Assembly: GCA_903813345.2 (NCBI GenBank)
Contig: CAIIXF020000012.1
Location: 8,886,432-8,950,431, forward strand
Origin: Owenia fusiformis
Taxonomy: Eukaryota > Annelida > Polychaeta > Sabellida > Oweniidae
Reading direction: 5' to 3'
Length of the DNA stretch: 64,000 nt
Part shown: positions 1 to 64,000 of the stretch, one piece after another
Layout: each line of letters opens with the position of its first letter
How positions within the stretch are numbered: position 1 is the stretch's first letter
Made by a program: the position numbers and the translations under genes
The notes under the pieces: model-generated
What the model saw: the letters and a program-made list of their open reading frames with translations, nothing else
Database searches by the model: none
What the model was told of the DNA's origin: nothing

Positions 1-1433
1 TAAGCTTTCTGGATAGTATGTACATGAATCATTTTTAAACCACCCTTGTTATAATCCTGTATTGTGATATCTCTTTTTACTTTTTCTGGCATCCGTTTCG
101 GGTCTTCCTCTTTAAATTTGCTCTTTGACCAGAGGAACTTAAACATGTGAACATTGATTCGATTAAGCATGTTGTCAGGCATAACAAAAGTTTGCATTAA
201 ATAATTAAACTGAGATGTCAATAATGACTTAATCAGTGTAATTCTGGTATTTTCTCGCATTTTTCGAATTTAGACTGCACATTGTCATCTAAATCAAAAA
301 TATGTTTTTGTTGTGGAAAAAGATACACCTAACATTTGTATATCATTGTTTGGGAATAGCTTCCATTTAATATCTAAAAATTGTTCCTGGCTATATCTTT
401 GTCTCCCAAGCCACATGGCTTCTGTTTTACGTTTATTTACATCTAAACCTGATATTTCTTTGAATGAGCTATTAACAGTGAATAGTTCTCTAAGTGATGC
501 TTCATCTTTAACAAAATTTGTGGTATCATCAGCATACTGTGATATCTTGTTGATTGGATACTTATATACCTTCAATTTGATCACACTGACGAATTTCCAA
601 TGCCAATGGGGCGAAATTACAGCCCTGCCGAATGCCCCTTTCAAGACTAAATGGCTCAGAAATCCAACCATTGTTATTTATACAACTAACACGTTCATTA
701 TTTAAAACATTTATCCAGGTCGTCAAAAATGAATCACCGAAGCCAAATCTTCTAAATGAATCTAAAATAAAGTCTTTAGATATACTATCATACGCAGCCG
801 AAAAATCCACTCCTACAATAATGCCATCTATTTCTTTATCTATTTAATATTCAATAATATCATCAATTAATCGAAGAGTCATACCAGCATATCAACCATT
901 GATATATCCACACTGATCTTCATTTACAATCGATTTAATCACTGATTTCAATCTATTTGGTTGCTATCTTATAATCACTGTTTTGAACTGATATGGGGCG
1001 CCAGTTAGGCAGTTCCTCTCGGGGAAGGTTTTTTCCCTTATAAATTAATGTTATAACTGCTTGTCTTTGAGACCATGATAATTGACCATTTACATAGCCA
1101 TCGTTCAATGAATTCACTACTAGACTGTTAATTTTAAATTTTAAATGCCGATGTTTGTCCATTACTCTCAATCCTGGACTTGAATTATTGTCCATTGTTT
1201 TTAGGGCTTGGCTACATTCTTCTATAGTTAGAAGACCTTCACAATGATTGCGCTCCAGCTGGGACAGTTTGGGGAGATCAATGCTTAGGATATATTGAGC
1301 TAGCTTAATGGGGTCATAATTAAGGATACTCTTGTATCGAGTAGTGTATAATTGCACTTGTTCCTTCATAATATTCTCGTTTGATGTGACATTAATACCA
1401 TCTGCTGTTCTGCATGATTACATTGTTTCAAAG
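1..1433 (-). mobile_element. Degraded LINE (L1/Tx1-like) reverse transcriptase fragment
   Basis: The minus strand encodes broken pieces of a non-LTR retrotransposon ORF2. From 5' to 3' (descending coordinates) they are a linker ending in the NWRPISVQNSDYKIA block (about 960-1030), an NEDQCGYING block (about 880-925), the DFSAAYDSIS active-site block and GIRQGC block (about 600-810), and the YADDT catalytic box (about 520-545). These are the standard motif order of L1/Tx1-type reverse transcriptases. The reading frame is broken by stops (for example after CGYING) and shifts, so this copy is dead. The left end runs off the window. The right end is placed where similarity to the second copy at 3075-3833 stops. 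No endonuclease domain is present. Confidence 0.85.
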
Positions 1434-3074
1434 ACCAGAACACCAAGGGACATTTCATTCATACTGAAGTCATGACAATACATGTATAAGTAAAAATTGA
1501 TAGCCAATACTCATAACCTCAAAAATAGTTGTAGATACAAGTACTCATACAAGATAGAGAATTCAGTCTCAAATGATGTGGGATAGACAAAATCCAGTCT
1601 CTTCCAAGTCCATAGGCGTTTTAAAGGGTCAACATCCATTCTAAAAAGCCGTCGCCATAATCTATTAAACACAAGAATTCACAATGGTCATCAGGAATTA
1701 AGACATACACATAGGTCTACGAGTGCATTAATGCTCCTACAATTCATATAATCTGAATAATCTGAAACGTTAGAAATGAACCCTTCAAAGAATGTATCAT
1801 GCCCCAAGTACGTACCGTAGGTACGTGGGTACGAGTTATAAGGTTTTCTATACAAAGCCCGAAGTATTGACTGAGGGAATACTAGTAGAGTGATCGAATG
1901 ACAATAACATAATTACACAAGGCAATACTAGTATACCTATTGTCAAAGGGCAAAACCCATAGCATTAAACTGTTTATTCCATAAAAATTCCAATCAGCAA
2001 AAACAATCCAATATAATTTGAAATGAACAAAAAATGCAACAAATGTTTGGCCAAACCATTGGAGAAAATTATTATTTGCATGTACTTTGTATACAGTGGT
2101 ACCTGTATCAATACTACTACAAATAACACTATTCGTAAAGTCATTTGAAACAAACCCCTTTACAGAAGGCACTTTCGAAACATCCAAGATGGTTGATGAT
2201 AAAGAAAGATACACATGGGACGACTTAATTAAAATAAAATGGTATTGAATCATGTTTTGAAACATCGCAAATGTGTAACATTTCAAATATCCATTTACAC
2301 TATACAATACAAATATATAAACAAGTATTTCATATTATGTGTTTTACTAGGTGTTTATGTTTTACTGTACATACTTTACACGACACAGTCATGTAGACAT
2401 ATCCATGCTCATTTCTATAATACGCAATTATGCCACAATGAATACACAGGGTATTAAGCACCCACCATAGAATATATCATGCCATCTATGGACCATATAT
2501 AACTCTATCTATAAACATCATTGCATAAAATAGAGTACATCTTAATGTCGCTCTAAGTGACATCTTTTCATACACTACAGCATACACTAAGGTCATGACC
2601 TATGAGGTAAAAATGACAAATGGATTATCAGATAATGCTTATCTCATTTAGATCATTTTTTTCTTTTTGGAGATCAATCATGTGACATAGCTCAGTGTTT
2701 TCGTGCATTAAACTTATTAAAAAATTGCTACTTTTAGGTCAAAAATTCAGCCTAAAAAATCATTGTTTTCGGATTATCCTAATCCCAAAGTATAGTAATT
2801 AAGTTTTCCTTTTTAGAGGTAAATCATTCCTTACAATAAATTGTAATTTTGCCATAAAAGCTGAAATAAAATGCTGCATTTTTGGTGAAAATTGCGTCAG
2901 AACTAGGGAAAATTGGTGAAGATGGTTGGATTAGGAACAGCTTAAAAGATAATCCATTCAACTTGATTATCATCCTACTGTCATTTATTGAAGACAAGAC
3001 ATGGATCTAACAGAACCATTTGTTTTTGTGGTTAAAGTATTCTTAGAACCAAAGATATAGCCCTTTGAAAATGG
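1434..3074. other. Intergenic, no supported gene
   Basis: This stretch is AT-rich DNA between two LINE fragments. A 141-codon open frame exists on the minus strand at 1882-2307, but it shows no domain, no family resemblance and no splice or repeat context, so it is not called. Nothing else is recognised. Confidence 0.5.
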
Positions 3075-3833
3075 CTTGCCATATCTTACATGCCCCTTTC
3101 AACCTATTTGCAAGAGATTTGGCTGCTATCTTATAATCACTGTTTAGAACTGATACGGGGCACCAATTAGGCAGTTCCTCTCGGGGAAGGTTTTTTCGTT
3201 TATAGATAAATGTTATAACTGCTTGTCTTTGAGACCATGATAATTGACCATTTACATAGCCATCGTCCAATGAATTCACCACTAGACTGTTAATGTTACT
3301 CCAAAATACTTTCATAAATGCCGATGCTAGTCGAACCAATCCTGAACTTAAGTTATTGTCTATTGTCTTTAGGGCTTGGCTACATTCTTTTACATTTAAA
3401 GACCTTCACAATGATTACGCTCTAGCTGGGACAGTTTGGGGAGATCAATGCCTTTGATAATGCCTTTGATCTAGCTTTATGGGGTGATAATTAAGGATAC
3501 TCTTGTATCGAGTAGTGTAAATTTGCACTTGTTCCTTTATAAGATTCTCCTTTGATGTGACAGTAACACCATCTGCTGTTCTGCATGGTGACATTGTTTT
3601 CTGCTGTGCTTTAGCTTTTTCCAGGTTCAGGAAATAACTGGTGTTCCTCTCACCCTGCTCAGCCCAAATGGCCTTCGAACGAATTTGGGCACCCCTGGCT
3701 ATGGAAATACACAAAGTGCTGAATTCTATTTGTAACTGGATCAACTTCGCTACTAAATCAGGATTGTCAGTCTCATTCGCAAGTTCAGAGGATGCAACTT
3801 TAAAATTAAAATTACTTAAACTAGTTGTCTTTG
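3075..3833 (-). mobile_element. Second fragment of the same LINE family
   Basis: This copy encodes the region between the endonuclease and reverse transcriptase, including the GERNTSYFLNLEKAK block typical of L1/Tx1 ORF2 (about 3610-3680), and the NW.PVSVLNSDYKIA block (about 3125-3175). It is collinear with 950-1433 at the DNA level but diverges after the NRLK codons near 3100. It therefore lacks the RT catalytic core and is truncated at both ends. It abuts the stop codon of the GPCR at 3834. The 8-mer CTTTGTCA is tandemly doubled exactly at that border (3829-3844). Confidence 0.85.
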
Positions 3834-5033
3834 TCACTTTGTCACTTCATCAACCGCTGATACATCAGCAAGTGAGTAATTACTTGAGTTAAGTTCTGCC
3901 TTCCAGTTTTCCGAGTTTGCTTGGTTTGAGTGCGGTATGATGCTAACATTTGTCTGTGAGATTGTTGCGTCCCGACTCAAACTCAACCTCATACATCCTC
4001 CATAGATTGTTTTCTTTCGACATAATAACTTTTTCAAAGAATCGCGAAATTTCTTCCCACTCAGGCAATACATGACGAAGTTCAAAGCACTGTTAAGATA
4101 CATTAGCATGTGTACAATAGCCTGAGATAGAACCGATCGTGCTTGTTCAGCTAATGTAGTCGGAGCTCGCTCAACCGTGTTGGCCCGTTTGCTTAGTTTA
4201 ATGATGATGTCGAAACTGACTGGAGCCGTGAAACAAAGAAATAATACAGATATCATCACAAGCATAATTGTCATAGATCGTGTTTTATCGTCTTTGTTCG
4301 AATTGGAGACGTTTAGTTTTTTTCTCCTGTTGTTCCTCACTCTCAACAACTGGATTATGATTAACATGTTGCAAACAATCAAAATAGAAAATGGCGCAAG
4401 TGAGGAGACTGATGCATCAATCCAAGGCCAGTATGAAATGTGAAATCCTTCAAAACCCTCCACGATAAAGCACCTGCTATTGCCCCGATATCCAATTGTA
4501 AATAACAAATTGCAGTTGATGCCAATGATGATCAGTACGACTAGGTTGATAACAATTATGGCGTTCCTTCTTGTGCATATTGATCTTGCTCTCAATGGGA
4601 GGTACACGAAGATGACTCTGTCAATTGTGACGCTCACCAACATCCAGGCGGATAGGTCAATAAATAAATAGGTGAAGAACACGTGGATCTTGCAGGCCCA
4701 TTCATGTGTCTTCCTTATATCAAAATTAAATAAAACCGAAAGCCATGGATGACCAAGACCAATAATGAGTGCTCCTGTGTCAGATACCGCCAACGCGGAG
4801 AGATATATGGACATGTTGGCCTGCTTCATGCTTGTAAATGTCGTGACTAGAAATGATAGAATATTACCAATGACTCCAAGTACGATTATGACAGGTGACA
4901 TATACTTCCAAAGGGCCATTCCTATTTGGTATTCTACATAGTCCTCGATGGAATGGGATCTTATTGAAGTTGTCGTTATTGTTGAATTATGAAATTTACC
5001 AAATGTAACATTTCTAGTTGTAGACGATTCCAT
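3834..5033 (-). CDS. Class A (rhodopsin-like) GPCR, peptide-receptor type, intronless
   Basis: A 399-residue seven-helix receptor in one exon. Visible hallmarks are an N-terminus with NVT and NST glycosylation sequons, G56-N57 in TM1, SALAVSD with Asp85 in TM2, Cys114 before TM3 paired with Cys188 in extracellular loop 2, and a D138-R139-V140 motif in place of DRY. TM6 reads FLCFTAP, with Phe replacing the usual Trp. TM7 reads NSALNFVMY, in place of NPxxY, followed by a basic helix-8 segment. This motif set resembles invertebrate neuropeptide receptors of the FMRFamide/TRH-receptor-like branch; the ligand cannot be named. The start Met was chosen because the paralog at 58708 also begins MESST and aligns from there on. 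The stop codon lies exactly at the border of a LINE fragment, so the last residues may not be ancestral. The C-tail is longer than the paralog's. Confidence 0.9.
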   Translation of the reverse strand: MESSTTRNVTFGKFHNSTITTTSIRSHSIEDYVEYQIGMALWKYMSPVIIVLGVIGNILSFLVTTFTSMKQANMSIYLSALAVSDTGALIIGLGHPWLSVLFNFDIRKTHEWACKIHVFFTYLFIDLSAWMLVSVTIDRVIFVYLPLRARSICTRRNAIIVINLVVLIIIGINCNLLFTIGYRGNSRCFIVEGFEGFHISYWPWIDASVSSLAPFSILIVCNMLIIIQLLRVRNNRRKKLNVSNSNKDDKTRSMTIMLVMISVLFLCFTAPVSFDIIIKLSKRANTVERAPTTLAEQARSVLSQAIVHMLMYLNSALNFVMYCLSGKKFRDSLKKLLCRKKTIYGGCMRLSLSRDATISQTNVSIIPHSNQANSENWKAELNSSNYSLADVSAVDEVTK

Positions 5034-6384
5034 CCCTATGCTTTTGACAGTATTGCTGATAGTTCGGAAAATTTGATGTTGTTACCCTCTTTATTTCCTG
5101 TTAAAGTGTTCAAACGTTATTCGACTTTGTATTTATATGTTCGGTAAGTTGGCAAGGTAACAAGCAAATCAAAAAGAGGCACTTTAAATGATTTTCCTAA
5201 TGGATTAAGCCTATCAATAGAATACAACGCATCGATCATTCATTATCATTAATAATTGGATACATTTTATTTCTATTTGCACGAAGCTTGAAATAAGTCA
5301 AATCATGGGTGTTCTTATTGGTCATCTTTGTTTACTTTTAAATGAAAAAACACATATTTTATGTTTAATCATATCCAAGATTAATTTTTCTTCAAAATAA
5401 TACTAAATATATTTATAGTCATCTAATTTTCTTTGAAATTTTTATTAAAGGGGAATCATGTCATATCATGTCAATGCCCATTTCGAAGTTCTCATATTTA
5501 TTATACAGTAAGGATACCCTTCTGTTGAAAGCCAATTGTCGAAGCCACAGTGAGAATGATTGTATGAATAATATAGCCTTTTTTAGTACAGCGTGTCATA
5601 CTATCATTATACTTTAGTATTGTTTTCATCAGAAATTGTGGCCTATTATTGTTTTGATGCGTTCAGTACGTTATATTGAATATTTCCGTCTCATAATGAT
5701 CGATTTAATTAAATTCTGGTTTAAAATAGTTTAAAGAAGATTAAATAATCAAACGGTATGTGTATATTTAGTAAGCTATTTCGTTTTATCACAAAAATGC
5801 TTTTGTATATTTGTTTTCGCCACGTTCCAACTTTGATTGTAATGTCTCCTATATGCATTTCAATTGGTCGGAATTTTTCAGTCCCAGAACGTTCGATTTA
5901 TTTCTGCTCTAGAATTCTGTAGTAAAAAGAATATGAAAGAGCTTGACAAGTGTATTTTGTATGTGTAGTTAGCTACTGCATTTTGTTTAATCACAGAACC
6001 TGTCGTATACTTTTATTTTTTGCAAGGGCATCGCAATAACAAATCGGGAGTTTTGATTAGGGGGGTATCATTTAAAAATTGGAAGTTTTTACTGAAAATA
6101 TGTATCGTTAAATCATTTGAACACAAAATCAGAATATTTTATAACGAAAATCGGAATAATTTACGAAAAATTAGAATTTTAGATATTAGATATTTAACAA
6201 AAAAATATTGGGATATTGCCTTAAATCGGGATAAAAATCGGGCCTTTGAAAAATAAATCGGGGTAAGCAATAAAAATCGGGATTTCTCCCGCTTTAAAAC
6301 GGAATTTGACAGGTGAGCCATAGTCACATTCAGATACACACATACGCAGATACGCAGCCTGAGTCTGACTTTTGAAAAAGCTAT
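5034..6384. other. Intergenic between GPCR and SLC17 3' end
   Basis: No gene is visible. Between about 6040 and 6300 the motif AAATCGGGA and close variants recur irregularly, which looks like a decayed short tandem repeat. The 3' untranslated region of the SLC17 gene probably occupies the right-hand part. Confidence 0.5.
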
Positions 6385-9300
6385 TTACAAAATCGAAGCA
6401 TTAAATTGTGTTTTTCGAGAATTAATATCAGCTTCGACCATTTCTGTCGCCTTGATATCCATAGGGAATTTTTTGTTTCGTTCAGTGTCATCCGGCAATT
6501 TTGCCCACTCCATTTCTTCGCCTTTTGCAAACAGTGTAAACACAACAGCCCCAAGTACGTAAGTTCCGGCAAATATGAAGAACACAACTCGCCATTCTTC
6601 GGCTGTACCCTTGAAACGAAATAAAAACAATTAGTCTAAGGTCTACTTGTATTATGGTAAAATTCTAGTCACTAAAGTTATCACTGAAAATATATTTCAG
6701 AGAACTGTCATCTTTGTGGTACTCCTTTTGTGTTCAGACAAAATATAATTCGTATGGGCCAATGGTTCAAAACCATTAACCACTCCCGCTCGAAAACTGA
6801 CATTGACTCCTGTTTTTCAAAGATGCAGTGTCTTATAGGACCACAGTTAAAGAGTCCATCCTATCTATCATACCTATCTTTTCATTGGAAGAGGTGAAAC
6901 AGGTTCATCATTCTAATTTCCAACTGCCAGATACCAACTCTGGCTACTATTCCGGTGTAAATTTCAAGATTGTTATTAGAATCATCAAGTGACCAACGAC
7001 GATCGTTAATTCAAGAACATGTAATTTTAAAAAGAACTCTGAATCTGATTGGCTGCCTTGGTGCAAGTCACGTGACATTTGAGATTCACATGGCGGGAAT
7101 TCCTGTCGATGACGAAAAGCTCAAATTGCACTCAATTTGAACAATCGGTTGTTCTGTTGATTTTCTCAATATATTGGCAATAATGTGCTCATAAATTGGT
7201 CTTAATATATATTGAAGGTATATAATGTATTATATATAAGCAATTAAAATGGGAAATTACTGATTGCCATAAGAGACGTTGTCTCTTTAATAAAAGATCA
7301 TCGTACATTAGTGGTTATTGCTCCAACGACCATCGGGGTGAAAATGCCTGGAATCGTTGCCATTGTATTTGTAATTCCAAATAATACACCAGCAAACCTT
7401 CAAATATAAACACATAGTTAAATAAAGATACGATTTATATTCTTTTAGCCACTATACAAAACAAGATATCGCCCAATAGAGAAGCAGATCGGGCTAACGC
7501 TAATAATTCCATCAGAACTTACCTTGGTGCTATGTCCACGTGATTGACATTGTAAGCACATCTACTCGCACCTGCCAGAGTGACACCTAGAGTTAAAAAT
7601 ACAACCGCCAGGGTGCGTCTGTCGCAGTCCATATATCCAATAGCAATCATGAATATCGCTGGACCGATAAAACCTAAAAAATGAAAAAAAAATATATAAG
7701 AATTGTTTTCAACACTAATTGCAACATACGGGGAACCAAGTAAAGACTTTAATATGTGTTATAATTACCAATTAATTGAAAAAGTTTTCTCGTCCATTCT
7801 GTAGATAATATATAGTTTCTCCGTAGAGCATCTGCAACTTGCCCTCCAACCAGGGCCGACACAAACATGCAAATGTAAGGCAATGCAGAGTAGAAACCAT
7901 TCTGAAAAATATAACATTCTTGGAGATGATGATTATTTCATTACGGTATACTTCAAAATTTCCTGGTGAAGCAAAAATAGGGTCGATATTGACCCCCTAT
8001 TGGCTTTTGAGATATTATCGACAATAGGGGGTCAAACTCAACGCGACACCTCCTCCCTCACGTCCCCATGGTAACAATCTTCGGAATCCAAAACATATTT
8101 GCACGTCAAGTCTTGTTTGGTGAAACATCCTTTTACTGCCATTTGATTTAAAGCAATACCATTTAAATGGGTAGATATGCTTTGTATTGGACAAAATGCC
8201 CCACGAAAAGAAGCTTAACATCGCTTGTATTCTAAAAAGTATAACGGATAAACCGTTTAAGGAATCCGTTTTAGAATATCACAGTACTATACTGCGACCG
8301 ATTCCCAAAATGGTTTAGAAACGTCACGTCTTCTTTCAAAATCCATCCTGTTCAGATAATAGCAGGTTTGCCAAATGCTTACTGATCTTATGTCGAATCG
8401 TAATACATCCTTCATATATAATGGTAGGCATGTGAGCAGAGTATAAGTGCCCCAGTTGTTGCAGATATGAGCTACCACTATAGCTAAGAGGGGCGGTGAT
8501 GTGAACATCGATTTCCAAGGAACTTTCGGCTTCTTATGGCTCTGTGAAGATCGTCCAATTGATTGCTCTATATAGTCTCGCTCTATCTCGGATATTCTCG
8601 GATGATCACGCGGTGAGTCAAATACGAAAAAGATCCATAAGAAAATCCATAAAAATGTTGCTCCGCCTAAATTAAGAAAACTACGTTTATGCTTCAGGGT
8701 AAAAAAGACAGAGCTTGTAAAATGTCATATAAAGGAAAACATGCTATATATATGTAACTATAATGCATGCAATACGTGCTACTTTTAAATTTTAAAAGTA
8801 CAAAAAAACATGAACGATGCAAAATTTAATATGAACGAGAAAGGCCCGACAATGTACTTTGAATTGTATTAAATGTAGTTTGAGATTTTAAGGAATACAT
8901 CGATAGATCAACTTTACATGTTGCTTTCAATTTTGTCACTGCCTGATTTTGCCTTTAATTACCTGCACAGTAGAATATCAGAGGCCATCCACCATCAATC
9001 CCCGTAGCACAAAACAATCCCGATGTTGTCAGAGCAAGCACATTTCCAACCATAGTACCTATGTTATGAGAAAACGCAAACATCTACTAACAACCCAAAC
9101 ATTCGTCGTGGATTCTAATACGAAAAAAAGTAAAAAAAGAACATGAAAAATATTGAGAAAAAATGGTCGACGACTCTAATACAAAGAAAAAGTAAAGAAT
9201 TTCTCTATTGCCGTATATTGCCGTATTCATTTTATCTAATATTGTTGTATAAGTTGTAAATGAATAGTATAGGTAGAATAGCATGATGCAAGCCTGTGGC

Positions 9301-12300
9301 CTGGATTTGCCAAGGGGAGTTCACTTTTGAAAAATTTTCAGGGGGGTTCATATTTGACAATTTGCCCCAAAATGGTAAAAATCGCTTGAAAAGTGCCCAA
9401 AATGGTGAAAACTGCATGATTTTGAAAGAATTTTGGGCCGGGGGGGGGGTGGTGATCGCTATACCTATTTTCGCCTGTTTGCAATCCTCGTATCATGGCC
9501 CTGAACCCTTTGTACTTTTTGTTTAGATTTACTTCGAGCACCATCATTAACAGGGTCACATTAGTAATTTTACAACATACTTTACCTGAGAAACTAAATG
9601 TCATAAGTATACTTCTCTCCAATGGCGGTGCCCATTTTCCCCACAGCGAGTGCATGGCAGGAAAAACAACCCCCTGGAGTAAATAATACACAACGTTTCT
9701 TAAATATGCAATCACTATACCAGCAAGGGGATACGTGTACAGGAGGCAAATAGCGATCACAGATCCTGATCATTATGGCGTTTGGTGTTTTGGTTTAAAA
9801 CTATTCACAACAATCTTTACGTAAAAATAACCTGATGATAAAATTCAGCTTTCAGTTTTAGATAATGTCGAACAGCAAAATTCGGTTTCAACATCACAAA
9901 GTTTGACAAGAGCTTAAGCCAGGAAATATTAATGACGATGCACGTGATGCAGAAAACTGGAGTAGCCTCGATTATGAAAATCTGAGTCAGAAGTCGACAA
10001 AAACACGTATTTTCGTGTTACCAACCTATTTTTCGTAATTAGCATAACGCTATTCATATGTAAAAATAACTCTGCGAACGTCTGCGATTATTCTAGACTA
10101 TACGTTCGTCAATAAATCTCGACTCTATAACTATAACAATACTCCACTGGAAAATACACACGCATGATAAGTTATAGAATGAATTAAGACACTGTGGCTA
10201 GTCGATCTATGTGGATGCCTATGTGGATGCAGTCAGGCACATGTAATGTTTCGTGAGTACCCGCCTCTGTACTTTTCAATGGAAGAATTTTGCACTTCTG
10301 TTTAAATAATCTATATTTACTCATCCGTGTATATCATACTTCATTGATTTAGAAAACCAAAGCTACGCTATAAACACACATTCTCTGATATTTTTACGGA
10401 GAATAGATAACTCAAACGAGTTCACTCGACCAGTTTTATCATCTCGCTCATAGCTGTGAGAAAGTATGTATAATTTGCCATAGGTTTACCTTGTAATGGG
10501 GAATAAAAAATTCAAGTAATACAATTATTTCACATACACAAATATGTCTGTGTGAAGTAAAATACAAATACAATGCGTTCTATAATATTTTTGGAGTTAT
10601 GGTATGAAATATCAGCTTTAAAAAAGCAATTTAATTATGATGTATCATGTGGATTAGTAGACGTTCTGATTGGATTCATTGAACAGACTGGCTAGGTCTC
10701 AATTGAATCATTTTGAATGTGTGTATTTTTAATATTTTAATCCACAGTGTCCGAAAACAATAATAATGCTATATTGGTAATTGGAAAAATTCCACTTACC
10801 ACGATTTCAAAAAATTGTAAATAGATAATACTATTTTTGAATTATGGTAATTTGTTTCAAGGAATCTGGAGGCTCGTTCAGCTGAGCAGATAAAATCATC
10901 AAGATTTACGGATGGTCCATCTGTTGGCTGCTCATTGTCACCTTTAAGGAATGTTAATGGCTCTGAAACTGGTAGCCTTGCCCAAGTCGTTATTTATTTA
11001 CTTATTTGATCTTGAATTATTACCACCTTGTACAATCCAATGTATCATCGCTGATATTATGCTAAGTTATTCATCGGTTCCGAGATTCCCATAATACCTA
11101 GGCTACCTAAAGGTATCGCAAAACCATATTGATTGACAATATGGACATGGACACAACGTGTGACTTCAGGCTGATTGACCAATCAAAACGTTATCAGGTT
11201 GACCTGCATAAAAAAGCAAACTACCCGTCTAGGACTTGAAATTCAATGATCTGATAGAGTGTTTCTTGAGAGTTACAATATATTATGTTATTAAATGTAC
11301 ATTGGAATGTAAGCAGTCATTAATACTCGTCTAAATGAAATCATGCAATTCAATGTTGATTCAAAATCAAAACTGAATTCGCGATAGAAATGCACAAAGA
11401 CCTAGTCCGACAATGTAGGGCCGTGCTTGATTTGTCAAATTTTACGGACAAAAACATTGGGTTGGTAAAGCACATGGCTTTCTCTGGGTACAAGGAGGTC
11501 ATAATAGAAATCGAGATAAGTAAAATAGACCGACTTGGGCAAGGCTATGAAACTTGATTTGTGGGTACTCTGGGTCGATTGGTCTTTTGCTCTGAATTCA
11601 CTTCATTGGCGTACCTAATTTCAACATTTTCATTGTCATCATTACATGTTATAGACCCGTTTTTCAAATTAACAGTATTAGCGATAAAACCATAGTTTTT
11701 GGCTCACACAGTGAGCCTATGGGATCGACCAGGCGTCCGTCCGTTGGTCCGTCCGTCTGTCAACATTGGCTGCACAAATTAAAACTGCTATTCGGATTGA
11801 GTCATTTCCACATTCATTTTATGCATATCCATAATGTCTATTTGACCTATCATCGCCATTTCCCAAGTTCGCCCGGTTTCCGAGAAATTGCTGATTTTTA
11901 AATTTCGAGAAAAATCGATCTGATGATAGCCTTATAGAAAAGCAAGAGAAGTGAAGAAAAGATTAAAAAATACCAGTCCAGTCCATTTCCAGGTCCAAGT
12001 CCAGGCCCAGGTCCAAGTCAAGGTCTAGTTCAGGTCCAAGTCCAGATCTGGGTGTAATCAGGTTTAAACCAGGTCAAACGTCAAGAACTAGGTCAAATCC
12101 AGAACTTTGTCATTTTTTCAATTTTCTCAGTCGTCCTTGAATATTTTTGCTCCGTTTTTTTAATCATGTTCCTTGGAAAAAAGCTAATCCCTACAGGCAA
12201 GTTGTTTTTGATCACTCTTACCGTTTTTGAGATATGGCATCCGAAAAGTTAGTCACAATAAAAAGTTCTTGGAATTCAATGTATAAGTTATAAAATATGT

Positions 12301-15300
12301 GCAAAATTGTCCAAGGAATCCGAATCTGCAAACCAGATTTTGATCCGACTTCCGGTTCGGAAGTTATGGCATTTTGAAATCTCAAAAATCGCTATTTTGG
12401 TATTCCATGTTAAGTTAATGGGGCTTGAGAAAATTATCAATTGTAACAACACAACACTAGATACAGCTTGTATGCACCCAACTTAATAAGAATCTACAAT
12501 AGAAGCCGTCCTCAAAATCTACTTTCCTTCAACATTTGAACACTAAAAGGCCTAGGTCAAAATCTAGGTCAAATTCATAGTTTTTCCTTTGACTACAACA
12601 AATCATATCTGAACCAACAACAAAGGACTCATCTTTAATTGATCTCATATTTACCGATACTTTTGTTTGTAAATCAGGATATACATTCCTCTGTAGGTTC
12701 TACCCTGTGTGAGCACAGGACCGTGGGTCCTTTATTTCATCTGTAATGGCATTTTCCAGTTGATGGGTTTATATATAGTATTTTCAATTTTTCATGAGGG
12801 TGCCTTTAGACTACTTGTAATGGGGTGGCTAATTACTTTACTGAATGAGGAATGTTTATCCAAACAATGGATACAAAGAAAATCTGGCCAGTTGTCCATC
12901 AGTAAATAAATCATCATGATAAAAGTATAATTTATTAAAGCATCCATTTGTTACCGTTCTGAATCCAAATGATACATAGGTGCATCCATTTTATACATAT
13001 ATGTTGACGTTTACGAAATGCTTTTCAAATATCTTCCCTATAACAGGAATATGGTAACTGAAACTTCCACACATTGTCATACTATGTATATTGAATATGT
13101 GTGCAAGATTTCAAGTCACAATGTTAAGTAGAAACTCTGAGATCACTTACCTCGATTTGCTGTCATATTTTTGCAATGATCCCATTCCCTATAATGTACG
13201 CGAGTACCCACGATACATTACATATATATGACCGCATCCACATAGATCGACTAGCCACAGTGTAAGAAACCTTAAATATTGGATATTTCTTAAATATGAT
13301 ACAAGTAAGGTGTACTTACGGTACCCAGTCCCATGATGACCCTGCAGATAAATACTATCGAATAATGAAATCGAGCACCAATTGGAATGAGCACCATGGC
13401 AATAACGGTCAACAACATTCCGCCTCCAAATACCGTTTTCCCGCCAAACTTGTCAGCAATCACCCCAGCCGGAAGTTGGGTTAAAATATAGCCATAGTAA
13501 AACGAGCTTAACATGAAACCCTGCATGGATCGCGACCATTCGAATTCGCCTGGCTAAAAAGAAAATGTATATTGATGTTAAGAATATACTTTTTTAGTCT
13601 TTTGATTTGCGGTTGGTGTTTCGCCTATACTATGTAATCAGTAACGAATATGGTGAAACCTGTATATTCAAACACCTCCCTAATCTGAACACCTCCCATT
13701 ATGAACACTTTTCTTGCCCGTAGCCAGCTTTTACCAGGGGGGGGGGCTTTTTTCCAGGGGGGAGCTTTTTCACAATTTTGGCTAAAAATCATGCGAAAAA
13801 TTCTCAGAATGGTGAAAAACTGCATGATTTTGAAAGAATTTCTGGCCAGACCCAGCTCCCCCTCTGGCTACTGGCCTGCTTTTTTCCTGTCCCATTGTTT
13901 CCTTTCAATGTTAAAAACCTAAAAATGTGAATACTTTCTAATCCAAATACTTTTAGCCGGTCCCAATTTGCGTTGACAAGTTTTATTTTACAAGTACATG
14001 GATTCTATTTATATTCCTAGATGGACTGCTGTGGGGTGGCCTCACAAGATAGAAAACCAAATGGAAGCCACTTATGAACAGCTTGACGAAGATGAAGAAA
14101 GATTCCGTAAACTACAGCTTACTGATCAAGCTAACTTCAATGACAGACTGGATACATTGCAGGTAAGTTGAATCACGGAACCTTTTACACAGAGCAGTTT
14201 AACAATAAAAGCTGAAAAATAAATAGGACTTTGTGGATAAAACCTCAAAAATTCTTTGTTACAAAGCTTTTTTCAAAATGCTTCTAAAAAAGCAATTATG
14301 CCTCATAACATTTTACACGGGCTTTGTATAAATATTACAAATAGTGCTATAAATTGCTTTATTCTTTATGAAACCTTGCTATTTAACATAGGAGAATTTG
14401 TATAGTTTTATTTTGACCAGCCCGTATTATCGGGAGTGTGACACATTGTCTTTTTGTTGAACCACTGAGCAATGTCTTCATAAACTGTTGTCTCTGTCAC
14501 ATCAATCGCATTCAGTTTATCACAGAGAATTTTCCATGGTTGCATTCCTAAATATTGCTGCCTAGAATGTGTAGTATAAAGCCTTCGCCATTGGAAGTAC
14601 TCATTATAAGCTGTGTTATTTTTGTCAAGCATTGTGATATATTCAGCAAGTGCTTTTGGAGATTTAAAATCGTCAACATTTATAAAGGAATTTGGAGGTG
14701 ATTGTGCTATGTAGTCACTCTTAGGAGCCCAAATAATGATTGGTATCACGTTTTGGTCATAGCAAAGAAGCCAAAGTTTCTCTGTTATATATTCCATGCA
14801 ATTACTGTTTTCAAATGCAAGGAAAAATTTGTGCTTTTTAATTTCACCACAAGGTGTCACATACTGTTGCCCAGGACATTTCTTGTTCCCACAATAGCCA
14901 TAAAAATCAAGGGAGACATACTTCTCAAGTTCTTTTACATAACTAATTCTATTGTTTAATGTATTTGAGCAATGGCTTATAACAGCTGATACGAGCACTG
15001 TGAAAAAAGCCAAATATAGTTTGTACAATAGCAAACTATTTTTTAGAATAACCCCCATATAGTTTGAATTTCACCTAAAATATGGGCGAGAATAGTTTCT
15101 CCCATATTCCTAAAAACGGAACACTTTAATATAAGTCCTGATATACTCTCCGGTACGCCCATATAAACTAAAATAAGTTGCATATATCATTGCAGAGTGT
15201 ATATCTTTACTGAACTATTTTCCACTTATATGCCTCAAAGTAGGAATCAAACCTACTATATGCGGTGAAAAACAACTTATATTAAATAAAAACAGACTAT

Positions 15301-18300
15301 ATGAAATTATACTTGACTTATTCTTCTCTTATTCTACCTCAAAACAAACTATACGCGTCTTATACGCGATATTACGTAATAGCTTCAGTTCCCGAGTTTG
15401 TTGTTTTAACAGATTAAAAGCAAAATCCAGCACTGAATGTATTTTGTTTTCAATGCTAATTAATTCGCTTGTTCAGATTAATCTGGTCATTTCTATAACT
15501 GAGGGTTCTAATTTCCATCAAAAAGTCATTTATAAATTAAGCTTTTTACTTTTACTAAATTGGACAATGACAGTCGAATTATAATTAACACCGTGTTAAA
15601 TTTTGGATTCATTTCATTAAGTCTGTGGAAAGCTACATTTTTCAATTCACTTGGTATTGAAGTAAAAATAATATAGAATAAAATGTTTAATATAGTTGCA
15701 ATAAGAGGGTATTGTAGAGAATATTTTTTCCTGTATGGTAGGCAGTTATTTCCTGTATTATAGCGGAATAAGGTATAATAACTATTTTTAAAATTAATTT
15801 TTTCTTTAATAATATTATTCGTGTATTATTATTTGAAGGGAACAACATATAATTCCATATAATATAGAATAATATTCTAGTCAGGAGCAAACAATATGTT
15901 GGCATTTGCAATCAAAACCGGATTATATGCGTTTATTTTTGAGCCGTTAATTCCTAAGTATTCCATTCCTATGAAATGAGTTTCGTTCACATTAATTAAT
16001 CCGTTTGTCAGGATTAATTTCTACAGCTGATGGTTCTTATTTCTCAAAAAATTATTTGCAAATTAAGTTTTTACATACATTTATTTATTTGATTGTATAA
16101 TGTCCCTCGAGTTATGATTAAGATTGTGTTAAATTTGGGATTCAATCGATCAATCCATTGGAAAGTTAATTTTTTATTCTTAATTAATGAGTTTTCCTCA
16201 CATTTCTACTCTATTGTTTCTCTGTCACATCAGGTTTACAACAAACAACATTTAAATCCCCCTCTTACACAGGTACGAACAACCACCTGTACTATTCACT
16301 TTGCCAACCAAAAACAGTCATGACACGGATCTGCTCAATATTCAATTAATATATTACGCATTTTATACAAGCCCGTACCTAAGGACCCCCATCCCCTGGT
16401 CAACAATTCTTTAAAGAAATGCAGTTTTCACCATTCACATACATGTATTGACATGTCAGAGCAATTGTAATTAGTAAAACTTTAATCCCTAAGTATCAAT
16501 TTCTATGAATTGAGTTTTGTTCACCCTGATAAATAATCTGTTTGTTAGAGTTAATGGATTGATTTCTTCAGCCTATGGCTCTAAGTTCCACAAAAAAAAA
16601 CAAATTAAGTTTTTCATATTTATTTGATTGTATAGTGTACCTCGTGCTATGATTAACATTGTGTTAAAATTTGGATTCAATTGATTAACTCATTGGGAAG
16701 TAATTTCTTGATTTTTAATTATGGGGTGTCCTCACAATTTAACTCCATTGTTTCTCTGTAACATTAAGTTTAATACAACAAACAACATTTAAAGCCCTCT
16801 CTTACACAGACACAAACAAACACCACTATTCACATCGTAAACCACACACAACGTTTATAACACAAAATTGCAAAAATATTCAGCTCAATACATTACGCAT
16901 TTGATACAGGTCTGTGGCCATGGGGGAGGGTAGTTGGGTTCATGTGAATCCCCCACCCCCTTGCCAAGATTCTTTCAAAATCATACAGTTTTCACCAATC
17001 TGAGCACTGTCAAGTGATTTTTGGCCAACATTATCAATTTGGCCCCCCTGGGTACGTTTTGAAAATTGACCCCCTGAGCTCAAACTTATTATGAGCCTGT
17101 AATATACTAGAAATATTGCTCAGATTTTATCTGACAAATCACTTATAATAAATTAGGAAATAACATGCTTTATGTACATGATACAAGTAGTATTAAGCCA
17201 TATTAAAACAAAGTTAAAACTTGTATTCTTTCACATTTCACAATTCATGTGTTTTCTGTTATCCATATGATATCTGAGATAAACACCCGTGATAAACAAC
17301 AGAGATTAGCCCGTGCAATACAATTGTTTCTATTAGAATTGGACCATTTCTTTTTAAAACAGCTGGTTTTATCAATCTTTGTTTTCCGTTTCAATATATA
17401 CATATACAAAAGGTGCAAGATTCGGTATGTTTAGTTGATAATGTTATAATGCAAATAAAGAAACGGGCGCATTTTACATTTATTGCAAATGTTTCATCTG
17501 ACAAATTGATGATTATGTTTTGAGCAAATTGGTGCATGGAAGAACAAACTGATGCATATAACATACAGTAAGTATTAAAGTAAGACTTTAATCCCTAATT
17601 ATTCTATTTCTATAAAATGAGTTTCGTTAACACTGATAACTAATCTGTTTGTTAGAGTCAATGGATTAATTTCCTACAGCCAACGATTCTAAGTTCCACA
17701 AAAAATAATTTGTAAATTAAGTTTTTTTATATTTATTTGATTGTATATTACCCCCATGTTATGATTAACATTGTGTTCAAATTTGGATTCAATCGATCAA
17801 TTCATTGGAAAATTAATTTTTTAATTCTTAAGTAATAAGTTTTCCTCACATGTTTACTCTATTGTTTCTCTGTCACATCAAGGTTACAATAAACGACATT
17901 TAAATCCCCCTCCTATATTACATAGGCACAACCACCTGTATTCACTTTGTCAACGACAAAAAACAGTCTTGACACAGAAATGCTTAATATTCAGCTAAAT
18001 ACATTACGCATTTTATACAGACCCGTACCTAGCGACCCCCTCCCCTTGGCCAACAATTCTTTAAAGATCATGCAGTTTTTCACCATCTCGTACATGTATT
18101 GACATGTCAGAGCAATATAAATAAAACTTTAATCCCCAAGTATTTAATTTCTATGACATGAGTTTTGTTCACTGTTAACTAATCCGTTTGTTATGAATTA
18201 AAGGATTAATATCTACAGCCGATGGTTCTGATTTCCACAGCAAAAATAATTTGCAAATTAAGTTTTTCTAATTTATTTGATTCTTTAGTGTCCCTCTTGC

Positions 18301-21300
18301 TATGATTAATATTGTGTAAAAATTTGGAATTAATCGATTAACTCATTGAAAAGTTAATTTTTTGATTTTTAATAAATGACTTTTCTTCACCTTTAATCCA
18401 CAGTTTTTACCCAAATGTCGAAAGAAACAGTGAAAGGTTAAACTAGGCTCATGAGTGTTTCAATTTGAGACATAGTATGTGATGTGCTCCAGGTACATCA
18501 GTATATTAAAAAGTTCAATTTGGCGCATTAGTATAGTTCAATTTGGCGCATTATTTATGATGTTCAAAGTACATCCTTACAGTGAAAGATCAAGCTTGGC
18601 TCATGAGTATGTTTCAATTTGGGGCATAGGATGTCATGTGCTCCAAGTACATCAGTATTTTAAAAAGTTCAATTTGGCAAGTTAGTTAAGATCATTTTGG
18701 CGCGCTATTTATTATGTTCAAAGTTCATCCTTGTATTGAAAGGTTAAACTTGGCTCATGAGTATGTTTCAATTTGGGACATAGCATGTTATATGCTCTAA
18801 GTTCGTTAGTATATTAAAAAGTTCAATTTGGCGCATTATCATAGTTCATTTTGACGCATTATTCATGATGTTCAAAGTACATCCTTACATTGAAAGGTTA
18901 AACTTGGCTCATGAGTATGTTTCAATGGGACATAGTATGTAATGTGCTTCAAGTTCATCAGTATATTAAAAAGTTCAATTTGGCACATTATCATAGTTCA
19001 ATTTGGCGCGTTATTTATGATGTTCAAAGTACATCCTTACATTGAAAGATTAAACTTGGCTCATGAGTATGTTTCAATGGGACATAGTATGTGATGTGCT
19101 CCAAGTTAATCGGTATATTAAAAAGTTCAATTTGGCGCATTATCATTATTCAATTTGACGCGTTATTTATGATGTTCAAAGTACATCCTTACATTGAAAG
19201 GTTCAACTTGGCTCATGAGTATGTTTCGATTTGGGACATAGTATGTGATGTGCTGTTAGTTCATCAGTATATTAAAAAGTTCAATTTGGCGCATTAGTAA
19301 AGTTCAATTTGGCGCATTATTTATGATGTTCAAAGTACATCCTTACATTGAACGGTTAAACTTGGCTCATGAGTATGTTTCAATTTGGGACATAGTATTA
19401 TTATGATATTAAAAAGTTCAATTTGGCGCATTAGTATAGTTCAATTTGGCTCATTATTTATGATGTTCAAATTACATCCTTACAATAAAAGGTTAAACTT
19501 GGCTCATGAGTATGTTTCAATTTGGGATAGAGTATGTGATGTGCTTCAAATACATCAGTTTATTAAAAAGTTCAATTTGGCGCATAAGTATCGTTCAATT
19601 TGGCGCATTATTTATGACGTTCAAAACACATCATTATATTGAAAGGTTAAACTTGGCTCATGAGTATGTTTCAATTTTGGACATTAGTATTATTATTATA
19701 TTAAAAAGTTCAATTTGGCGCATTATTATAGTTCAATTTGGCGCGTTATTTATGATGTTCAAAGTACATCCTCATATTGAAAGGTTAAGCTTGGCTCATG
19801 AGTATGTTTCAATTTGGGACATAGTATGCTTTATGCTCTAAGTTCGTCAGTATATTAAAAACTTCAATTTGGCGCATTATCATAGTTCAATTTGGGGCGT
19901 TATTTATGATGTTCAAAGTACATCCTGATATTGACAGGTTAAACTTGGCTCATAAGTAGGTTTCAATGGGACATAGTATGTGATGTGCTCAAAGTTCATC
20001 AGTATATTAAAAAGTTCAATTTGGCGCATTATCATAGTTCAATTTGGCGCATTATTTATGATCTCCAAAGTACATCCATACATTGAAAGGTTAAACTTGG
20101 CTCATAAGTAGGTTTCAATGGGACATAGTATGTGATGTGCTTCAAGTACATCAGTATATTCAAAAGTTCAATTTGGCGCATTATTATAGTTCAATTTGGC
20201 GCGTTTTCTATGATGTTCAAAGTACATCCTTACATTGAAAGGTTAAACTTGGCTCATGAGTATGTTTCAATGGGACATAGTATGTGATGTGCTCCAAGTT
20301 CATCAGTATATTAAAAAGTTCAATTTGGCGCATTATCATAGTTCCATTTGGCGCGTTATTTATGATGTTCAAAGTACATCCTTACATTGAAAGGTTAAAC
20401 TTGGCTCATGAGTATGTCTCAATTTGGGACATAGTGTGTGATGTGCTCCAAGTACATCAGTATATTAAAAAGTTCAATTTGGCGCATTAGTATAGTTCAG
20501 TTTGGCGCATTATTTATGATGTTCAAAGTACATCTTTACATTGAAAGGTAAAACTTGGCTCATGAGTATGTCTCAATTTGGGACATAGTGTGTGATGTGC
20601 TCCAAGTACATCAGTATATTAAAAAGTTCAATTTGGCGCATTAGTATAGTTCAAGTTGGCGCATCATTTATGATGTTCAAAGTACATCCTTACAGTGAAA
20701 GGTTAAACTTGGCTCATGAGTATGTTTCAATTTGGGATATAGTATGTGATGTGCTTCAAGTTCAATTTGGCGCATTAGTATAGTTCAATTTGGTGCATTA
20801 TTTATGATGTTCAAAGTACATCCTTACATTGAAAGGTTAAACTTGGCTTTTGAGTATGTTTCAATTTGGGACATAGTATGTGATGTGCTCAAACTCATCA
20901 ATATATTAAAAAGCTCAATTTGGCGCATTAGTATAGTTCGATTTGGTGCATTATTTATGATGTTCAAAGTACATCCTTACATTGAAAGGTTAAACTTGGC
21001 TCATGAGTATGTTTCAATTTGGGACATAGTATGTGATGTGCTCAAACTTCATCAATATATTAAAAAGCTCAATTTTGCGCATCAGTGTAGTTCAATTTGG
21101 CGCATTATTTATTATAAGGTTGATCCATACTATTATATAATATGTTATAAATTGTACATGTAACCTAATGATTTGCATACAAAAATAAGTTTTCGTTCAG
21201 TGCAATCCCTCATCCTTCATAATATTTTATCCCGGGGATTTTGTACCGATTCCTTATTGTATTTCATACATTTGAATATTTTTTTCTTTTTAAAATTTAA

Positions 21301-24300
21301 AAATGCATCATCATCATCAACTTCTGCAACATAATTATACAACAATTAATTTTCCTCTAGATGGCTTCACTCTAAACCTCCGAACCCCCTCTCTGACTAG
21401 GGGTATAATTTGTCATAGGAAAGTCAGGATTGTCTCAATTTAAAACTGACAAAGAACAAAGATATCACGATACGCTTTACCTCATTTTAATTTTAACTAC
21501 ACCGAAATTGCTGCTGATTTTTGGTAAGACTAAAAACAAACTTCAAATTAATACACGCTTATTTTACTCAAAACGGAGAATAAATAATTTACCGATTTAT
21601 ATTTGAAATATACCCAAATTTTTCATTCCACTTTTTGTATTGACTTAGATTTTTAAAATGCATTTAAAGTTCATTTAAAATCATATACTTCAACATCATA
21701 AAATTTTGAATGAGATCTCAGACATTTGATTAAGCTTTCTTAAGTGAAACGCATGATTTTATTTGTTTACATTAGCGCTTAATTGAAAGATAAAATAGGA
21801 TTAACTCCAAGCAAATTAAGGCACATCAAAGAATATATAGCTTCGCGTATAAGAGGCGTATAGTTTGTTTTTGGATTACGTAATACATACTATACTCATC
21901 TTTTCTATGTACGTATATCCTACTATTCCTGGCTATTAAGAATAATCGGAGAATAGTTCAAACGATATTTTGTATCGTAGAGTATATACCACCAATACTA
22001 AATGTTCCGCTTCTGAGGCAAGAATAGTTTGTTTCACATACCGAATACAATATAGTGAGGACATACTGGACTATATTCACAAATAGTTTGCCACTTATCC
22101 GCAACTATATTTGGCTTTTTGCACAGTGGAGGGCAGTGTCATTAGCATGACAATTTGCAAAATTCTGCTTGATTTTTATGGGGTTTTCCCTTTTCTCCGT
22201 CCATCCATATGGTATTGGTACATCTGAGTCTAAACGATATGTCATACTCCAGTTAAACATTCTTTTAAATCTCCCCGACTGCCAGCCATCTCTTTTTAAA
22301 ATAATACTGGGGTGGTCATCAAAAAGCATGACCCATCTCTGTAACGAATTACGTCTTTGCGGTAGATCCTCAAATTGTCGATATATTTGCATTGGAATCA
22401 CTACCACGTCACTTTCATTTACTGTATTTCTATCAGCTGATACCAAACAATTGTCGATTGTCCAATTTTTTACTGATCCTTCTTGTATTGTGCGATTTTG
22501 ATAGCCATACCATACAACGATTTTGAATGTTTTTTGACCAGCGATAACCTTAAAATTAATCAATTCTTTTGGTTGATAATTCCCAAGCATTTCTTTCCAA
22601 ATTATGATGAAGAATGCAATCTGAAAACATAGAGCTATTAAAAGTAATTTTCTTGTCATGTTTTCTAGTATTATGTTTATTGTGTTTCCTTTCTCGAAGT
22701 TCCTTATGAAATAAATCATAATAGTTTTTTTTGTTAATAATTCAGTTGTTGTGTTAAATAAATAGACGTAATACAAATAATCAATAAAATGAATACTGTA
22801 CATCTATTACACTGAAACGTAAAATGTTGAACACCAAATGTCCAACTTCTTTTCAGAATGAAATCAATAGATACAATGGTAGAAGTTCCAGTTTGAGAAA
22901 AAATGTAATATTCATGCATGAAACCACACTTGAGTCTGCACATTTTAGAAATTACTTATGAAAGCGCAATCTGTTTTATTATGCAAATTGAAATCTTTCA
23001 ACTCAACTCAATCAACTCAAAATAAAAAATGATTCTCAATGTGATAAGTTTAACTGTAAACATTACAATTTTTCTAATATAAATTGCCATTTTAAAATAT
23101 GCGCGAAGTGAATTTGGAAGGACATAAGACAAGCTCAATTTTTCAATTAAAATGCTGACATATGGAGATTATGGCCACTGAAAATCTTGATGATCTATTA
23201 ATTAAGAATTAGAAATAGTTAGAATGTTTAACGAACATGCATGCTGTTAGCTAACATATGAGTTAGACTCTTAATGATTAATGAAGGTCTTCTGAATAAA
23301 GAGAAAAGTGTGTCTAATAATTGACATGGAAAACTAGAGTATACCGTCTCTACTTTTCTCATTTATTAAATTGTAATGTAATCCATTTCATTCTGACACT
23401 AATCCTATTTTATTTAAGATTTAAATTCTAAAAATACACTCCATTATAAAATATTGATTCTAAAAGATACATCGTTGCTTCATTGTGAATTAGTAACTTT
23501 TTGGAAAAAGCTATGATCAATAACCAAATTAAATTGGCAAATACTATGCTTTAATATTCTGATGAAACAATTTTGCTCCTAGACATCCCACCCTTGTTTT
23601 AGATTTGAATGGGACTACTACGCTACATAGGTCTACATGAACACAGTAAATAGTTAAATCCTTTCTGATACTCATCACATATTTCTGCCTTCAACGAGAA
23701 ATATGAAGGCCATGATTTCTCATGATGGGCTAAATCTTACCTATGTAATTTAATTTATGAACTTTTGGGAATTTTTGACTGGGGGTTCACACGAACTCCT
23801 CGAATCCCCGTTGGCTACGGGTAATGACGTGTTTTTACTCTCTGCATATTTTGCTGTTACATATTTGGCACAGACCATCTAATAAGGGCGCCTTCCCATC
23901 TCATAAAACCAAGGAGCCCATAGGATGTCTTGTGATCTTTGTTTATAGTTTTTGAGCGCTTAATCTATGGAAACACAATTGACTTTGTGATTCTTTGATC
24001 TTCGAATGACAATGCCACCATAATTTAGTATCACCACATGCCCATATATGGGACAGAATATCGGTGTTGCACGCTGGGAGCCAATCCTCCTTGACCATTT
24101 AGTGCATACTGGTAGGATTCATGCATTCAGTTTCTAGTGCCTTCGTTTTTGCTACATGCAAGTAGAACAATGTACCTGACAGATGCCATATCCCACAAAC
24201 TCTCTCCCCCCACTTATAGAATCTTTATTAGTAAAGCTAGGATGTTCAATTATCTACTTTTACTATAATGGTGTAATATCTTTTACAACTACAATATGAT

Positions 24301-27300
24301 GATTTAAGATTGTGTAATTTTGTTCTCAAGACAGCACATTTTATTTTTATCGCACCCTTAGGTGCTATATTGTAATCAGTTTGCCGGGCGGGTGGGCGTC
24401 CCGAATAATCTTGTCTACAGGTTTCCAGCCAAACCGTTTGGGGGATTCATTTGAAATTCTCAGGGATGTTTCTACCTATGAAAGTTTAGAACTGATTAGT
24501 TTTTCGGCATTCTGGGTAAATGTTAGGGCGGCCATTTTGGATTTTCCGTCCTAAAATCTAGTCTGTCAAGGCTTGTCTACAGGTTTCCAGCCAAACCGTT
24601 TGAGGGATTCATTTGAAATTCTCAGGGATGTTTCTACCTATAAAAGTTTAGAACTGATCAGTTTTTCGGCATTCTGGGTAAATGTTAAGGCGGCCATTTT
24701 GGATTTTCCGTTTTAAAATCTTGTCTGTTAATTGGCTTGTCTACAGGTTTCCAGCCAAATCGTTTGAGGGATTATTTGAAATTCTCCGGGATGTTTCTAT
24801 CTATGAAAGTTGAGAACTGATTAGTTTTTCGGCATTCTGGGTAAATGTTAAGGCGGCCATTTTGGATTTTTCGTCCTAAAATCGTGTCTGTGAAGGCTTG
24901 TCTACAGGTTTCCAGCCAAACCGTTTGAGGGATTCATTTGAAATTTTCGGGGATGTTTCTACTTAGCTATGAAAGTTTATAACTCATTAGTTTTTCGGCA
25001 TTCTGGGTAAATGTTAAGGTGACCATTTTGGATTTTCCATTCCGAAAAGTGTATTCTGTTCAAGGGTGCGATTCTGTTCACCTTGTGGCTTATTTTTATT
25101 TATTTCCTAAATCCCAAATAATACAAATACAATCACAACAGTGGAAGAAACCCCAAGGGCCATATGATCCATTTTATACTAAACAAAAAATATTAACAGG
25201 AAGCAACTGTTTGTCCATCTGTCTCGCGAAATCATTTGCCTTAAAACCTCTGTCGATAGGATTCCCGTTTTAAGTTATTTGTGTTCAACATCAATATAAA
25301 AAACTCCCCTGTGACTCCTGGTTCAAAAGCTCGACTATTTTCAAAATGGCCGCCATTTTTGTTTCGCGAAATTCACTTTTGGCCTATTTCCTAGCTTTAC
25401 AAATAATTTCAGGTGCCCCGCATTGTAAAAACCATGTCACTGTAAAAAGTAGTTGTATGAAAAAAAATTGTTGCAAAAAATCGGCAAAAAATCATATCCG
25501 TTTTTTTTATTTTCAGCCATTTTAGTTAACATTGATTTGTCCATTTGTCTTAGTCAGTCCAAAATAGTGGCAAGTTTTAAAACCTCTGTCTGTCAACACT
25601 TGGCCTTTGCTCGCCTTTTTTCAATATGGCCACCATTTTTTTCTCACAAAATTCCTAGCTTTACAAATAATTTCAGGTGTTCTGCATTGTAAAAAAACAT
25701 GTCTTTGTAAAGAGTAGTTGTATGAAATAATTTTGTTACAAAAAATCGGCTAAAAATTGTATCCATTTTTTTATTTTCTGTCATTTTAGCCATCATTCAC
25801 TTTTGAGCAACACCATGTGAGCCCAGTACCCACGGTACTATTTATTTTGTAAAGGCGAGAAAAGTATGGAATAAGATTATAATATAAGTAAAACACATTC
25901 TTAATCGAACAAAGTTTGGGGGGGTATAGAGTAAAGAATAGGTATTTGAGGGTGAGCCCTGGACATAACCAAGTTGATTGTAGAAATGGTGACCGGCCTT
26001 TAACAGTATGAATATTTGTGATATCAATTAATTTGTGTAAACGTCAATAATGATGCATCGCTACACTCCTTGAGTCAAAAGTGGTGTGTCTATATCTAGA
26101 GATATCGAGAAGGGACATTGACTTTTGACTGATGGGTGGGCTTTGTAGTTAGTGCTCTTGCGTTGTCAGCAGGTAATACGTGCGTCGGACAGTGTTTCGA
26201 CCCATTATTTTCTGGACAAAGTGGACAGCTAGCACATGTGGATCGATGAGGTTCTTTACAGACCCTCACCCGCAGGTGGGCACCATTGGTCATTCCGCTT
26301 CAACCACAGCCATCTGGAGCAGGATTCTGCCGCAACACCAAACTTATTCCATGTGGGTTAATTGTTGGTAGGGTAGGGTATGGTAGGGCAGGTAATTATG
26401 GTTGGAAGTAAGAACATTTTTGATTTTCAATATGCCAGCGGGCATACCCCTAATGTGTTGATTGTTGCTAGGATGTGTTGCCAGAGATTGGTGATTTGTG
26501 TGTGATACCTGGATTATAGAGTGTGTCAGCAGTTGGTTGGCCTTTTCGTTCATTCACCTCTTGGACTGCAATGTGGGTACTACTAGTTTCATATTGTGGA
26601 ATATTGTATTGTTGTTTTAGGTAGACTAGTATAAATCTACCCATTCGAGTTGGTCACCGAGGGTCATAGCAGCCGCCACAAGGCAGCAGCCCTTATTAAA
26701 ATGCTAAATACCTGTATCCGTAGTATGTTGATCGTTTGACCTGGACTGATTCTTGAATTGAAGGGAACTTGTCCAAAGGCCTTGAAACGCCAAATACCTA
26801 GCTATTTACTTGAACTTGAGATGACTTTGACCCCACGTCAACTTATCATGCGATCATGAATCAGCAAGTGTCACAATATCCTTCAAGTGCCTTAAAATGG
26901 CACTTGAAGGATATTGACCTTTGACCTTGACCACTATAATGATCGCCTAATAATGGGTCGCCAATGGTCACAGCAGCCCCGAAAGTCTAAAAATGCCAAA
27001 ATACCTAGATATTGACCTTGACCTCAGGTCACCTATTCTTGGGTCGCCAAGGGTCACAGCAGCCCCCGGGGTCTTTAAAACGCCATATACTTAGATATTG
27101 AACTATGAGATCACCTTGGGATGACCTTGACCCATAGACATTGACCTTGACCTCAGGTCACCTACTTATTGGTTGCTTAGGGTCACTGCAGCTCCAAGGA
27201 CCGTTTTGAATCACAAAATACTTCAGACCTTTGATCTAGGAATGACCTTGACCTCAGGTCACTTAATAAAATGTCACCAAGGGTGACAACAGCCCCAAAT

Positions 27301-30300
27301 GCCAAGATATCGACCTTTGACCTTTGAATGACTTAAATCCATGAAGTTGACTTTGACCTCAGGTCACCTAATCAATGGCCACAAACACGACAGCACAGAC
27401 CAAGGACAAAATACCTAGATATTGACCTTTCATCTTGGAATGGCCTTAACCTCTGACCTTTGTAGAATGCCCATCAATCCACTTCATAGAATGTTGACCA
27501 AGCAAGTTATTTTTATTTGTTTTTATTAGGCCATGTCCATAGCAACGGGACCAATTACAAAATGTGTCATTACGTGGAAGATGAAGTAAAGCTCCTTATC
27601 TTTCTAAAGATACTAAGAGACCCAGTAGGTCTGGGATTTACCTGCTAATATCAGCGTTTTCCATATCAACGCCCATAATTTATATGAGACTGGTTTATAT
27701 TTTGTAAAATACCATAAATAGGTCTACTTTTGCTGTATTTTTCCAGTTATGTACTAATTAAAAAGATGTAGGCTACATCTCCCAGACAGATCTATATATC
27801 ACAATAAAACCTGACTGTGCTACATTTGTGTTCAATGAAGATATTCAATTTTACTTCAATATAATTTAAAGGGGTTATTTTTTCCATGTATTTTAATAAC
27901 TTGCTAAAAAAATATTAGGAAAAATTGCAATTATGACGTCACAAAATATATGCAAATGAGCTAATTTGCATAAATTATAATATTTCTGAAAAGGCATTCG
28001 ACATGGTTTCATTTGGTACCAAGATTATTTAAAATGGATAAGAAATGGAGAAGTTATAAAATAAAACATGTTATTGGTGATAATTATACTGTTAATAGCA
28101 GGTATTTTAATCGGCGTCCGTTTCCATGGCAACAGCGCCATTTTCAGAACTTCTCATTATATGGAAGATATAGTAGAGGCTTAGCTTTCTAAAGATACCC
28201 AGGAGGGTCTGAGGTTTACCTGCTTATATCAGCGTTTACCGTCTCAACCCCCCGTAATTTACATAAGGCTGGTTCATATTTTGTAAAATACAAGTTGTAC
28301 CATAAAATAGGTCTACTTTTGCTGTTATTTTTCCAGTTATGTACTAATTAAAAAGACGTAGGCTATATCACTTAGAATGATTGAGATATGTCATATATAT
28401 CAAAATAAAGCCTGTTTGTCCTACATTTGTATTCTATGAAGATACACAACTTTACTACACTTATATAATTCAAAGGGAGTATTTATAATATGTATTTTAA
28501 TAACTTGCTCAAAATATTAGGATAATCGCAATTATGACGTCACAGAAGATATGAAAATGAGCTAATTTGCATAAATTATACTTAATCTGAAAGGGCATTC
28601 AACATGCTTTCATTTGGTACCAAGATTATTTAAAACAGATAAGAAATGGAATAGTTATATAACAAAACATGTTATTGGTGATTCGAATACTGTTAATAGC
28701 AGGTATATATTTTATTCAGCGTCCGTTTCCATGGCAACGGGACCATTTTCAGAACTTCTCATTAAGTAGAATATGTAGTGGTGATGCACAGCTTTCCAAA
28801 AATACCAAGAAACCCAACAGGGTCAGTCGATCCTTTTTTATTTTATTTTTTGCAAATCCCTACTCGTCTACTTTTCGCATCACATTCTGATTACGCCCCC
28901 CAAGTATACTGTAAACATTTTAAGATGTGCCGAGTAGGCATTTAAACATTTCAAAATGTGATGTCCACTTTTATTTGATTTTGAGCTTTGACCATATTGT
29001 TATTCATCAAAAACGAACTTAAGTGGACGCTATGGAATTTCATTTGTTGTAATGTTGTAATTGGTCTCAGGAATTAGTGATTTGAATAATTTAACAAAAC
29101 ATATTGCAAAAGTTGAAACTGATCTTATTTTTAAGACAACGACGTTATATTAGTCACTAAAGTGATATATTTACGTTTTCATCAGTCACCCCGGCAACCA
29201 AACTACACTCATCGTCAACGCTGGTGTTACTCGGAGAAAGAGTGGTGTTGAAGCCATCAGAGGTATTATTAACCGTTGCCTTTTTCACCATGCAAACTAT
29301 AGCAATTGAGAAATTGATGCGGACGACATATACGAAAATAAAGCCGATGAAGCTGATAATGGCGAGGAAAAAACGGCATGACGTCCAATATGGAACATCT
29401 TCTGAAAAAGAAATGAATAACGCTCAAATAGTAGCACCATTTAACATCCCTGTATTGCCGGTTATTTAAAAATCTTTACTTTGCATCTTCTAAAGTATCT
29501 GTTGGCTCCTGTTGTCTGTCGGTTTAAAAGCTGCCTTTAAACGCCAACTACTTAGATTTTGAACGTTGACCTTGAGATAACCTAAACGAAACGTTGGCAT
29601 TGACCTCATGTCACCTAATCATTGGTCGCCAAGAGTCACTGAAGCCGAAAGGGTCTTAAAACGCCAAATACCTAGATAAAGACCTTTGACCTCGGAATGA
29701 CCTTAACCTCAGGTCACCTTGTCTTGCATTGCAAAGGGTCAGAGCAAACCCCGAATTCCTTAGATACTATGATATTTACCTTTGAGCTTGAGATTGTCTT
29801 GACCTATAAACATTGACCTTGACCTCAAGACATTTAATCATTGGTCACTAAGGGTCGCACCAGCCCCCAGGACCTTTAATTACCAAATTACCGACCGACC
29901 GACCGACCGAACACCGTGCTTCTATAGTACGAATATACTTGTATTTTCAGTTAATTACATGTATAATATGTATTGCTTGATTTTCTAATAACACCATTAC
30001 TTGTTATTAAACATCCAAGCCTGTATTCTTTTTTAATTTCAAACATCAAAATATCTGTCGCCTGCTATTACCTGTTTTTAAGAAAATTTCCCTGTTGGTT
30101 TAAGATGTTAATCAAATGTGACGTTTTTTCAGAAAATTAAACAAATGACACTGAAATGACCAAAAATTGCTCTTAATCTATTGTTTCATGCAAAACAAGA
30201 TATTTGGAATGAGATTAAGGTGTTGTCATAAAAAGTTTACTCACCCACTTTAATATTTTCCCCGTTATTGGTCTGAACCACATCGCCATCGAAAGCATAT

Positions 30301-30320
30301 CCTCCTTTCTTGTTCACCAT
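6385..30320 (-). CDS. SLC17A5-like: Sialin-like SLC17 (MFS) anion transporter, ten exons
   Basis: Exons (coding) are 30245-30320, 29175-29401, 13320-13553, 9586-9673, 8963-9058, 8383-8666, 7769-7901, 7523-7673, 7307-7397 and 6385-6609. All introns are GT-AG, phases agree at every junction, and the sum is 1,605 nt, giving 534 residues plus stop. Exon 2 holds TM1 with the conserved Arg ([10 protein letters not shown]) and a glycosylated luminal loop. Exon 3 has [13 protein letters not shown] and DKFGGK. Exon 4 has [11 protein letters not shown], an SLC17 signature. Exon 6 has SPRDHPRIS and [11 protein letters not shown]. Exons 7-9 give [29 protein letters not shown] and PGIF. The last exon has EEWRVVF and FAKGEE. 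Sialin exports sialic acid from lysosomes with protons; vesicular glutamate transporters are a sister group, so the substrate is inferred. Intron 2 (15.6 kb) contains a nested fucosyltransferase gene; intron 3 contains a large TIR element. Confidence 0.93.
7991..8037. repeat. Hairpin in SLC17 intron 6
   Basis: The arm TTGACCCCCTATTG is followed about 20 bases later by its reverse complement. The surrounding intron has no coding signal. It may be the core of a small palindromic element. Confidence 0.6.
9296..9445 (+). repeat. Dispersed G-run repeat copy (SLC17 intron 4)
   Basis: This is one member of a repeat family whose core reads AATGGTGAAAACTGCATGAT, flanked by long G runs and a TTGCCAAGGGG block. 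Related copies lie at 13716-13885, 16375-16450, 16910-17060, 18010-18110 and 51563-51760. The 51.6-kb copy shows the ends of the element. Confidence 0.7.
10190..13262. mobile_element. 3,073-bp TIR DNA transposon, non-autonomous, in SLC17 intron 3
   Basis: The left end and the reverse complement of the right end both begin CACTGTGGCTAGTCGATC and are identical for 29 bases. After a 12-bp duplication in the left arm they continue similar for about 70 bases. The flanks carry TAAGA at 10185-10189 and again at 13263-13267, a 5-bp target site duplication. No transposase or other convincing frame lies inside. The interior contains other repeats, such as a GTCCGTCCGTC block near 11740 and a short tandem array near 12000. 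CAC termini with 5-bp duplications occur in the Transib/RAG-like group, but without a transposase the superfamily is unproven. Confidence 0.85.
11976..12058 (+). repeat. Short tandem array of CAGGTCCAAGTC-like units
   Basis: Imperfect 6/12-bp units (CAGGTCCAAGTC and variants) repeat for about 80 bases inside the 10.2-13.3 kb element. It is a simple minisatellite with no coding sense. Confidence 0.8.
13716..13885 (+). repeat. Dispersed G-run repeat copy (SLC17 intron 2)
   Basis: It starts CCCGTAGCCAG, runs through G tracts and the GGTGAAAAACTGCATGAT core, and ends near CTGGCTACTGGCCTG. It belongs to the same family as the copies at 9296 and 51563. Confidence 0.7.
14021..14162 (+). pseudogene. 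Isolated dynein-heavy-chain-like exon
   Basis: One 142-bp open exon is bounded by a good acceptor (TATTCCTAG) and donor (GTAAGTTG). It codes for 47 residues starting [14 protein letters not shown] and including [11 protein letters not shown] and DRLDTL. That pattern matches the linker/stem region of axonemal dynein heavy chains, where a GWP motif precedes an acidic helix. No neighbouring dynein exon was found on either side. The exon lies antisense inside the second intron of the SLC17 gene, between SLC17 exon 3 and the fucosyltransferase. It is either a captured genomic fragment, since the intron borders argue against retrocopying, or a distant exon of a gene whose other exons lie elsewhere. 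The family assignment is from memory of motif shape and is moderately secure. Confidence 0.55.
15460..18400 (+). repeat. Imperfect long repeats inside the CACTA-like element
   Basis: About five diverged units recur near 15460, 15950, 16480, 17590 and 18130. Each carries TTAATCC(C)TAAGTAT, a TGAGTTTCGTTCAC-like stretch, a TTGTGTTAAATTTGG stretch, and in the longer units a block ending CCCGTACC and a GCAGTTTTTCACCATT core shared with the dispersed G-run family. No coding potential is seen. Confidence 0.75.
18420..21120 (+). repeat. 154-bp tandem satellite array inside the CACTA-like element
   Basis: About 17 units of 153-154 bp each contain AAAAAGTTCAATTTGGCGCA, CATTATTTATGATGTTCAAA, AGTACATCCTTACATTGAAA and GGCTCATGAGTATGTTTCAA. 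Successive AAAAAGTTCA landmarks at 20467 and 20621 give the period directly. Within a unit, CAATTTGGCGCATTA occurs twice about 25 bp apart. Some units have short internal losses (for example near 19400 and 19690). Open frames across the array are by-products of the repeat and encode no recognisable protein. Confidence 0.95.
22660..24410. other. Intronic DNA upstream of the fucosyltransferase, no gene
   Basis: This is AT-rich sequence within SLC17 intron 2 that should hold any promoter of the nested gene. At about 24040-24130 lies a short dispersed repeat (GAGCCAATCCTCC in reverse orientation) also seen at 36940-37030 and 52120-52200. A fragment of the G-run family is near 23780. Confidence 0.5.
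24411..25060 (+). repeat. Four tandem units of about 162 bp
   Basis: Units begin TTGTCTACAGGTTTCCAGCC at 24411, 24573, 24737 and 24898. Each contains TTTTTCGGCATTCTGGGTAA and GCGGCCATTTTGGATTTT. The array is bracketed by ATCGCACCCTT (about 24349) and its inverse AAGGGTGCGAT (about 25062), so the whole may be one mobile unit. Confidence 0.9.
25341..25800 (+). repeat. Two tandem units of about 280 bp
   Basis: Units start at 25341 and 25621 with TCAAAATGGCCGCCATTTTT and TCAATATGGCCACCATTTTT. They share CCTAGCTTTACAAATAATTT, AGTAGTTGTATGAAA and a TATCC(G/A)TTTTTTTATTTTC stretch. The second unit is shorter. Confidence 0.85.
26125..26400 (+). repeat. Possible tRNA-derived SINE
   Basis: GGGTGGGCTTTGTAGTTAGT resembles a pol III A box region, and about 45 bases on GTGTTTCGACCCATT resembles a B box. 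A non-tRNA body and a short GGTAGGGTAGGG tail-like repeat follow. The cloverleaf is not intact, so it is not a tRNA gene. Confidence 0.4.
26640..27480. repeat. TGACCT-rich tandem repeat block A
   Basis: Imperfect units of roughly 100-120 bp have the pattern TGACCTTGACCTCAGGTCAC, then a GGTCGCCAAGGGTCACAGCA block, AGCCCC, and AAATACCTAGATATTGACC. Many units contain TGACCTCAGGTCA, two inverted AGGTCA half-sites one base apart. There is no coding signal. Confidence 0.85.
27531..28870. repeat. Three copies of a 0.6-kb repeat (third partial)
   Basis: Copies start near 27531, 28121 and 28726, each with a CC(A)TGGCAACGGGACCA-like start. They share ACCTGCTAATATCAGCGTTT, TCTACTTTTGCTGTATTTTT, TATTTTAATAACTTGCT, ATGACGTCACA and GAGCTAATTTGCATAAATTA. 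The block separates the two TGACCT-rich repeat blocks. Confidence 0.88.
28900..29174. other. Intronic sequence next to SLC17 exon 2
   Basis: Nothing is recognised between the 0.6-kb repeats and the donor site of SLC17 exon 2. Confidence 0.4.
29525..29880. repeat. TGACCT-rich tandem repeat block B (SLC17 intron 1)
   Basis: These are the same units as at 26640-27480, including TTGACCTCATGTCACC, GGTCGCCAAGAGTCACTG and AAATACCTAGATA. A (CCGA)n run follows directly at about 29893-29911. Confidence 0.8.
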
Positions 30321-31600
30321 GTTTGCCTCTATTATGAATTGTAACCTTATCTTTTAACATGTTTATCAAGTGATCTCAAACATTTGTGTGTAAATTCTGC
30401 TAGTTTTACTTTGTTCATACTGTCAAATGTGTTTATCACATCACACATTTTGTGTTTCTTTGTTATCAAAATTGTGTTCGGTTAGGCTTATTTGACCTCC
30501 GGTAACTTGTAAATGGTTTTTAAAAGAACAATTCTAAGTACATTAAAAATGACCATATCAGTACATGGTATGAAATTCATAGGACGTCTAAAAAGAGCGG
30601 CTGGTAACACAATATAGTGCAGCGATATTTGGAAAAATGGTTTTGATGTTCACACGTGTTGATAATCAGCAGTAATGTCTAAGATGATATAACCATCAGG
30701 AAATGTGATGATGTGCAGAAGATGTGCAAATGTAAGGCGTTTGATTGCATATATCTCTTATAGATTATTAGACATGCCATCTGAATATATAAATCTTCTG
30801 ATAGTGACTATCACGATCTTTCAAGTGGGTCCGTACTTTTTGTAAATGTTCGTGTAAATTTTTGCGCGTGAGCGCGACGCCCACTTCCTGTTTTACTTCA
30901 AATATATCATGCTTTGATTTTGCCTCTAAAATTGTATGAGGTTACATAAAACACTTTAGACTCTAGTTTATTATAAATTTTATTCCACTTTCTACTAAAA
31001 ATATACCACCAATTCAGAAGTGTGTAAGATTACACAAACTGTTTGTAGACACACTAAGGAGAAGGAATTTTACGTTTGCGCGTAAAGTGCGTCACGCACG
31101 AACCGCTCCGCCGAGCGAAGCGAGACCCACCAGACCCCCTAAAATTGAGACCCTCTCTGTTGCAATCTTAGCACATCTGAGGGTAATGGCCTAAGGGTAA
31201 TGTACTGGGAAGTTTTGGATGCAGGGTTTATCCCAAGGGAAATATGTGTATCTCCCGAGGTTCCGAATGGATCGACCGAGGGACAAACTCTGTATCCGAA
31301 ACCAATCAATGTATTCCATACCCACTGAGGTTTTACAGTAGGTGCATCATACCTCAAAGTTCCAAAATTCAATTTAAACGTAACTTTAAGGTAAGCATTT
31401 TCTTCGTCCTAAAAGTAGTTTTTACGTTTGTGAAATTTTCACTCATATATTGCTGGAGCAGGTCAATGACTTGATATTATAAAGTTTAAATAGAAAATTT
31501 ACCTATACATTGTGTATCCACCCCGGTCCCGAACGTTAGCGATAGCTCCCTATCACTGTTCCACAACTAGTTACTTTGACGGAACGTCAATGTAACAAAA
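30321..31600. other. Upstream of SLC17, no gene
   Basis: This is the likely 5' flank of the SLC17 gene. Around 30860-31130 there is a CpG-rich block (GCGCGTGAGCGCGACGCCCA; ACGCACGAACCGCTCCGCCG; AGCGAAGCGAGACCCACC) that contrasts with the AT-rich surroundings and looks like a dispersed repeat. No coding signal is seen. Confidence 0.45.
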
Positions 31601-31611
31601 TGGATGAACTT

Positions 31612-31970
31612 CCTGGATACGAGTTTTTTGTTTTCTCGATTTAAACTTACGTTAAATCATGTTGCGAATTATCATTTTGCACAAAGTTAGACAATATAGT
31701 CTAGCTTTTAGAAATGCTCTCGGTTTGGAATTTGATTTTTAAATAAAGCTGTAATCAGTGCATCGCTTATATTTGGTAATATAACGGACTTTTGTCAATG
31801 TAACAAAAGCGATTGGCTAAATATATGAATGGCAGCTTCATTTACAAAACAAATTCCAAATCGAAGGAACTTATTAAAACTATATTTTCTAGCTTTGTGC
31901 CAAATTATAATCTGCAACTTGACTTATAAGTAGGTTTAAATCGAGAAAACAAAAAATTCGTACTTGGAGG
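31612..31970. repeat. Imperfect foldback repeat
   Basis: Arms at about 31612-31735 and 31845-31970 are inverted copies. Both contain TTTTTTGTTTTCTCGATTTA and continue through a GCACAAAG(T/C)TAGA stretch to CGGTTTGGAATTTG-like sequence. The unpaired centre is about 110 bp. Confidence 0.8.
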
Positions 31971-32144
31971 CTCTATTTTGCTTAAGTATTACAGGTGATT
32001 TATCCGTGGTACTTGATTTGTTTACATTACTACGGAATGTAACTGATCATTTCAGTAGCTCCTCTATCAAGGTACGGCAATTACGTTTCTAGTCTAGTAT
32101 GTCATCTCATTTGAAGTACTTTGTCACTCGATCTAATCACAGAA

Positions 32145-32500
32145 CGATATGGTCGGCATCGAATTTTGAAATGATTATTTCTAAATTGCCTTCCCATCCG
32201 AGCAAGTCCATAACGTTCCTAGATAGACCGTAGGACGTTGCATTACGTTTGATCCGTTCGCACACAGTTTAAAACCAGTTCGTCAACGTTTTGAAGAATG
32301 CAGTGGCAACTAGGTTGGTGTGATAGCTTTACTTTTGCTAAGTCGTTCATTAGCAGTCTTTAATACGTCCTTGATCTGTTTAAACACGTTTGCAATTAGT
32401 TTAACTCGTTCTCAATCCGTCCCACGACAGTTCAACTCGTTCTAAAAACATCCCTAGCAGGACCTAAGAAGTAGGACAGTTCCGTTCGAAGAACGTCCAG
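32145..32500 (-). mobile_element. Inverted-orientation copy of the GAACG-rich TIR element
   Basis: Its reverse complement matches the right-hand part of the element at 47447-48244, including CTATCACACCAAC, TTGCCACTGCATTCTTCAAA, AAACTGTGTGCGAACGGA, CTAATTGCAAACG and GTTGAACTGTC. The copy is partial, with no clear second terminus. Confidence 0.75.
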
Positions 32501-33177
32501 TGAATGGCGTGATACCTAGTATTTATTTGGCGAAGATAATGTACAGACAGAGTATCAATATATTAAGATAATGCAGCTCTGTCAATTCATGAAATGTATG
32601 AGGCAAGACCAAATGTAGATTTAAATGTCACCATAAAAAAGTGTGTCGGCGCTTTGCAGTTGGTGGTTGGTGGCTAGCGGTAGGCGTCTGTAAGAAATTC
32701 TTACAACTTCCAATAACTGAACAAATACTTGTTTTTAGAAAATGATTCTTTGTCTCCTGACCTATCTCAATGGAATAGTTTTTTAATAACATATTGATTT
32801 TTGCATCTATAGTACCATCTTCTAAAGTCCGTCATCTGATCAATACTATTATGCTAGGTCCTGGTTCCATTTATCTTACTTCTGGGACACCTTGTATATA
32901 CAGTCCGGTGTTATAGTGTTTAGCATTTGAAAATCCAGATAACCAAGGAATCACCAGATGGGCCATTACCAACGATGCAATTTCTGGTAGTGACAGACTA
33001 TAGTTCATATTCGATTTTAAATAAATGCATTATCTTTTCACAAATAAAGTCCACTAAATAATTGTTGTCATATTTAAATATGTGAAAAGTGCTGGTTACT
33101 ATTAAAATACAATTCACATTTACTTGAGTTAGGCACAAAGGAGTATGGTTATAAGCATTCAGCCGATTGTGCGTGAT

Positions 33178-33661
33178 AGTCCATTTGTCACCCCTATACA
33201 TACTAAAGTGAACCTATGAATTGTTAAAAACACGATGTTTTATGGTTAATTTATAATAACAAGGGTTTTCTGAAGTGATTTAACTGGGTTGGACAAAAAG
33301 TGAGTTTGGGAAAAAATTGTATATCGGCTAATTAGGGAGGGGTGCATTGGCTTAACATGGCGTTGACTATTGACTTAGCGTCGGGATACCACCATGTACC
33401 TGGTATGTTACCATGGTGATAGATACAAACATATTCCCCAACGTTAATTTTTGGGCAACCCAGCTAAATCACTCCAATAAATCCTAATGATAGTATTTGC
33501 ACAGAAAAACATCATGTTTTTAAATATTCATACGTTAAGAAAATGACAAATGGACTAGTCCATTTGTCACCCCTATACATACTATAGTGAACCTATGAAT
33601 TGTTAAAAACACGATGTTTTATGGTTAATTTATAATAACAAGGGTTTTCTGAAGTGATTTA
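33178..33661. repeat. 105-bp direct repeats with an inverted-repeat insert
   Basis: 33178-33282 and 33557-33661 match with one visible base difference (TACTAAAGTG versus TACTATAGTG). The sequence between them has its own inverted ends: TGATTTAACTGGGTTG near 33275, and the reverse complement of a close variant near 33456. A perfect 26-bp palindrome with arm TGACAAATGGACT sits at 33544-33569, at the start of the second direct repeat. Confidence 0.88.
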
Positions 33662-33699
33662 TCACAAAATGATGACAACAACATCAGCTCAGCTTCATT

Positions 33700-35269
33700 T
33701 AAAACCAAGAAGTCTATCCACATTGTTGATGGCTCCGATCCGATTTAAACAAGTGTAACAGCTCCGGTCTCAATCCCGAAACTGTCACGTACGGGTTGCT
33801 CACTCAATCAATTAATAACAAGTACGACAAAGCAACCCCTACAAACAACAAACAAACAATATCGAACCAGCAAACAAATGGTAGGGTGATAAGCTGAACG
33901 ACCACGGCACGTCGTGTATTGAATTTAAGTTGAGAGTTGATTGATTACTTGACTGTATGTAAGGTGCTGCCACCTTTGAATAGAAGAAAAAGTTGAAAAC
34001 ATTAATTGGACATAAGTGATTTGAACAGAATGATGAATTAAACATATGAAGATATCGGGATGTTAATTATTGGGCACTTTTTTTCAATCTAAACCTCCAA
34101 TCAATGATCGATTACAAACAATCAACACGACATATCAAGTAAAGTTTTAAAGTTTAATTATCATGAATAAATAATTATTCTACATCAGTTTTATCAATAG
34201 CAGCGCAAATCACAGCACATTACATAAAATACCTGACAAGGGTCTAAAAACAGATTACAAAGGTCTTACATAAGATGGCAGCTGTATTAGCGCTTAGAAT
34301 GAAAACAACATTAGCTCAGCTTCAGTGTAAAGCGAATGTCAAAAGGTGGCGCTTTGAATGAAATATCTGTGTGAGTCACATATAAAATCTCACCTGTACT
34401 GCTCGCTGAGCAGATCATATCAAAAAATAAAACAGATTATGAAGCAGATTAGTTTAGTATTGTGGTTTAGCTTCGATTGTTGATCAAATAATGGATATTT
34501 TCTGACCTATTTGAGTACTTTTGGGCGTAATAAGTCATTCTAAAATGTCAAAATCCATTTAATGAAAATATTTCACTCCAAACAAGTATGCCCAGCACAG
34601 CAAGTGAGTGTAAATATGTAAATGTAGCCTCACTCCAACAGCCTAACGGGTCTCATCATCCCTCCGGCTAGCCCGTTATGTCGATCTAGGTCGGCAAAGT
34701 ATCGAAAATGCAGCAAAACTCACAGATATGTCCGACATCAAACCGCACTTTTACATGGCTGTGGAAAATGGCGCGACTCTAAAATGAGGCTCTACTCTTA
34801 CAATAAAATTACCCCACAAAAATGCATAAGTAAATAAATAGTTGCTCTGACTCAAGAGTAGAGAGCTCACGTGACTATTTACATGATTACCATGACCCTG
34901 CAGCGGTACTATTTGCGCCCCGAATGGAAGGGAAGTAGCGACACTGGGTGAAAGGTTTGCATTTGCAAGGGTTTGCCAACCCCGGATTGCTACACAATTA
35001 TATTTCTAAAAACAGATATTTCTGTATTTTCTTGCATCGTAACTGATCCAGAGCAAAGCCAACGCAACGTAGTTTGCTTAATAGCCTATTCACATATAGT
35101 CAAAAAAGCTGAATCGATTCTATGTGTTTTGCTTTCAGCTTAGTAATCTAGATGATACAAAGGTACAAAAACAGCACTTAAAAAGAGCGGGGTCACAATG
35201 TTATAAACAGACACTAGCTACATACTTGATCATAGTGTATTCAGCATCTACAGTATGTTGTAGATAATG
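33700..35269. other. Intergenic upstream of the esterase
   Basis: No coding frame is recognised. A short hairpin (TAACGGG...CCCGTTA) lies near 34645-34680 inside a relatively GC-rich patch that could be a decayed small repeat. Confidence 0.4.
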
Positions 35270-35277
35270 TATATATA
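35270..35277 (+). promoter_or_regulatory. Possible TATA box of the esterase
   Basis: TATATATA lies 44 bases before the chosen ATG. If used, the 5' leader would be very short, so this is weak evidence. Confidence 0.25.
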
Positions 35278-35313
35278 CTATTGTGGGCTCTCAGAGTATG
35301 TGATAAGACCAGT

Positions 35314-38300
35314 ATGACCCGACTGCAGTTGATGATCATGGCCGCGACAGGAGCTGCTGGACTTGTACTTGCCATTCTTTTGAAGGTATCTACTCGGTAA
35401 TTTAGAGTAAGGGCTGGGGTGCATCTACTCGGTAATTTAGAGTAAGGGCTGGGGTGCATTGGGCCTGCTCTTTTTGGCATAAACATTTTAATTATAATGT
35501 AAGCTAGTCTATCCAACATCTTAATCCGGGCATCTTAATCATGCATTGTATACGTTTAAACTAGTGATTATAGTATTATGTGTTTATTTGTGTTAATGTG
35601 ATTAATTAATGCTTATACTGTATAGTCTTATGTGAACCTAAAAATATGCGATTCGACTATGGACCTCATTGGAATTTTGCACTCTCAAAAATTGAGCCCT
35701 CCTGACTGGCGGGGAAGGGGGTATTAGACAGTGTATCCTCTCAAATTACTAGGATTATGATTCGCGTCGGTTTGGGTAGGTTTTCCTTCTAACGACTGGT
35801 GTAGGGATATTTCCCCTTAGAATTTTTCGCTGTTTCTTGTATCAGTTTCTGTTCCTTATCTTTCGTTCGTATATACCTCGTATGTGGCCTTGATTGTTGT
35901 ACTTCTTGGTAGCCGTTGAATTTTCTTAATTTTCATACATTGGAGAACATTATAAACCCAAAAGTTATAATCTATGTGCCCGGGGCTAGATATATTAATT
36001 AATATGCTCTTTGTGCAAAAGTAAACTATCATATGTCATATGGAATGTCATGTAAAAAATAAAAATAAAACGGGACTCCAATGAGAAAGCCATTAAACTT
36101 TCTAAACATACTGAACTACCTTGTCACGCACGTGACTGTTTTCATACCACGATTATTTTGTTATCTGTAAAACACCGATGCTACCACCTGAGAACATATA
36201 TCTGATAATTCACTTGTTGACTATCTATTTAGATCCAAACATTTTCAATTGCCAACCAAATTCGTTAGATATCACGTATACCCGATCGTTAGTTCACTCT
36301 GTTGATATTTAATGACTAGTAGTACATTTCGTGTATAATCCAACAAACAAAATAGATATAAATATATCGGCCCAGTCTGGTCACTTGAGGTGGCATCGGA
36401 CAAACGGGCATTTCATGATAAGGACGTTACTTTGTGTTTTATTTCTTGACTGCGTATTTCTAAATAGGAAGGGGTTATGAAAAAAAGGTTAAATATCCTC
36501 CCCGACGGAAACATTTTTTTGGACAATTAATTAATAAATAGCAATCACTTACTTGTACAAGTTTGAGGTAGTTTATGTAGTTTTCATGCCAAATATAATA
36601 CCAGTTTGTCATTATACAAAATAATATATTCCACCCAAATATAATATATATATGGACATGTCAATAACGCTGTTCGAAAATTGTATCTCTTCTCAACTCT
36701 TAACAGGTAATCTCAGATCGAAAATATTCCCCTGTCACATCTGTCTGTTAATAAACGTAAAACACATGTCTAAGTGTACTCAAAATTACGTTTCAGGTTG
36801 AATTTGCATGGACAGGAGGAAATGCCTTCTCTGCGCCAACAGTAGAAACACATTGTGGCCCTGTAGCAGGGGACATAAGCAATGGCGTTTATACATTTAA
36901 GGTAACATATGTCTATGTACATGTAATCACGCGCATGCAGGAATGCGTGGTCTTGCCCGAATTCAAGGAGGATTGGCTCCCAGGGTCCCAACTCGATGTT
37001 TTGACATAAACGGAGATGTGTCGTGATTAAAAAATTCAAAATCAAACAGTCACCGTTTTTCACTTTATACTATTTGAATAGCGAGCTTTGGTCTTTTTCC
37101 AGCATTGAATAAATTGCTTGGAGTGAACTGCAAAGTTTGTCACATTCGAATGTTACATCAATTGTCTCTTGTTTGAAATTTAACTCTGTATAGCTGTCTC
37201 ATCATGAAAGGTCGACGATTGAATTATTTTTTATATTTCATATATTTTAATATGGTTTAAGGGATTCATTAAATGCGTTGAATGTATTCAACCTTGACTT
37301 TAGGGTACAAATAAATTCTTACTTTCAAGTTAAACAAATTATAAGGGGTTACGTATAACAAAACTACTTTGTCACAGTTTCGTTAATGATCTTAAATATT
37401 TTACATTGAAACAGGGTTATAAATCCTTCATATCAATCTCATACTTTAGGGTATACCGTATGCAGTTCCCCCTAAACGAGAGCGTCGCTGGAAGGCTCCC
37501 GAGGGTTTAAGTCGGGAGAATGGAACGTGCTGGAGAGGTACCTATAAAGCCAAACAGTTTGGCTCTATGTGTCCGCAGCATCTACCAACAGACCAGTCAT
37601 ATGCAGGTAACCATGCCAATTATGCTGGAAGAGTTACTATGGTAATTATGGTAACTTAAGCATGATGGTGTTTTTCTAAACAACAGAGAAAACTTGACTA
37701 TTTATAAATGTGTTCAATCTCATCCTCCGGACGCAGGGTTTCAGCCACCATCCATTGCATTCCTTTCTTCTTCCGACGTTGGACCATTTACGAATGACTT
37801 TGCACTTGGACATTGCACGTGGTTGCTGTCGCTTCGGTCACGTTCAGAGGATGGTTCAACCTTGACATGTTCGTTACTAGATTCGAGTACTACGTCATGT
37901 TATAGGAAGGACGTTTTAATTGGATGCGAATAATTAAAATATCTGAAATGAAAGAATGAGTTATTGATAGTTTAAGATGCAAAAGGGGAATAAAATAAAA
38001 ACGAGACGGGTATTTCGTCAATGGCTAAAAATACTAAGTAAAATGAATTGTATAACTTGGAGCATAAACGCTGATATGTCCGATGCAGTTTCACTACTAG
38101 TAAAAGAGAATAGCATAACAAATGTTTAGATTACTCCTCTCCCTTACTCACATAACTAGAATACACCAGTTGAAAGTGATTTTCGAAAAACTCGATAGTC
38201 CTTCTAGAGCCTTTATCACTTCATCGAAGCTGCCAAACCTTAGAGAATTGAGATATCAGATCAAAAAATAAAACTCATTTTAAGCATCACAAATCATCAA

Positions 38301-41300
38301 AAATATAAATTAGTACGAGTGTTGTCCAAAACGTCTTGACATATCAATTGCTCTCATATCAAAAAACGTTCTTCGTATATTACATATAGCAATTGCCTTT
38401 TAGAAATATCTCATTTATCCTCAATCAAGTGGATGTAATTTTCAATATTATTTATGATAATTCTCAAATATGATTTTCAGGGGATGAAGACTGTCTATAC
38501 GTCAACATCTTCACACCAACACTAAACCCTAAAGCCAACCTTCCTGTGCTGGTATGGATCCACGGGGGCTATCTGTTGTTCGCAAATGGCAATTGGCCGA
38601 AATATGGACCCGATGAGGACACTTCGGCAAAATTGAAGGAATTTGTATTTGTCACTTTTAACTATAGGTATATGCATTTGTGTGCGTGTGGTCCACATGT
38701 TTTCATCATAATTTGATCACCCAAGTAGAAACGCATAACATTATTATTGTTATTTCATCACTGGTCTCATTCTCATTCACTTGATTTCAAATCCATTTGG
38801 ACCCAGTGGAACTTTGCACTTATGACTAGTTTTGGGATATTGTCTGAAAGCATCTGCGTTTTACAAGAACGCATATGGTTAGATAGGCAAAAGTATCATA
38901 AGAATTGAGACTAATTCCTGACAAGAACTCCATACTATGTATATAAATTGGTGGAATTTTCAGGCTTAACATATTTGGGTTCTTAGCTCTTGATTTGTTG
39001 AGCGGTGCATCTCCAACTAAACATTCGGGCAACTATGGGTTTATGGATCAAATATTGGTCCTTAAATGGGTGCAACGAAATATAAAGGCATTTGGAGGAA
39101 ATCCTGATTTGGTAAGCGACTGTTTCTCAGTAGTTTCAACAATTTCCTTTTTTAAAAGCCACTCGTAAAATCTAATAAGGAATGGATTGAAGGACAATTG
39201 GTACTTTCTGTATTTTGTATCGTATTTCTAAAGATTTCTATTGGGAATAAATCTGGGTTGTGCTGAAAACGTTGTGCGATGTGCGAAACCTCTCTAATAT
39301 CGTTATAGTCCCACAATACAGTAAAGATTATTTTTAGTTTTCAATCTTTAGGTTACGATCTATGGACAAAGTAGTGGAGGGACTTCTGTGTTTGCGCTGA
39401 TGTTGTCTCCATTGGCCGATGGTCTATTCCACAGGGCTTGGTCTATAAGTGGGTCTCCAATTATAAACAAAGATCTGGCCACAGTATCTAAAGACAATCT
39501 AAAAATCCTCGAGGCAACTGGGTGTACCACATTAAGATGTCTTCAACAACTTGAGTAAGCGCTCATTGTACTCAAATTGTATTATGTACCATACTCAAAT
39601 TGTATTCGAAAAATATTTATTTCCCACAGAAATTATCAGTCTTAAATTGGTTTGAGTATACATGCAGGTTTTTACTCATTATGTATTTATCTATTTGAGA
39701 TTTTACAAATATTGTCAAGTGTTCACTGAAGTATTTTGAATTCTTATAATAATGTTATATATCCATCTTTGGTACATTTTTTTTCATTTTTGGTACATCT
39801 TATACACAGTATTGACTTTATACTCAGATTATATTTAACTCAGTTCAAAATGCGAACTCACATTGTATTGTGTGAGGCTATTCTCGTATTGTATGTGTAC
39901 TTACAGTTATGATTAATTGAGCATATCAATTCAGAATTCAGCATTTAATCATTTTTGAGAGTTTTAATGATATTTACAGTTGATGTAAAATAGGTATTGT
40001 CTTTCTTCTTCACTGGTGATCCACTCGATTACGCTGGTACCGTTTCGGTAACAAAATGTCGGAACGTCGAAGGTACGATTTTTCTTTTTTCCTTATTTCA
40101 CACGTTTTAGGCAGAATCCCCACGGTATTTTTATCACAAACATATATCAGTATCATACGTTTAAGAAAATGTACATATTTGCGAACAAATAGTTCAGAAG
40201 ACAACAGAATCGTCGATTTAATTCCTCACTTAAGTTACAGAAACGGTATTGTGAAAAACAGTTAAGATCTGCACTTTTAACCCATACCGTTTCTGTAACT
40301 TACGACGATTTTGTTTCTATGTAGATTTTCTAAAACATATGACACTGATACACGTTTGTGTGAAAATGTCGTGGGAATTCTGCCTACAACGCATGAAATA
40401 AGGAAAAAAGAAAAATCGTACCTTCGACGTTGCGACATTTTGTTACCGAAACGAACCGTTTTGGTAACCAGCGTAATCGAGCGGATCACCAGTGTTCTTG
40501 TTATTCTTGTTAATACTCTATCGTTTTATAGTCCTAAAAAGTTGGTCCAGGCGATGGAAGTTCTCTGGAACTATGTGGAAGAGATGTCAGATCTGCCTAC
40601 AAAGGGGAACTTTGATGCATCGCTTATTTTTGCTGATGGTAAGATAGTCTGTGTTATAAGCCTTTCCCGGAAGATAATTCCTCTGGTACAGATTTTCCTG
40701 TCACCCAAAAAATGTTCTTCCACAGCTTGCTCTGATTGAATGTAAACTATTTTGTAGAATTAGTTTTCTAAGGATCAATGCATCATCAAATTGATAGTGG
40801 ACAATGCAGGTTTTGGACGATAGTGGAGATTTTAAGCTTGCAATGTATTCGACAACGTAACCGTGAACACAACGTCCATGAATCAATACAGTAATGTGTA
40901 TAAAGTGCGCGTCCAAAACAAGCATGTATCATGGAAAACCGGCTATAAAACTATCAATGGCATATTACACAATAATGTGTAGTGTAAGTAACGGACTAAG
41001 TAAACATGCATTTGTATAGGGCGATTTATACGTACAGGTTGCCGTTTCGATTTTATATGCAAGCTTAAAGTCTGCATTATCAACACCCCAGTTTTATATA
41101 TTTTATGATATTTATTTGGTGATATTGTTGTGAAGTATAATTCTACTTTTAGGAACAGTTATCCCCGATCTGAATTTCAAGTGGAAAGACGTACCATTCA
41201 TGATAGGTACAATTTCATATTATTCGAACATCATCGTCAATTTCTCAGAAGTTCAAATCTGACTTTAGATTTGAAATTTGCCCTTGAATAACCTTCTTGA

Positions 41301-42280
41301 GGTCGAAGTTGGTCAGAAAGGTCTTTTTGCAACTTGCTTCAAATTGACCAGAAATTTAAATTTTTAGTATTAAGATTTGACTTTTTTCAATGACTTTTTC
41401 AAGGCAAAAAGATCTCAGAAGTTTAAATCTGACTTAAGATTGAACTCATAATATTGTGACCAACTATGTGGTGACATTTTGTCATGTGAATGTCTTGTCA
41501 TTAATTGTTGCATACGATATTGTAGCATTTGTGAATCTTAAACTCAATAAGTAAATTCTCTATTGACAATGATTTCTCAACTTGAGGTATATGTTTATTC
41601 GAGTAAAGTGGGACTTCAGCAGCCTATATAAAACATTTACATTCACTTTACTTTTTTCAGGCACAACTGCCCAGGAGATTGACATGGGGCCAGTCCCTGC
41701 TGAAGTAAGAACATGGAGCAAGCAGCAATACAATGCATATGTTAAGACGAAACTAGACACATTTGGTAAGGCTATATCAGCCAAGGCTCTCGAGCTTTAT
41801 CCAACTTCCAATTCCAGCGACCCAGAGTATCTGTACACTAGTATGGTATCTGACATGAGGGTGAACTGCCCCAATGATGTATTAGCCAATCAGGCTCAGA
41901 GCTCAGATAGAACGACAGGCGTTTATAGATACGTCATCACAGAGTTTCCATCAGTCCCAACAATAGCCTTCAAGGGGTTTACATTCAAAGCCAAGTATGC
42001 TTTCCATAATTTTGACAATATGGCTTTTTCTGGCCACATACCGAATTTTATTGAATCACCAACAGCAAAAGACATACAGTTTCAACAGACAATGATGGAA
42101 AATATCATAAGTTTCGTACAAATTGGTTATCCAAAGGCAAGCAATTGGAAGCCGTGTCCAATGGGTACCGCATTGCTAGGGGCCAAAGTGAACTTTTCTT
42201 CTGGCGCCCATGGCTACGCACCAAATAAATGCAAATTTTGGATGGAGAATCACTTTTATGATTATGCATGGATTAATTAA
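35314..42280 (+). CDS. Carboxylesterase/cholinesterase-family protein, nine exons
   Basis: Exons are 35314-35385, 36797-36901, 37450-37606, 38481-38667, 38964-39111, 39352-39554, 40532-40638, 41153-41206 and 41661-42280. They sum to 1,653 nt, 550 residues, with all phases consistent and all introns GT-AG. Exon 1 gives a hydrophobic signal or anchor (MTRLQLMIMAATGAAGLVLA). Family marks are GIPYAVPP, EDCLYVNIF, PVLVWIHGG (oxyanion hole region), GFLALD, NYGFMDQILVLKWVQ, the nucleophile elbow GQSSGG (Ser230), GTTAQE (acid, Glu350) and AFHNFD (His460). The triad is therefore predicted complete, so hydrolase activity on ester substrates is likely. The acid is followed by Ile rather than Gly, and the His by Asn rather than the common Gly, which may alter specificity. 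Intron 6 carries a foldback transposon. Substrate and tissue role are unknown. Confidence 0.93.
35389..35458 (+). repeat. Exact tandem duplication beside the esterase exon 1 donor
   Basis: A 35-bp unit (TCTACTCGGTAATTTAGAGT followed by AAGGGCTGGGGTGCA) occurs twice in a row directly after the donor GTATC of exon 1. Confidence 0.9.
36940..37035 (+). repeat. Short dispersed repeat in esterase intron 2
   Basis: GAGGATTGGCTCCCAGGGTC followed by a CTCGATGTTTTGAC-like stretch recurs at about 52120-52200 and, inverted, at about 24040-24130. It is a minor interspersed family. Confidence 0.55.
40011..40494. mobile_element. 484-bp foldback TIR element in esterase intron 6
   Basis: The two arms, about 230 bp each, are inverted copies over almost their full length. 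Both start CACTGGTGATCC and share TCGATTACGCTGGT, GTTTCGGTAACAAAATGTCG and GTACGATTTTTCTTTTTTCC. TTCTT flanks both sides (40006-40010 and 40495-40499), a 5-bp target duplication. No protein is encoded. A diverged single arm is at 42468-42561. Confidence 0.9.
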
Positions 42281-42376
42281 ACCAACCATTTTTAAATGTT
42301 GATAGGCTAATATGAAATTACAGCTTTAGAAATATACTAGGCGACATATTTTATTCTGTGACAAAAATTGATTCAA

Positions 42377-42386
42377 AATAAATAAA
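42377..42386 (+). promoter_or_regulatory. Polyadenylation signal of the esterase
   Basis: There are two overlapping AATAAA hexamers about 100 bases after the stop codon. Confidence 0.65.
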
Positions 42387-42467
42387 GCAGTTAATTTTCA
42401 CAATAAGATCCCTAATTACTGATGCTGAACAAAACATTATGTGTGTTCACTGGATACCACACATTTT

Positions 42468-42561
42468 TCACTGGTACTGCACTCTTCAATTGCACACTAG
42501 ACGCGAAAATGACCCGTTTCGGTAACAAAATGTAGGAACCTCGAAGGCACGATTTTTCTAG
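42468..42561 (+). mobile_element. Single-arm relic of the foldback element
   Basis: CACTGGTACTGC, then CCGTTTCGGTAACAAAATGT and a CGAAGGCACGATTTTT stretch, match one arm of the 40011-40494 element, just downstream of the esterase. Confidence 0.75.
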
Positions 42562-44214
42562 AGAGGGTGTGACTTACTCCCCGAATATCTTGCCATCTAT
42601 TTTTTACCATCAGTCATAAAGATTGTTAGCAGATTTTTGGTATCGTTACGTCTTCCCATTAAAACTCAAAATAAGGTTGCATTTATCTAAAACACTTCAA
42701 CAGTTGAAGACCATTTACTTTAATTTGATAGTTCTCTGTTAGTCCACCTCCTTCAAGATCGTTCTCTCTCCATAATAATTCATAACTCTCATTTCATGTT
42801 ATGAATGCCTTTCCTTGTACCTTTATGTTGGATAAAGAAAACAGAAAATGAATATGCTGTTAGATCAATTTAACAAAATATGGAATTTAGAATTAACACT
42901 CGAATATCAAGTCATACAAACCAAATTCATTCTCACCCATAACAAAAAGTAACAGGCCAGCAGCATAATGGCAAGGGACTTGACTGAAAGATTAATTCTG
43001 CGTCAATTCATAAAGGTTTGTTTCTTTTTATTTTGTGGACGAAGAATTTAGAGATTTTTTACCCCCTCGAGTTATATTTTATCTTAACATTATAGGGAGA
43101 TATGGTGATGGGTTTAAGACTAAGAGAAAACATAATTTAATTGAATAAATATTAAATACCATACTTACATTTTCGTTCATTTTTCAGTCGTACCGACTTC
43201 ATTTTTGCAGCTTCAGAGAGAAAATAGGCAATAATAGTGCCCCAAGTAGCATTCAAAAAACATTATCAAACTATGTATAATCATTAATAATTGAATACTA
43301 TTTTTACCTGAAAATACAAGGACGTGAGAGTGCCACACTTGGATCAAAAATGTTTTCACGAGTACTAGTACTCGTGTTATCTTAGATGTATGTGTGATAT
43401 TGTTATAATATTGTATATTGTACACTCACATTTTCCACGAGTATTTCTATTTTTCACCTTTACCTTTATTCTTAAAATAAAGCTTACATTTACCTCTGAG
43501 GTTGAAGTGGTATACTTGAAAAATCTCTTGAGTAAGAACGAGTGGATAACACACGAATGAGTGAAATTGAGTATCTTGAGGGGCGGGACCGAAGAACCAC
43601 GTAATGAGTAACTTGCAAACGTTTAATAAAAGGGTGCACCTTTAACACGCCCGGTGATCGTACAAAAATGATGGAGGGGGATCAGGCGATTTCTGTAAGA
43701 AAAATTTGGAAGATTTATTTTTTCAAGAGAAATTTTACAACTGAATTACCAAATGAATAGGCGCAGTGCATGGCAAAATATGTTAGGTCATCTAGTATTT
43801 TTTTGAACTGATACCCTTCTAGGATATGAGATCTATCAAAAAAGGCACATCATCACCAACCTGCAAAAGTCAATGTTTTTGCTATAAATCGGGCAACAAT
43901 GGTCTACGACCTGTAATAAATAGGTATAAGGGACGTTATTATCACAATACTTATATGACATTGCTCACTTTGCGTTATACAAATAATAATCGAAATGAAT
44001 TAATTTGGGATGGAGGGGGGTATCGGATGGAGGGGAGGGATCGGATGGAGGGGGAATCACGCGTATGTAAGACATGATCGAGGAAATACAAACAATCGAG
44101 GAAATATTTGCAATTTCAATGGCGTGATAAAACATTTCAATATTACATATTTGCCACAATGCTTGTCATCAGCCCCTTGAATATTCACAAAGATGTTAAC
44201 CCTGGTTTTCGATG
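42562..44214. other. Intergenic, no supported gene
   Basis: No coding or repeat family was recognised apart from a G-rich patch near 44005-44055 (GGATGGAGGGG units repeated three times). Confidence 0.4.
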
Positions 44215-44370
44215 TTAAGGAACGGGGGTTATGGCTGTATCTTACATAGATGACGCGTGTTTGTTTGCAGATTCATATGACGACTGCCGAGACAACATCT
44301 TAAGACTATTGAACGCCTTCAGAGCCTTGGTTTTATCATGTGTCCTGAAAAGTGAGACCTTGACCCAAAT
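44215..44370 (+). mobile_element. Reverse transcriptase scrap, DIRS/LTR-type
   Basis: The frame reads VSYIDDACLFADSYDDCRDN followed by ILRLLNAFRAL. The YIDD box and the following acidic helix and LLxxFxxLG pattern are the palm motif of DIRS- and LTR-type reverse transcriptases. It breaks down after this and is far too short to be functional. Confidence 0.6.
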
Positions 44371-45247
44371 CAGGTTGTTGTATTACTTTTCTTCTAAGAT
44401 TTTGCACCTTGCTTGTTTATTTCTTCTCTTTAATCATTTTATTTAACCTAGAAGGTAACAGTGAATAAGTACCATTGTTACCCTGTAGGGCTCTACAAAA
44501 TGTACATTACAAAAAGGATGTAAACTTGATAAACATTTAATTAATACTTAATAAATAAATTGGTTTTCATTAAGATTAAAAAAACATAAGAATCTCAATT
44601 ATATCTACTACAGATACACGTTTAGCTCCAGATTTTGGCTTTTCAAACGGAAAATTAGAAATGTCATGTTGGTGTCAACGGGAATCATTACACTCATATC
44701 CGTCAAATACATGGTTGTCAATTTTGATTTCATTGAACAGTGTAATTCTTTCTGAAGATTATATATGTCATACATGTTTGAAATCCAAATATCTTACGAA
44801 ACGAGCTTGTTTAAAATATGGATCAGAAAACCGGTTATAGAACTATTAATAATATATTACATGCTGCTGCACCAAGGCTGTGATGTGATCTAATCAAAAC
44901 AAGGAGACTCAACGGCCATTTAACCGAGAAATTCAAATGGATTTGTACATGGGCAATTAAATCGTATAGGTTTTCGTTTCGATTTTATTTGCATTTTAAA
45001 CTCTCTAATCTCTCATCATACCGTACCCCTCGCCTTCGATCAAGCCACGACTAATTGGTACATCCCCAGAAGTATTATTTGATAACAACAACACACTGCA
45101 CTGAAGTACATGTGTTTTGTTTCGTTATCCTTCCACTTCAGGTAAAGAACAACTACTTACACGTTTATATTTGATTGTCTCCACTTTTTATGTTTGTATC
45201 TTCACTTTATCTTCGAACATTCACTATTAGAAGCGAACATATTCAGG
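44371..45247. other. Upstream of the ten-cysteine peptide gene
   Basis: AT-rich sequence with no recognised feature; it should include the promoter of the gene at 45248. Confidence 0.4.
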
Positions 45248-47162
45248 ATGAACGGTTCAGTCGTCTTCGGGTGTATCTTGGTTGTCTTAGTAGCAGTGTC
45301 GGTGAGAACATTTGTATTATTGATATCTCGGATGTCGAAGATAACAGAATTGAAATACATTTCACACTAACATCCGTTTTAACATACCGTTGCTTATAAG
45401 TACTGCTTATTTAAACTTTCTCCAGGCGAAAGATTGTGATGTTGGAACTGATTGTGGTGACGTTGCGGGATTATGTTGCGTGAGCAGACAGCGACCCCGG
45501 GGTAAACGCTCGGCGGACGAAACATCTACTGGGACTTGTCAGCCAATGGGCGTTGAGGGAGCAGGTACTGCATATAATGTGTACATTGTGTGGCATACTG
45601 TAGTGATTTTGGTATATTTTTAAGAACAAAGATTCCTATAAGATATTTTCGTTCCTTTGGAATTATCCTACTCTTGCTATATTTGTTATTTTCGAAGGAG
45701 ATTACTACAAAAAATATATTTCCATGTTTATCTTACTGGAATCTTTAATTACTTATTTGAATGAGTTTTAATTTCAACATTAAAAACATGCACGTGCATG
45801 CTCGGCTATTTTTTGATTATTTTTTGAAATTCACAAAAATGCACAAACATTATATGGGTATGAATTGCTGAATCTGGTGTTGAAATAAAATTGATATTGA
45901 ACGATTTGAGTTATAGTTATAAAAAGTTACAATGGAATGTAGGGGTAGACATTGTTCAAAGTAATCTATCTAAGTATTCCATGTCCAACATTGTGCATAT
46001 TGAGACAGCTTATAAAAATTCTAAGGTGAATATATAGATCCCAGTCAGATTCGTTTGTAGTAGGATCAGTAGCTCAATAAATATTCCTGAATTATTCTTT
46101 GAGCCTATGAGATCCTACTACAAACGAAACGACCTGGCCAACATATATGGGTGAATACACCTTTATACACGATATAACTTATTGTTAATTGTTTCCTACT
46201 TTCTGCATTAAATTTAAGACTGTTTGGTGAGGAACAATGACGAGGACTACAAATCTACGGCTGTTTATGTCAACTGTCCATGTGCTGAAGGGATGACATG
46301 TAAAGGCATTGGTGTATTTGACATGCCACTTGGTGAGCAAGGTAAAAAAATTGTTTTTTATTAATCATTTTTATTTCAAGTTCATAACATTTTATATCAT
46401 ACAATGAAAATTCAACAAAGTTAATCAATACATTTGTGTTGAAAATCAGTTGCAACTTGTGTTGTGATATTTTTGGTACATCGATGTTTTTTGGAAAATT
46501 CCAGAGTTATGTGATTTATATGTTGTGCGTCATTCTATAGGTGCCTCGGTAAATTTGAGTGGTCAGTATCTGGAGAAAGTTGCGGAGTTCCTTTGTCATA
46601 CAAGCTTAAAAGCTTGATATGGTCGAACTTTTAAAGCATAGTTCAATGGTGAAGATGAAAACTAAAAAGATCGAAATTTACTGTCGGCCATTTTGAAAGA
46701 GAAGATAACGGCTGTTGCCTTCTCCTGATACTGACAAGATAATTCTGGTTATGCAAAGCACATAATTTCTTTCATCTGCACCAGCAACGAGTATCTATGT
46801 GTGCTTTTCAAGTCAATAATTAAACAACGAGGTGGAAGGTGGATTTTTCTTGTAGATATCGTGAGTGTTGAGACTTGGTTTTACTTGTATCACGAATAAA
46901 AAAAACTATTATCAATTCTAGTTCCTGTATGCACGATCCTTTTTAGAAGATAGATTAGCCTTGGACAATATTGATATGTTTCACTTATATTGCATATCTT
47001 CTTTAAATTATCTTTGCATCATACATTATACTGGAGCACTGGAGCAATTGTTTAAAAACCTCATGGATGGTAAACGAAAGACTAAATGTTTCATAGCAGC
47101 ATAATGTTGGGAAAGACAATTTCATTATTTGTTCTTTTTCAGGAAAATGTAGGAAGACATAA
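45248..47162 (+). CDS. Secreted prokineticin/astakine-like ten-cysteine peptide
   Basis: Exons are 45248-45301, 45426-45564, 46219-46341 and 47143-47162, summing to 336 nt and 111 residues, with consistent phases and GT-AG introns. Residues 1-18 (MNGSVVFGCILVVLVAVS) form a signal peptide encoded by its own exon. The mature part starts AKDCDVGTDC and has ten cysteines. The C-x5-C start, the CC pair, C-x9-C and the C-P-C-x5-C block (NCPCAEGMTC) match the prokineticin/colipase-fold pattern. The loop between the CC pair and the next Cys is long and contains RGKRSADE, a possible dibasic processing site. The N-terminus lacks the AVIT sequence that vertebrate prokineticins need for their receptors, so it is closer in style to invertebrate astakines, which act as secreted cytokines on blood-cell precursors. 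The actual role here is unknown. Confidence 0.82.
46044..46130. repeat. Hairpin in intron 2 of the peptide gene
   Basis: GTTTGTAGTAGGATC is inverted about 50 bp later as GATCCTACTACAAAC, forming a small palindromic insertion. Confidence 0.75.
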
Positions 47163-47446
47163 GCGGGATGGAGATACTAACTTTTTGAAGGACTTCAAAA
47201 GATTCGAGTAAAGGGACTTGTATAATGCTCTTCATGACTTAATGCCTGGAATTTATAATATTGAAATGCACATACAAGTCAGATTTATGATATACATGTA
47301 TATACAAGGGTATTGTTACGTTATCTAATTTGTCATTGCGAGATGCTTCCTTATAAGGGAATGTTAGTGGCTTGTATTGCCAATACGTCAAAACCTGCAG
47401 TTGATCTTGTAAATTATATAGTCCGTGCTTTGTTTTACTAACCCTA

Positions 47447-48244
47447 CTATCACACCAAACTAGTTTTCACTACGTTCTCGAAAACGGGCTTCAACTGTGT
47501 ACGAACGGACTGGACCTACTAAGAACCGTTTGGGATCTATTTACAAACTTCATCGAACGTACTCGAACTGGTAGGTCCTCTAGAACTTAGACAATGCTCA
47601 AAATGTACTCGTGGTCGTCACGTTCTACAATTAGAACGAGTGACAACGTACTAACGACGAACTGAACGTACTACGAACGGAACCATCGTACTTCAATCCT
47701 ACTAGGGACGTTTTAACAACGAGTTGAACTGTCTGAGGACGTGTCGAGAACGAGGTAGAACTAATTGCAAACGGGTTTAAACTGATTAAGAACGTATTTA
47801 ACACTGCTTATGAACGAGTTAGCAAAAATACAGCTATCACACCAAACAAGTTGCCACTGCGTTCTTCAAAACTGATTTGAAACTGTGTGCGAATGGAATG
47901 AACGTAGCTGCAACTTTCTAAGGTCTATTTGGGAACTTTATGAACGTCCTCAGACGGGAATGTGATTCTAGAATTTTGAATCGATTCAAAATTCGATGGC
48001 GACCATGCCGTTCTGTAATCAGGTCATGTTGACCTTTTAGACTAAGGGGCGCGTTCTACGACGTTGCACACCGACGTGGTGCGACCTGAACGAACTGCGA
48101 ACGAGATTGACGTATTGAAGACTGTTTAAGGACGAAGAAGCTAATTATTTCAGACATATTTCCCGACCACAGCCAGATTGAGCCCGTTTTACGACGTTTT
48201 CGTAGGACTGGCAAGAACGGGTAAGAACTAGTTTGGTGTGATAG
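47447..48244. mobile_element. 798-bp TIR element rich in GAACG/CGTTC
   Basis: Both ends are CTATCACACCAAACTAGTT in inverted orientation (47447-47465 and 48226-48244). An internal near-copy of the end sits at 47834. The body is full of ACGAAC/GAACG pentamers. No target duplication was clear and no protein is encoded. A partial relative lies at 32145-32500. Confidence 0.85.
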
Positions 48245-48659
48245 GGGGGTACTGTACGAATTTACGACGATTATTATTCTGGTGTTCGAATTATCAATGC
48301 GTTTGTTATTCATTTGCATGCAGTTTTCACATAGTGTAGGCTATAATATAAGTATAGGCATCAATTTGCATTCCAATCCAATATCGTACTAATCGTATTA
48401 AATCTATGAATATACTTGATACGTCCCAACAACCCCTGCATGAAACTAATAAGTGAAGGTCTGACATGATCAGCCTAAGATCTATGTGAAGGGTTTGGCG
48501 AGGAAATCCTGAAGTTTTAAAGGATACAAAACATAGGGTGAAGTTGAGTGACTGAGGCTACCAAAAAGGCTAACATCATTTATACAGAATAGTCACAATT
48601 GTTAGCCGGTTGTCAAATAATCAAACTAGATAATCTCTCTTTGGTCTATGGTGTTTAAA
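48245..48659. other. Intergenic, nothing recognised
   Basis: AT-rich spacer between two TIR elements, without coding or repeat signal. Confidence 0.4.
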
Positions 48660-49475
48660 CTGCTTCTTTATTCGGTACATTAAGTATTCCGTAAATACCA
48701 AATAAAACACAAAATTTACCAAACCTTTACCCAATCTATCGAATGTTTTTTTTTATTTTATCAAATGTAATAATCTATACAATTCATATTCGCTAAATAG
48801 TTTCACTTGTTCTTTGTGTTGGCATTCACATTTGATATTCATACATGTATTTGTGTGATGCAGCGAATCAATTTGTTTTCCTAAACGCACGTATAATTCA
48901 ATTAATCATTTTGTACATTCGGTGTTTAAATTATTTATATTCGGTAAATACCGAATGCCACATTCGATAAATTTCGTTATTTTTCGATACTTTACGAGAC
49001 TTTCAGTCACGTGATATATTTGAACCATGCAGAAAAGCTGCCATTTTGCAAATCTCGAGGTCACGTGACAAAATATCGAACAACAACGAAAGTTATCGAA
49101 TATTACTTTATTGCATTCGGTAAATAGCAAATTAGCTTTCGGTAAAATCTATTAACTATGTCATAGAAAAATAAACCATTTAGTAAATATAGGCAAACTT
49201 ATTTCGGAAGGGTTCAAATAGAAATTCAATATTGTGCATATAATGTGTTACTCTTAAGGAATACCATAACAATTTACGCAAAAAAACATATCATTAAGCG
49301 AATGAAATATGTAATTTAATGCACATAGTATTAAGTGATTGGCTATTATGAAAACTAAATTTGCTGTAACAAACAAATAAACGTTTTTACCGAATGGAAA
49401 AATGATTTAGCGAATATAAATATTTCATATATCGAATATATTTTAATTTAATGAATAAAGAAGCAAAAATAATGC
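48660..49475. mobile_element. Decayed palindromic element with ATTCGGTAAAT motifs
   Basis: The ends GCTTCTTTATTCGGTACATT and the reverse complement of TTAATGAATAAAGAAGCAAA match for about 14 bases. The interior repeats ATTCGGTAAAT and TTCG(A/C)TAAAT variants in both orientations, and two TCACGTGA sites occur near 49007 and 49064. Confidence 0.6.
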
Positions 49476-49541
49476 CATATTGGTCACAATAATATAAGGC
49501 TTATTCGGTTTAATGTATGTCAATAATGCAGTGTAAAGCTT

Positions 49542-49669
49542 CAGTCACATTTGCTCAAGGGCGGGCGTACGATGGCCGTAGCTTCACAAAATCGATATTT
49601 ATTTTATGCTGCACTCAATTTTGGGAAGCTACGGCCGCCGTTCGGTCGCCGTAGATCAAATATGACCGA
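49542..49669. mobile_element. Small MITE, CAGTCACATTTGCT family
   Basis: CAGTCACATTTGCTC and CGGCCGTAGCTTC at the left are mirrored by GAAGCTACGGCCGCCG and the reverse complement of CGGTCATATTTG at the right. It is related to the element at 51249. Confidence 0.65.
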
Positions 49670-51248
49670 GGCATTACTCTTTGAGAATAGTACAATGTAA
49701 AATACTTCTCGGTTTTTATATAAATAAATAATATGTATATTAATATTTAGAATTAATATATAATAATTCAATACTAATATGATAAAACATTATAGTATGA
49801 ATTTTCAAAATCAACTTGTCCTTTAAAAATTATCAAGGAATACCGATAAATTGCAGGAAACATAATGTACAATATTGTAATACGTACATATTATCTACAA
49901 TTATAATTCTATCCATAAATCATTATATCAAACCATATACAGAAAAAGAATATCAGATGAACGTCACATACTTCGTAGAAGCCTTAATTAATAACATCCC
50001 TTCAAGATATCATCCTACCATTACTTTAATTAATAGCCTTATCAAAGCAAGCCCGGAATGCAGTCGTATAGTTTATTGATTCAGTCTCATGAAATCATTT
50101 TATAATTAAAGGTTGAATCGGAGAATATGTCGTATTCTTGATCTTATTCTGTTCAATTCTCATCGTGTATTATTACTTCCCCGAGTGCAAGTACATGTAT
50201 TCTCTAAAATTCAAAAACGTCAAATCTTAGACTAATGCTAGAAGAATTAATTAACGAGTTTGCGGAAGTGATTCTTGTATTCTGAAATGGTTGAGCACCT
50301 TTTATGTTTTTTCAACGGAAAAAACATTTGACGTACCAAAGTAATTCATCAAAGATTAAGAATAATCCCAAATTACTTAAAAATATCAAGTTATGGTTGC
50401 TCATGTTTATGACAATATAAGAAATTCGAAGTTCTGAAACAAAGTGAGAAGAGATAAACCACAAAAGAATACATGCCATGGAATGATGATTGCAAAAAGA
50501 TATGTAACGTATTCCCTTAACTGGTCTCCAACCTATCAGATCCTTCGAGCAGACTCCCTCCGGACACAACACATTGTCAGTTTATGCCGTGGTCGTTTCG
50601 TGGTCACATTTGCTTTGATTTTCAACTACCGGTGCCGGTGTAAAAGGGTAGGAGGTCCTATCAAATTATGGTCCTACTCTCGATTGATTTATATGGTGAC
50701 CTAAATACATCTCTCTCCCTTATCATCTTATACACAATCAGGGCCAGTTAAGTTTGACAACCTGCAGACGTCTTCATTTAATAGCGTATTAAAATCTGTC
50801 TATGTTAGACATTTCCATCTCGTTCCTATATTATGTGGTTTTGTTAAAGCATCCGTTGGAGGGCTTGCTGATAAACGTTCAGATATTGTTTCTATTAGTT
50901 CTAGACTACTTTGATCAAAAATCATCTAGGTAAATCATGATATACAATTCTGATTGAGTTCGACAATGCCTGTAAATTCGAAATCATAAGTAATCCCTTA
51001 ATTATTAACCGTGAAAGGTTTTTTCATTAGAAATATTTTGTCATATTTGTGACTCATTCTGATATGTCTATCCACATTATAATATATTTAATGAAGAAGG
51101 AGAATTCGAAAATGGAAATATAATATAGCCAATGCTATTTTCCCATACTAGATATTTTTTAAAGAAAAAATAATATGTTAATTTAATTTCTAATTTCCAG
51201 TTTCTTCTTGTGAGCTATGAACTTTTTTGTTAGGAAAATAAGACCATA
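49670..51248. other. Intergenic, no supported gene
   Basis: No coding or conserved sequence was recognised. A lone TGGTCACATTTGCT-like half element lies near 50600. Confidence 0.4.
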
Positions 51249-51389
51249 ATGCCTTGGTCACATTTGCTCCGATTTTTACGACGGCGCCCGGCCGATTGAG
51301 TATTTTGTTCAGAAATATATTCAATTTTGAACAAATACTCAATCAGCCAGGCGCCGGCCGATGAATCGCAGCAAATGTGATCCAGGCAT
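51249..51389. mobile_element. 141-bp hairpin MITE
   Basis: Nearly the whole element is a hairpin. The left arm runs ATGCCTTGGTCACATTTGCT, then CGGCGCCCGGCCGATTGAGT; the right arm is its inverted near-copy ending AGCAAATGTGATCCAGGCAT. It is markedly GC-richer than its surroundings. Confidence 0.85.
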
Positions 51390-51562
51390 AACTCGCGATT
51401 CAAAATTCTGAAGTTAAAAACGGCGACTTCTTACTTTTGAATTTGGTGATAACGACGGGTCTCCATATATGGCAGAATATCGTGATAGAACCCCGGGACC
51501 AAACCTCTTTGTCACTCTACTGAGGAGAATACAACCTTATTTTCAATGATTGTAACAAGGTT

Positions 51563-51760
51563 CAGGCCCGTAGCGAGGGGGGGGGGTTCGCAGGGTTCTT
51601 TCAAAATCATGCAGTTTTTCACCATTTTGAGCACTTTTCAAGTGATTTTGACCATATTTGGGCCTAAATTGTCAAATGTGAACCCCCCCCCCCCTGGAAA
51701 TTTTTGAAAACTGAACCCCCCCCCCCCCTCCCCCCTTGGCAAATCCTGGCTACGGGCCTG
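51563..51760 (-). mobile_element. Complete copy of the dispersed G-run element
   Basis: The ends CAGGCCCGTAGC and GCTACGGGCCTG form a 12-bp terminal inverted repeat. AGGTT is duplicated at 51558-51562 and 51761-51765. Inside are G9, C12 and C13-type homopolymers around the conserved ATCATGCAGTTTTTCACCAT core. This copy defines the family scattered through the window. Confidence 0.8.
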
Positions 51761-51765
51761 AGGTT

Positions 51766-53484
51766 TATTCCCTGATGCCAGCCGATTATTGTATTTTGCT
51801 TATAGACTATGTCTGTTATCTAATGTTACATTGATTGTCAACATGTTTCTGTGAATAAATGCCTGCTTAACTGAAAACCAAATTAAACATTATCTTATTG
51901 TAACAAATCATACACCCTCGTCAGTTCAGCCATGACATATTTTCACAATTTTAACGTATTAGTCGATACATGGCGTTAAGAATGTGAAAAAGAATATACA
52001 CCCTTTTAATAAGAGTCAACCAAAATGCATCACGTATGTACTTACTAGTATTTTATGAGAAACGAACTAAGATAGAAATGCAAAAAGGTATGCAAAATGC
52101 CAGAGTATGCAATAATTAAGGCTACAGAGGATTGGCACCCAGGGTTCCATCTCAATATTCTCCCATGTACACCGTGTCGTGGTTACGAAATTTTTGCAGT
52201 AGAAATCAGCACTGAACGTATTGCTTGGAGATCAAAAATATTGAGTTAGAACCATGGACGCCATAATGGGTAATAATTGCAATTAGCTACATTACACGTA
52301 ACTTTTAATGAGCTTATCTTGTAATTAAACTTCTGTAACCATACAATTTCCACTGGTTTAAAATAATATAAAAATTGTGTTCGTTTCCACATTTGTAGAC
52401 GTATATCTCGAAATTTTATTGCGAGATATTTCGTATTGCAGGCATTGCACATTAAACGCGAAAACGATGGAGAGGAATCCAGGTTACTAAATGTATTCAA
52501 GCTGTAACTATCAGGAAATGTTCAATTAGTACTGCATTCAGTTTCATTATTGTAAATCAGACTACTGGCTATAAACTCAAAGGGATATCTAGTTACACTC
52601 TCTTGTATGCGTCTGTATACGTACAGACAAATGGCTGAAACGTTTTTCATTTATAATGTAGAAAAACGGAGAAAAATCAATATTAAACATGCGTTAATGT
52701 GTCAGCGCTATCGTTGCATATAATTCCATGCTTCGTTAGCAGATTATCAACACACCTTGTAAAATAACTATTGAGAACGGAGTGGAACTTAAACAAATGC
52801 ATTGTGATAAAGTGTGTAATTGCGCAATTTAATATTCCAATAACTATGGAACAATATCGAGATAATACGTTGTGTCATTTATAATTAATGCTCCGAGACA
52901 TGATAACGCGCTATTATACAATGTTATTCGTTGTTTGTATCGGAATCTCGCTGAAACGCATTACAACAATTTCTATGCTTTCAGGAAGAGAAAGCTTTCA
53001 GTAGGTATTCAATTCACAGCTCGCTAACCACACCTAGGTGACTACTGTGGAAAACTGGATCTTCAGATCGATGGATTTAATGCAGTAACTGAAGTCTGAT
53101 TGAGCTATTGATGTTGGGATCTTGGTGGTTCTTCGTCGTCCAGGTATTAGCTTGTGCTTTTAAGCGGTCGTAGAATTTCAATTGTGTACAGCGGAATTGA
53201 TGCAGCAGTGAATTCTGAGGATTTTTCATCGCTTTGAATAAACTCGTTCTCGAGCATAAATATTGTTGATTCTGACAACTGGCCAGCAGTACAGAGATTA
53301 CCACAGTACCACTGTGATTAGATTTATCTTAAACTGGATCTCGTAGGCTATTCACATAAATTTTCTGGATTTAAGTTGTCGACGCGATGATAACACAAAG
53401 ACTTAGTGCTGACGCTCAATAATACCTGAAAATAGATATCTCGAGTTGGTTTCATATTGTTATTTTGACAACTGAACTATAAGA
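51766..53484. other. Intergenic and 5' flank of the 419-residue gene
   Basis: There is a dispersed-repeat fragment at about 52120-52200. The rest is AT-rich without coding signal; the last few hundred bases probably include the promoter and 5' leader of the gene at 53485. Confidence 0.4.
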
Positions 53485-54744
53485 ATGAGACGATCAAACC
53501 GACAACGGAACGTGCTGCCACCTATAGGGGATTTCAGCAACCTGCAGAATACAAAAGACGATTATGAAGATGATGATGAAGAAGGAAACGACAACAATGA
53601 AATTCACATGGATATACGCCAGGCGCGAAGTGCGCCAACTAGCCCACGTATTCCGAGGCATCGTGAACTGATATCACTCGACAGTCGAAAACTAAGGCCA
53701 ACGTCGCCAAACCTGCCTCAAAAAACACAAACAAAGAAAGAATCAAAATTAGAATTAAGGAAACGGCTATACCAAGCGAAATCAGACACCAATATTAGAG
53801 GAGTTGATGATGAAAATAACTTTGGAGATAGGTGTATAGAAATTGGTACGCCTGCTCCTGGATTTCATACTAGTCTTGATGTAAATGTCGACGGTGTAGG
53901 AGGTTTGGACAATGATGACGGGGATATGTCATTCCCGGCGATAAAGGTCGATTCATGTGCCGATAGGAAAGCATCAATCATCGCTGAAAGCTTTGGTGAT
54001 ACGCATTCACTGTCACCGCGGCGTATAAGCAGTAATGTAAATATTAGAAAAGTCTCTAGCTTCAGTAATCTAGCAAAGCAGAAACAACCTTTATTCAAGT
54101 CAAGACAAAACAATACAATGGAACCTGATTTTGTTTCAGTCTCCCAAATACCAGTCAATTTGTCACGATCGGAAAATGACATATATGGAAATGCATCGCA
54201 TGATGATGACGTATCATTCAGTGCTTTAGCAGCCTATTGTGAATCGCATTCGGATTACTCTTCCGATGAAACACTAATTATTCCCGGGAATATTCATCAT
54301 AGCGTAAATGAATGCTCATCTAAAAAATCTCCCAGGATGAATCGCAAACAGTACAGAGATGTATCCCACCAACTTCCTCCAGTGAACCCAAGAGAAGTCG
54401 GCTCGAAAATTAAAACGGATGGTTCGGTTTGCAAGTCGTTTAACGTTACAGACCGGAGTAGCAGTATGTCAAATGTGTCAAGTGATTCAGCAACGTCGTG
54501 TACCAGTCCAGATGGAGGCATGTCACCAGGAACCAGACGACGAGTCAGGGAAACTCATATTGAAAGTTCAGTTCATTCCCTCCATACGCCTAAACCACCA
54601 CGTTCTCCATCACCAAGACGACGACTTGACAACAAATGGGTCGTTCAGGATGACGTAAGCTTAAATAGATCGCGCAGTGTTTCTCCGAACGTCTGCAAAA
54701 AACCAATCCGACTTTTGCCTATCGAATATGAGGAAACAAAATGA
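53485..54744 (+). CDS. Intronless 419-residue disordered protein, function unknown
   Basis: This open frame is long for such AT-rich DNA and is not repeat-derived. It begins MRRSNRQRNVLPPIGDF. An acidic patch (YEDDDEEGNDNNE, residues about 27-39) follows, then SP/TP-rich segments such as RSAPTSPRIPRHR and RPTSPNLP. A mixed-charge central part follows, and the C-terminus carries PPRSPSPRRR and LNRSRSVSP. It has no membrane segment, no signal peptide and no recognised domain. The many SP, TP and RxxS sites suggest a phosphorylated, intrinsically disordered cytoplasmic or nuclear protein; that is inference. Whether the frame is the whole gene or the last exon of a longer one cannot be settled; the Met is preceded by a stop-rich leader, which favours a complete gene. 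Confidence 0.65.
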   Translation: MRRSNRQRNVLPPIGDFSNLQNTKDDYEDDDEEGNDNNEIHMDIRQARSAPTSPRIPRHRELISLDSRKLRPTSPNLPQKTQTKKESKLELRKRLYQAKSDTNIRGVDDENNFGDRCIEIGTPAPGFHTSLDVNVDGVGGLDNDDGDMSFPAIKVDSCADRKASIIAESFGDTHSLSPRRISSNVNIRKVSSFSNLAKQKQPLFKSRQNNTMEPDFVSVSQIPVNLSRSENDIYGNASHDDDVSFSALAAYCESHSDYSSDETLIIPGNIHHSVNECSSKKSPRMNRKQYRDVSHQLPPVNPREVGSKIKTDGSVCKSFNVTDRSSSMSNVSSDSATSCTSPDGGMSPGTRRRVRETHIESSVHSLHTPKPPRSPSPRRRLDNKWVVQDDVSLNRSRSVSPNVCKKPIRLLPIEYEETK

Positions 54745-54900
54745 TAGAAGATGTACGACTACAGCTCGGAATATTTACATTGTTACATACATTGTGTGTG
54801 CGATTTGCTTTTTCATTATAGCATGATTAAAATCTATTGTTAACTGGCCATGGTATAAAGTACAATTAAGTGCTATAATTATACGATACAGTATTTGTTG

Positions 54901-54906
54901 AATAAA
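54901..54906 (+). promoter_or_regulatory. Polyadenylation signal of the 419-residue gene
   Basis: AATAAA, about 155 bases after the stop codon. Confidence 0.55.
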
Positions 54907-54990
54907 ACATGCAGCTATTGAAACAATACAGTACAACTAACTGATGTGTCCATCCATAACTTTAAGGCTGCAGTACAGTTAAACTGTGTC

Positions 54991-55089
54991 TAACCAAACC
55001 CGTCTGGCCCAGTTATCTACTCCTGACGTCGTAGATCTATGACATTTCAGAATCGGGGAGTAGATAACTGGGCCAGACGAGTTTGGTTA
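54991..55089. repeat. Long hairpin between two convergent genes
   Basis: The arms TAACCAAACCCGTCTGGCCC...AGTTATCTACTCC and its inverse, about 33 bp each with one or two mismatches, are separated by about 32 bp. It lies between the 3' ends of the 419-residue gene and the SLC22 gene. Confidence 0.9.
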
Positions 55090-55339
55090 CCTTAGTAGGT
55101 AGATTTATGATTTAACTAAACCTATTCCACAAGTAGATTGGATATTATTGCAAAATGTGATTTGGATACAGTTTAATGACCTTACTGTAAGTGATTCTTA
55201 CCCGAGAGTACGATTTTAACGAATTGTGCGGTGAAGCGGATTTACCGGAGAATGCTGTTTAATCCCTACCTGTGGTCTAAACCAAAAATAAAATGAATTT
55301 AGAGGGAATTATTAATTCACTTGATCTTGATATAAATTA

Positions 55340-55345
55340 TTTATT
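55340..55345 (-). promoter_or_regulatory. Polyadenylation signal of the SLC22 gene
   Basis: AATAAA on the minus strand, about 165 bases beyond the stop codon. Confidence 0.45.
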
Positions 55346-55509
55346 GTAAATGACAGGGGTCAGACAAGAGTTTTTGATCATCAAAATCAAATCTGTACGA
55401 TTCTTTCCTCTATTAAAAATCAATATCATAAGTATATAATCAGTGCATATGCCATATATTTTGCCAGTCGTCAAGCTTTTATATTTTTACTGTTTTTAAA
55501 CAGAAAGTT

Positions 55510-57294
55510 TTACAGCATGGTGGGGTCACTTGGTTTAGAAAAACCTCCGTTCAAGATTCCGTCACCAGCAGAACCATTGCTTGTGAAACCACGCTTCATT
55601 GAATCAATGGCACATGGCGTGTCGTTTTTCAAAGTAAATCCGGATCCCCTAGTTTCTTTGCATTCATCCTTCTTAGCGATGTCAAAATTTTCTGCTTCTA
55701 AAATCGTCTCTGGTAAGCATTTATCTTTCGTCTCGGGAAGCAGAAAAGCTAGACAACCAGCAAAGAACGGAAAAAGTCCCAAAATCACATAAGGTAGTCC
55801 GTACCAAATGTTCCCCAATAACGGAATATTAGGACTAATTAGGCCTCCTATTCTTCCGAAACTAGAGCCACTACCAAGGCCGACATTCCTCACAGGGGTA
55901 GGGAATATTTCTCCACTGTATAAGTACAACACTTTAAACACGATTCCAATAAGTAGGGCGCCGCACAGGGCTATCGTTGTGGTCAACGCCGTGATCTTAG
56001 TTGGTAAAATTCCAATCAGCACCCAAGATAAAATTCCATTCGTGATCAAGAAAGTTATCAATATAGACTTTCTGCCCATCTTGAATAATGCAATCAACAT
56101 TAGTATGGGAGAAACGAGGTCAGGAACACCATTGATTATGAAATTGTTTAAATAAATGTCCCCAGGTATCAATGTGCCGATGTTAAGTGACATGGCGTAA
56201 TAACCAAATACAACAGCAAACCACTGCGCCCAGAGCACCAATGTTCTCTTCCTCATTTTAGGGGAACGAAATAAGTCGATGACCGACTCATTCTTAGCAG
56301 GTCCTTCATCCAGGCAATTCGTTTTGGTTGTGACGTCATCCTTTAAAGTAAAACCATCAGGAAGGGTTACTTTGTTAATTTTAGCAATTCTCTTGCTTAT
56401 ATCTTCGGCTTCCCGATATCGCCCCTTGGCAATCAACCAACGGGGGGACTCAAACAAAAAGATAGTGCCAATAAGACCAGGGATTAGAACACATGCAGAT
56501 ACAACCTGAAGCCATCTGTGACCTCTTAGTTTGAACGCTGCAAGCGTTGAAAGCGATCTGAGTATACGCAATAGAGACGCATATAGTGTGGCGTGTGTTC
56601 GGTGCACTGGTTGCATCATCTCAAGCGTTAGGACCCATAAACTCGTATATGCCCCAATTAATGTCAACAGAGCAAGCCAACGCATTGCTAAAAACAGAAT
56701 GAAATTATCTGAGAATGCTCCACCGAGAATGGCACCGAACGAACACACCATCATTCCTAGAGTAGTTAGCTTTCTTCCAAACCTGTCTGAGATTAATCCA
56801 GAGAGAAAAGCTCCAAATAAAAATCCCACCATCTGCAAGGTGGCTGGAAGCGTATACATCCAATCATTTTGACAGACAAGTCCAAACTGGCTTACCACCG
56901 TAGATTTACGAACGCTACGATCAAACTCCCATCCATTATTACAAGCGATTTCAACCGCGGTTTTATTATTACGAATCCAAAGCTCTACGGTTTGGGGATT
57001 AGTGAAGTTTATATCGCTATAGTCATAGTTAAACATACTGCATTGTTTGTATATCGTATCACCCAGAGGACCAGTTGTCTGAGGAATTGCAATGGCCTTT
57101 TGCATGCTTTCATTGAGATGTTGCAACTCGGGAACTTTACACCAGTGGTCCATTCTACCAGCGATAAACACCGTAAGCGTGATTTGCCAACCGCCACCCG
57201 CAGCGAATATATTGACTACTATCAATAGGAATACCTGGTATCGGCCGAATCCTCCTAACAAACAAAGAGCTTCGTCAAACTTCATATTGATCAA
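55510..57294 (-). CDS. SLC22 organic cation/anion transporter-like MFS protein, intronless
   Basis: A 594-residue plasma-membrane transporter of the major facilitator type. The N-terminus (MKFDEALCLLGGFGRYQ) is the usual SLC22 start. It is followed by TM1 and a large extracellular loop with Cys residues and NES/NFT/NKT sequons. KSTVVSQFGLVCQNDW occupies the position of the family's STIVTEWDLVC motif. DRFGRK between TM2 and TM3, ESPRWLI after TM6, FRSPKMRKRTLVLWAQWF before TM7 and FLLPETKDKCLPETI at the end complete the signature. The length is typical. Vertebrate relatives are split into many exons, so a single-exon gene suggests an old retrocopy or intron loss. The C-tail beyond the PET motif is long and Gly/Ser-rich. 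The substrate is not predictable; carnitine, organic cations and anions are all possible. Confidence 0.92.
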   Translation of the reverse strand: MINMKFDEALCLLGGFGRYQVFLLIVVNIFAAGGGWQITLTVFIAGRMDHWCKVPELQHLNESMQKAIAIPQTTGPLGDTIYKQCSMFNYDYSDINFTNPQTVELWIRNNKTAVEIACNNGWEFDRSVRKSTVVSQFGLVCQNDWMYTLPATLQMVGFLFGAFLSGLISDRFGRKLTTLGMMVCSFGAILGGAFSDNFILFLAMRWLALLTLIGAYTSLWVLTLEMMQPVHRTHATLYASLLRILRSLSTLAAFKLRGHRWLQVVSACVLIPGLIGTIFLFESPRWLIAKGRYREAEDISKRIAKINKVTLPDGFTLKDDVTTKTNCLDEGPAKNESVIDLFRSPKMRKRTLVLWAQWFAVVFGYYAMSLNIGTLIPGDIYLNNFIINGVPDLVSPILMLIALFKMGRKSILITFLITNGILSWVLIGILPTKITALTTTIALCGALLIGIVFKVLYLYSGEIFPTPVRNVGLGSGSSFGRIGGLISPNIPLLGNIWYGLPYVILGLFPFFAGCLAFLLPETKDKCLPETILEAENFDIAKKDECKETRGSGFTLKNDTPCAIDSMKRGFTSNGSAGDGILNGGFSKPSDPTML

Positions 57295-58707
57295 CTAAGT
57301 TTAAATTTGCTTACAACGGATTTTCAAACCTTCGAAATCACAAACGTCATATTTTATTCATTAGGTTGTACTTTTCATTTACGTACTAGTCTATTGTCTC
57401 GTGAATTTAAGAACCATTTGACGGATGTTTATCCATATTTTAACATAGTTGGCAATAGGGTCATTCTTCGTTTATAACAATCTTCTGAAGATTTTTAGCA
57501 TGAAAGTATATGCGCAAGCATTAATGGGGTTTTCAGACAGTTCTACAAAGAATGCTGTCAAAAATAGATGCGTCAATGATGGATTGTTTTTTTATTTTTA
57601 ATTAATCAGAGCTGTTAATAAAATTCGAACGTGACTTTATTCACGCCTTCAATAAACTGTGAACAGTCAACATTTCATCCGGGTTATATTCGTCAATACT
57701 CCCCCTGGTAATACGAGTAATGAAAGACCGTCATAACGGCGGGTCGTAGTATTGGCGGATCATTAAATGAATATTCGAAAAATGTTGGTGAGTTTTCATA
57801 TTCGAATCGTAATATAGACCTATTGGGCTGAATTATGGGTGTCATTAGCAGGGGTCAAAATTAGTATGTGGCATGTTGGTTTTTCTTATTTTTAATTTTT
57901 AATAACCCTGTTATGGAGGGATAAATATTTCATTTTACAGTTTCTTTAGGCAAATCAAACCCTGCTGGGAGAATTACCGCTGGTAACACCTACCGGGGTT
58001 ATATTACCAAAGTAAAATATGATACGATGAAAGCATTTACTTGACATTTATCATTGACTGTAAACGACAGAGCGATTGGTCAACGGTAAAGTCTATGTTA
58101 CAGCGATAGTTTTGAGACTATTTCCCAATAAATATTTAATTCAATGACCATGGTCATATTGTAATATTTCCATTACTATAATTGCTTCCATGATGCATCA
58201 ATCTCTCGTGCGACTAGGGGATCAATTGGAAAAATATGTATATAAACAGGTCATTTAGTCGCTTGTATTGAGACATCAATTTTTGCCAATTGTTTTTTAC
58301 AAAAGCTACTTGAAAAATGCAGACGTTGTGTAATAGTGAAGTCAAAAAGAAATCCTAAGCTGTAGTACCTTAATGACGTTGCCAAGATTTAGAACATAAT
58401 GAATGGGCTCCTCCAGTTGTCCTAAAAAGTTCTGGTAGCATTTCGAGTTATTTAAGTCGAAGCTCTAGCAACTTATCGTTAGTTAACTAACGAATTAGGA
58501 AGATAAGTTGTTCATTTTTATAGCAAACTATTCGGTAACTTCAACAATTGAATAATTGGTAAGGTTTTTGGATATAAACAACAACAATTGATAAGCAGTG
58601 GATCCAATATTGATTAAATGCTATAGCTTAACAAATCGATGGTTCTGGAGCTTGGCCAAAATCACGCCATCAAACCATCCCTTCCTCGTTACTGAAACTA
58701 TATTGCA
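57295..58707. other. Intergenic between SLC22 and GPCR 2
   Basis: It is a divergent spacer holding both promoters. It contains a repeat copy at 57623-57820 and a 16-bp palindrome CGTTAGTTAACTAACG at 58477-58492. Confidence 0.5.
57623..57820. repeat. 0.2-kb repeat, copy 1
   Basis: It shares ATTCGAACGTGACT, CTGGTAATACGAGTAATG, GTCATAACGGC and TTCGAATCGTAATATAGAC with 61405-61594 in the same orientation. The two copies bracket the GPCR at 58708. The ends are weakly inverted (ATTCGAA/TTCGAAT). Confidence 0.85.
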
Positions 58708-59784
58708 ATGGAGTCGTCAACAGCTTCAGGAGCTGAAGAAAATACTATTACCAAAGGATACAACGATACGCCATCATTTGATGACTATCTAGAATATCAA
58801 ATAGGAATTGCCCTCTGGAAATATATGTCACCAGTTGTAATCGTAGTTGGAGTTATTGGTAATATTCTATCATTTCTAGTCACGAGATTTACAAGAATGA
58901 AGAGGTACAACTTTTCAATATATTTGTCTGCTCTGGCCATTTTTGATATAGGAGTACTCGTCGTCGGTCTTGTACAACAATGGATCTTTTACACGTTTGA
59001 CTATGATATCGTATCTGTGCACGAATGGGGTTGCAAGCTCTTTGAATCAATCTATATCTTTACGAGCTTATCTGCCTGGATGTTGGTCTGTGTCACAATT
59101 GACAGAGTTATTATCGTTTACCTACCCCTAAAAGCAAAGTCAATCTGCACTAAGAATAAAACAATAATTGTAATATGCCTTGTCACATTATTCACTGTTG
59201 GACTGAACTTGCACTGGATTTTCTCCGTTGGAGAGCGTCTTTATATGGGTGAACTATATACTTGTGCAAACAAAGAAGCCTTTGAAGATTTCATCATCAC
59301 TTACTGGCCCTGGATTGATGCAGCATTTGCTTCGTTTATTCCATTCACCATTCTAGTCATTTGCAACATTTTAATTGTTGTTAAGTTGTTGAAGGCAGGG
59401 ATTCGTCGAAATAAGCAAATGAACGCCTCCAATTCGAATATGAACGACGCTGTAAAGTCCATGACGATTATGCTCGTAGTGATATCCTTACTGTTCATAT
59501 GTTTCACAGCTCCAATCGTCGTCGACATAGCAATATTTAATTTGAACTACGATCAGCAACTCACAACAACGTTGGCTGAAGATGCACATGATGAACTCAG
59601 ATGGGCAATTGTAAATATGTTAGTTTACCTCAACAGCGCGATGAACTTCTTCATGTACTGCCTGAGTGGAAAAAAGTTTCGCGAGTCGTTGAAAGACTTG
59701 TTCTGTCGAAGGAAATCAGCCATGCGCAAATCAACATATACGTCAAGGACAGGTATAAGTCAGATTAAAACCGACTCCAAATAA
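58708..59784 (+). CDS. Class A GPCR, paralog of the receptor at 3834-5033, intronless
   Basis: A 358-residue receptor. G51-N52 in TM1, Asp80 in TM2 (SALAIFD), Cys109 before TM3, D132-R133-V134, CFTAP in TM6 and NSAMNFFMYCLSGKKFRESL in TM7/helix 8 match the first receptor feature by feature. So do the start MESST and the juxtamembrane DY.EYQIG.ALWKYMSPV block. The main differences are the N-terminal tail and a C-tail that is shorter by about 40 residues and rich in basic and Ser/Thr residues. The ligand is unknown, with a small neuropeptide the likeliest class. The paralog lies on the opposite strand 54 kb away, each next to an SLC17 3' end. Confidence 0.92.
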   Translation: MESSTASGAEENTITKGYNDTPSFDDYLEYQIGIALWKYMSPVVIVVGVIGNILSFLVTRFTRMKRYNFSIYLSALAIFDIGVLVVGLVQQWIFYTFDYDIVSVHEWGCKLFESIYIFTSLSAWMLVCVTIDRVIIVYLPLKAKSICTKNKTIIVICLVTLFTVGLNLHWIFSVGERLYMGELYTCANKEAFEDFIITYWPWIDAAFASFIPFTILVICNILIVVKLLKAGIRRNKQMNASNSNMNDAVKSMTIMLVVISLLFICFTAPIVVDIAIFNLNYDQQLTTTLAEDAHDELRWAIVNMLVYLNSAMNFFMYCLSGKKFRESLKDLFCRRKSAMRKSTYTSRTGISQIKTDSK

Positions 59785-61404
59785 TGAAAAGCAATACTTC
59801 GATTGTAAACAAAATCGATCCGGAACCAGTATATTGTTAAAGTTGATTGTATTACATTTTTTTATTTCTGTCGATCAAAAATGAACAATGACCGAGGACA
59901 TAAAATGTTGTACAATGATCAAGAAACTTTTCTCGTTTTTCAGTATGACCGCAACTTATATTAAAACCTTTTCTGAATGCAGCTTATTCAATAAGTACAC
60001 AATAAAGACTATATATACAGAGACTCTATATTCAGTAGATTATAAATAAAAACTATATAGAAAATAAAGAATAAGATAAAAAATAACAAAAAAAAAAAAT
60101 AAATAAATAAAAAATAAAAATAAAATAAAAAAGATACAGTAGACTATTAACAAAGACTACATATACAGCGTTTTTTGCAAGGGTCAAGTTGGCAAGTAAT
60201 CAAATCCAATGTGAGAAGCCCATCTATCACCATGACAACTGTTGAACTGGTGACCTTGCATGTGTTATTAATATTTCACACGCTGTTTATTATGTGAATA
60301 CTCTTTCTGATTTGCTGGAATCTGACACACCTTGCCTAACTATGTGTGAATGTAATATCATAGTAAAAATATCATCAAAATATTTGTATAATATTGCTTG
60401 TTTACGTACCAGCATGTATAGCAGATCATAATATTCTAAAACAAAACAAGGTATTTAATAATAATAATCACGAGCCAGATTATTAAATACATCAACAGGT
60501 ATTGTTAATAACTTATTATTTTAATACTCATCATTCAAACGATTAAGTATTCAAAAAACAGTAAGGAACTTGCAGTTGCCATTGAATATATATAATAAAT
60601 AATTACCCTGCCCGAAAAACAATGGAACGCTTTTAAAGGTTCTTTGCTTAACCCGGTTTACGTACCAGCATGTAAGGACATTTTTAGCGAATCTTAACTT
60701 TGATTAAAGTGATTAAATGTGCAAAATGTATTAAATTATACATTGATTTATTAACTCTAATATTAATAGGATTTTGACTGAGAGCATCAAAAAGTAAAAG
60801 CGATAAATGAACCTGATAGTTTTGTCTTTAGATCTAGACCAAGTGGGGATTGTGTCAAACTTATTCCCCGGGTATTAATTACATATTCCGTTACCTTCAC
60901 TCAATATACTCAGTTGTTTATGAGCTACGGTTTCGACAGCTCTCGGTTGTTGTTTTTAGGCGAAATGGTTTATTTCCTGGACGCCAGGTGACTCTAGTAT
61001 TGGATTCCATACAGTACTGGGTTCATGAGACTGTAGCACATAAACAAGTAAGTATTGGTTGAAGACAAAGTAATTTGTAATCAATATAAACAATACTAAC
61101 CCGAAGAAGTTATTCTTTAATATGTTGTCAAACTGTCAACCATGTGATCAATTGTAATGTTTGAGTTTCAAACAGTAAATGAAAATGAACTTCCTCTTAA
61201 AATTCCTTTCACAGAATCGATTACCACTTGCGATAAATGAACACCATCGATATGATACTACTTTGGTGTAATCACGTGGAGCCGCAGTTTGGCACCGCAT
61301 GAATGCCCTTTAAATGACTTAGAAATTGATGAAAATTGCGGGAATTGTTTTTAAAGGTCAACTTTTACAGATTTGTTAAAGCAATTGCACCCAACTAAAT
61401 TATA
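59785..61404. other. Intergenic downstream of GPCR 2
   Basis: An AATAAA at 60001-60006 may serve the GPCR. A low-complexity A/T tract (AATAAATAAATAAAAAATAA) lies at about 60060-60135. TTTACGTACCAGCATGTA occurs twice, near 60405 and 60658. No coding signal was found. Confidence 0.5.
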
Positions 61405-61594
61405 TATTCGAACATGACTGTATCCAAGCCTTCTATAAACTGTGAACAAAGTCAATATTTCACCCGAGTTATATTCGCGAACAATACCCCTGGTAATACG
61501 AGTAATGCGTGACGTCATAACGGCAGGCCGTAGTAATGGCGGACCATAATGAATATTTGAAACATGTTTTCATGTTCGAATCGTAATATAGACT
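61405..61594. repeat. 0.2-kb repeat, copy 2
   Basis: This is the second copy of the 57623-57820 repeat and includes CTGGTAATACGAGTAATG and GACGTCATAACGGC. It lies between the GPCR and the second SLC17 gene. Confidence 0.85.
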
Positions 61595-61840
61595 ACGGAG
61601 AAAGTGTAGTATCGCCAAATACACCACTTAGGGCTAGGCACAAAAGCTTTCGAACCCTCTATAGATTGTTCTGTTAATGAGGAATGTATTGGTTAAAATC
61701 TTTTATGTTTCATGATGCTCGGATGTGTACGAATGAATTTAAGACTGTAGGTAACATTTGTTGGCTTGAACGTGTCTATAAAGACGTGCGGGTCAGTGCT
61801 GTATTGTTTCCATGGGTGTAATACAGATTTATGTCACGAT

Positions 61841-62029
61841 TTACATTTTGCCGTCATCCCCGCGAGCTCCATCAAAATGTGGGTCCATTGGGAACTTTTC
61901 CATGTGATCGTCTTCCTCCTTCGCCCAGTCCTGGACTTCACCTCTTGCGAAAATCAGGAATACCAGAAGTCCAAATAAGTAAAATCCAGCACAGATATAA
62001 AACACAACTTGCCATTCTGCCGCCGTTCC
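61841..62029 (-). CDS. Last exon of a second sialin-like SLC17 gene (partial)
   Basis: After an acceptor (TTTACTCCAG) the exon reads GTAAEWQVVFYICAGFYLFG, then FLIFARGEVQDWAKEEDD, and ends 62 residues later at TAA. It aligns residue by residue with the last exon of the SLC17 gene at 6385 ([26 protein letters not shown]). The phase is also the same. Upstream exons were not found before the window ends; a DIRS-like retrotransposon from 62550 onward probably sits in the preceding intron. The C-tail differs from the first gene and is Asp/Gly-rich. Confidence 0.88.
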   Translation of the reverse strand, partial: GTAAEWQVVFYICAGFYLFGLLVFLIFARGEVQDWAKEEDDHMEKFPMDPHFDGARGDDGKM

Positions 62030-62047
62030 CTGGAGTAAAGCAAATTA

Positions 62048-62195
62048 TGATATACTTGTAACAATAGCAAAACATATTATGATATACTTGTAACAATACC
62101 AAAACATATTAAGATATACTTGTAACAATACCAAAACATATTAAGATATACTTGTAACAATAGCAAAACATATTATGATATACTTGTAACAATCA
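62048..62195 (+). repeat. Five 32-bp tandem units in the last SLC17-2 intron
   Basis: GATATACTTGTAACAATA followed by (G/C)CAAAACATATTA repeats at a 32-bp period from 62048, with T/A variation at one position. Confidence 0.9.
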
Positions 62196-62549
62196 AAATG
62201 CTCAGCTTTATGTCAGTTCATTTCAGAAAGGCCGCGTGTTTTGAGATTACTTTCGATGTTGCCAAGTGCAATTTAACGATGAGAACCAAATAAATTGTTC
62301 ATATCAATGACAATGAGTATCATAGAGAGGCATGGTTGATCCCGTATTTGCTGCATCATGTCTTTTATTGAGTTAGTTTGAACTACATGATCTTTGATTA
62401 TTTACAAAGTAAATAGTTTTTAATAGCATAGCGACATCTTTATTATCTTACTGTAACTGATTATTAGCGCATGCGTATGTACATTCGATCGATTTACACT
62501 TAGTCATAGTTGAGTAAAGCTTTTTTCGAAGTTTTTGAAGAACCGTATA
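62196..62549. other. Leader of the retrotransposon, or intron
   Basis: No gene is seen. It may include the left end of the DIRS-like element; no terminal repeat could be identified because its partner would lie beyond the window. Confidence 0.35.
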
Positions 62550-64000
62550 ATGGATACTAATAGTGATATAGAAACGCAAGGAGCTAAGCCAAGGTGTTGC
62601 AGCACTTGTGGTAACACGGTCAGGGGACATAACGGACCGTATGGCCCGAAATGTACGAATTATCAGACAGAGGGAGACGCCCAGTCAAAAATTGAAACAC
62701 CAGATTCGACTGACACGTCATCAGGGATCGTAAGTGATAATCAACCATCAGCGTCTTGGATAACTAATGCAATAATGACAATGAATGACCAAATTTCGAA
62801 CTTATCAATGGTAACATCAAATTTGAAAGAAGGTCAGGATAACCTTCGTGAATTAATGGAAGGTATAATACAACAGCGTAACCTCCCTAACCCTAATATG
62901 GGGGTTGTTCCACCAGTACAAGGGGCCACAGCACAAAATGCACCTCAACAATCCAACCCAACCCCTGATACAATTCCACCAGTGAACGATAATAGGGTTT
63001 CCTACGAAGGCTGTACAATGGGGGTGCCAGTTAAAGTTACCAATAAAATAATTGCTGGTGAGTACGTGAATTTGGTGGATTTGCTCCCAACAAACCTACA
63101 TGTATATCATCAATCAGTTGACAATCAATGGCAAAATGAACAAGTATTATGTTCGGATAACGGTCAACTCAAATTACAAAAGAAAAACAAACAAACACAA
63201 GTACAATAATTTTTATCATGGAATACAGCATGGAATGTCTATGAAATGATTATTATGGAGCACAACCCCAGCGCCTATTCTGATCTGAGAACATATAGAG
63301 CACACATTCAGGAATGCGACAAGAAATTCCAATGGTCAGCTGTATCACAATATGACATCCGTTTTAGACTGAAATTAGGGGCCGCAAAATCATTTGCGTT
63401 TGGTAATTTGGATACATTCTTATATACCACTATATTAGACGCATCTGCAGTCAAACATGTTGCCATTAAGTGTTACAGGTGTAAAGGTGATCATCAAGTG
63501 TCTAAATGTCCATTTCTCGAGACGAATAAGGTGGAGACGGCGGAGAAAAATGAGAAACCGAAAGGCACAGGAAATATTAGTGGAGAAATTTGTAACAAAT
63601 TCCAAACTGGAGAATGTACTTTCGGAAATCGTTGTTTTAGAAAACACGTCTGAAAAAATTGCAAAGTTGGCCTGTTGCCATACGCCAAATGTGATTGTTC
63701 AAAGTAAAACAGAGATAAGTCCCTATAATCCTTTGAATGTTGAATATTTCGAAAACAAGTTGAAATCTCATCCTGATCGTGAATTTGTAAATAATATAAT
63801 ACAGGGTGGTACATTTGGAGTTAATCTTGGGTACACAGGACCTCGGGGTCCAAGAATTCATAAAAATTGGAAATCAACACAAATATATAGCGAAGCCGTG
63901 GAGGCTAATGTACTCAATGATTTGAAAATAGGTCGTAAAGCGGGACCGTTTATCACACAACCTTTCTCTAATTTTGTCGGCTCCCCGATGGGCGCATACG
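62550..64000 (+). mobile_element. DIRS-like retrotransposon, Gag and start of Pol (runs off window)
   Basis: The Gag-like frame runs from the ATG at 62550 to 63653, with one in-frame TAA at 63207-63209. Its N-terminus has a CCSTCG...CTNY cysteine cluster. The part after the stop has a helical domain (FLSWNTAWNVYEM), a CX2CX3HX4C knuckle (CYRCKGDHQVSKC) and a CCCH finger (CNKFQTGECTFGNRCFRKH). Pol begins in the +1 frame near 63646 and is open to the window end. It has FENKLKSHPDREFVNNII, GRKAGPF and FVGSPMGAY, the lead-in to the reverse transcriptase of tyrosine-recombinase retroelements. Gag is disabled by the stop unless read through, while Pol looks intact so far. The RT palm, RNase H and recombinase would lie to the right. 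Confidence 0.8.

Follow-up and report, generated by a model that had tools for sequence, protein, structure and literature searches.

A fucosyltransferase gene copy of Owenia fusiformis split by a putative CACTA-like DNA transposon, with an intact paralog carrying the empty site

The window, by which we mean the whole 64,000-nucleotide stretch of Owenia fusiformis DNA analysed here, carries on its reverse strand the two halves of a GT10 fucosyltransferase (FUT) gene, parted by a 7,133-bp element (Table 1). An earlier note on this DNA had described the gene as split by an element with a 3-bp target duplication, and this is borne out: GAG, which reads CTC on the coding strand of the gene, stands on both flanks, and the inverted ends agree in 25 of their 26 bases. 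Its statement that removal of the element with one triplet leaves a continuous 371-codon frame was likewise reproduced; the joined sequence is open for 419 codons from stop to stop, and read from its ATG it comprises 371 codons and a stop, with no stop inside. Pfam assigned PF17039 to the N-terminal half and PF00852 to the C-terminal half, so that both GT10 domains are present and, since the halves match separate models, the insertion point lies between the two. One observation is added to the earlier note, namely that residue 265 is Trp in the window copy, where Gly is found in the closest paralog (at the locus C11), in all seven other paralogs compared, and at the corresponding position of both aligned fucosyltransferase structures.

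Table 1. Features at the interrupted locus (positions within the window)
Feature	Position	Strand	Remarks
N-terminal half of GT10 fucosyltransferase, codons 1-177	22129..22659	-	ATG at 22659, last codon CTC; PF17039 E 2.1e-19
C-terminal half of GT10 fucosyltransferase	14408..14995	-	duplicated Leu codon to stop; PF00852 E 2e-47
Putative CACTA-like non-autonomous DNA transposon, 7,133 bp	14996..22128	+	one of 31 paired family copies
Left terminal inverted repeat, 26 bp	14996..15021	+	in sense of gene, strong acceptor-like CACAG^TG
Right terminal inverted repeat, 26 bp	22103..22128	-	in sense of gene, weak donor-like CACT^GTG
Target-site duplication GAG, left copy	14993..14995	.	CTC in sense of gene
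Target-site duplication GAG, right copy	22129..22131	.	CTC in sense of gene
Left subterminal region with CAAACTAT motifs	14996..15445	.	
Right subterminal region with CAAACTAT motifs	21679..22128	.	
Internal tandem arrays, main unit ~154 bp	18427..21112	+	Tandem Repeats Finder
Chimaeric ORF, 220 codons: 25 from element plus C-terminal FUT half	14408..15070	-	Met codon starts at 15058
Segmental duplicate of C11, ~2.35 kb of C11 sequence	13629..23336	.	broken by element and a 166-bp repeat (13713-13878)
Single axonemal dynein heavy chain exon (DNAH1-like)	14021..14162	+	came along with the segmental duplication

Within the element, all seven occurrences of CAAACTAT fall in the terminal 450-bp stretches and none in the 6,233-bp interior, a count that refers to the window copy and to a motif chosen only once the ends had been read; base shuffling gave a mean of 0.06 and a maximum of 2 (500 shuffles). 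The shorter motif AACTAT has 15 of its 26 places inside the element in the interior. The longest stop-to-stop frame lying wholly within the element encodes 137 aa and is located in the tandem array, and no Rfam family was matched in the window at gathering thresholds.

The ends recur in the 498-Mb genome. A 26-bp end pattern, allowing at most 3 mismatches, found 86 matches (45 forward and 41 reverse), and its reversed control found none; a looser pattern gave 88 matches against 2 for the control, with only 3 places beyond those of the stricter one. Sixty-two of the 86 matches form 31 convergent pairs, 4.7-17.4 kb long and including the window copy, while the 24 matches without a partner within 20 kb were left out of the flank comparison. 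One of these unpaired matches, with 3 mismatches, may be unrelated to the family. All 31 paired copies are flanked by exact 3-bp target duplications; at other lengths, identical flanks were seen in no pair for 2 or 4 bases and in one pair for 5 bases. The contrast of 86 matches with a control of zero, together with the 31 identical 3-bp flanks, argues against chance, and the unbroken run of exact duplications indicates a mobile family and makes an assembly error hardly likely. A chimaera at one or both junctions of the window copy, which the earlier note had raised as a danger, left no sign, and because the ends and duplication obey the same rule as in the 30 other copies, we regard it as extremely improbable. 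The family has been active recently, given that two of the 16 copies sampled (L080 and L086) differ by only 0.15% over 2 kb.

Frames of at least 60 codons that span a junction occur in 13 of the 31 copies. Seventeen such frames, from the 12 copies other than that in the window, were run against Pfam (L019 with only the first 273 of its 606 residues), and L019 alone gave a match, to a LINE-type endonuclease. The window copy is thus the only one of the 31 surrounded by a recognised host coding frame, a count in which exons shorter than 60 codons could be missed. Two copies had their interiors read, that of the window and a 16.6-kb copy on C2, whose longest frame encodes 135 aa, and no transposase turned up in either. 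Among the matches listed, Transposase_21 had 14, none of them inside a paired copy; nine of these 14 are alike in score and in the length of their open frame (608 aa).

Judged by its 3-bp duplications, CACTG ends and subterminal repeats, the window element would be CACTA-like, as the earlier note had proposed; the duplications and the subterminal motif uphold that assignment, while the CACTG ends and the failure to find a transposase of the family limit it to a likeness. CACTG is accepted as a variant of CACTA ends. All 31 paired copies have CACTG...CAGTG ends and none has the exact CACTA...TAGTG that an excerpt of PMC4158355 gives for CACTA/En-Spm elements. Non-autonomous derivatives of CACTA/En-Spm (CMC group) likewise combine CACT ends, 3-bp duplications, a subterminal motif and a long non-coding interior, but their fifth base is A where it is G here, and autonomous members need a Tnp2-like transposase, none of which was seen inside the window element. 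The element was presumably mobilised by a transposase encoded elsewhere. A comparable case, according to the sections of PMC4219821 on the soybean R (MYB) gene, is TgmR, also a large CACTA element with a 3-bp duplication and subterminal repeats; TgmR, however, sits in an intron and leaves the R gene spliceable, whereas the window element sits in the coding frame. Chapaev3 shares with the window family 5'-CAC/GTG-3' ends and a 3-bp duplication, but its target in the part of PMC4079192 that describes it is TWA; the targets of the window family are varied, with TWA in only 4 of 31, which speaks against membership. Transib or RAG-like membership was also rejected, a 5-bp duplication being present in 1 of 31.

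Where did the interrupted gene come from? A search with the joined protein found an intact FUT paralog at C11:25328787-25329899, with 93% amino acid identity and neither stop nor insert. After the window halves and C11, the next best protein matches stand at 48% identity, with short partial ones up to 53%. The C11 paralog carries both GT10 domains by Pfam, and its best solved-structure match is FUT9 (E 1.9e-33). The insertion site is empty there: C11 reads CCCTC directly followed by GCATCAG, where the window reads CCCTC, the element and then CTCGTATCAG.

The empty site bears on another danger named in the earlier note, that the 7-kb segment might be an ancient intron common to the gene family. 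Among 89 FUT protein matches in the genome, the two window halves apart, 55 of 87 span residues 167-187 (52 of these without stops), and no stop-free match among the 87 starts or ends at 165-190. Some paralogs are indeed split into exons, but the usual breaks, where 19 matches end (205-225) and 22 begin (225-232), are found some 40 residues downstream of the insertion site. The one match that might be read in favour of an old intron, at C3:6989176, starts at residue 180, though it contains a stop and a neighbouring C3 match covers 47-219. With so many matches crossing the site, and with the site empty in the closest paralog, we take the ancient intron as refuted for this genome; the probability left to it is extremely small.

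Sequence comparison further shows, as a second addition to the earlier note, that the split gene and the intact C11 gene are related by a segmental duplication. On C11, the FUT gene is nested antisense in a DNAH1-like dynein gene, and dynein exons flank the homologous block to the left and to the right; when joined, these exons (picked by eye from L061) align with DNAH1 chains along their full length (203 of 203 residues). The window has a single dynein exon, which is part of the C11 locus fragment, and comparison with a 23.9-kb C11 stretch gave no further homology apart from short repeats near 55 kb. Because C11 has flanking dynein exons on both sides while the window has only one and no wider homology, the window (C12) copy is most simply taken as derived and C11 as the parent. 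The right border of the duplicate (23336) falls exactly where a frequently matched repeat begins. On the left, the unique portion of 13263-13700 found nothing but itself, the remaining matches listed being those of the 166-bp repeat, and the search at both borders gave no nameable carrier of the duplication.

The two loci differ by dS 0.070 and dN 0.029, giving a pairwise dN/dS of 0.41 that is not divisible between the C11 and C12 branches. Divergence amounts to 7.4% with 9 internal gaps in the 5' flank, and to 3.1% with 2 internal gaps in the 3' flank, dynein exon included. The low 3'-flank value leaves room for a duplication younger than dS implies, which would narrow the gap to the insertion. 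No gap occurs in 1,116 coding positions, as against 11 internal events in 1,150 aligned flanking positions; a copy unconstrained all along would be expected to hold about 5 gaps in the gene, and by a rough Poisson estimate the chance of zero is about 0.005. Given this contrast between coding sequence and flanks, the C12 copy was probably under constraint during a large part of its existence and disrupted at a late stage. Whether constraint had been relaxed in this copy was considered from its 25 amino acid differences with C11, set against seven paralogs (two of which, L064 and L065, are identical in sequence); seven are C11-like, four C12-like, six both and eight neither, which is no clear excess, and only the change at Gly265 is telling.

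The age of the insertion can be approached through the element itself, for which 16 of the 31 copies entered a divergence tree. Over its first 2 kb, the nearest of the 15 other copies differs at 36 of 1997 positions (1.8%), and the terminal branch of the window element is 1.18%, with 14 private changes in 1,980. On these figures the insertion (about 1.2% per lineage) seems to be the younger of the two events, the duplication standing at about 3.5%, and would have roughly a third of the age of the duplication. In the terminal 100 bp at either end, 200 bp in all, the window copy has 5 differences from the majority, tied with L045 as the most among the 31; this argues against a very recent insertion, although private changes over the 2 kb are few. 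The earlier note had called the insertion recent. The terminal branch agrees with a fairly recent date, but the lack of stops, on which that note had relied, says little about timing, since in simulations 20 random substitutions left the gene without a stop in 30% of runs.

Taken together, it is highly likely that a C11 piece was duplicated to C12, that the copy was later broken by a CACTA-like insertion, and that it probably makes no enzyme. By this account, a piece of about 2.35 kb containing the FUT gene and one dynein exon would have been copied from C11 to C12, a direction read from the flanking exons; later, as the divergences suggest, a cut-and-paste insertion at codon 177 of the C12 copy would have duplicated the 3-bp target CTC/GAG. 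The N-terminal half now runs 7 codons into the element before a stop, and the C-terminal half has no start codon of its own. With its two GT10 domains parted by the element, the C12 copy most likely yields no enzyme. The most likely consequence is loss of function in a redundant FUT copy, and because the interrupted gene has an intact C11 duplicate, the insertion probably costs the animal little. The kind of event is an ordinary one, a well-preserved transposon insertion in a duplicated gene. It nevertheless offers a clean example, open to dating, of a gene that was duplicated and then disrupted by a transposon: the paralog shows the exact empty site, the parent gene lies within a dynein gene, and 31 paired family copies aid the dating. 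A report of this FUT insertion was not found in the literature, in searches that were not aimed at the organism and hence say little on the point.

Two other readings would leave the gene, or part of it, alive. In the sense of the gene the junctions read CTC CACT^GTG...CACAG^TG CTC, and this CACT^GTG...CACAG^TG reading holds on either strand of family copies. CACTA ends are on record, in the portion of PMC4219821 cited above, as sometimes serving as intron ends. Splicing at the ends of the window element would leave CACT, TG and the 3-bp duplication, that is 9 nt, as an in-frame His-Leu-Leu in a product of 374 open codons. With both gene halves free of stops and gaps, and an acceptor-like TTTTTTCACAG whose score is reached by only 2 of 365 AGs (itself included), the element might behave as an intron and a spliced enzyme could survive. 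The donor ACT^GTGCAA, on the other hand, is very poor, its score being equalled or exceeded at 252 of the 385 GTs of the 8.5-kb region (itself included), and between a point 400 bases upstream of the junction and one 1,000 bases inside the element no donor exceeds a score of 4; the matrices for both signals were not trained on this genome. Nor is the distribution of the family intron-like, with one copy of 31 in a host coding frame, and the conserved Gly is replaced by Trp. Introners derived from DNA transposons, in the passage of PMC9860276 that describes them, offer a parallel as non-autonomous elements with terminal inverted repeats and target-site duplications in the coding frame and an acceptor-like end. 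Unlike them, the window family was not seen spread through coding frames, short exons aside, and on that ground we do not regard it as an introner family; as to splice sites, the window element pairs a strong acceptor with a donor that looks unusable in silico. Splicing was accordingly set aside as the main reading, good acceptor and in-frame geometry notwithstanding, and survival of a spliced enzyme is very improbable.

The second reading, which we consider slightly less probable still, is exaptation, in which expression from the element would turn the C-terminal half into a novel type II membrane protein that owes its Met and a large part of its hydrophobic anchor to the element. A change of T to A at 15027 opens the chimaeric ORF, turning into Leu an in-frame TAG that is kept in all 30 other copies; from its Met the ORF has 216 codons, and the 19-residue hydropathy peak across the junction is 2.16, much like that of the parent anchor (2.13). 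The stop loss is therefore private to the window copy, but with 5 changes in 200 bp it is not unusual for one to strike a 3-base target, the N-terminal domain is lacking, and the conserved C-terminal Gly is Trp. Even jointly, with their overlap allowed for, the two readings leave only a small chance that the gene was not killed, either because the family is spliced out as a near-harmless passenger or because its left end now provides the signal anchor for a truncated FUT. If the former were true, splicing could remove every copy that sits in a coding exon, with precisely three in-frame codons left behind. The splice geometry of the element ends opens the way to a simple RNA test.

The FUT gene interrupted by the CACTA-like element belongs to a large GT10 family, with 89 genome-wide matches to one FUT protein, many of them as single open frames, and its intact paralog on contig C11 (locus L061) is listed below together with the other features. 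At the left end of the element, the loss of a stop codon at 15027, which is specific to the window copy, has opened a frame running from element into FUT sequence.

Features of the window and of the C11 locus (plain coordinates refer to the window)
Feature	Position	Strand	Size	Remarks
Intact FUT gene (L061)	C11:25328787-25329899			nested antisense within a DNAH1-like dynein gene
Element-FUT chimaeric ORF	14408-15070	minus		frame opened by stop loss
Second inverted-repeat element, distinct from the CACTA-like one	10190-13262		3,073 bp	ends CACTGTGGCTAGTCG...; flanks TAAGA
Repeat	13713-13878		~166 bp	many matches; in window copy, absent from C11
Repeat	23336-24348			many matches; start coincides with end of C11 homology
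Tandem array	24410-25038		162-bp unit	follows the preceding repeat

The second inverted-repeat element, in which the longest frame encodes 101 aa, has an end pattern with 396 matches in a genome-wide pattern search. Duplications of 5 bp, the length typical of Transib/RAG-like elements, flank eight of ten fetched pairs of its family (6 bp in one pair and only 1 bp in another). While the duplication length is thus alike, the end of the element does not match the consensus quoted for protostome RAG-like elements in PMC7204232.

Nine Transposase_21 matches on contigs C1, C6, C7 and C9 are probably near-identical copies, because their scores are identical and each has an open frame of 608 aa, and a recently active transposon is likely. 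These places lie far from the ends of the window's CACTA-like family. Elsewhere on C12, two right-type ends of that family, both facing the same way, are separated by 155 bp (C12:8987933 and C12:8988088), with no left end nearby among the genome matches listed for the end pattern.

As regards the segmental duplicate, the repeat at its right border and the adjoining tandem array may possibly be linked to the mechanism by which the segment was copied, and the shorter repeat inside it is, at a guess, SINE-like.
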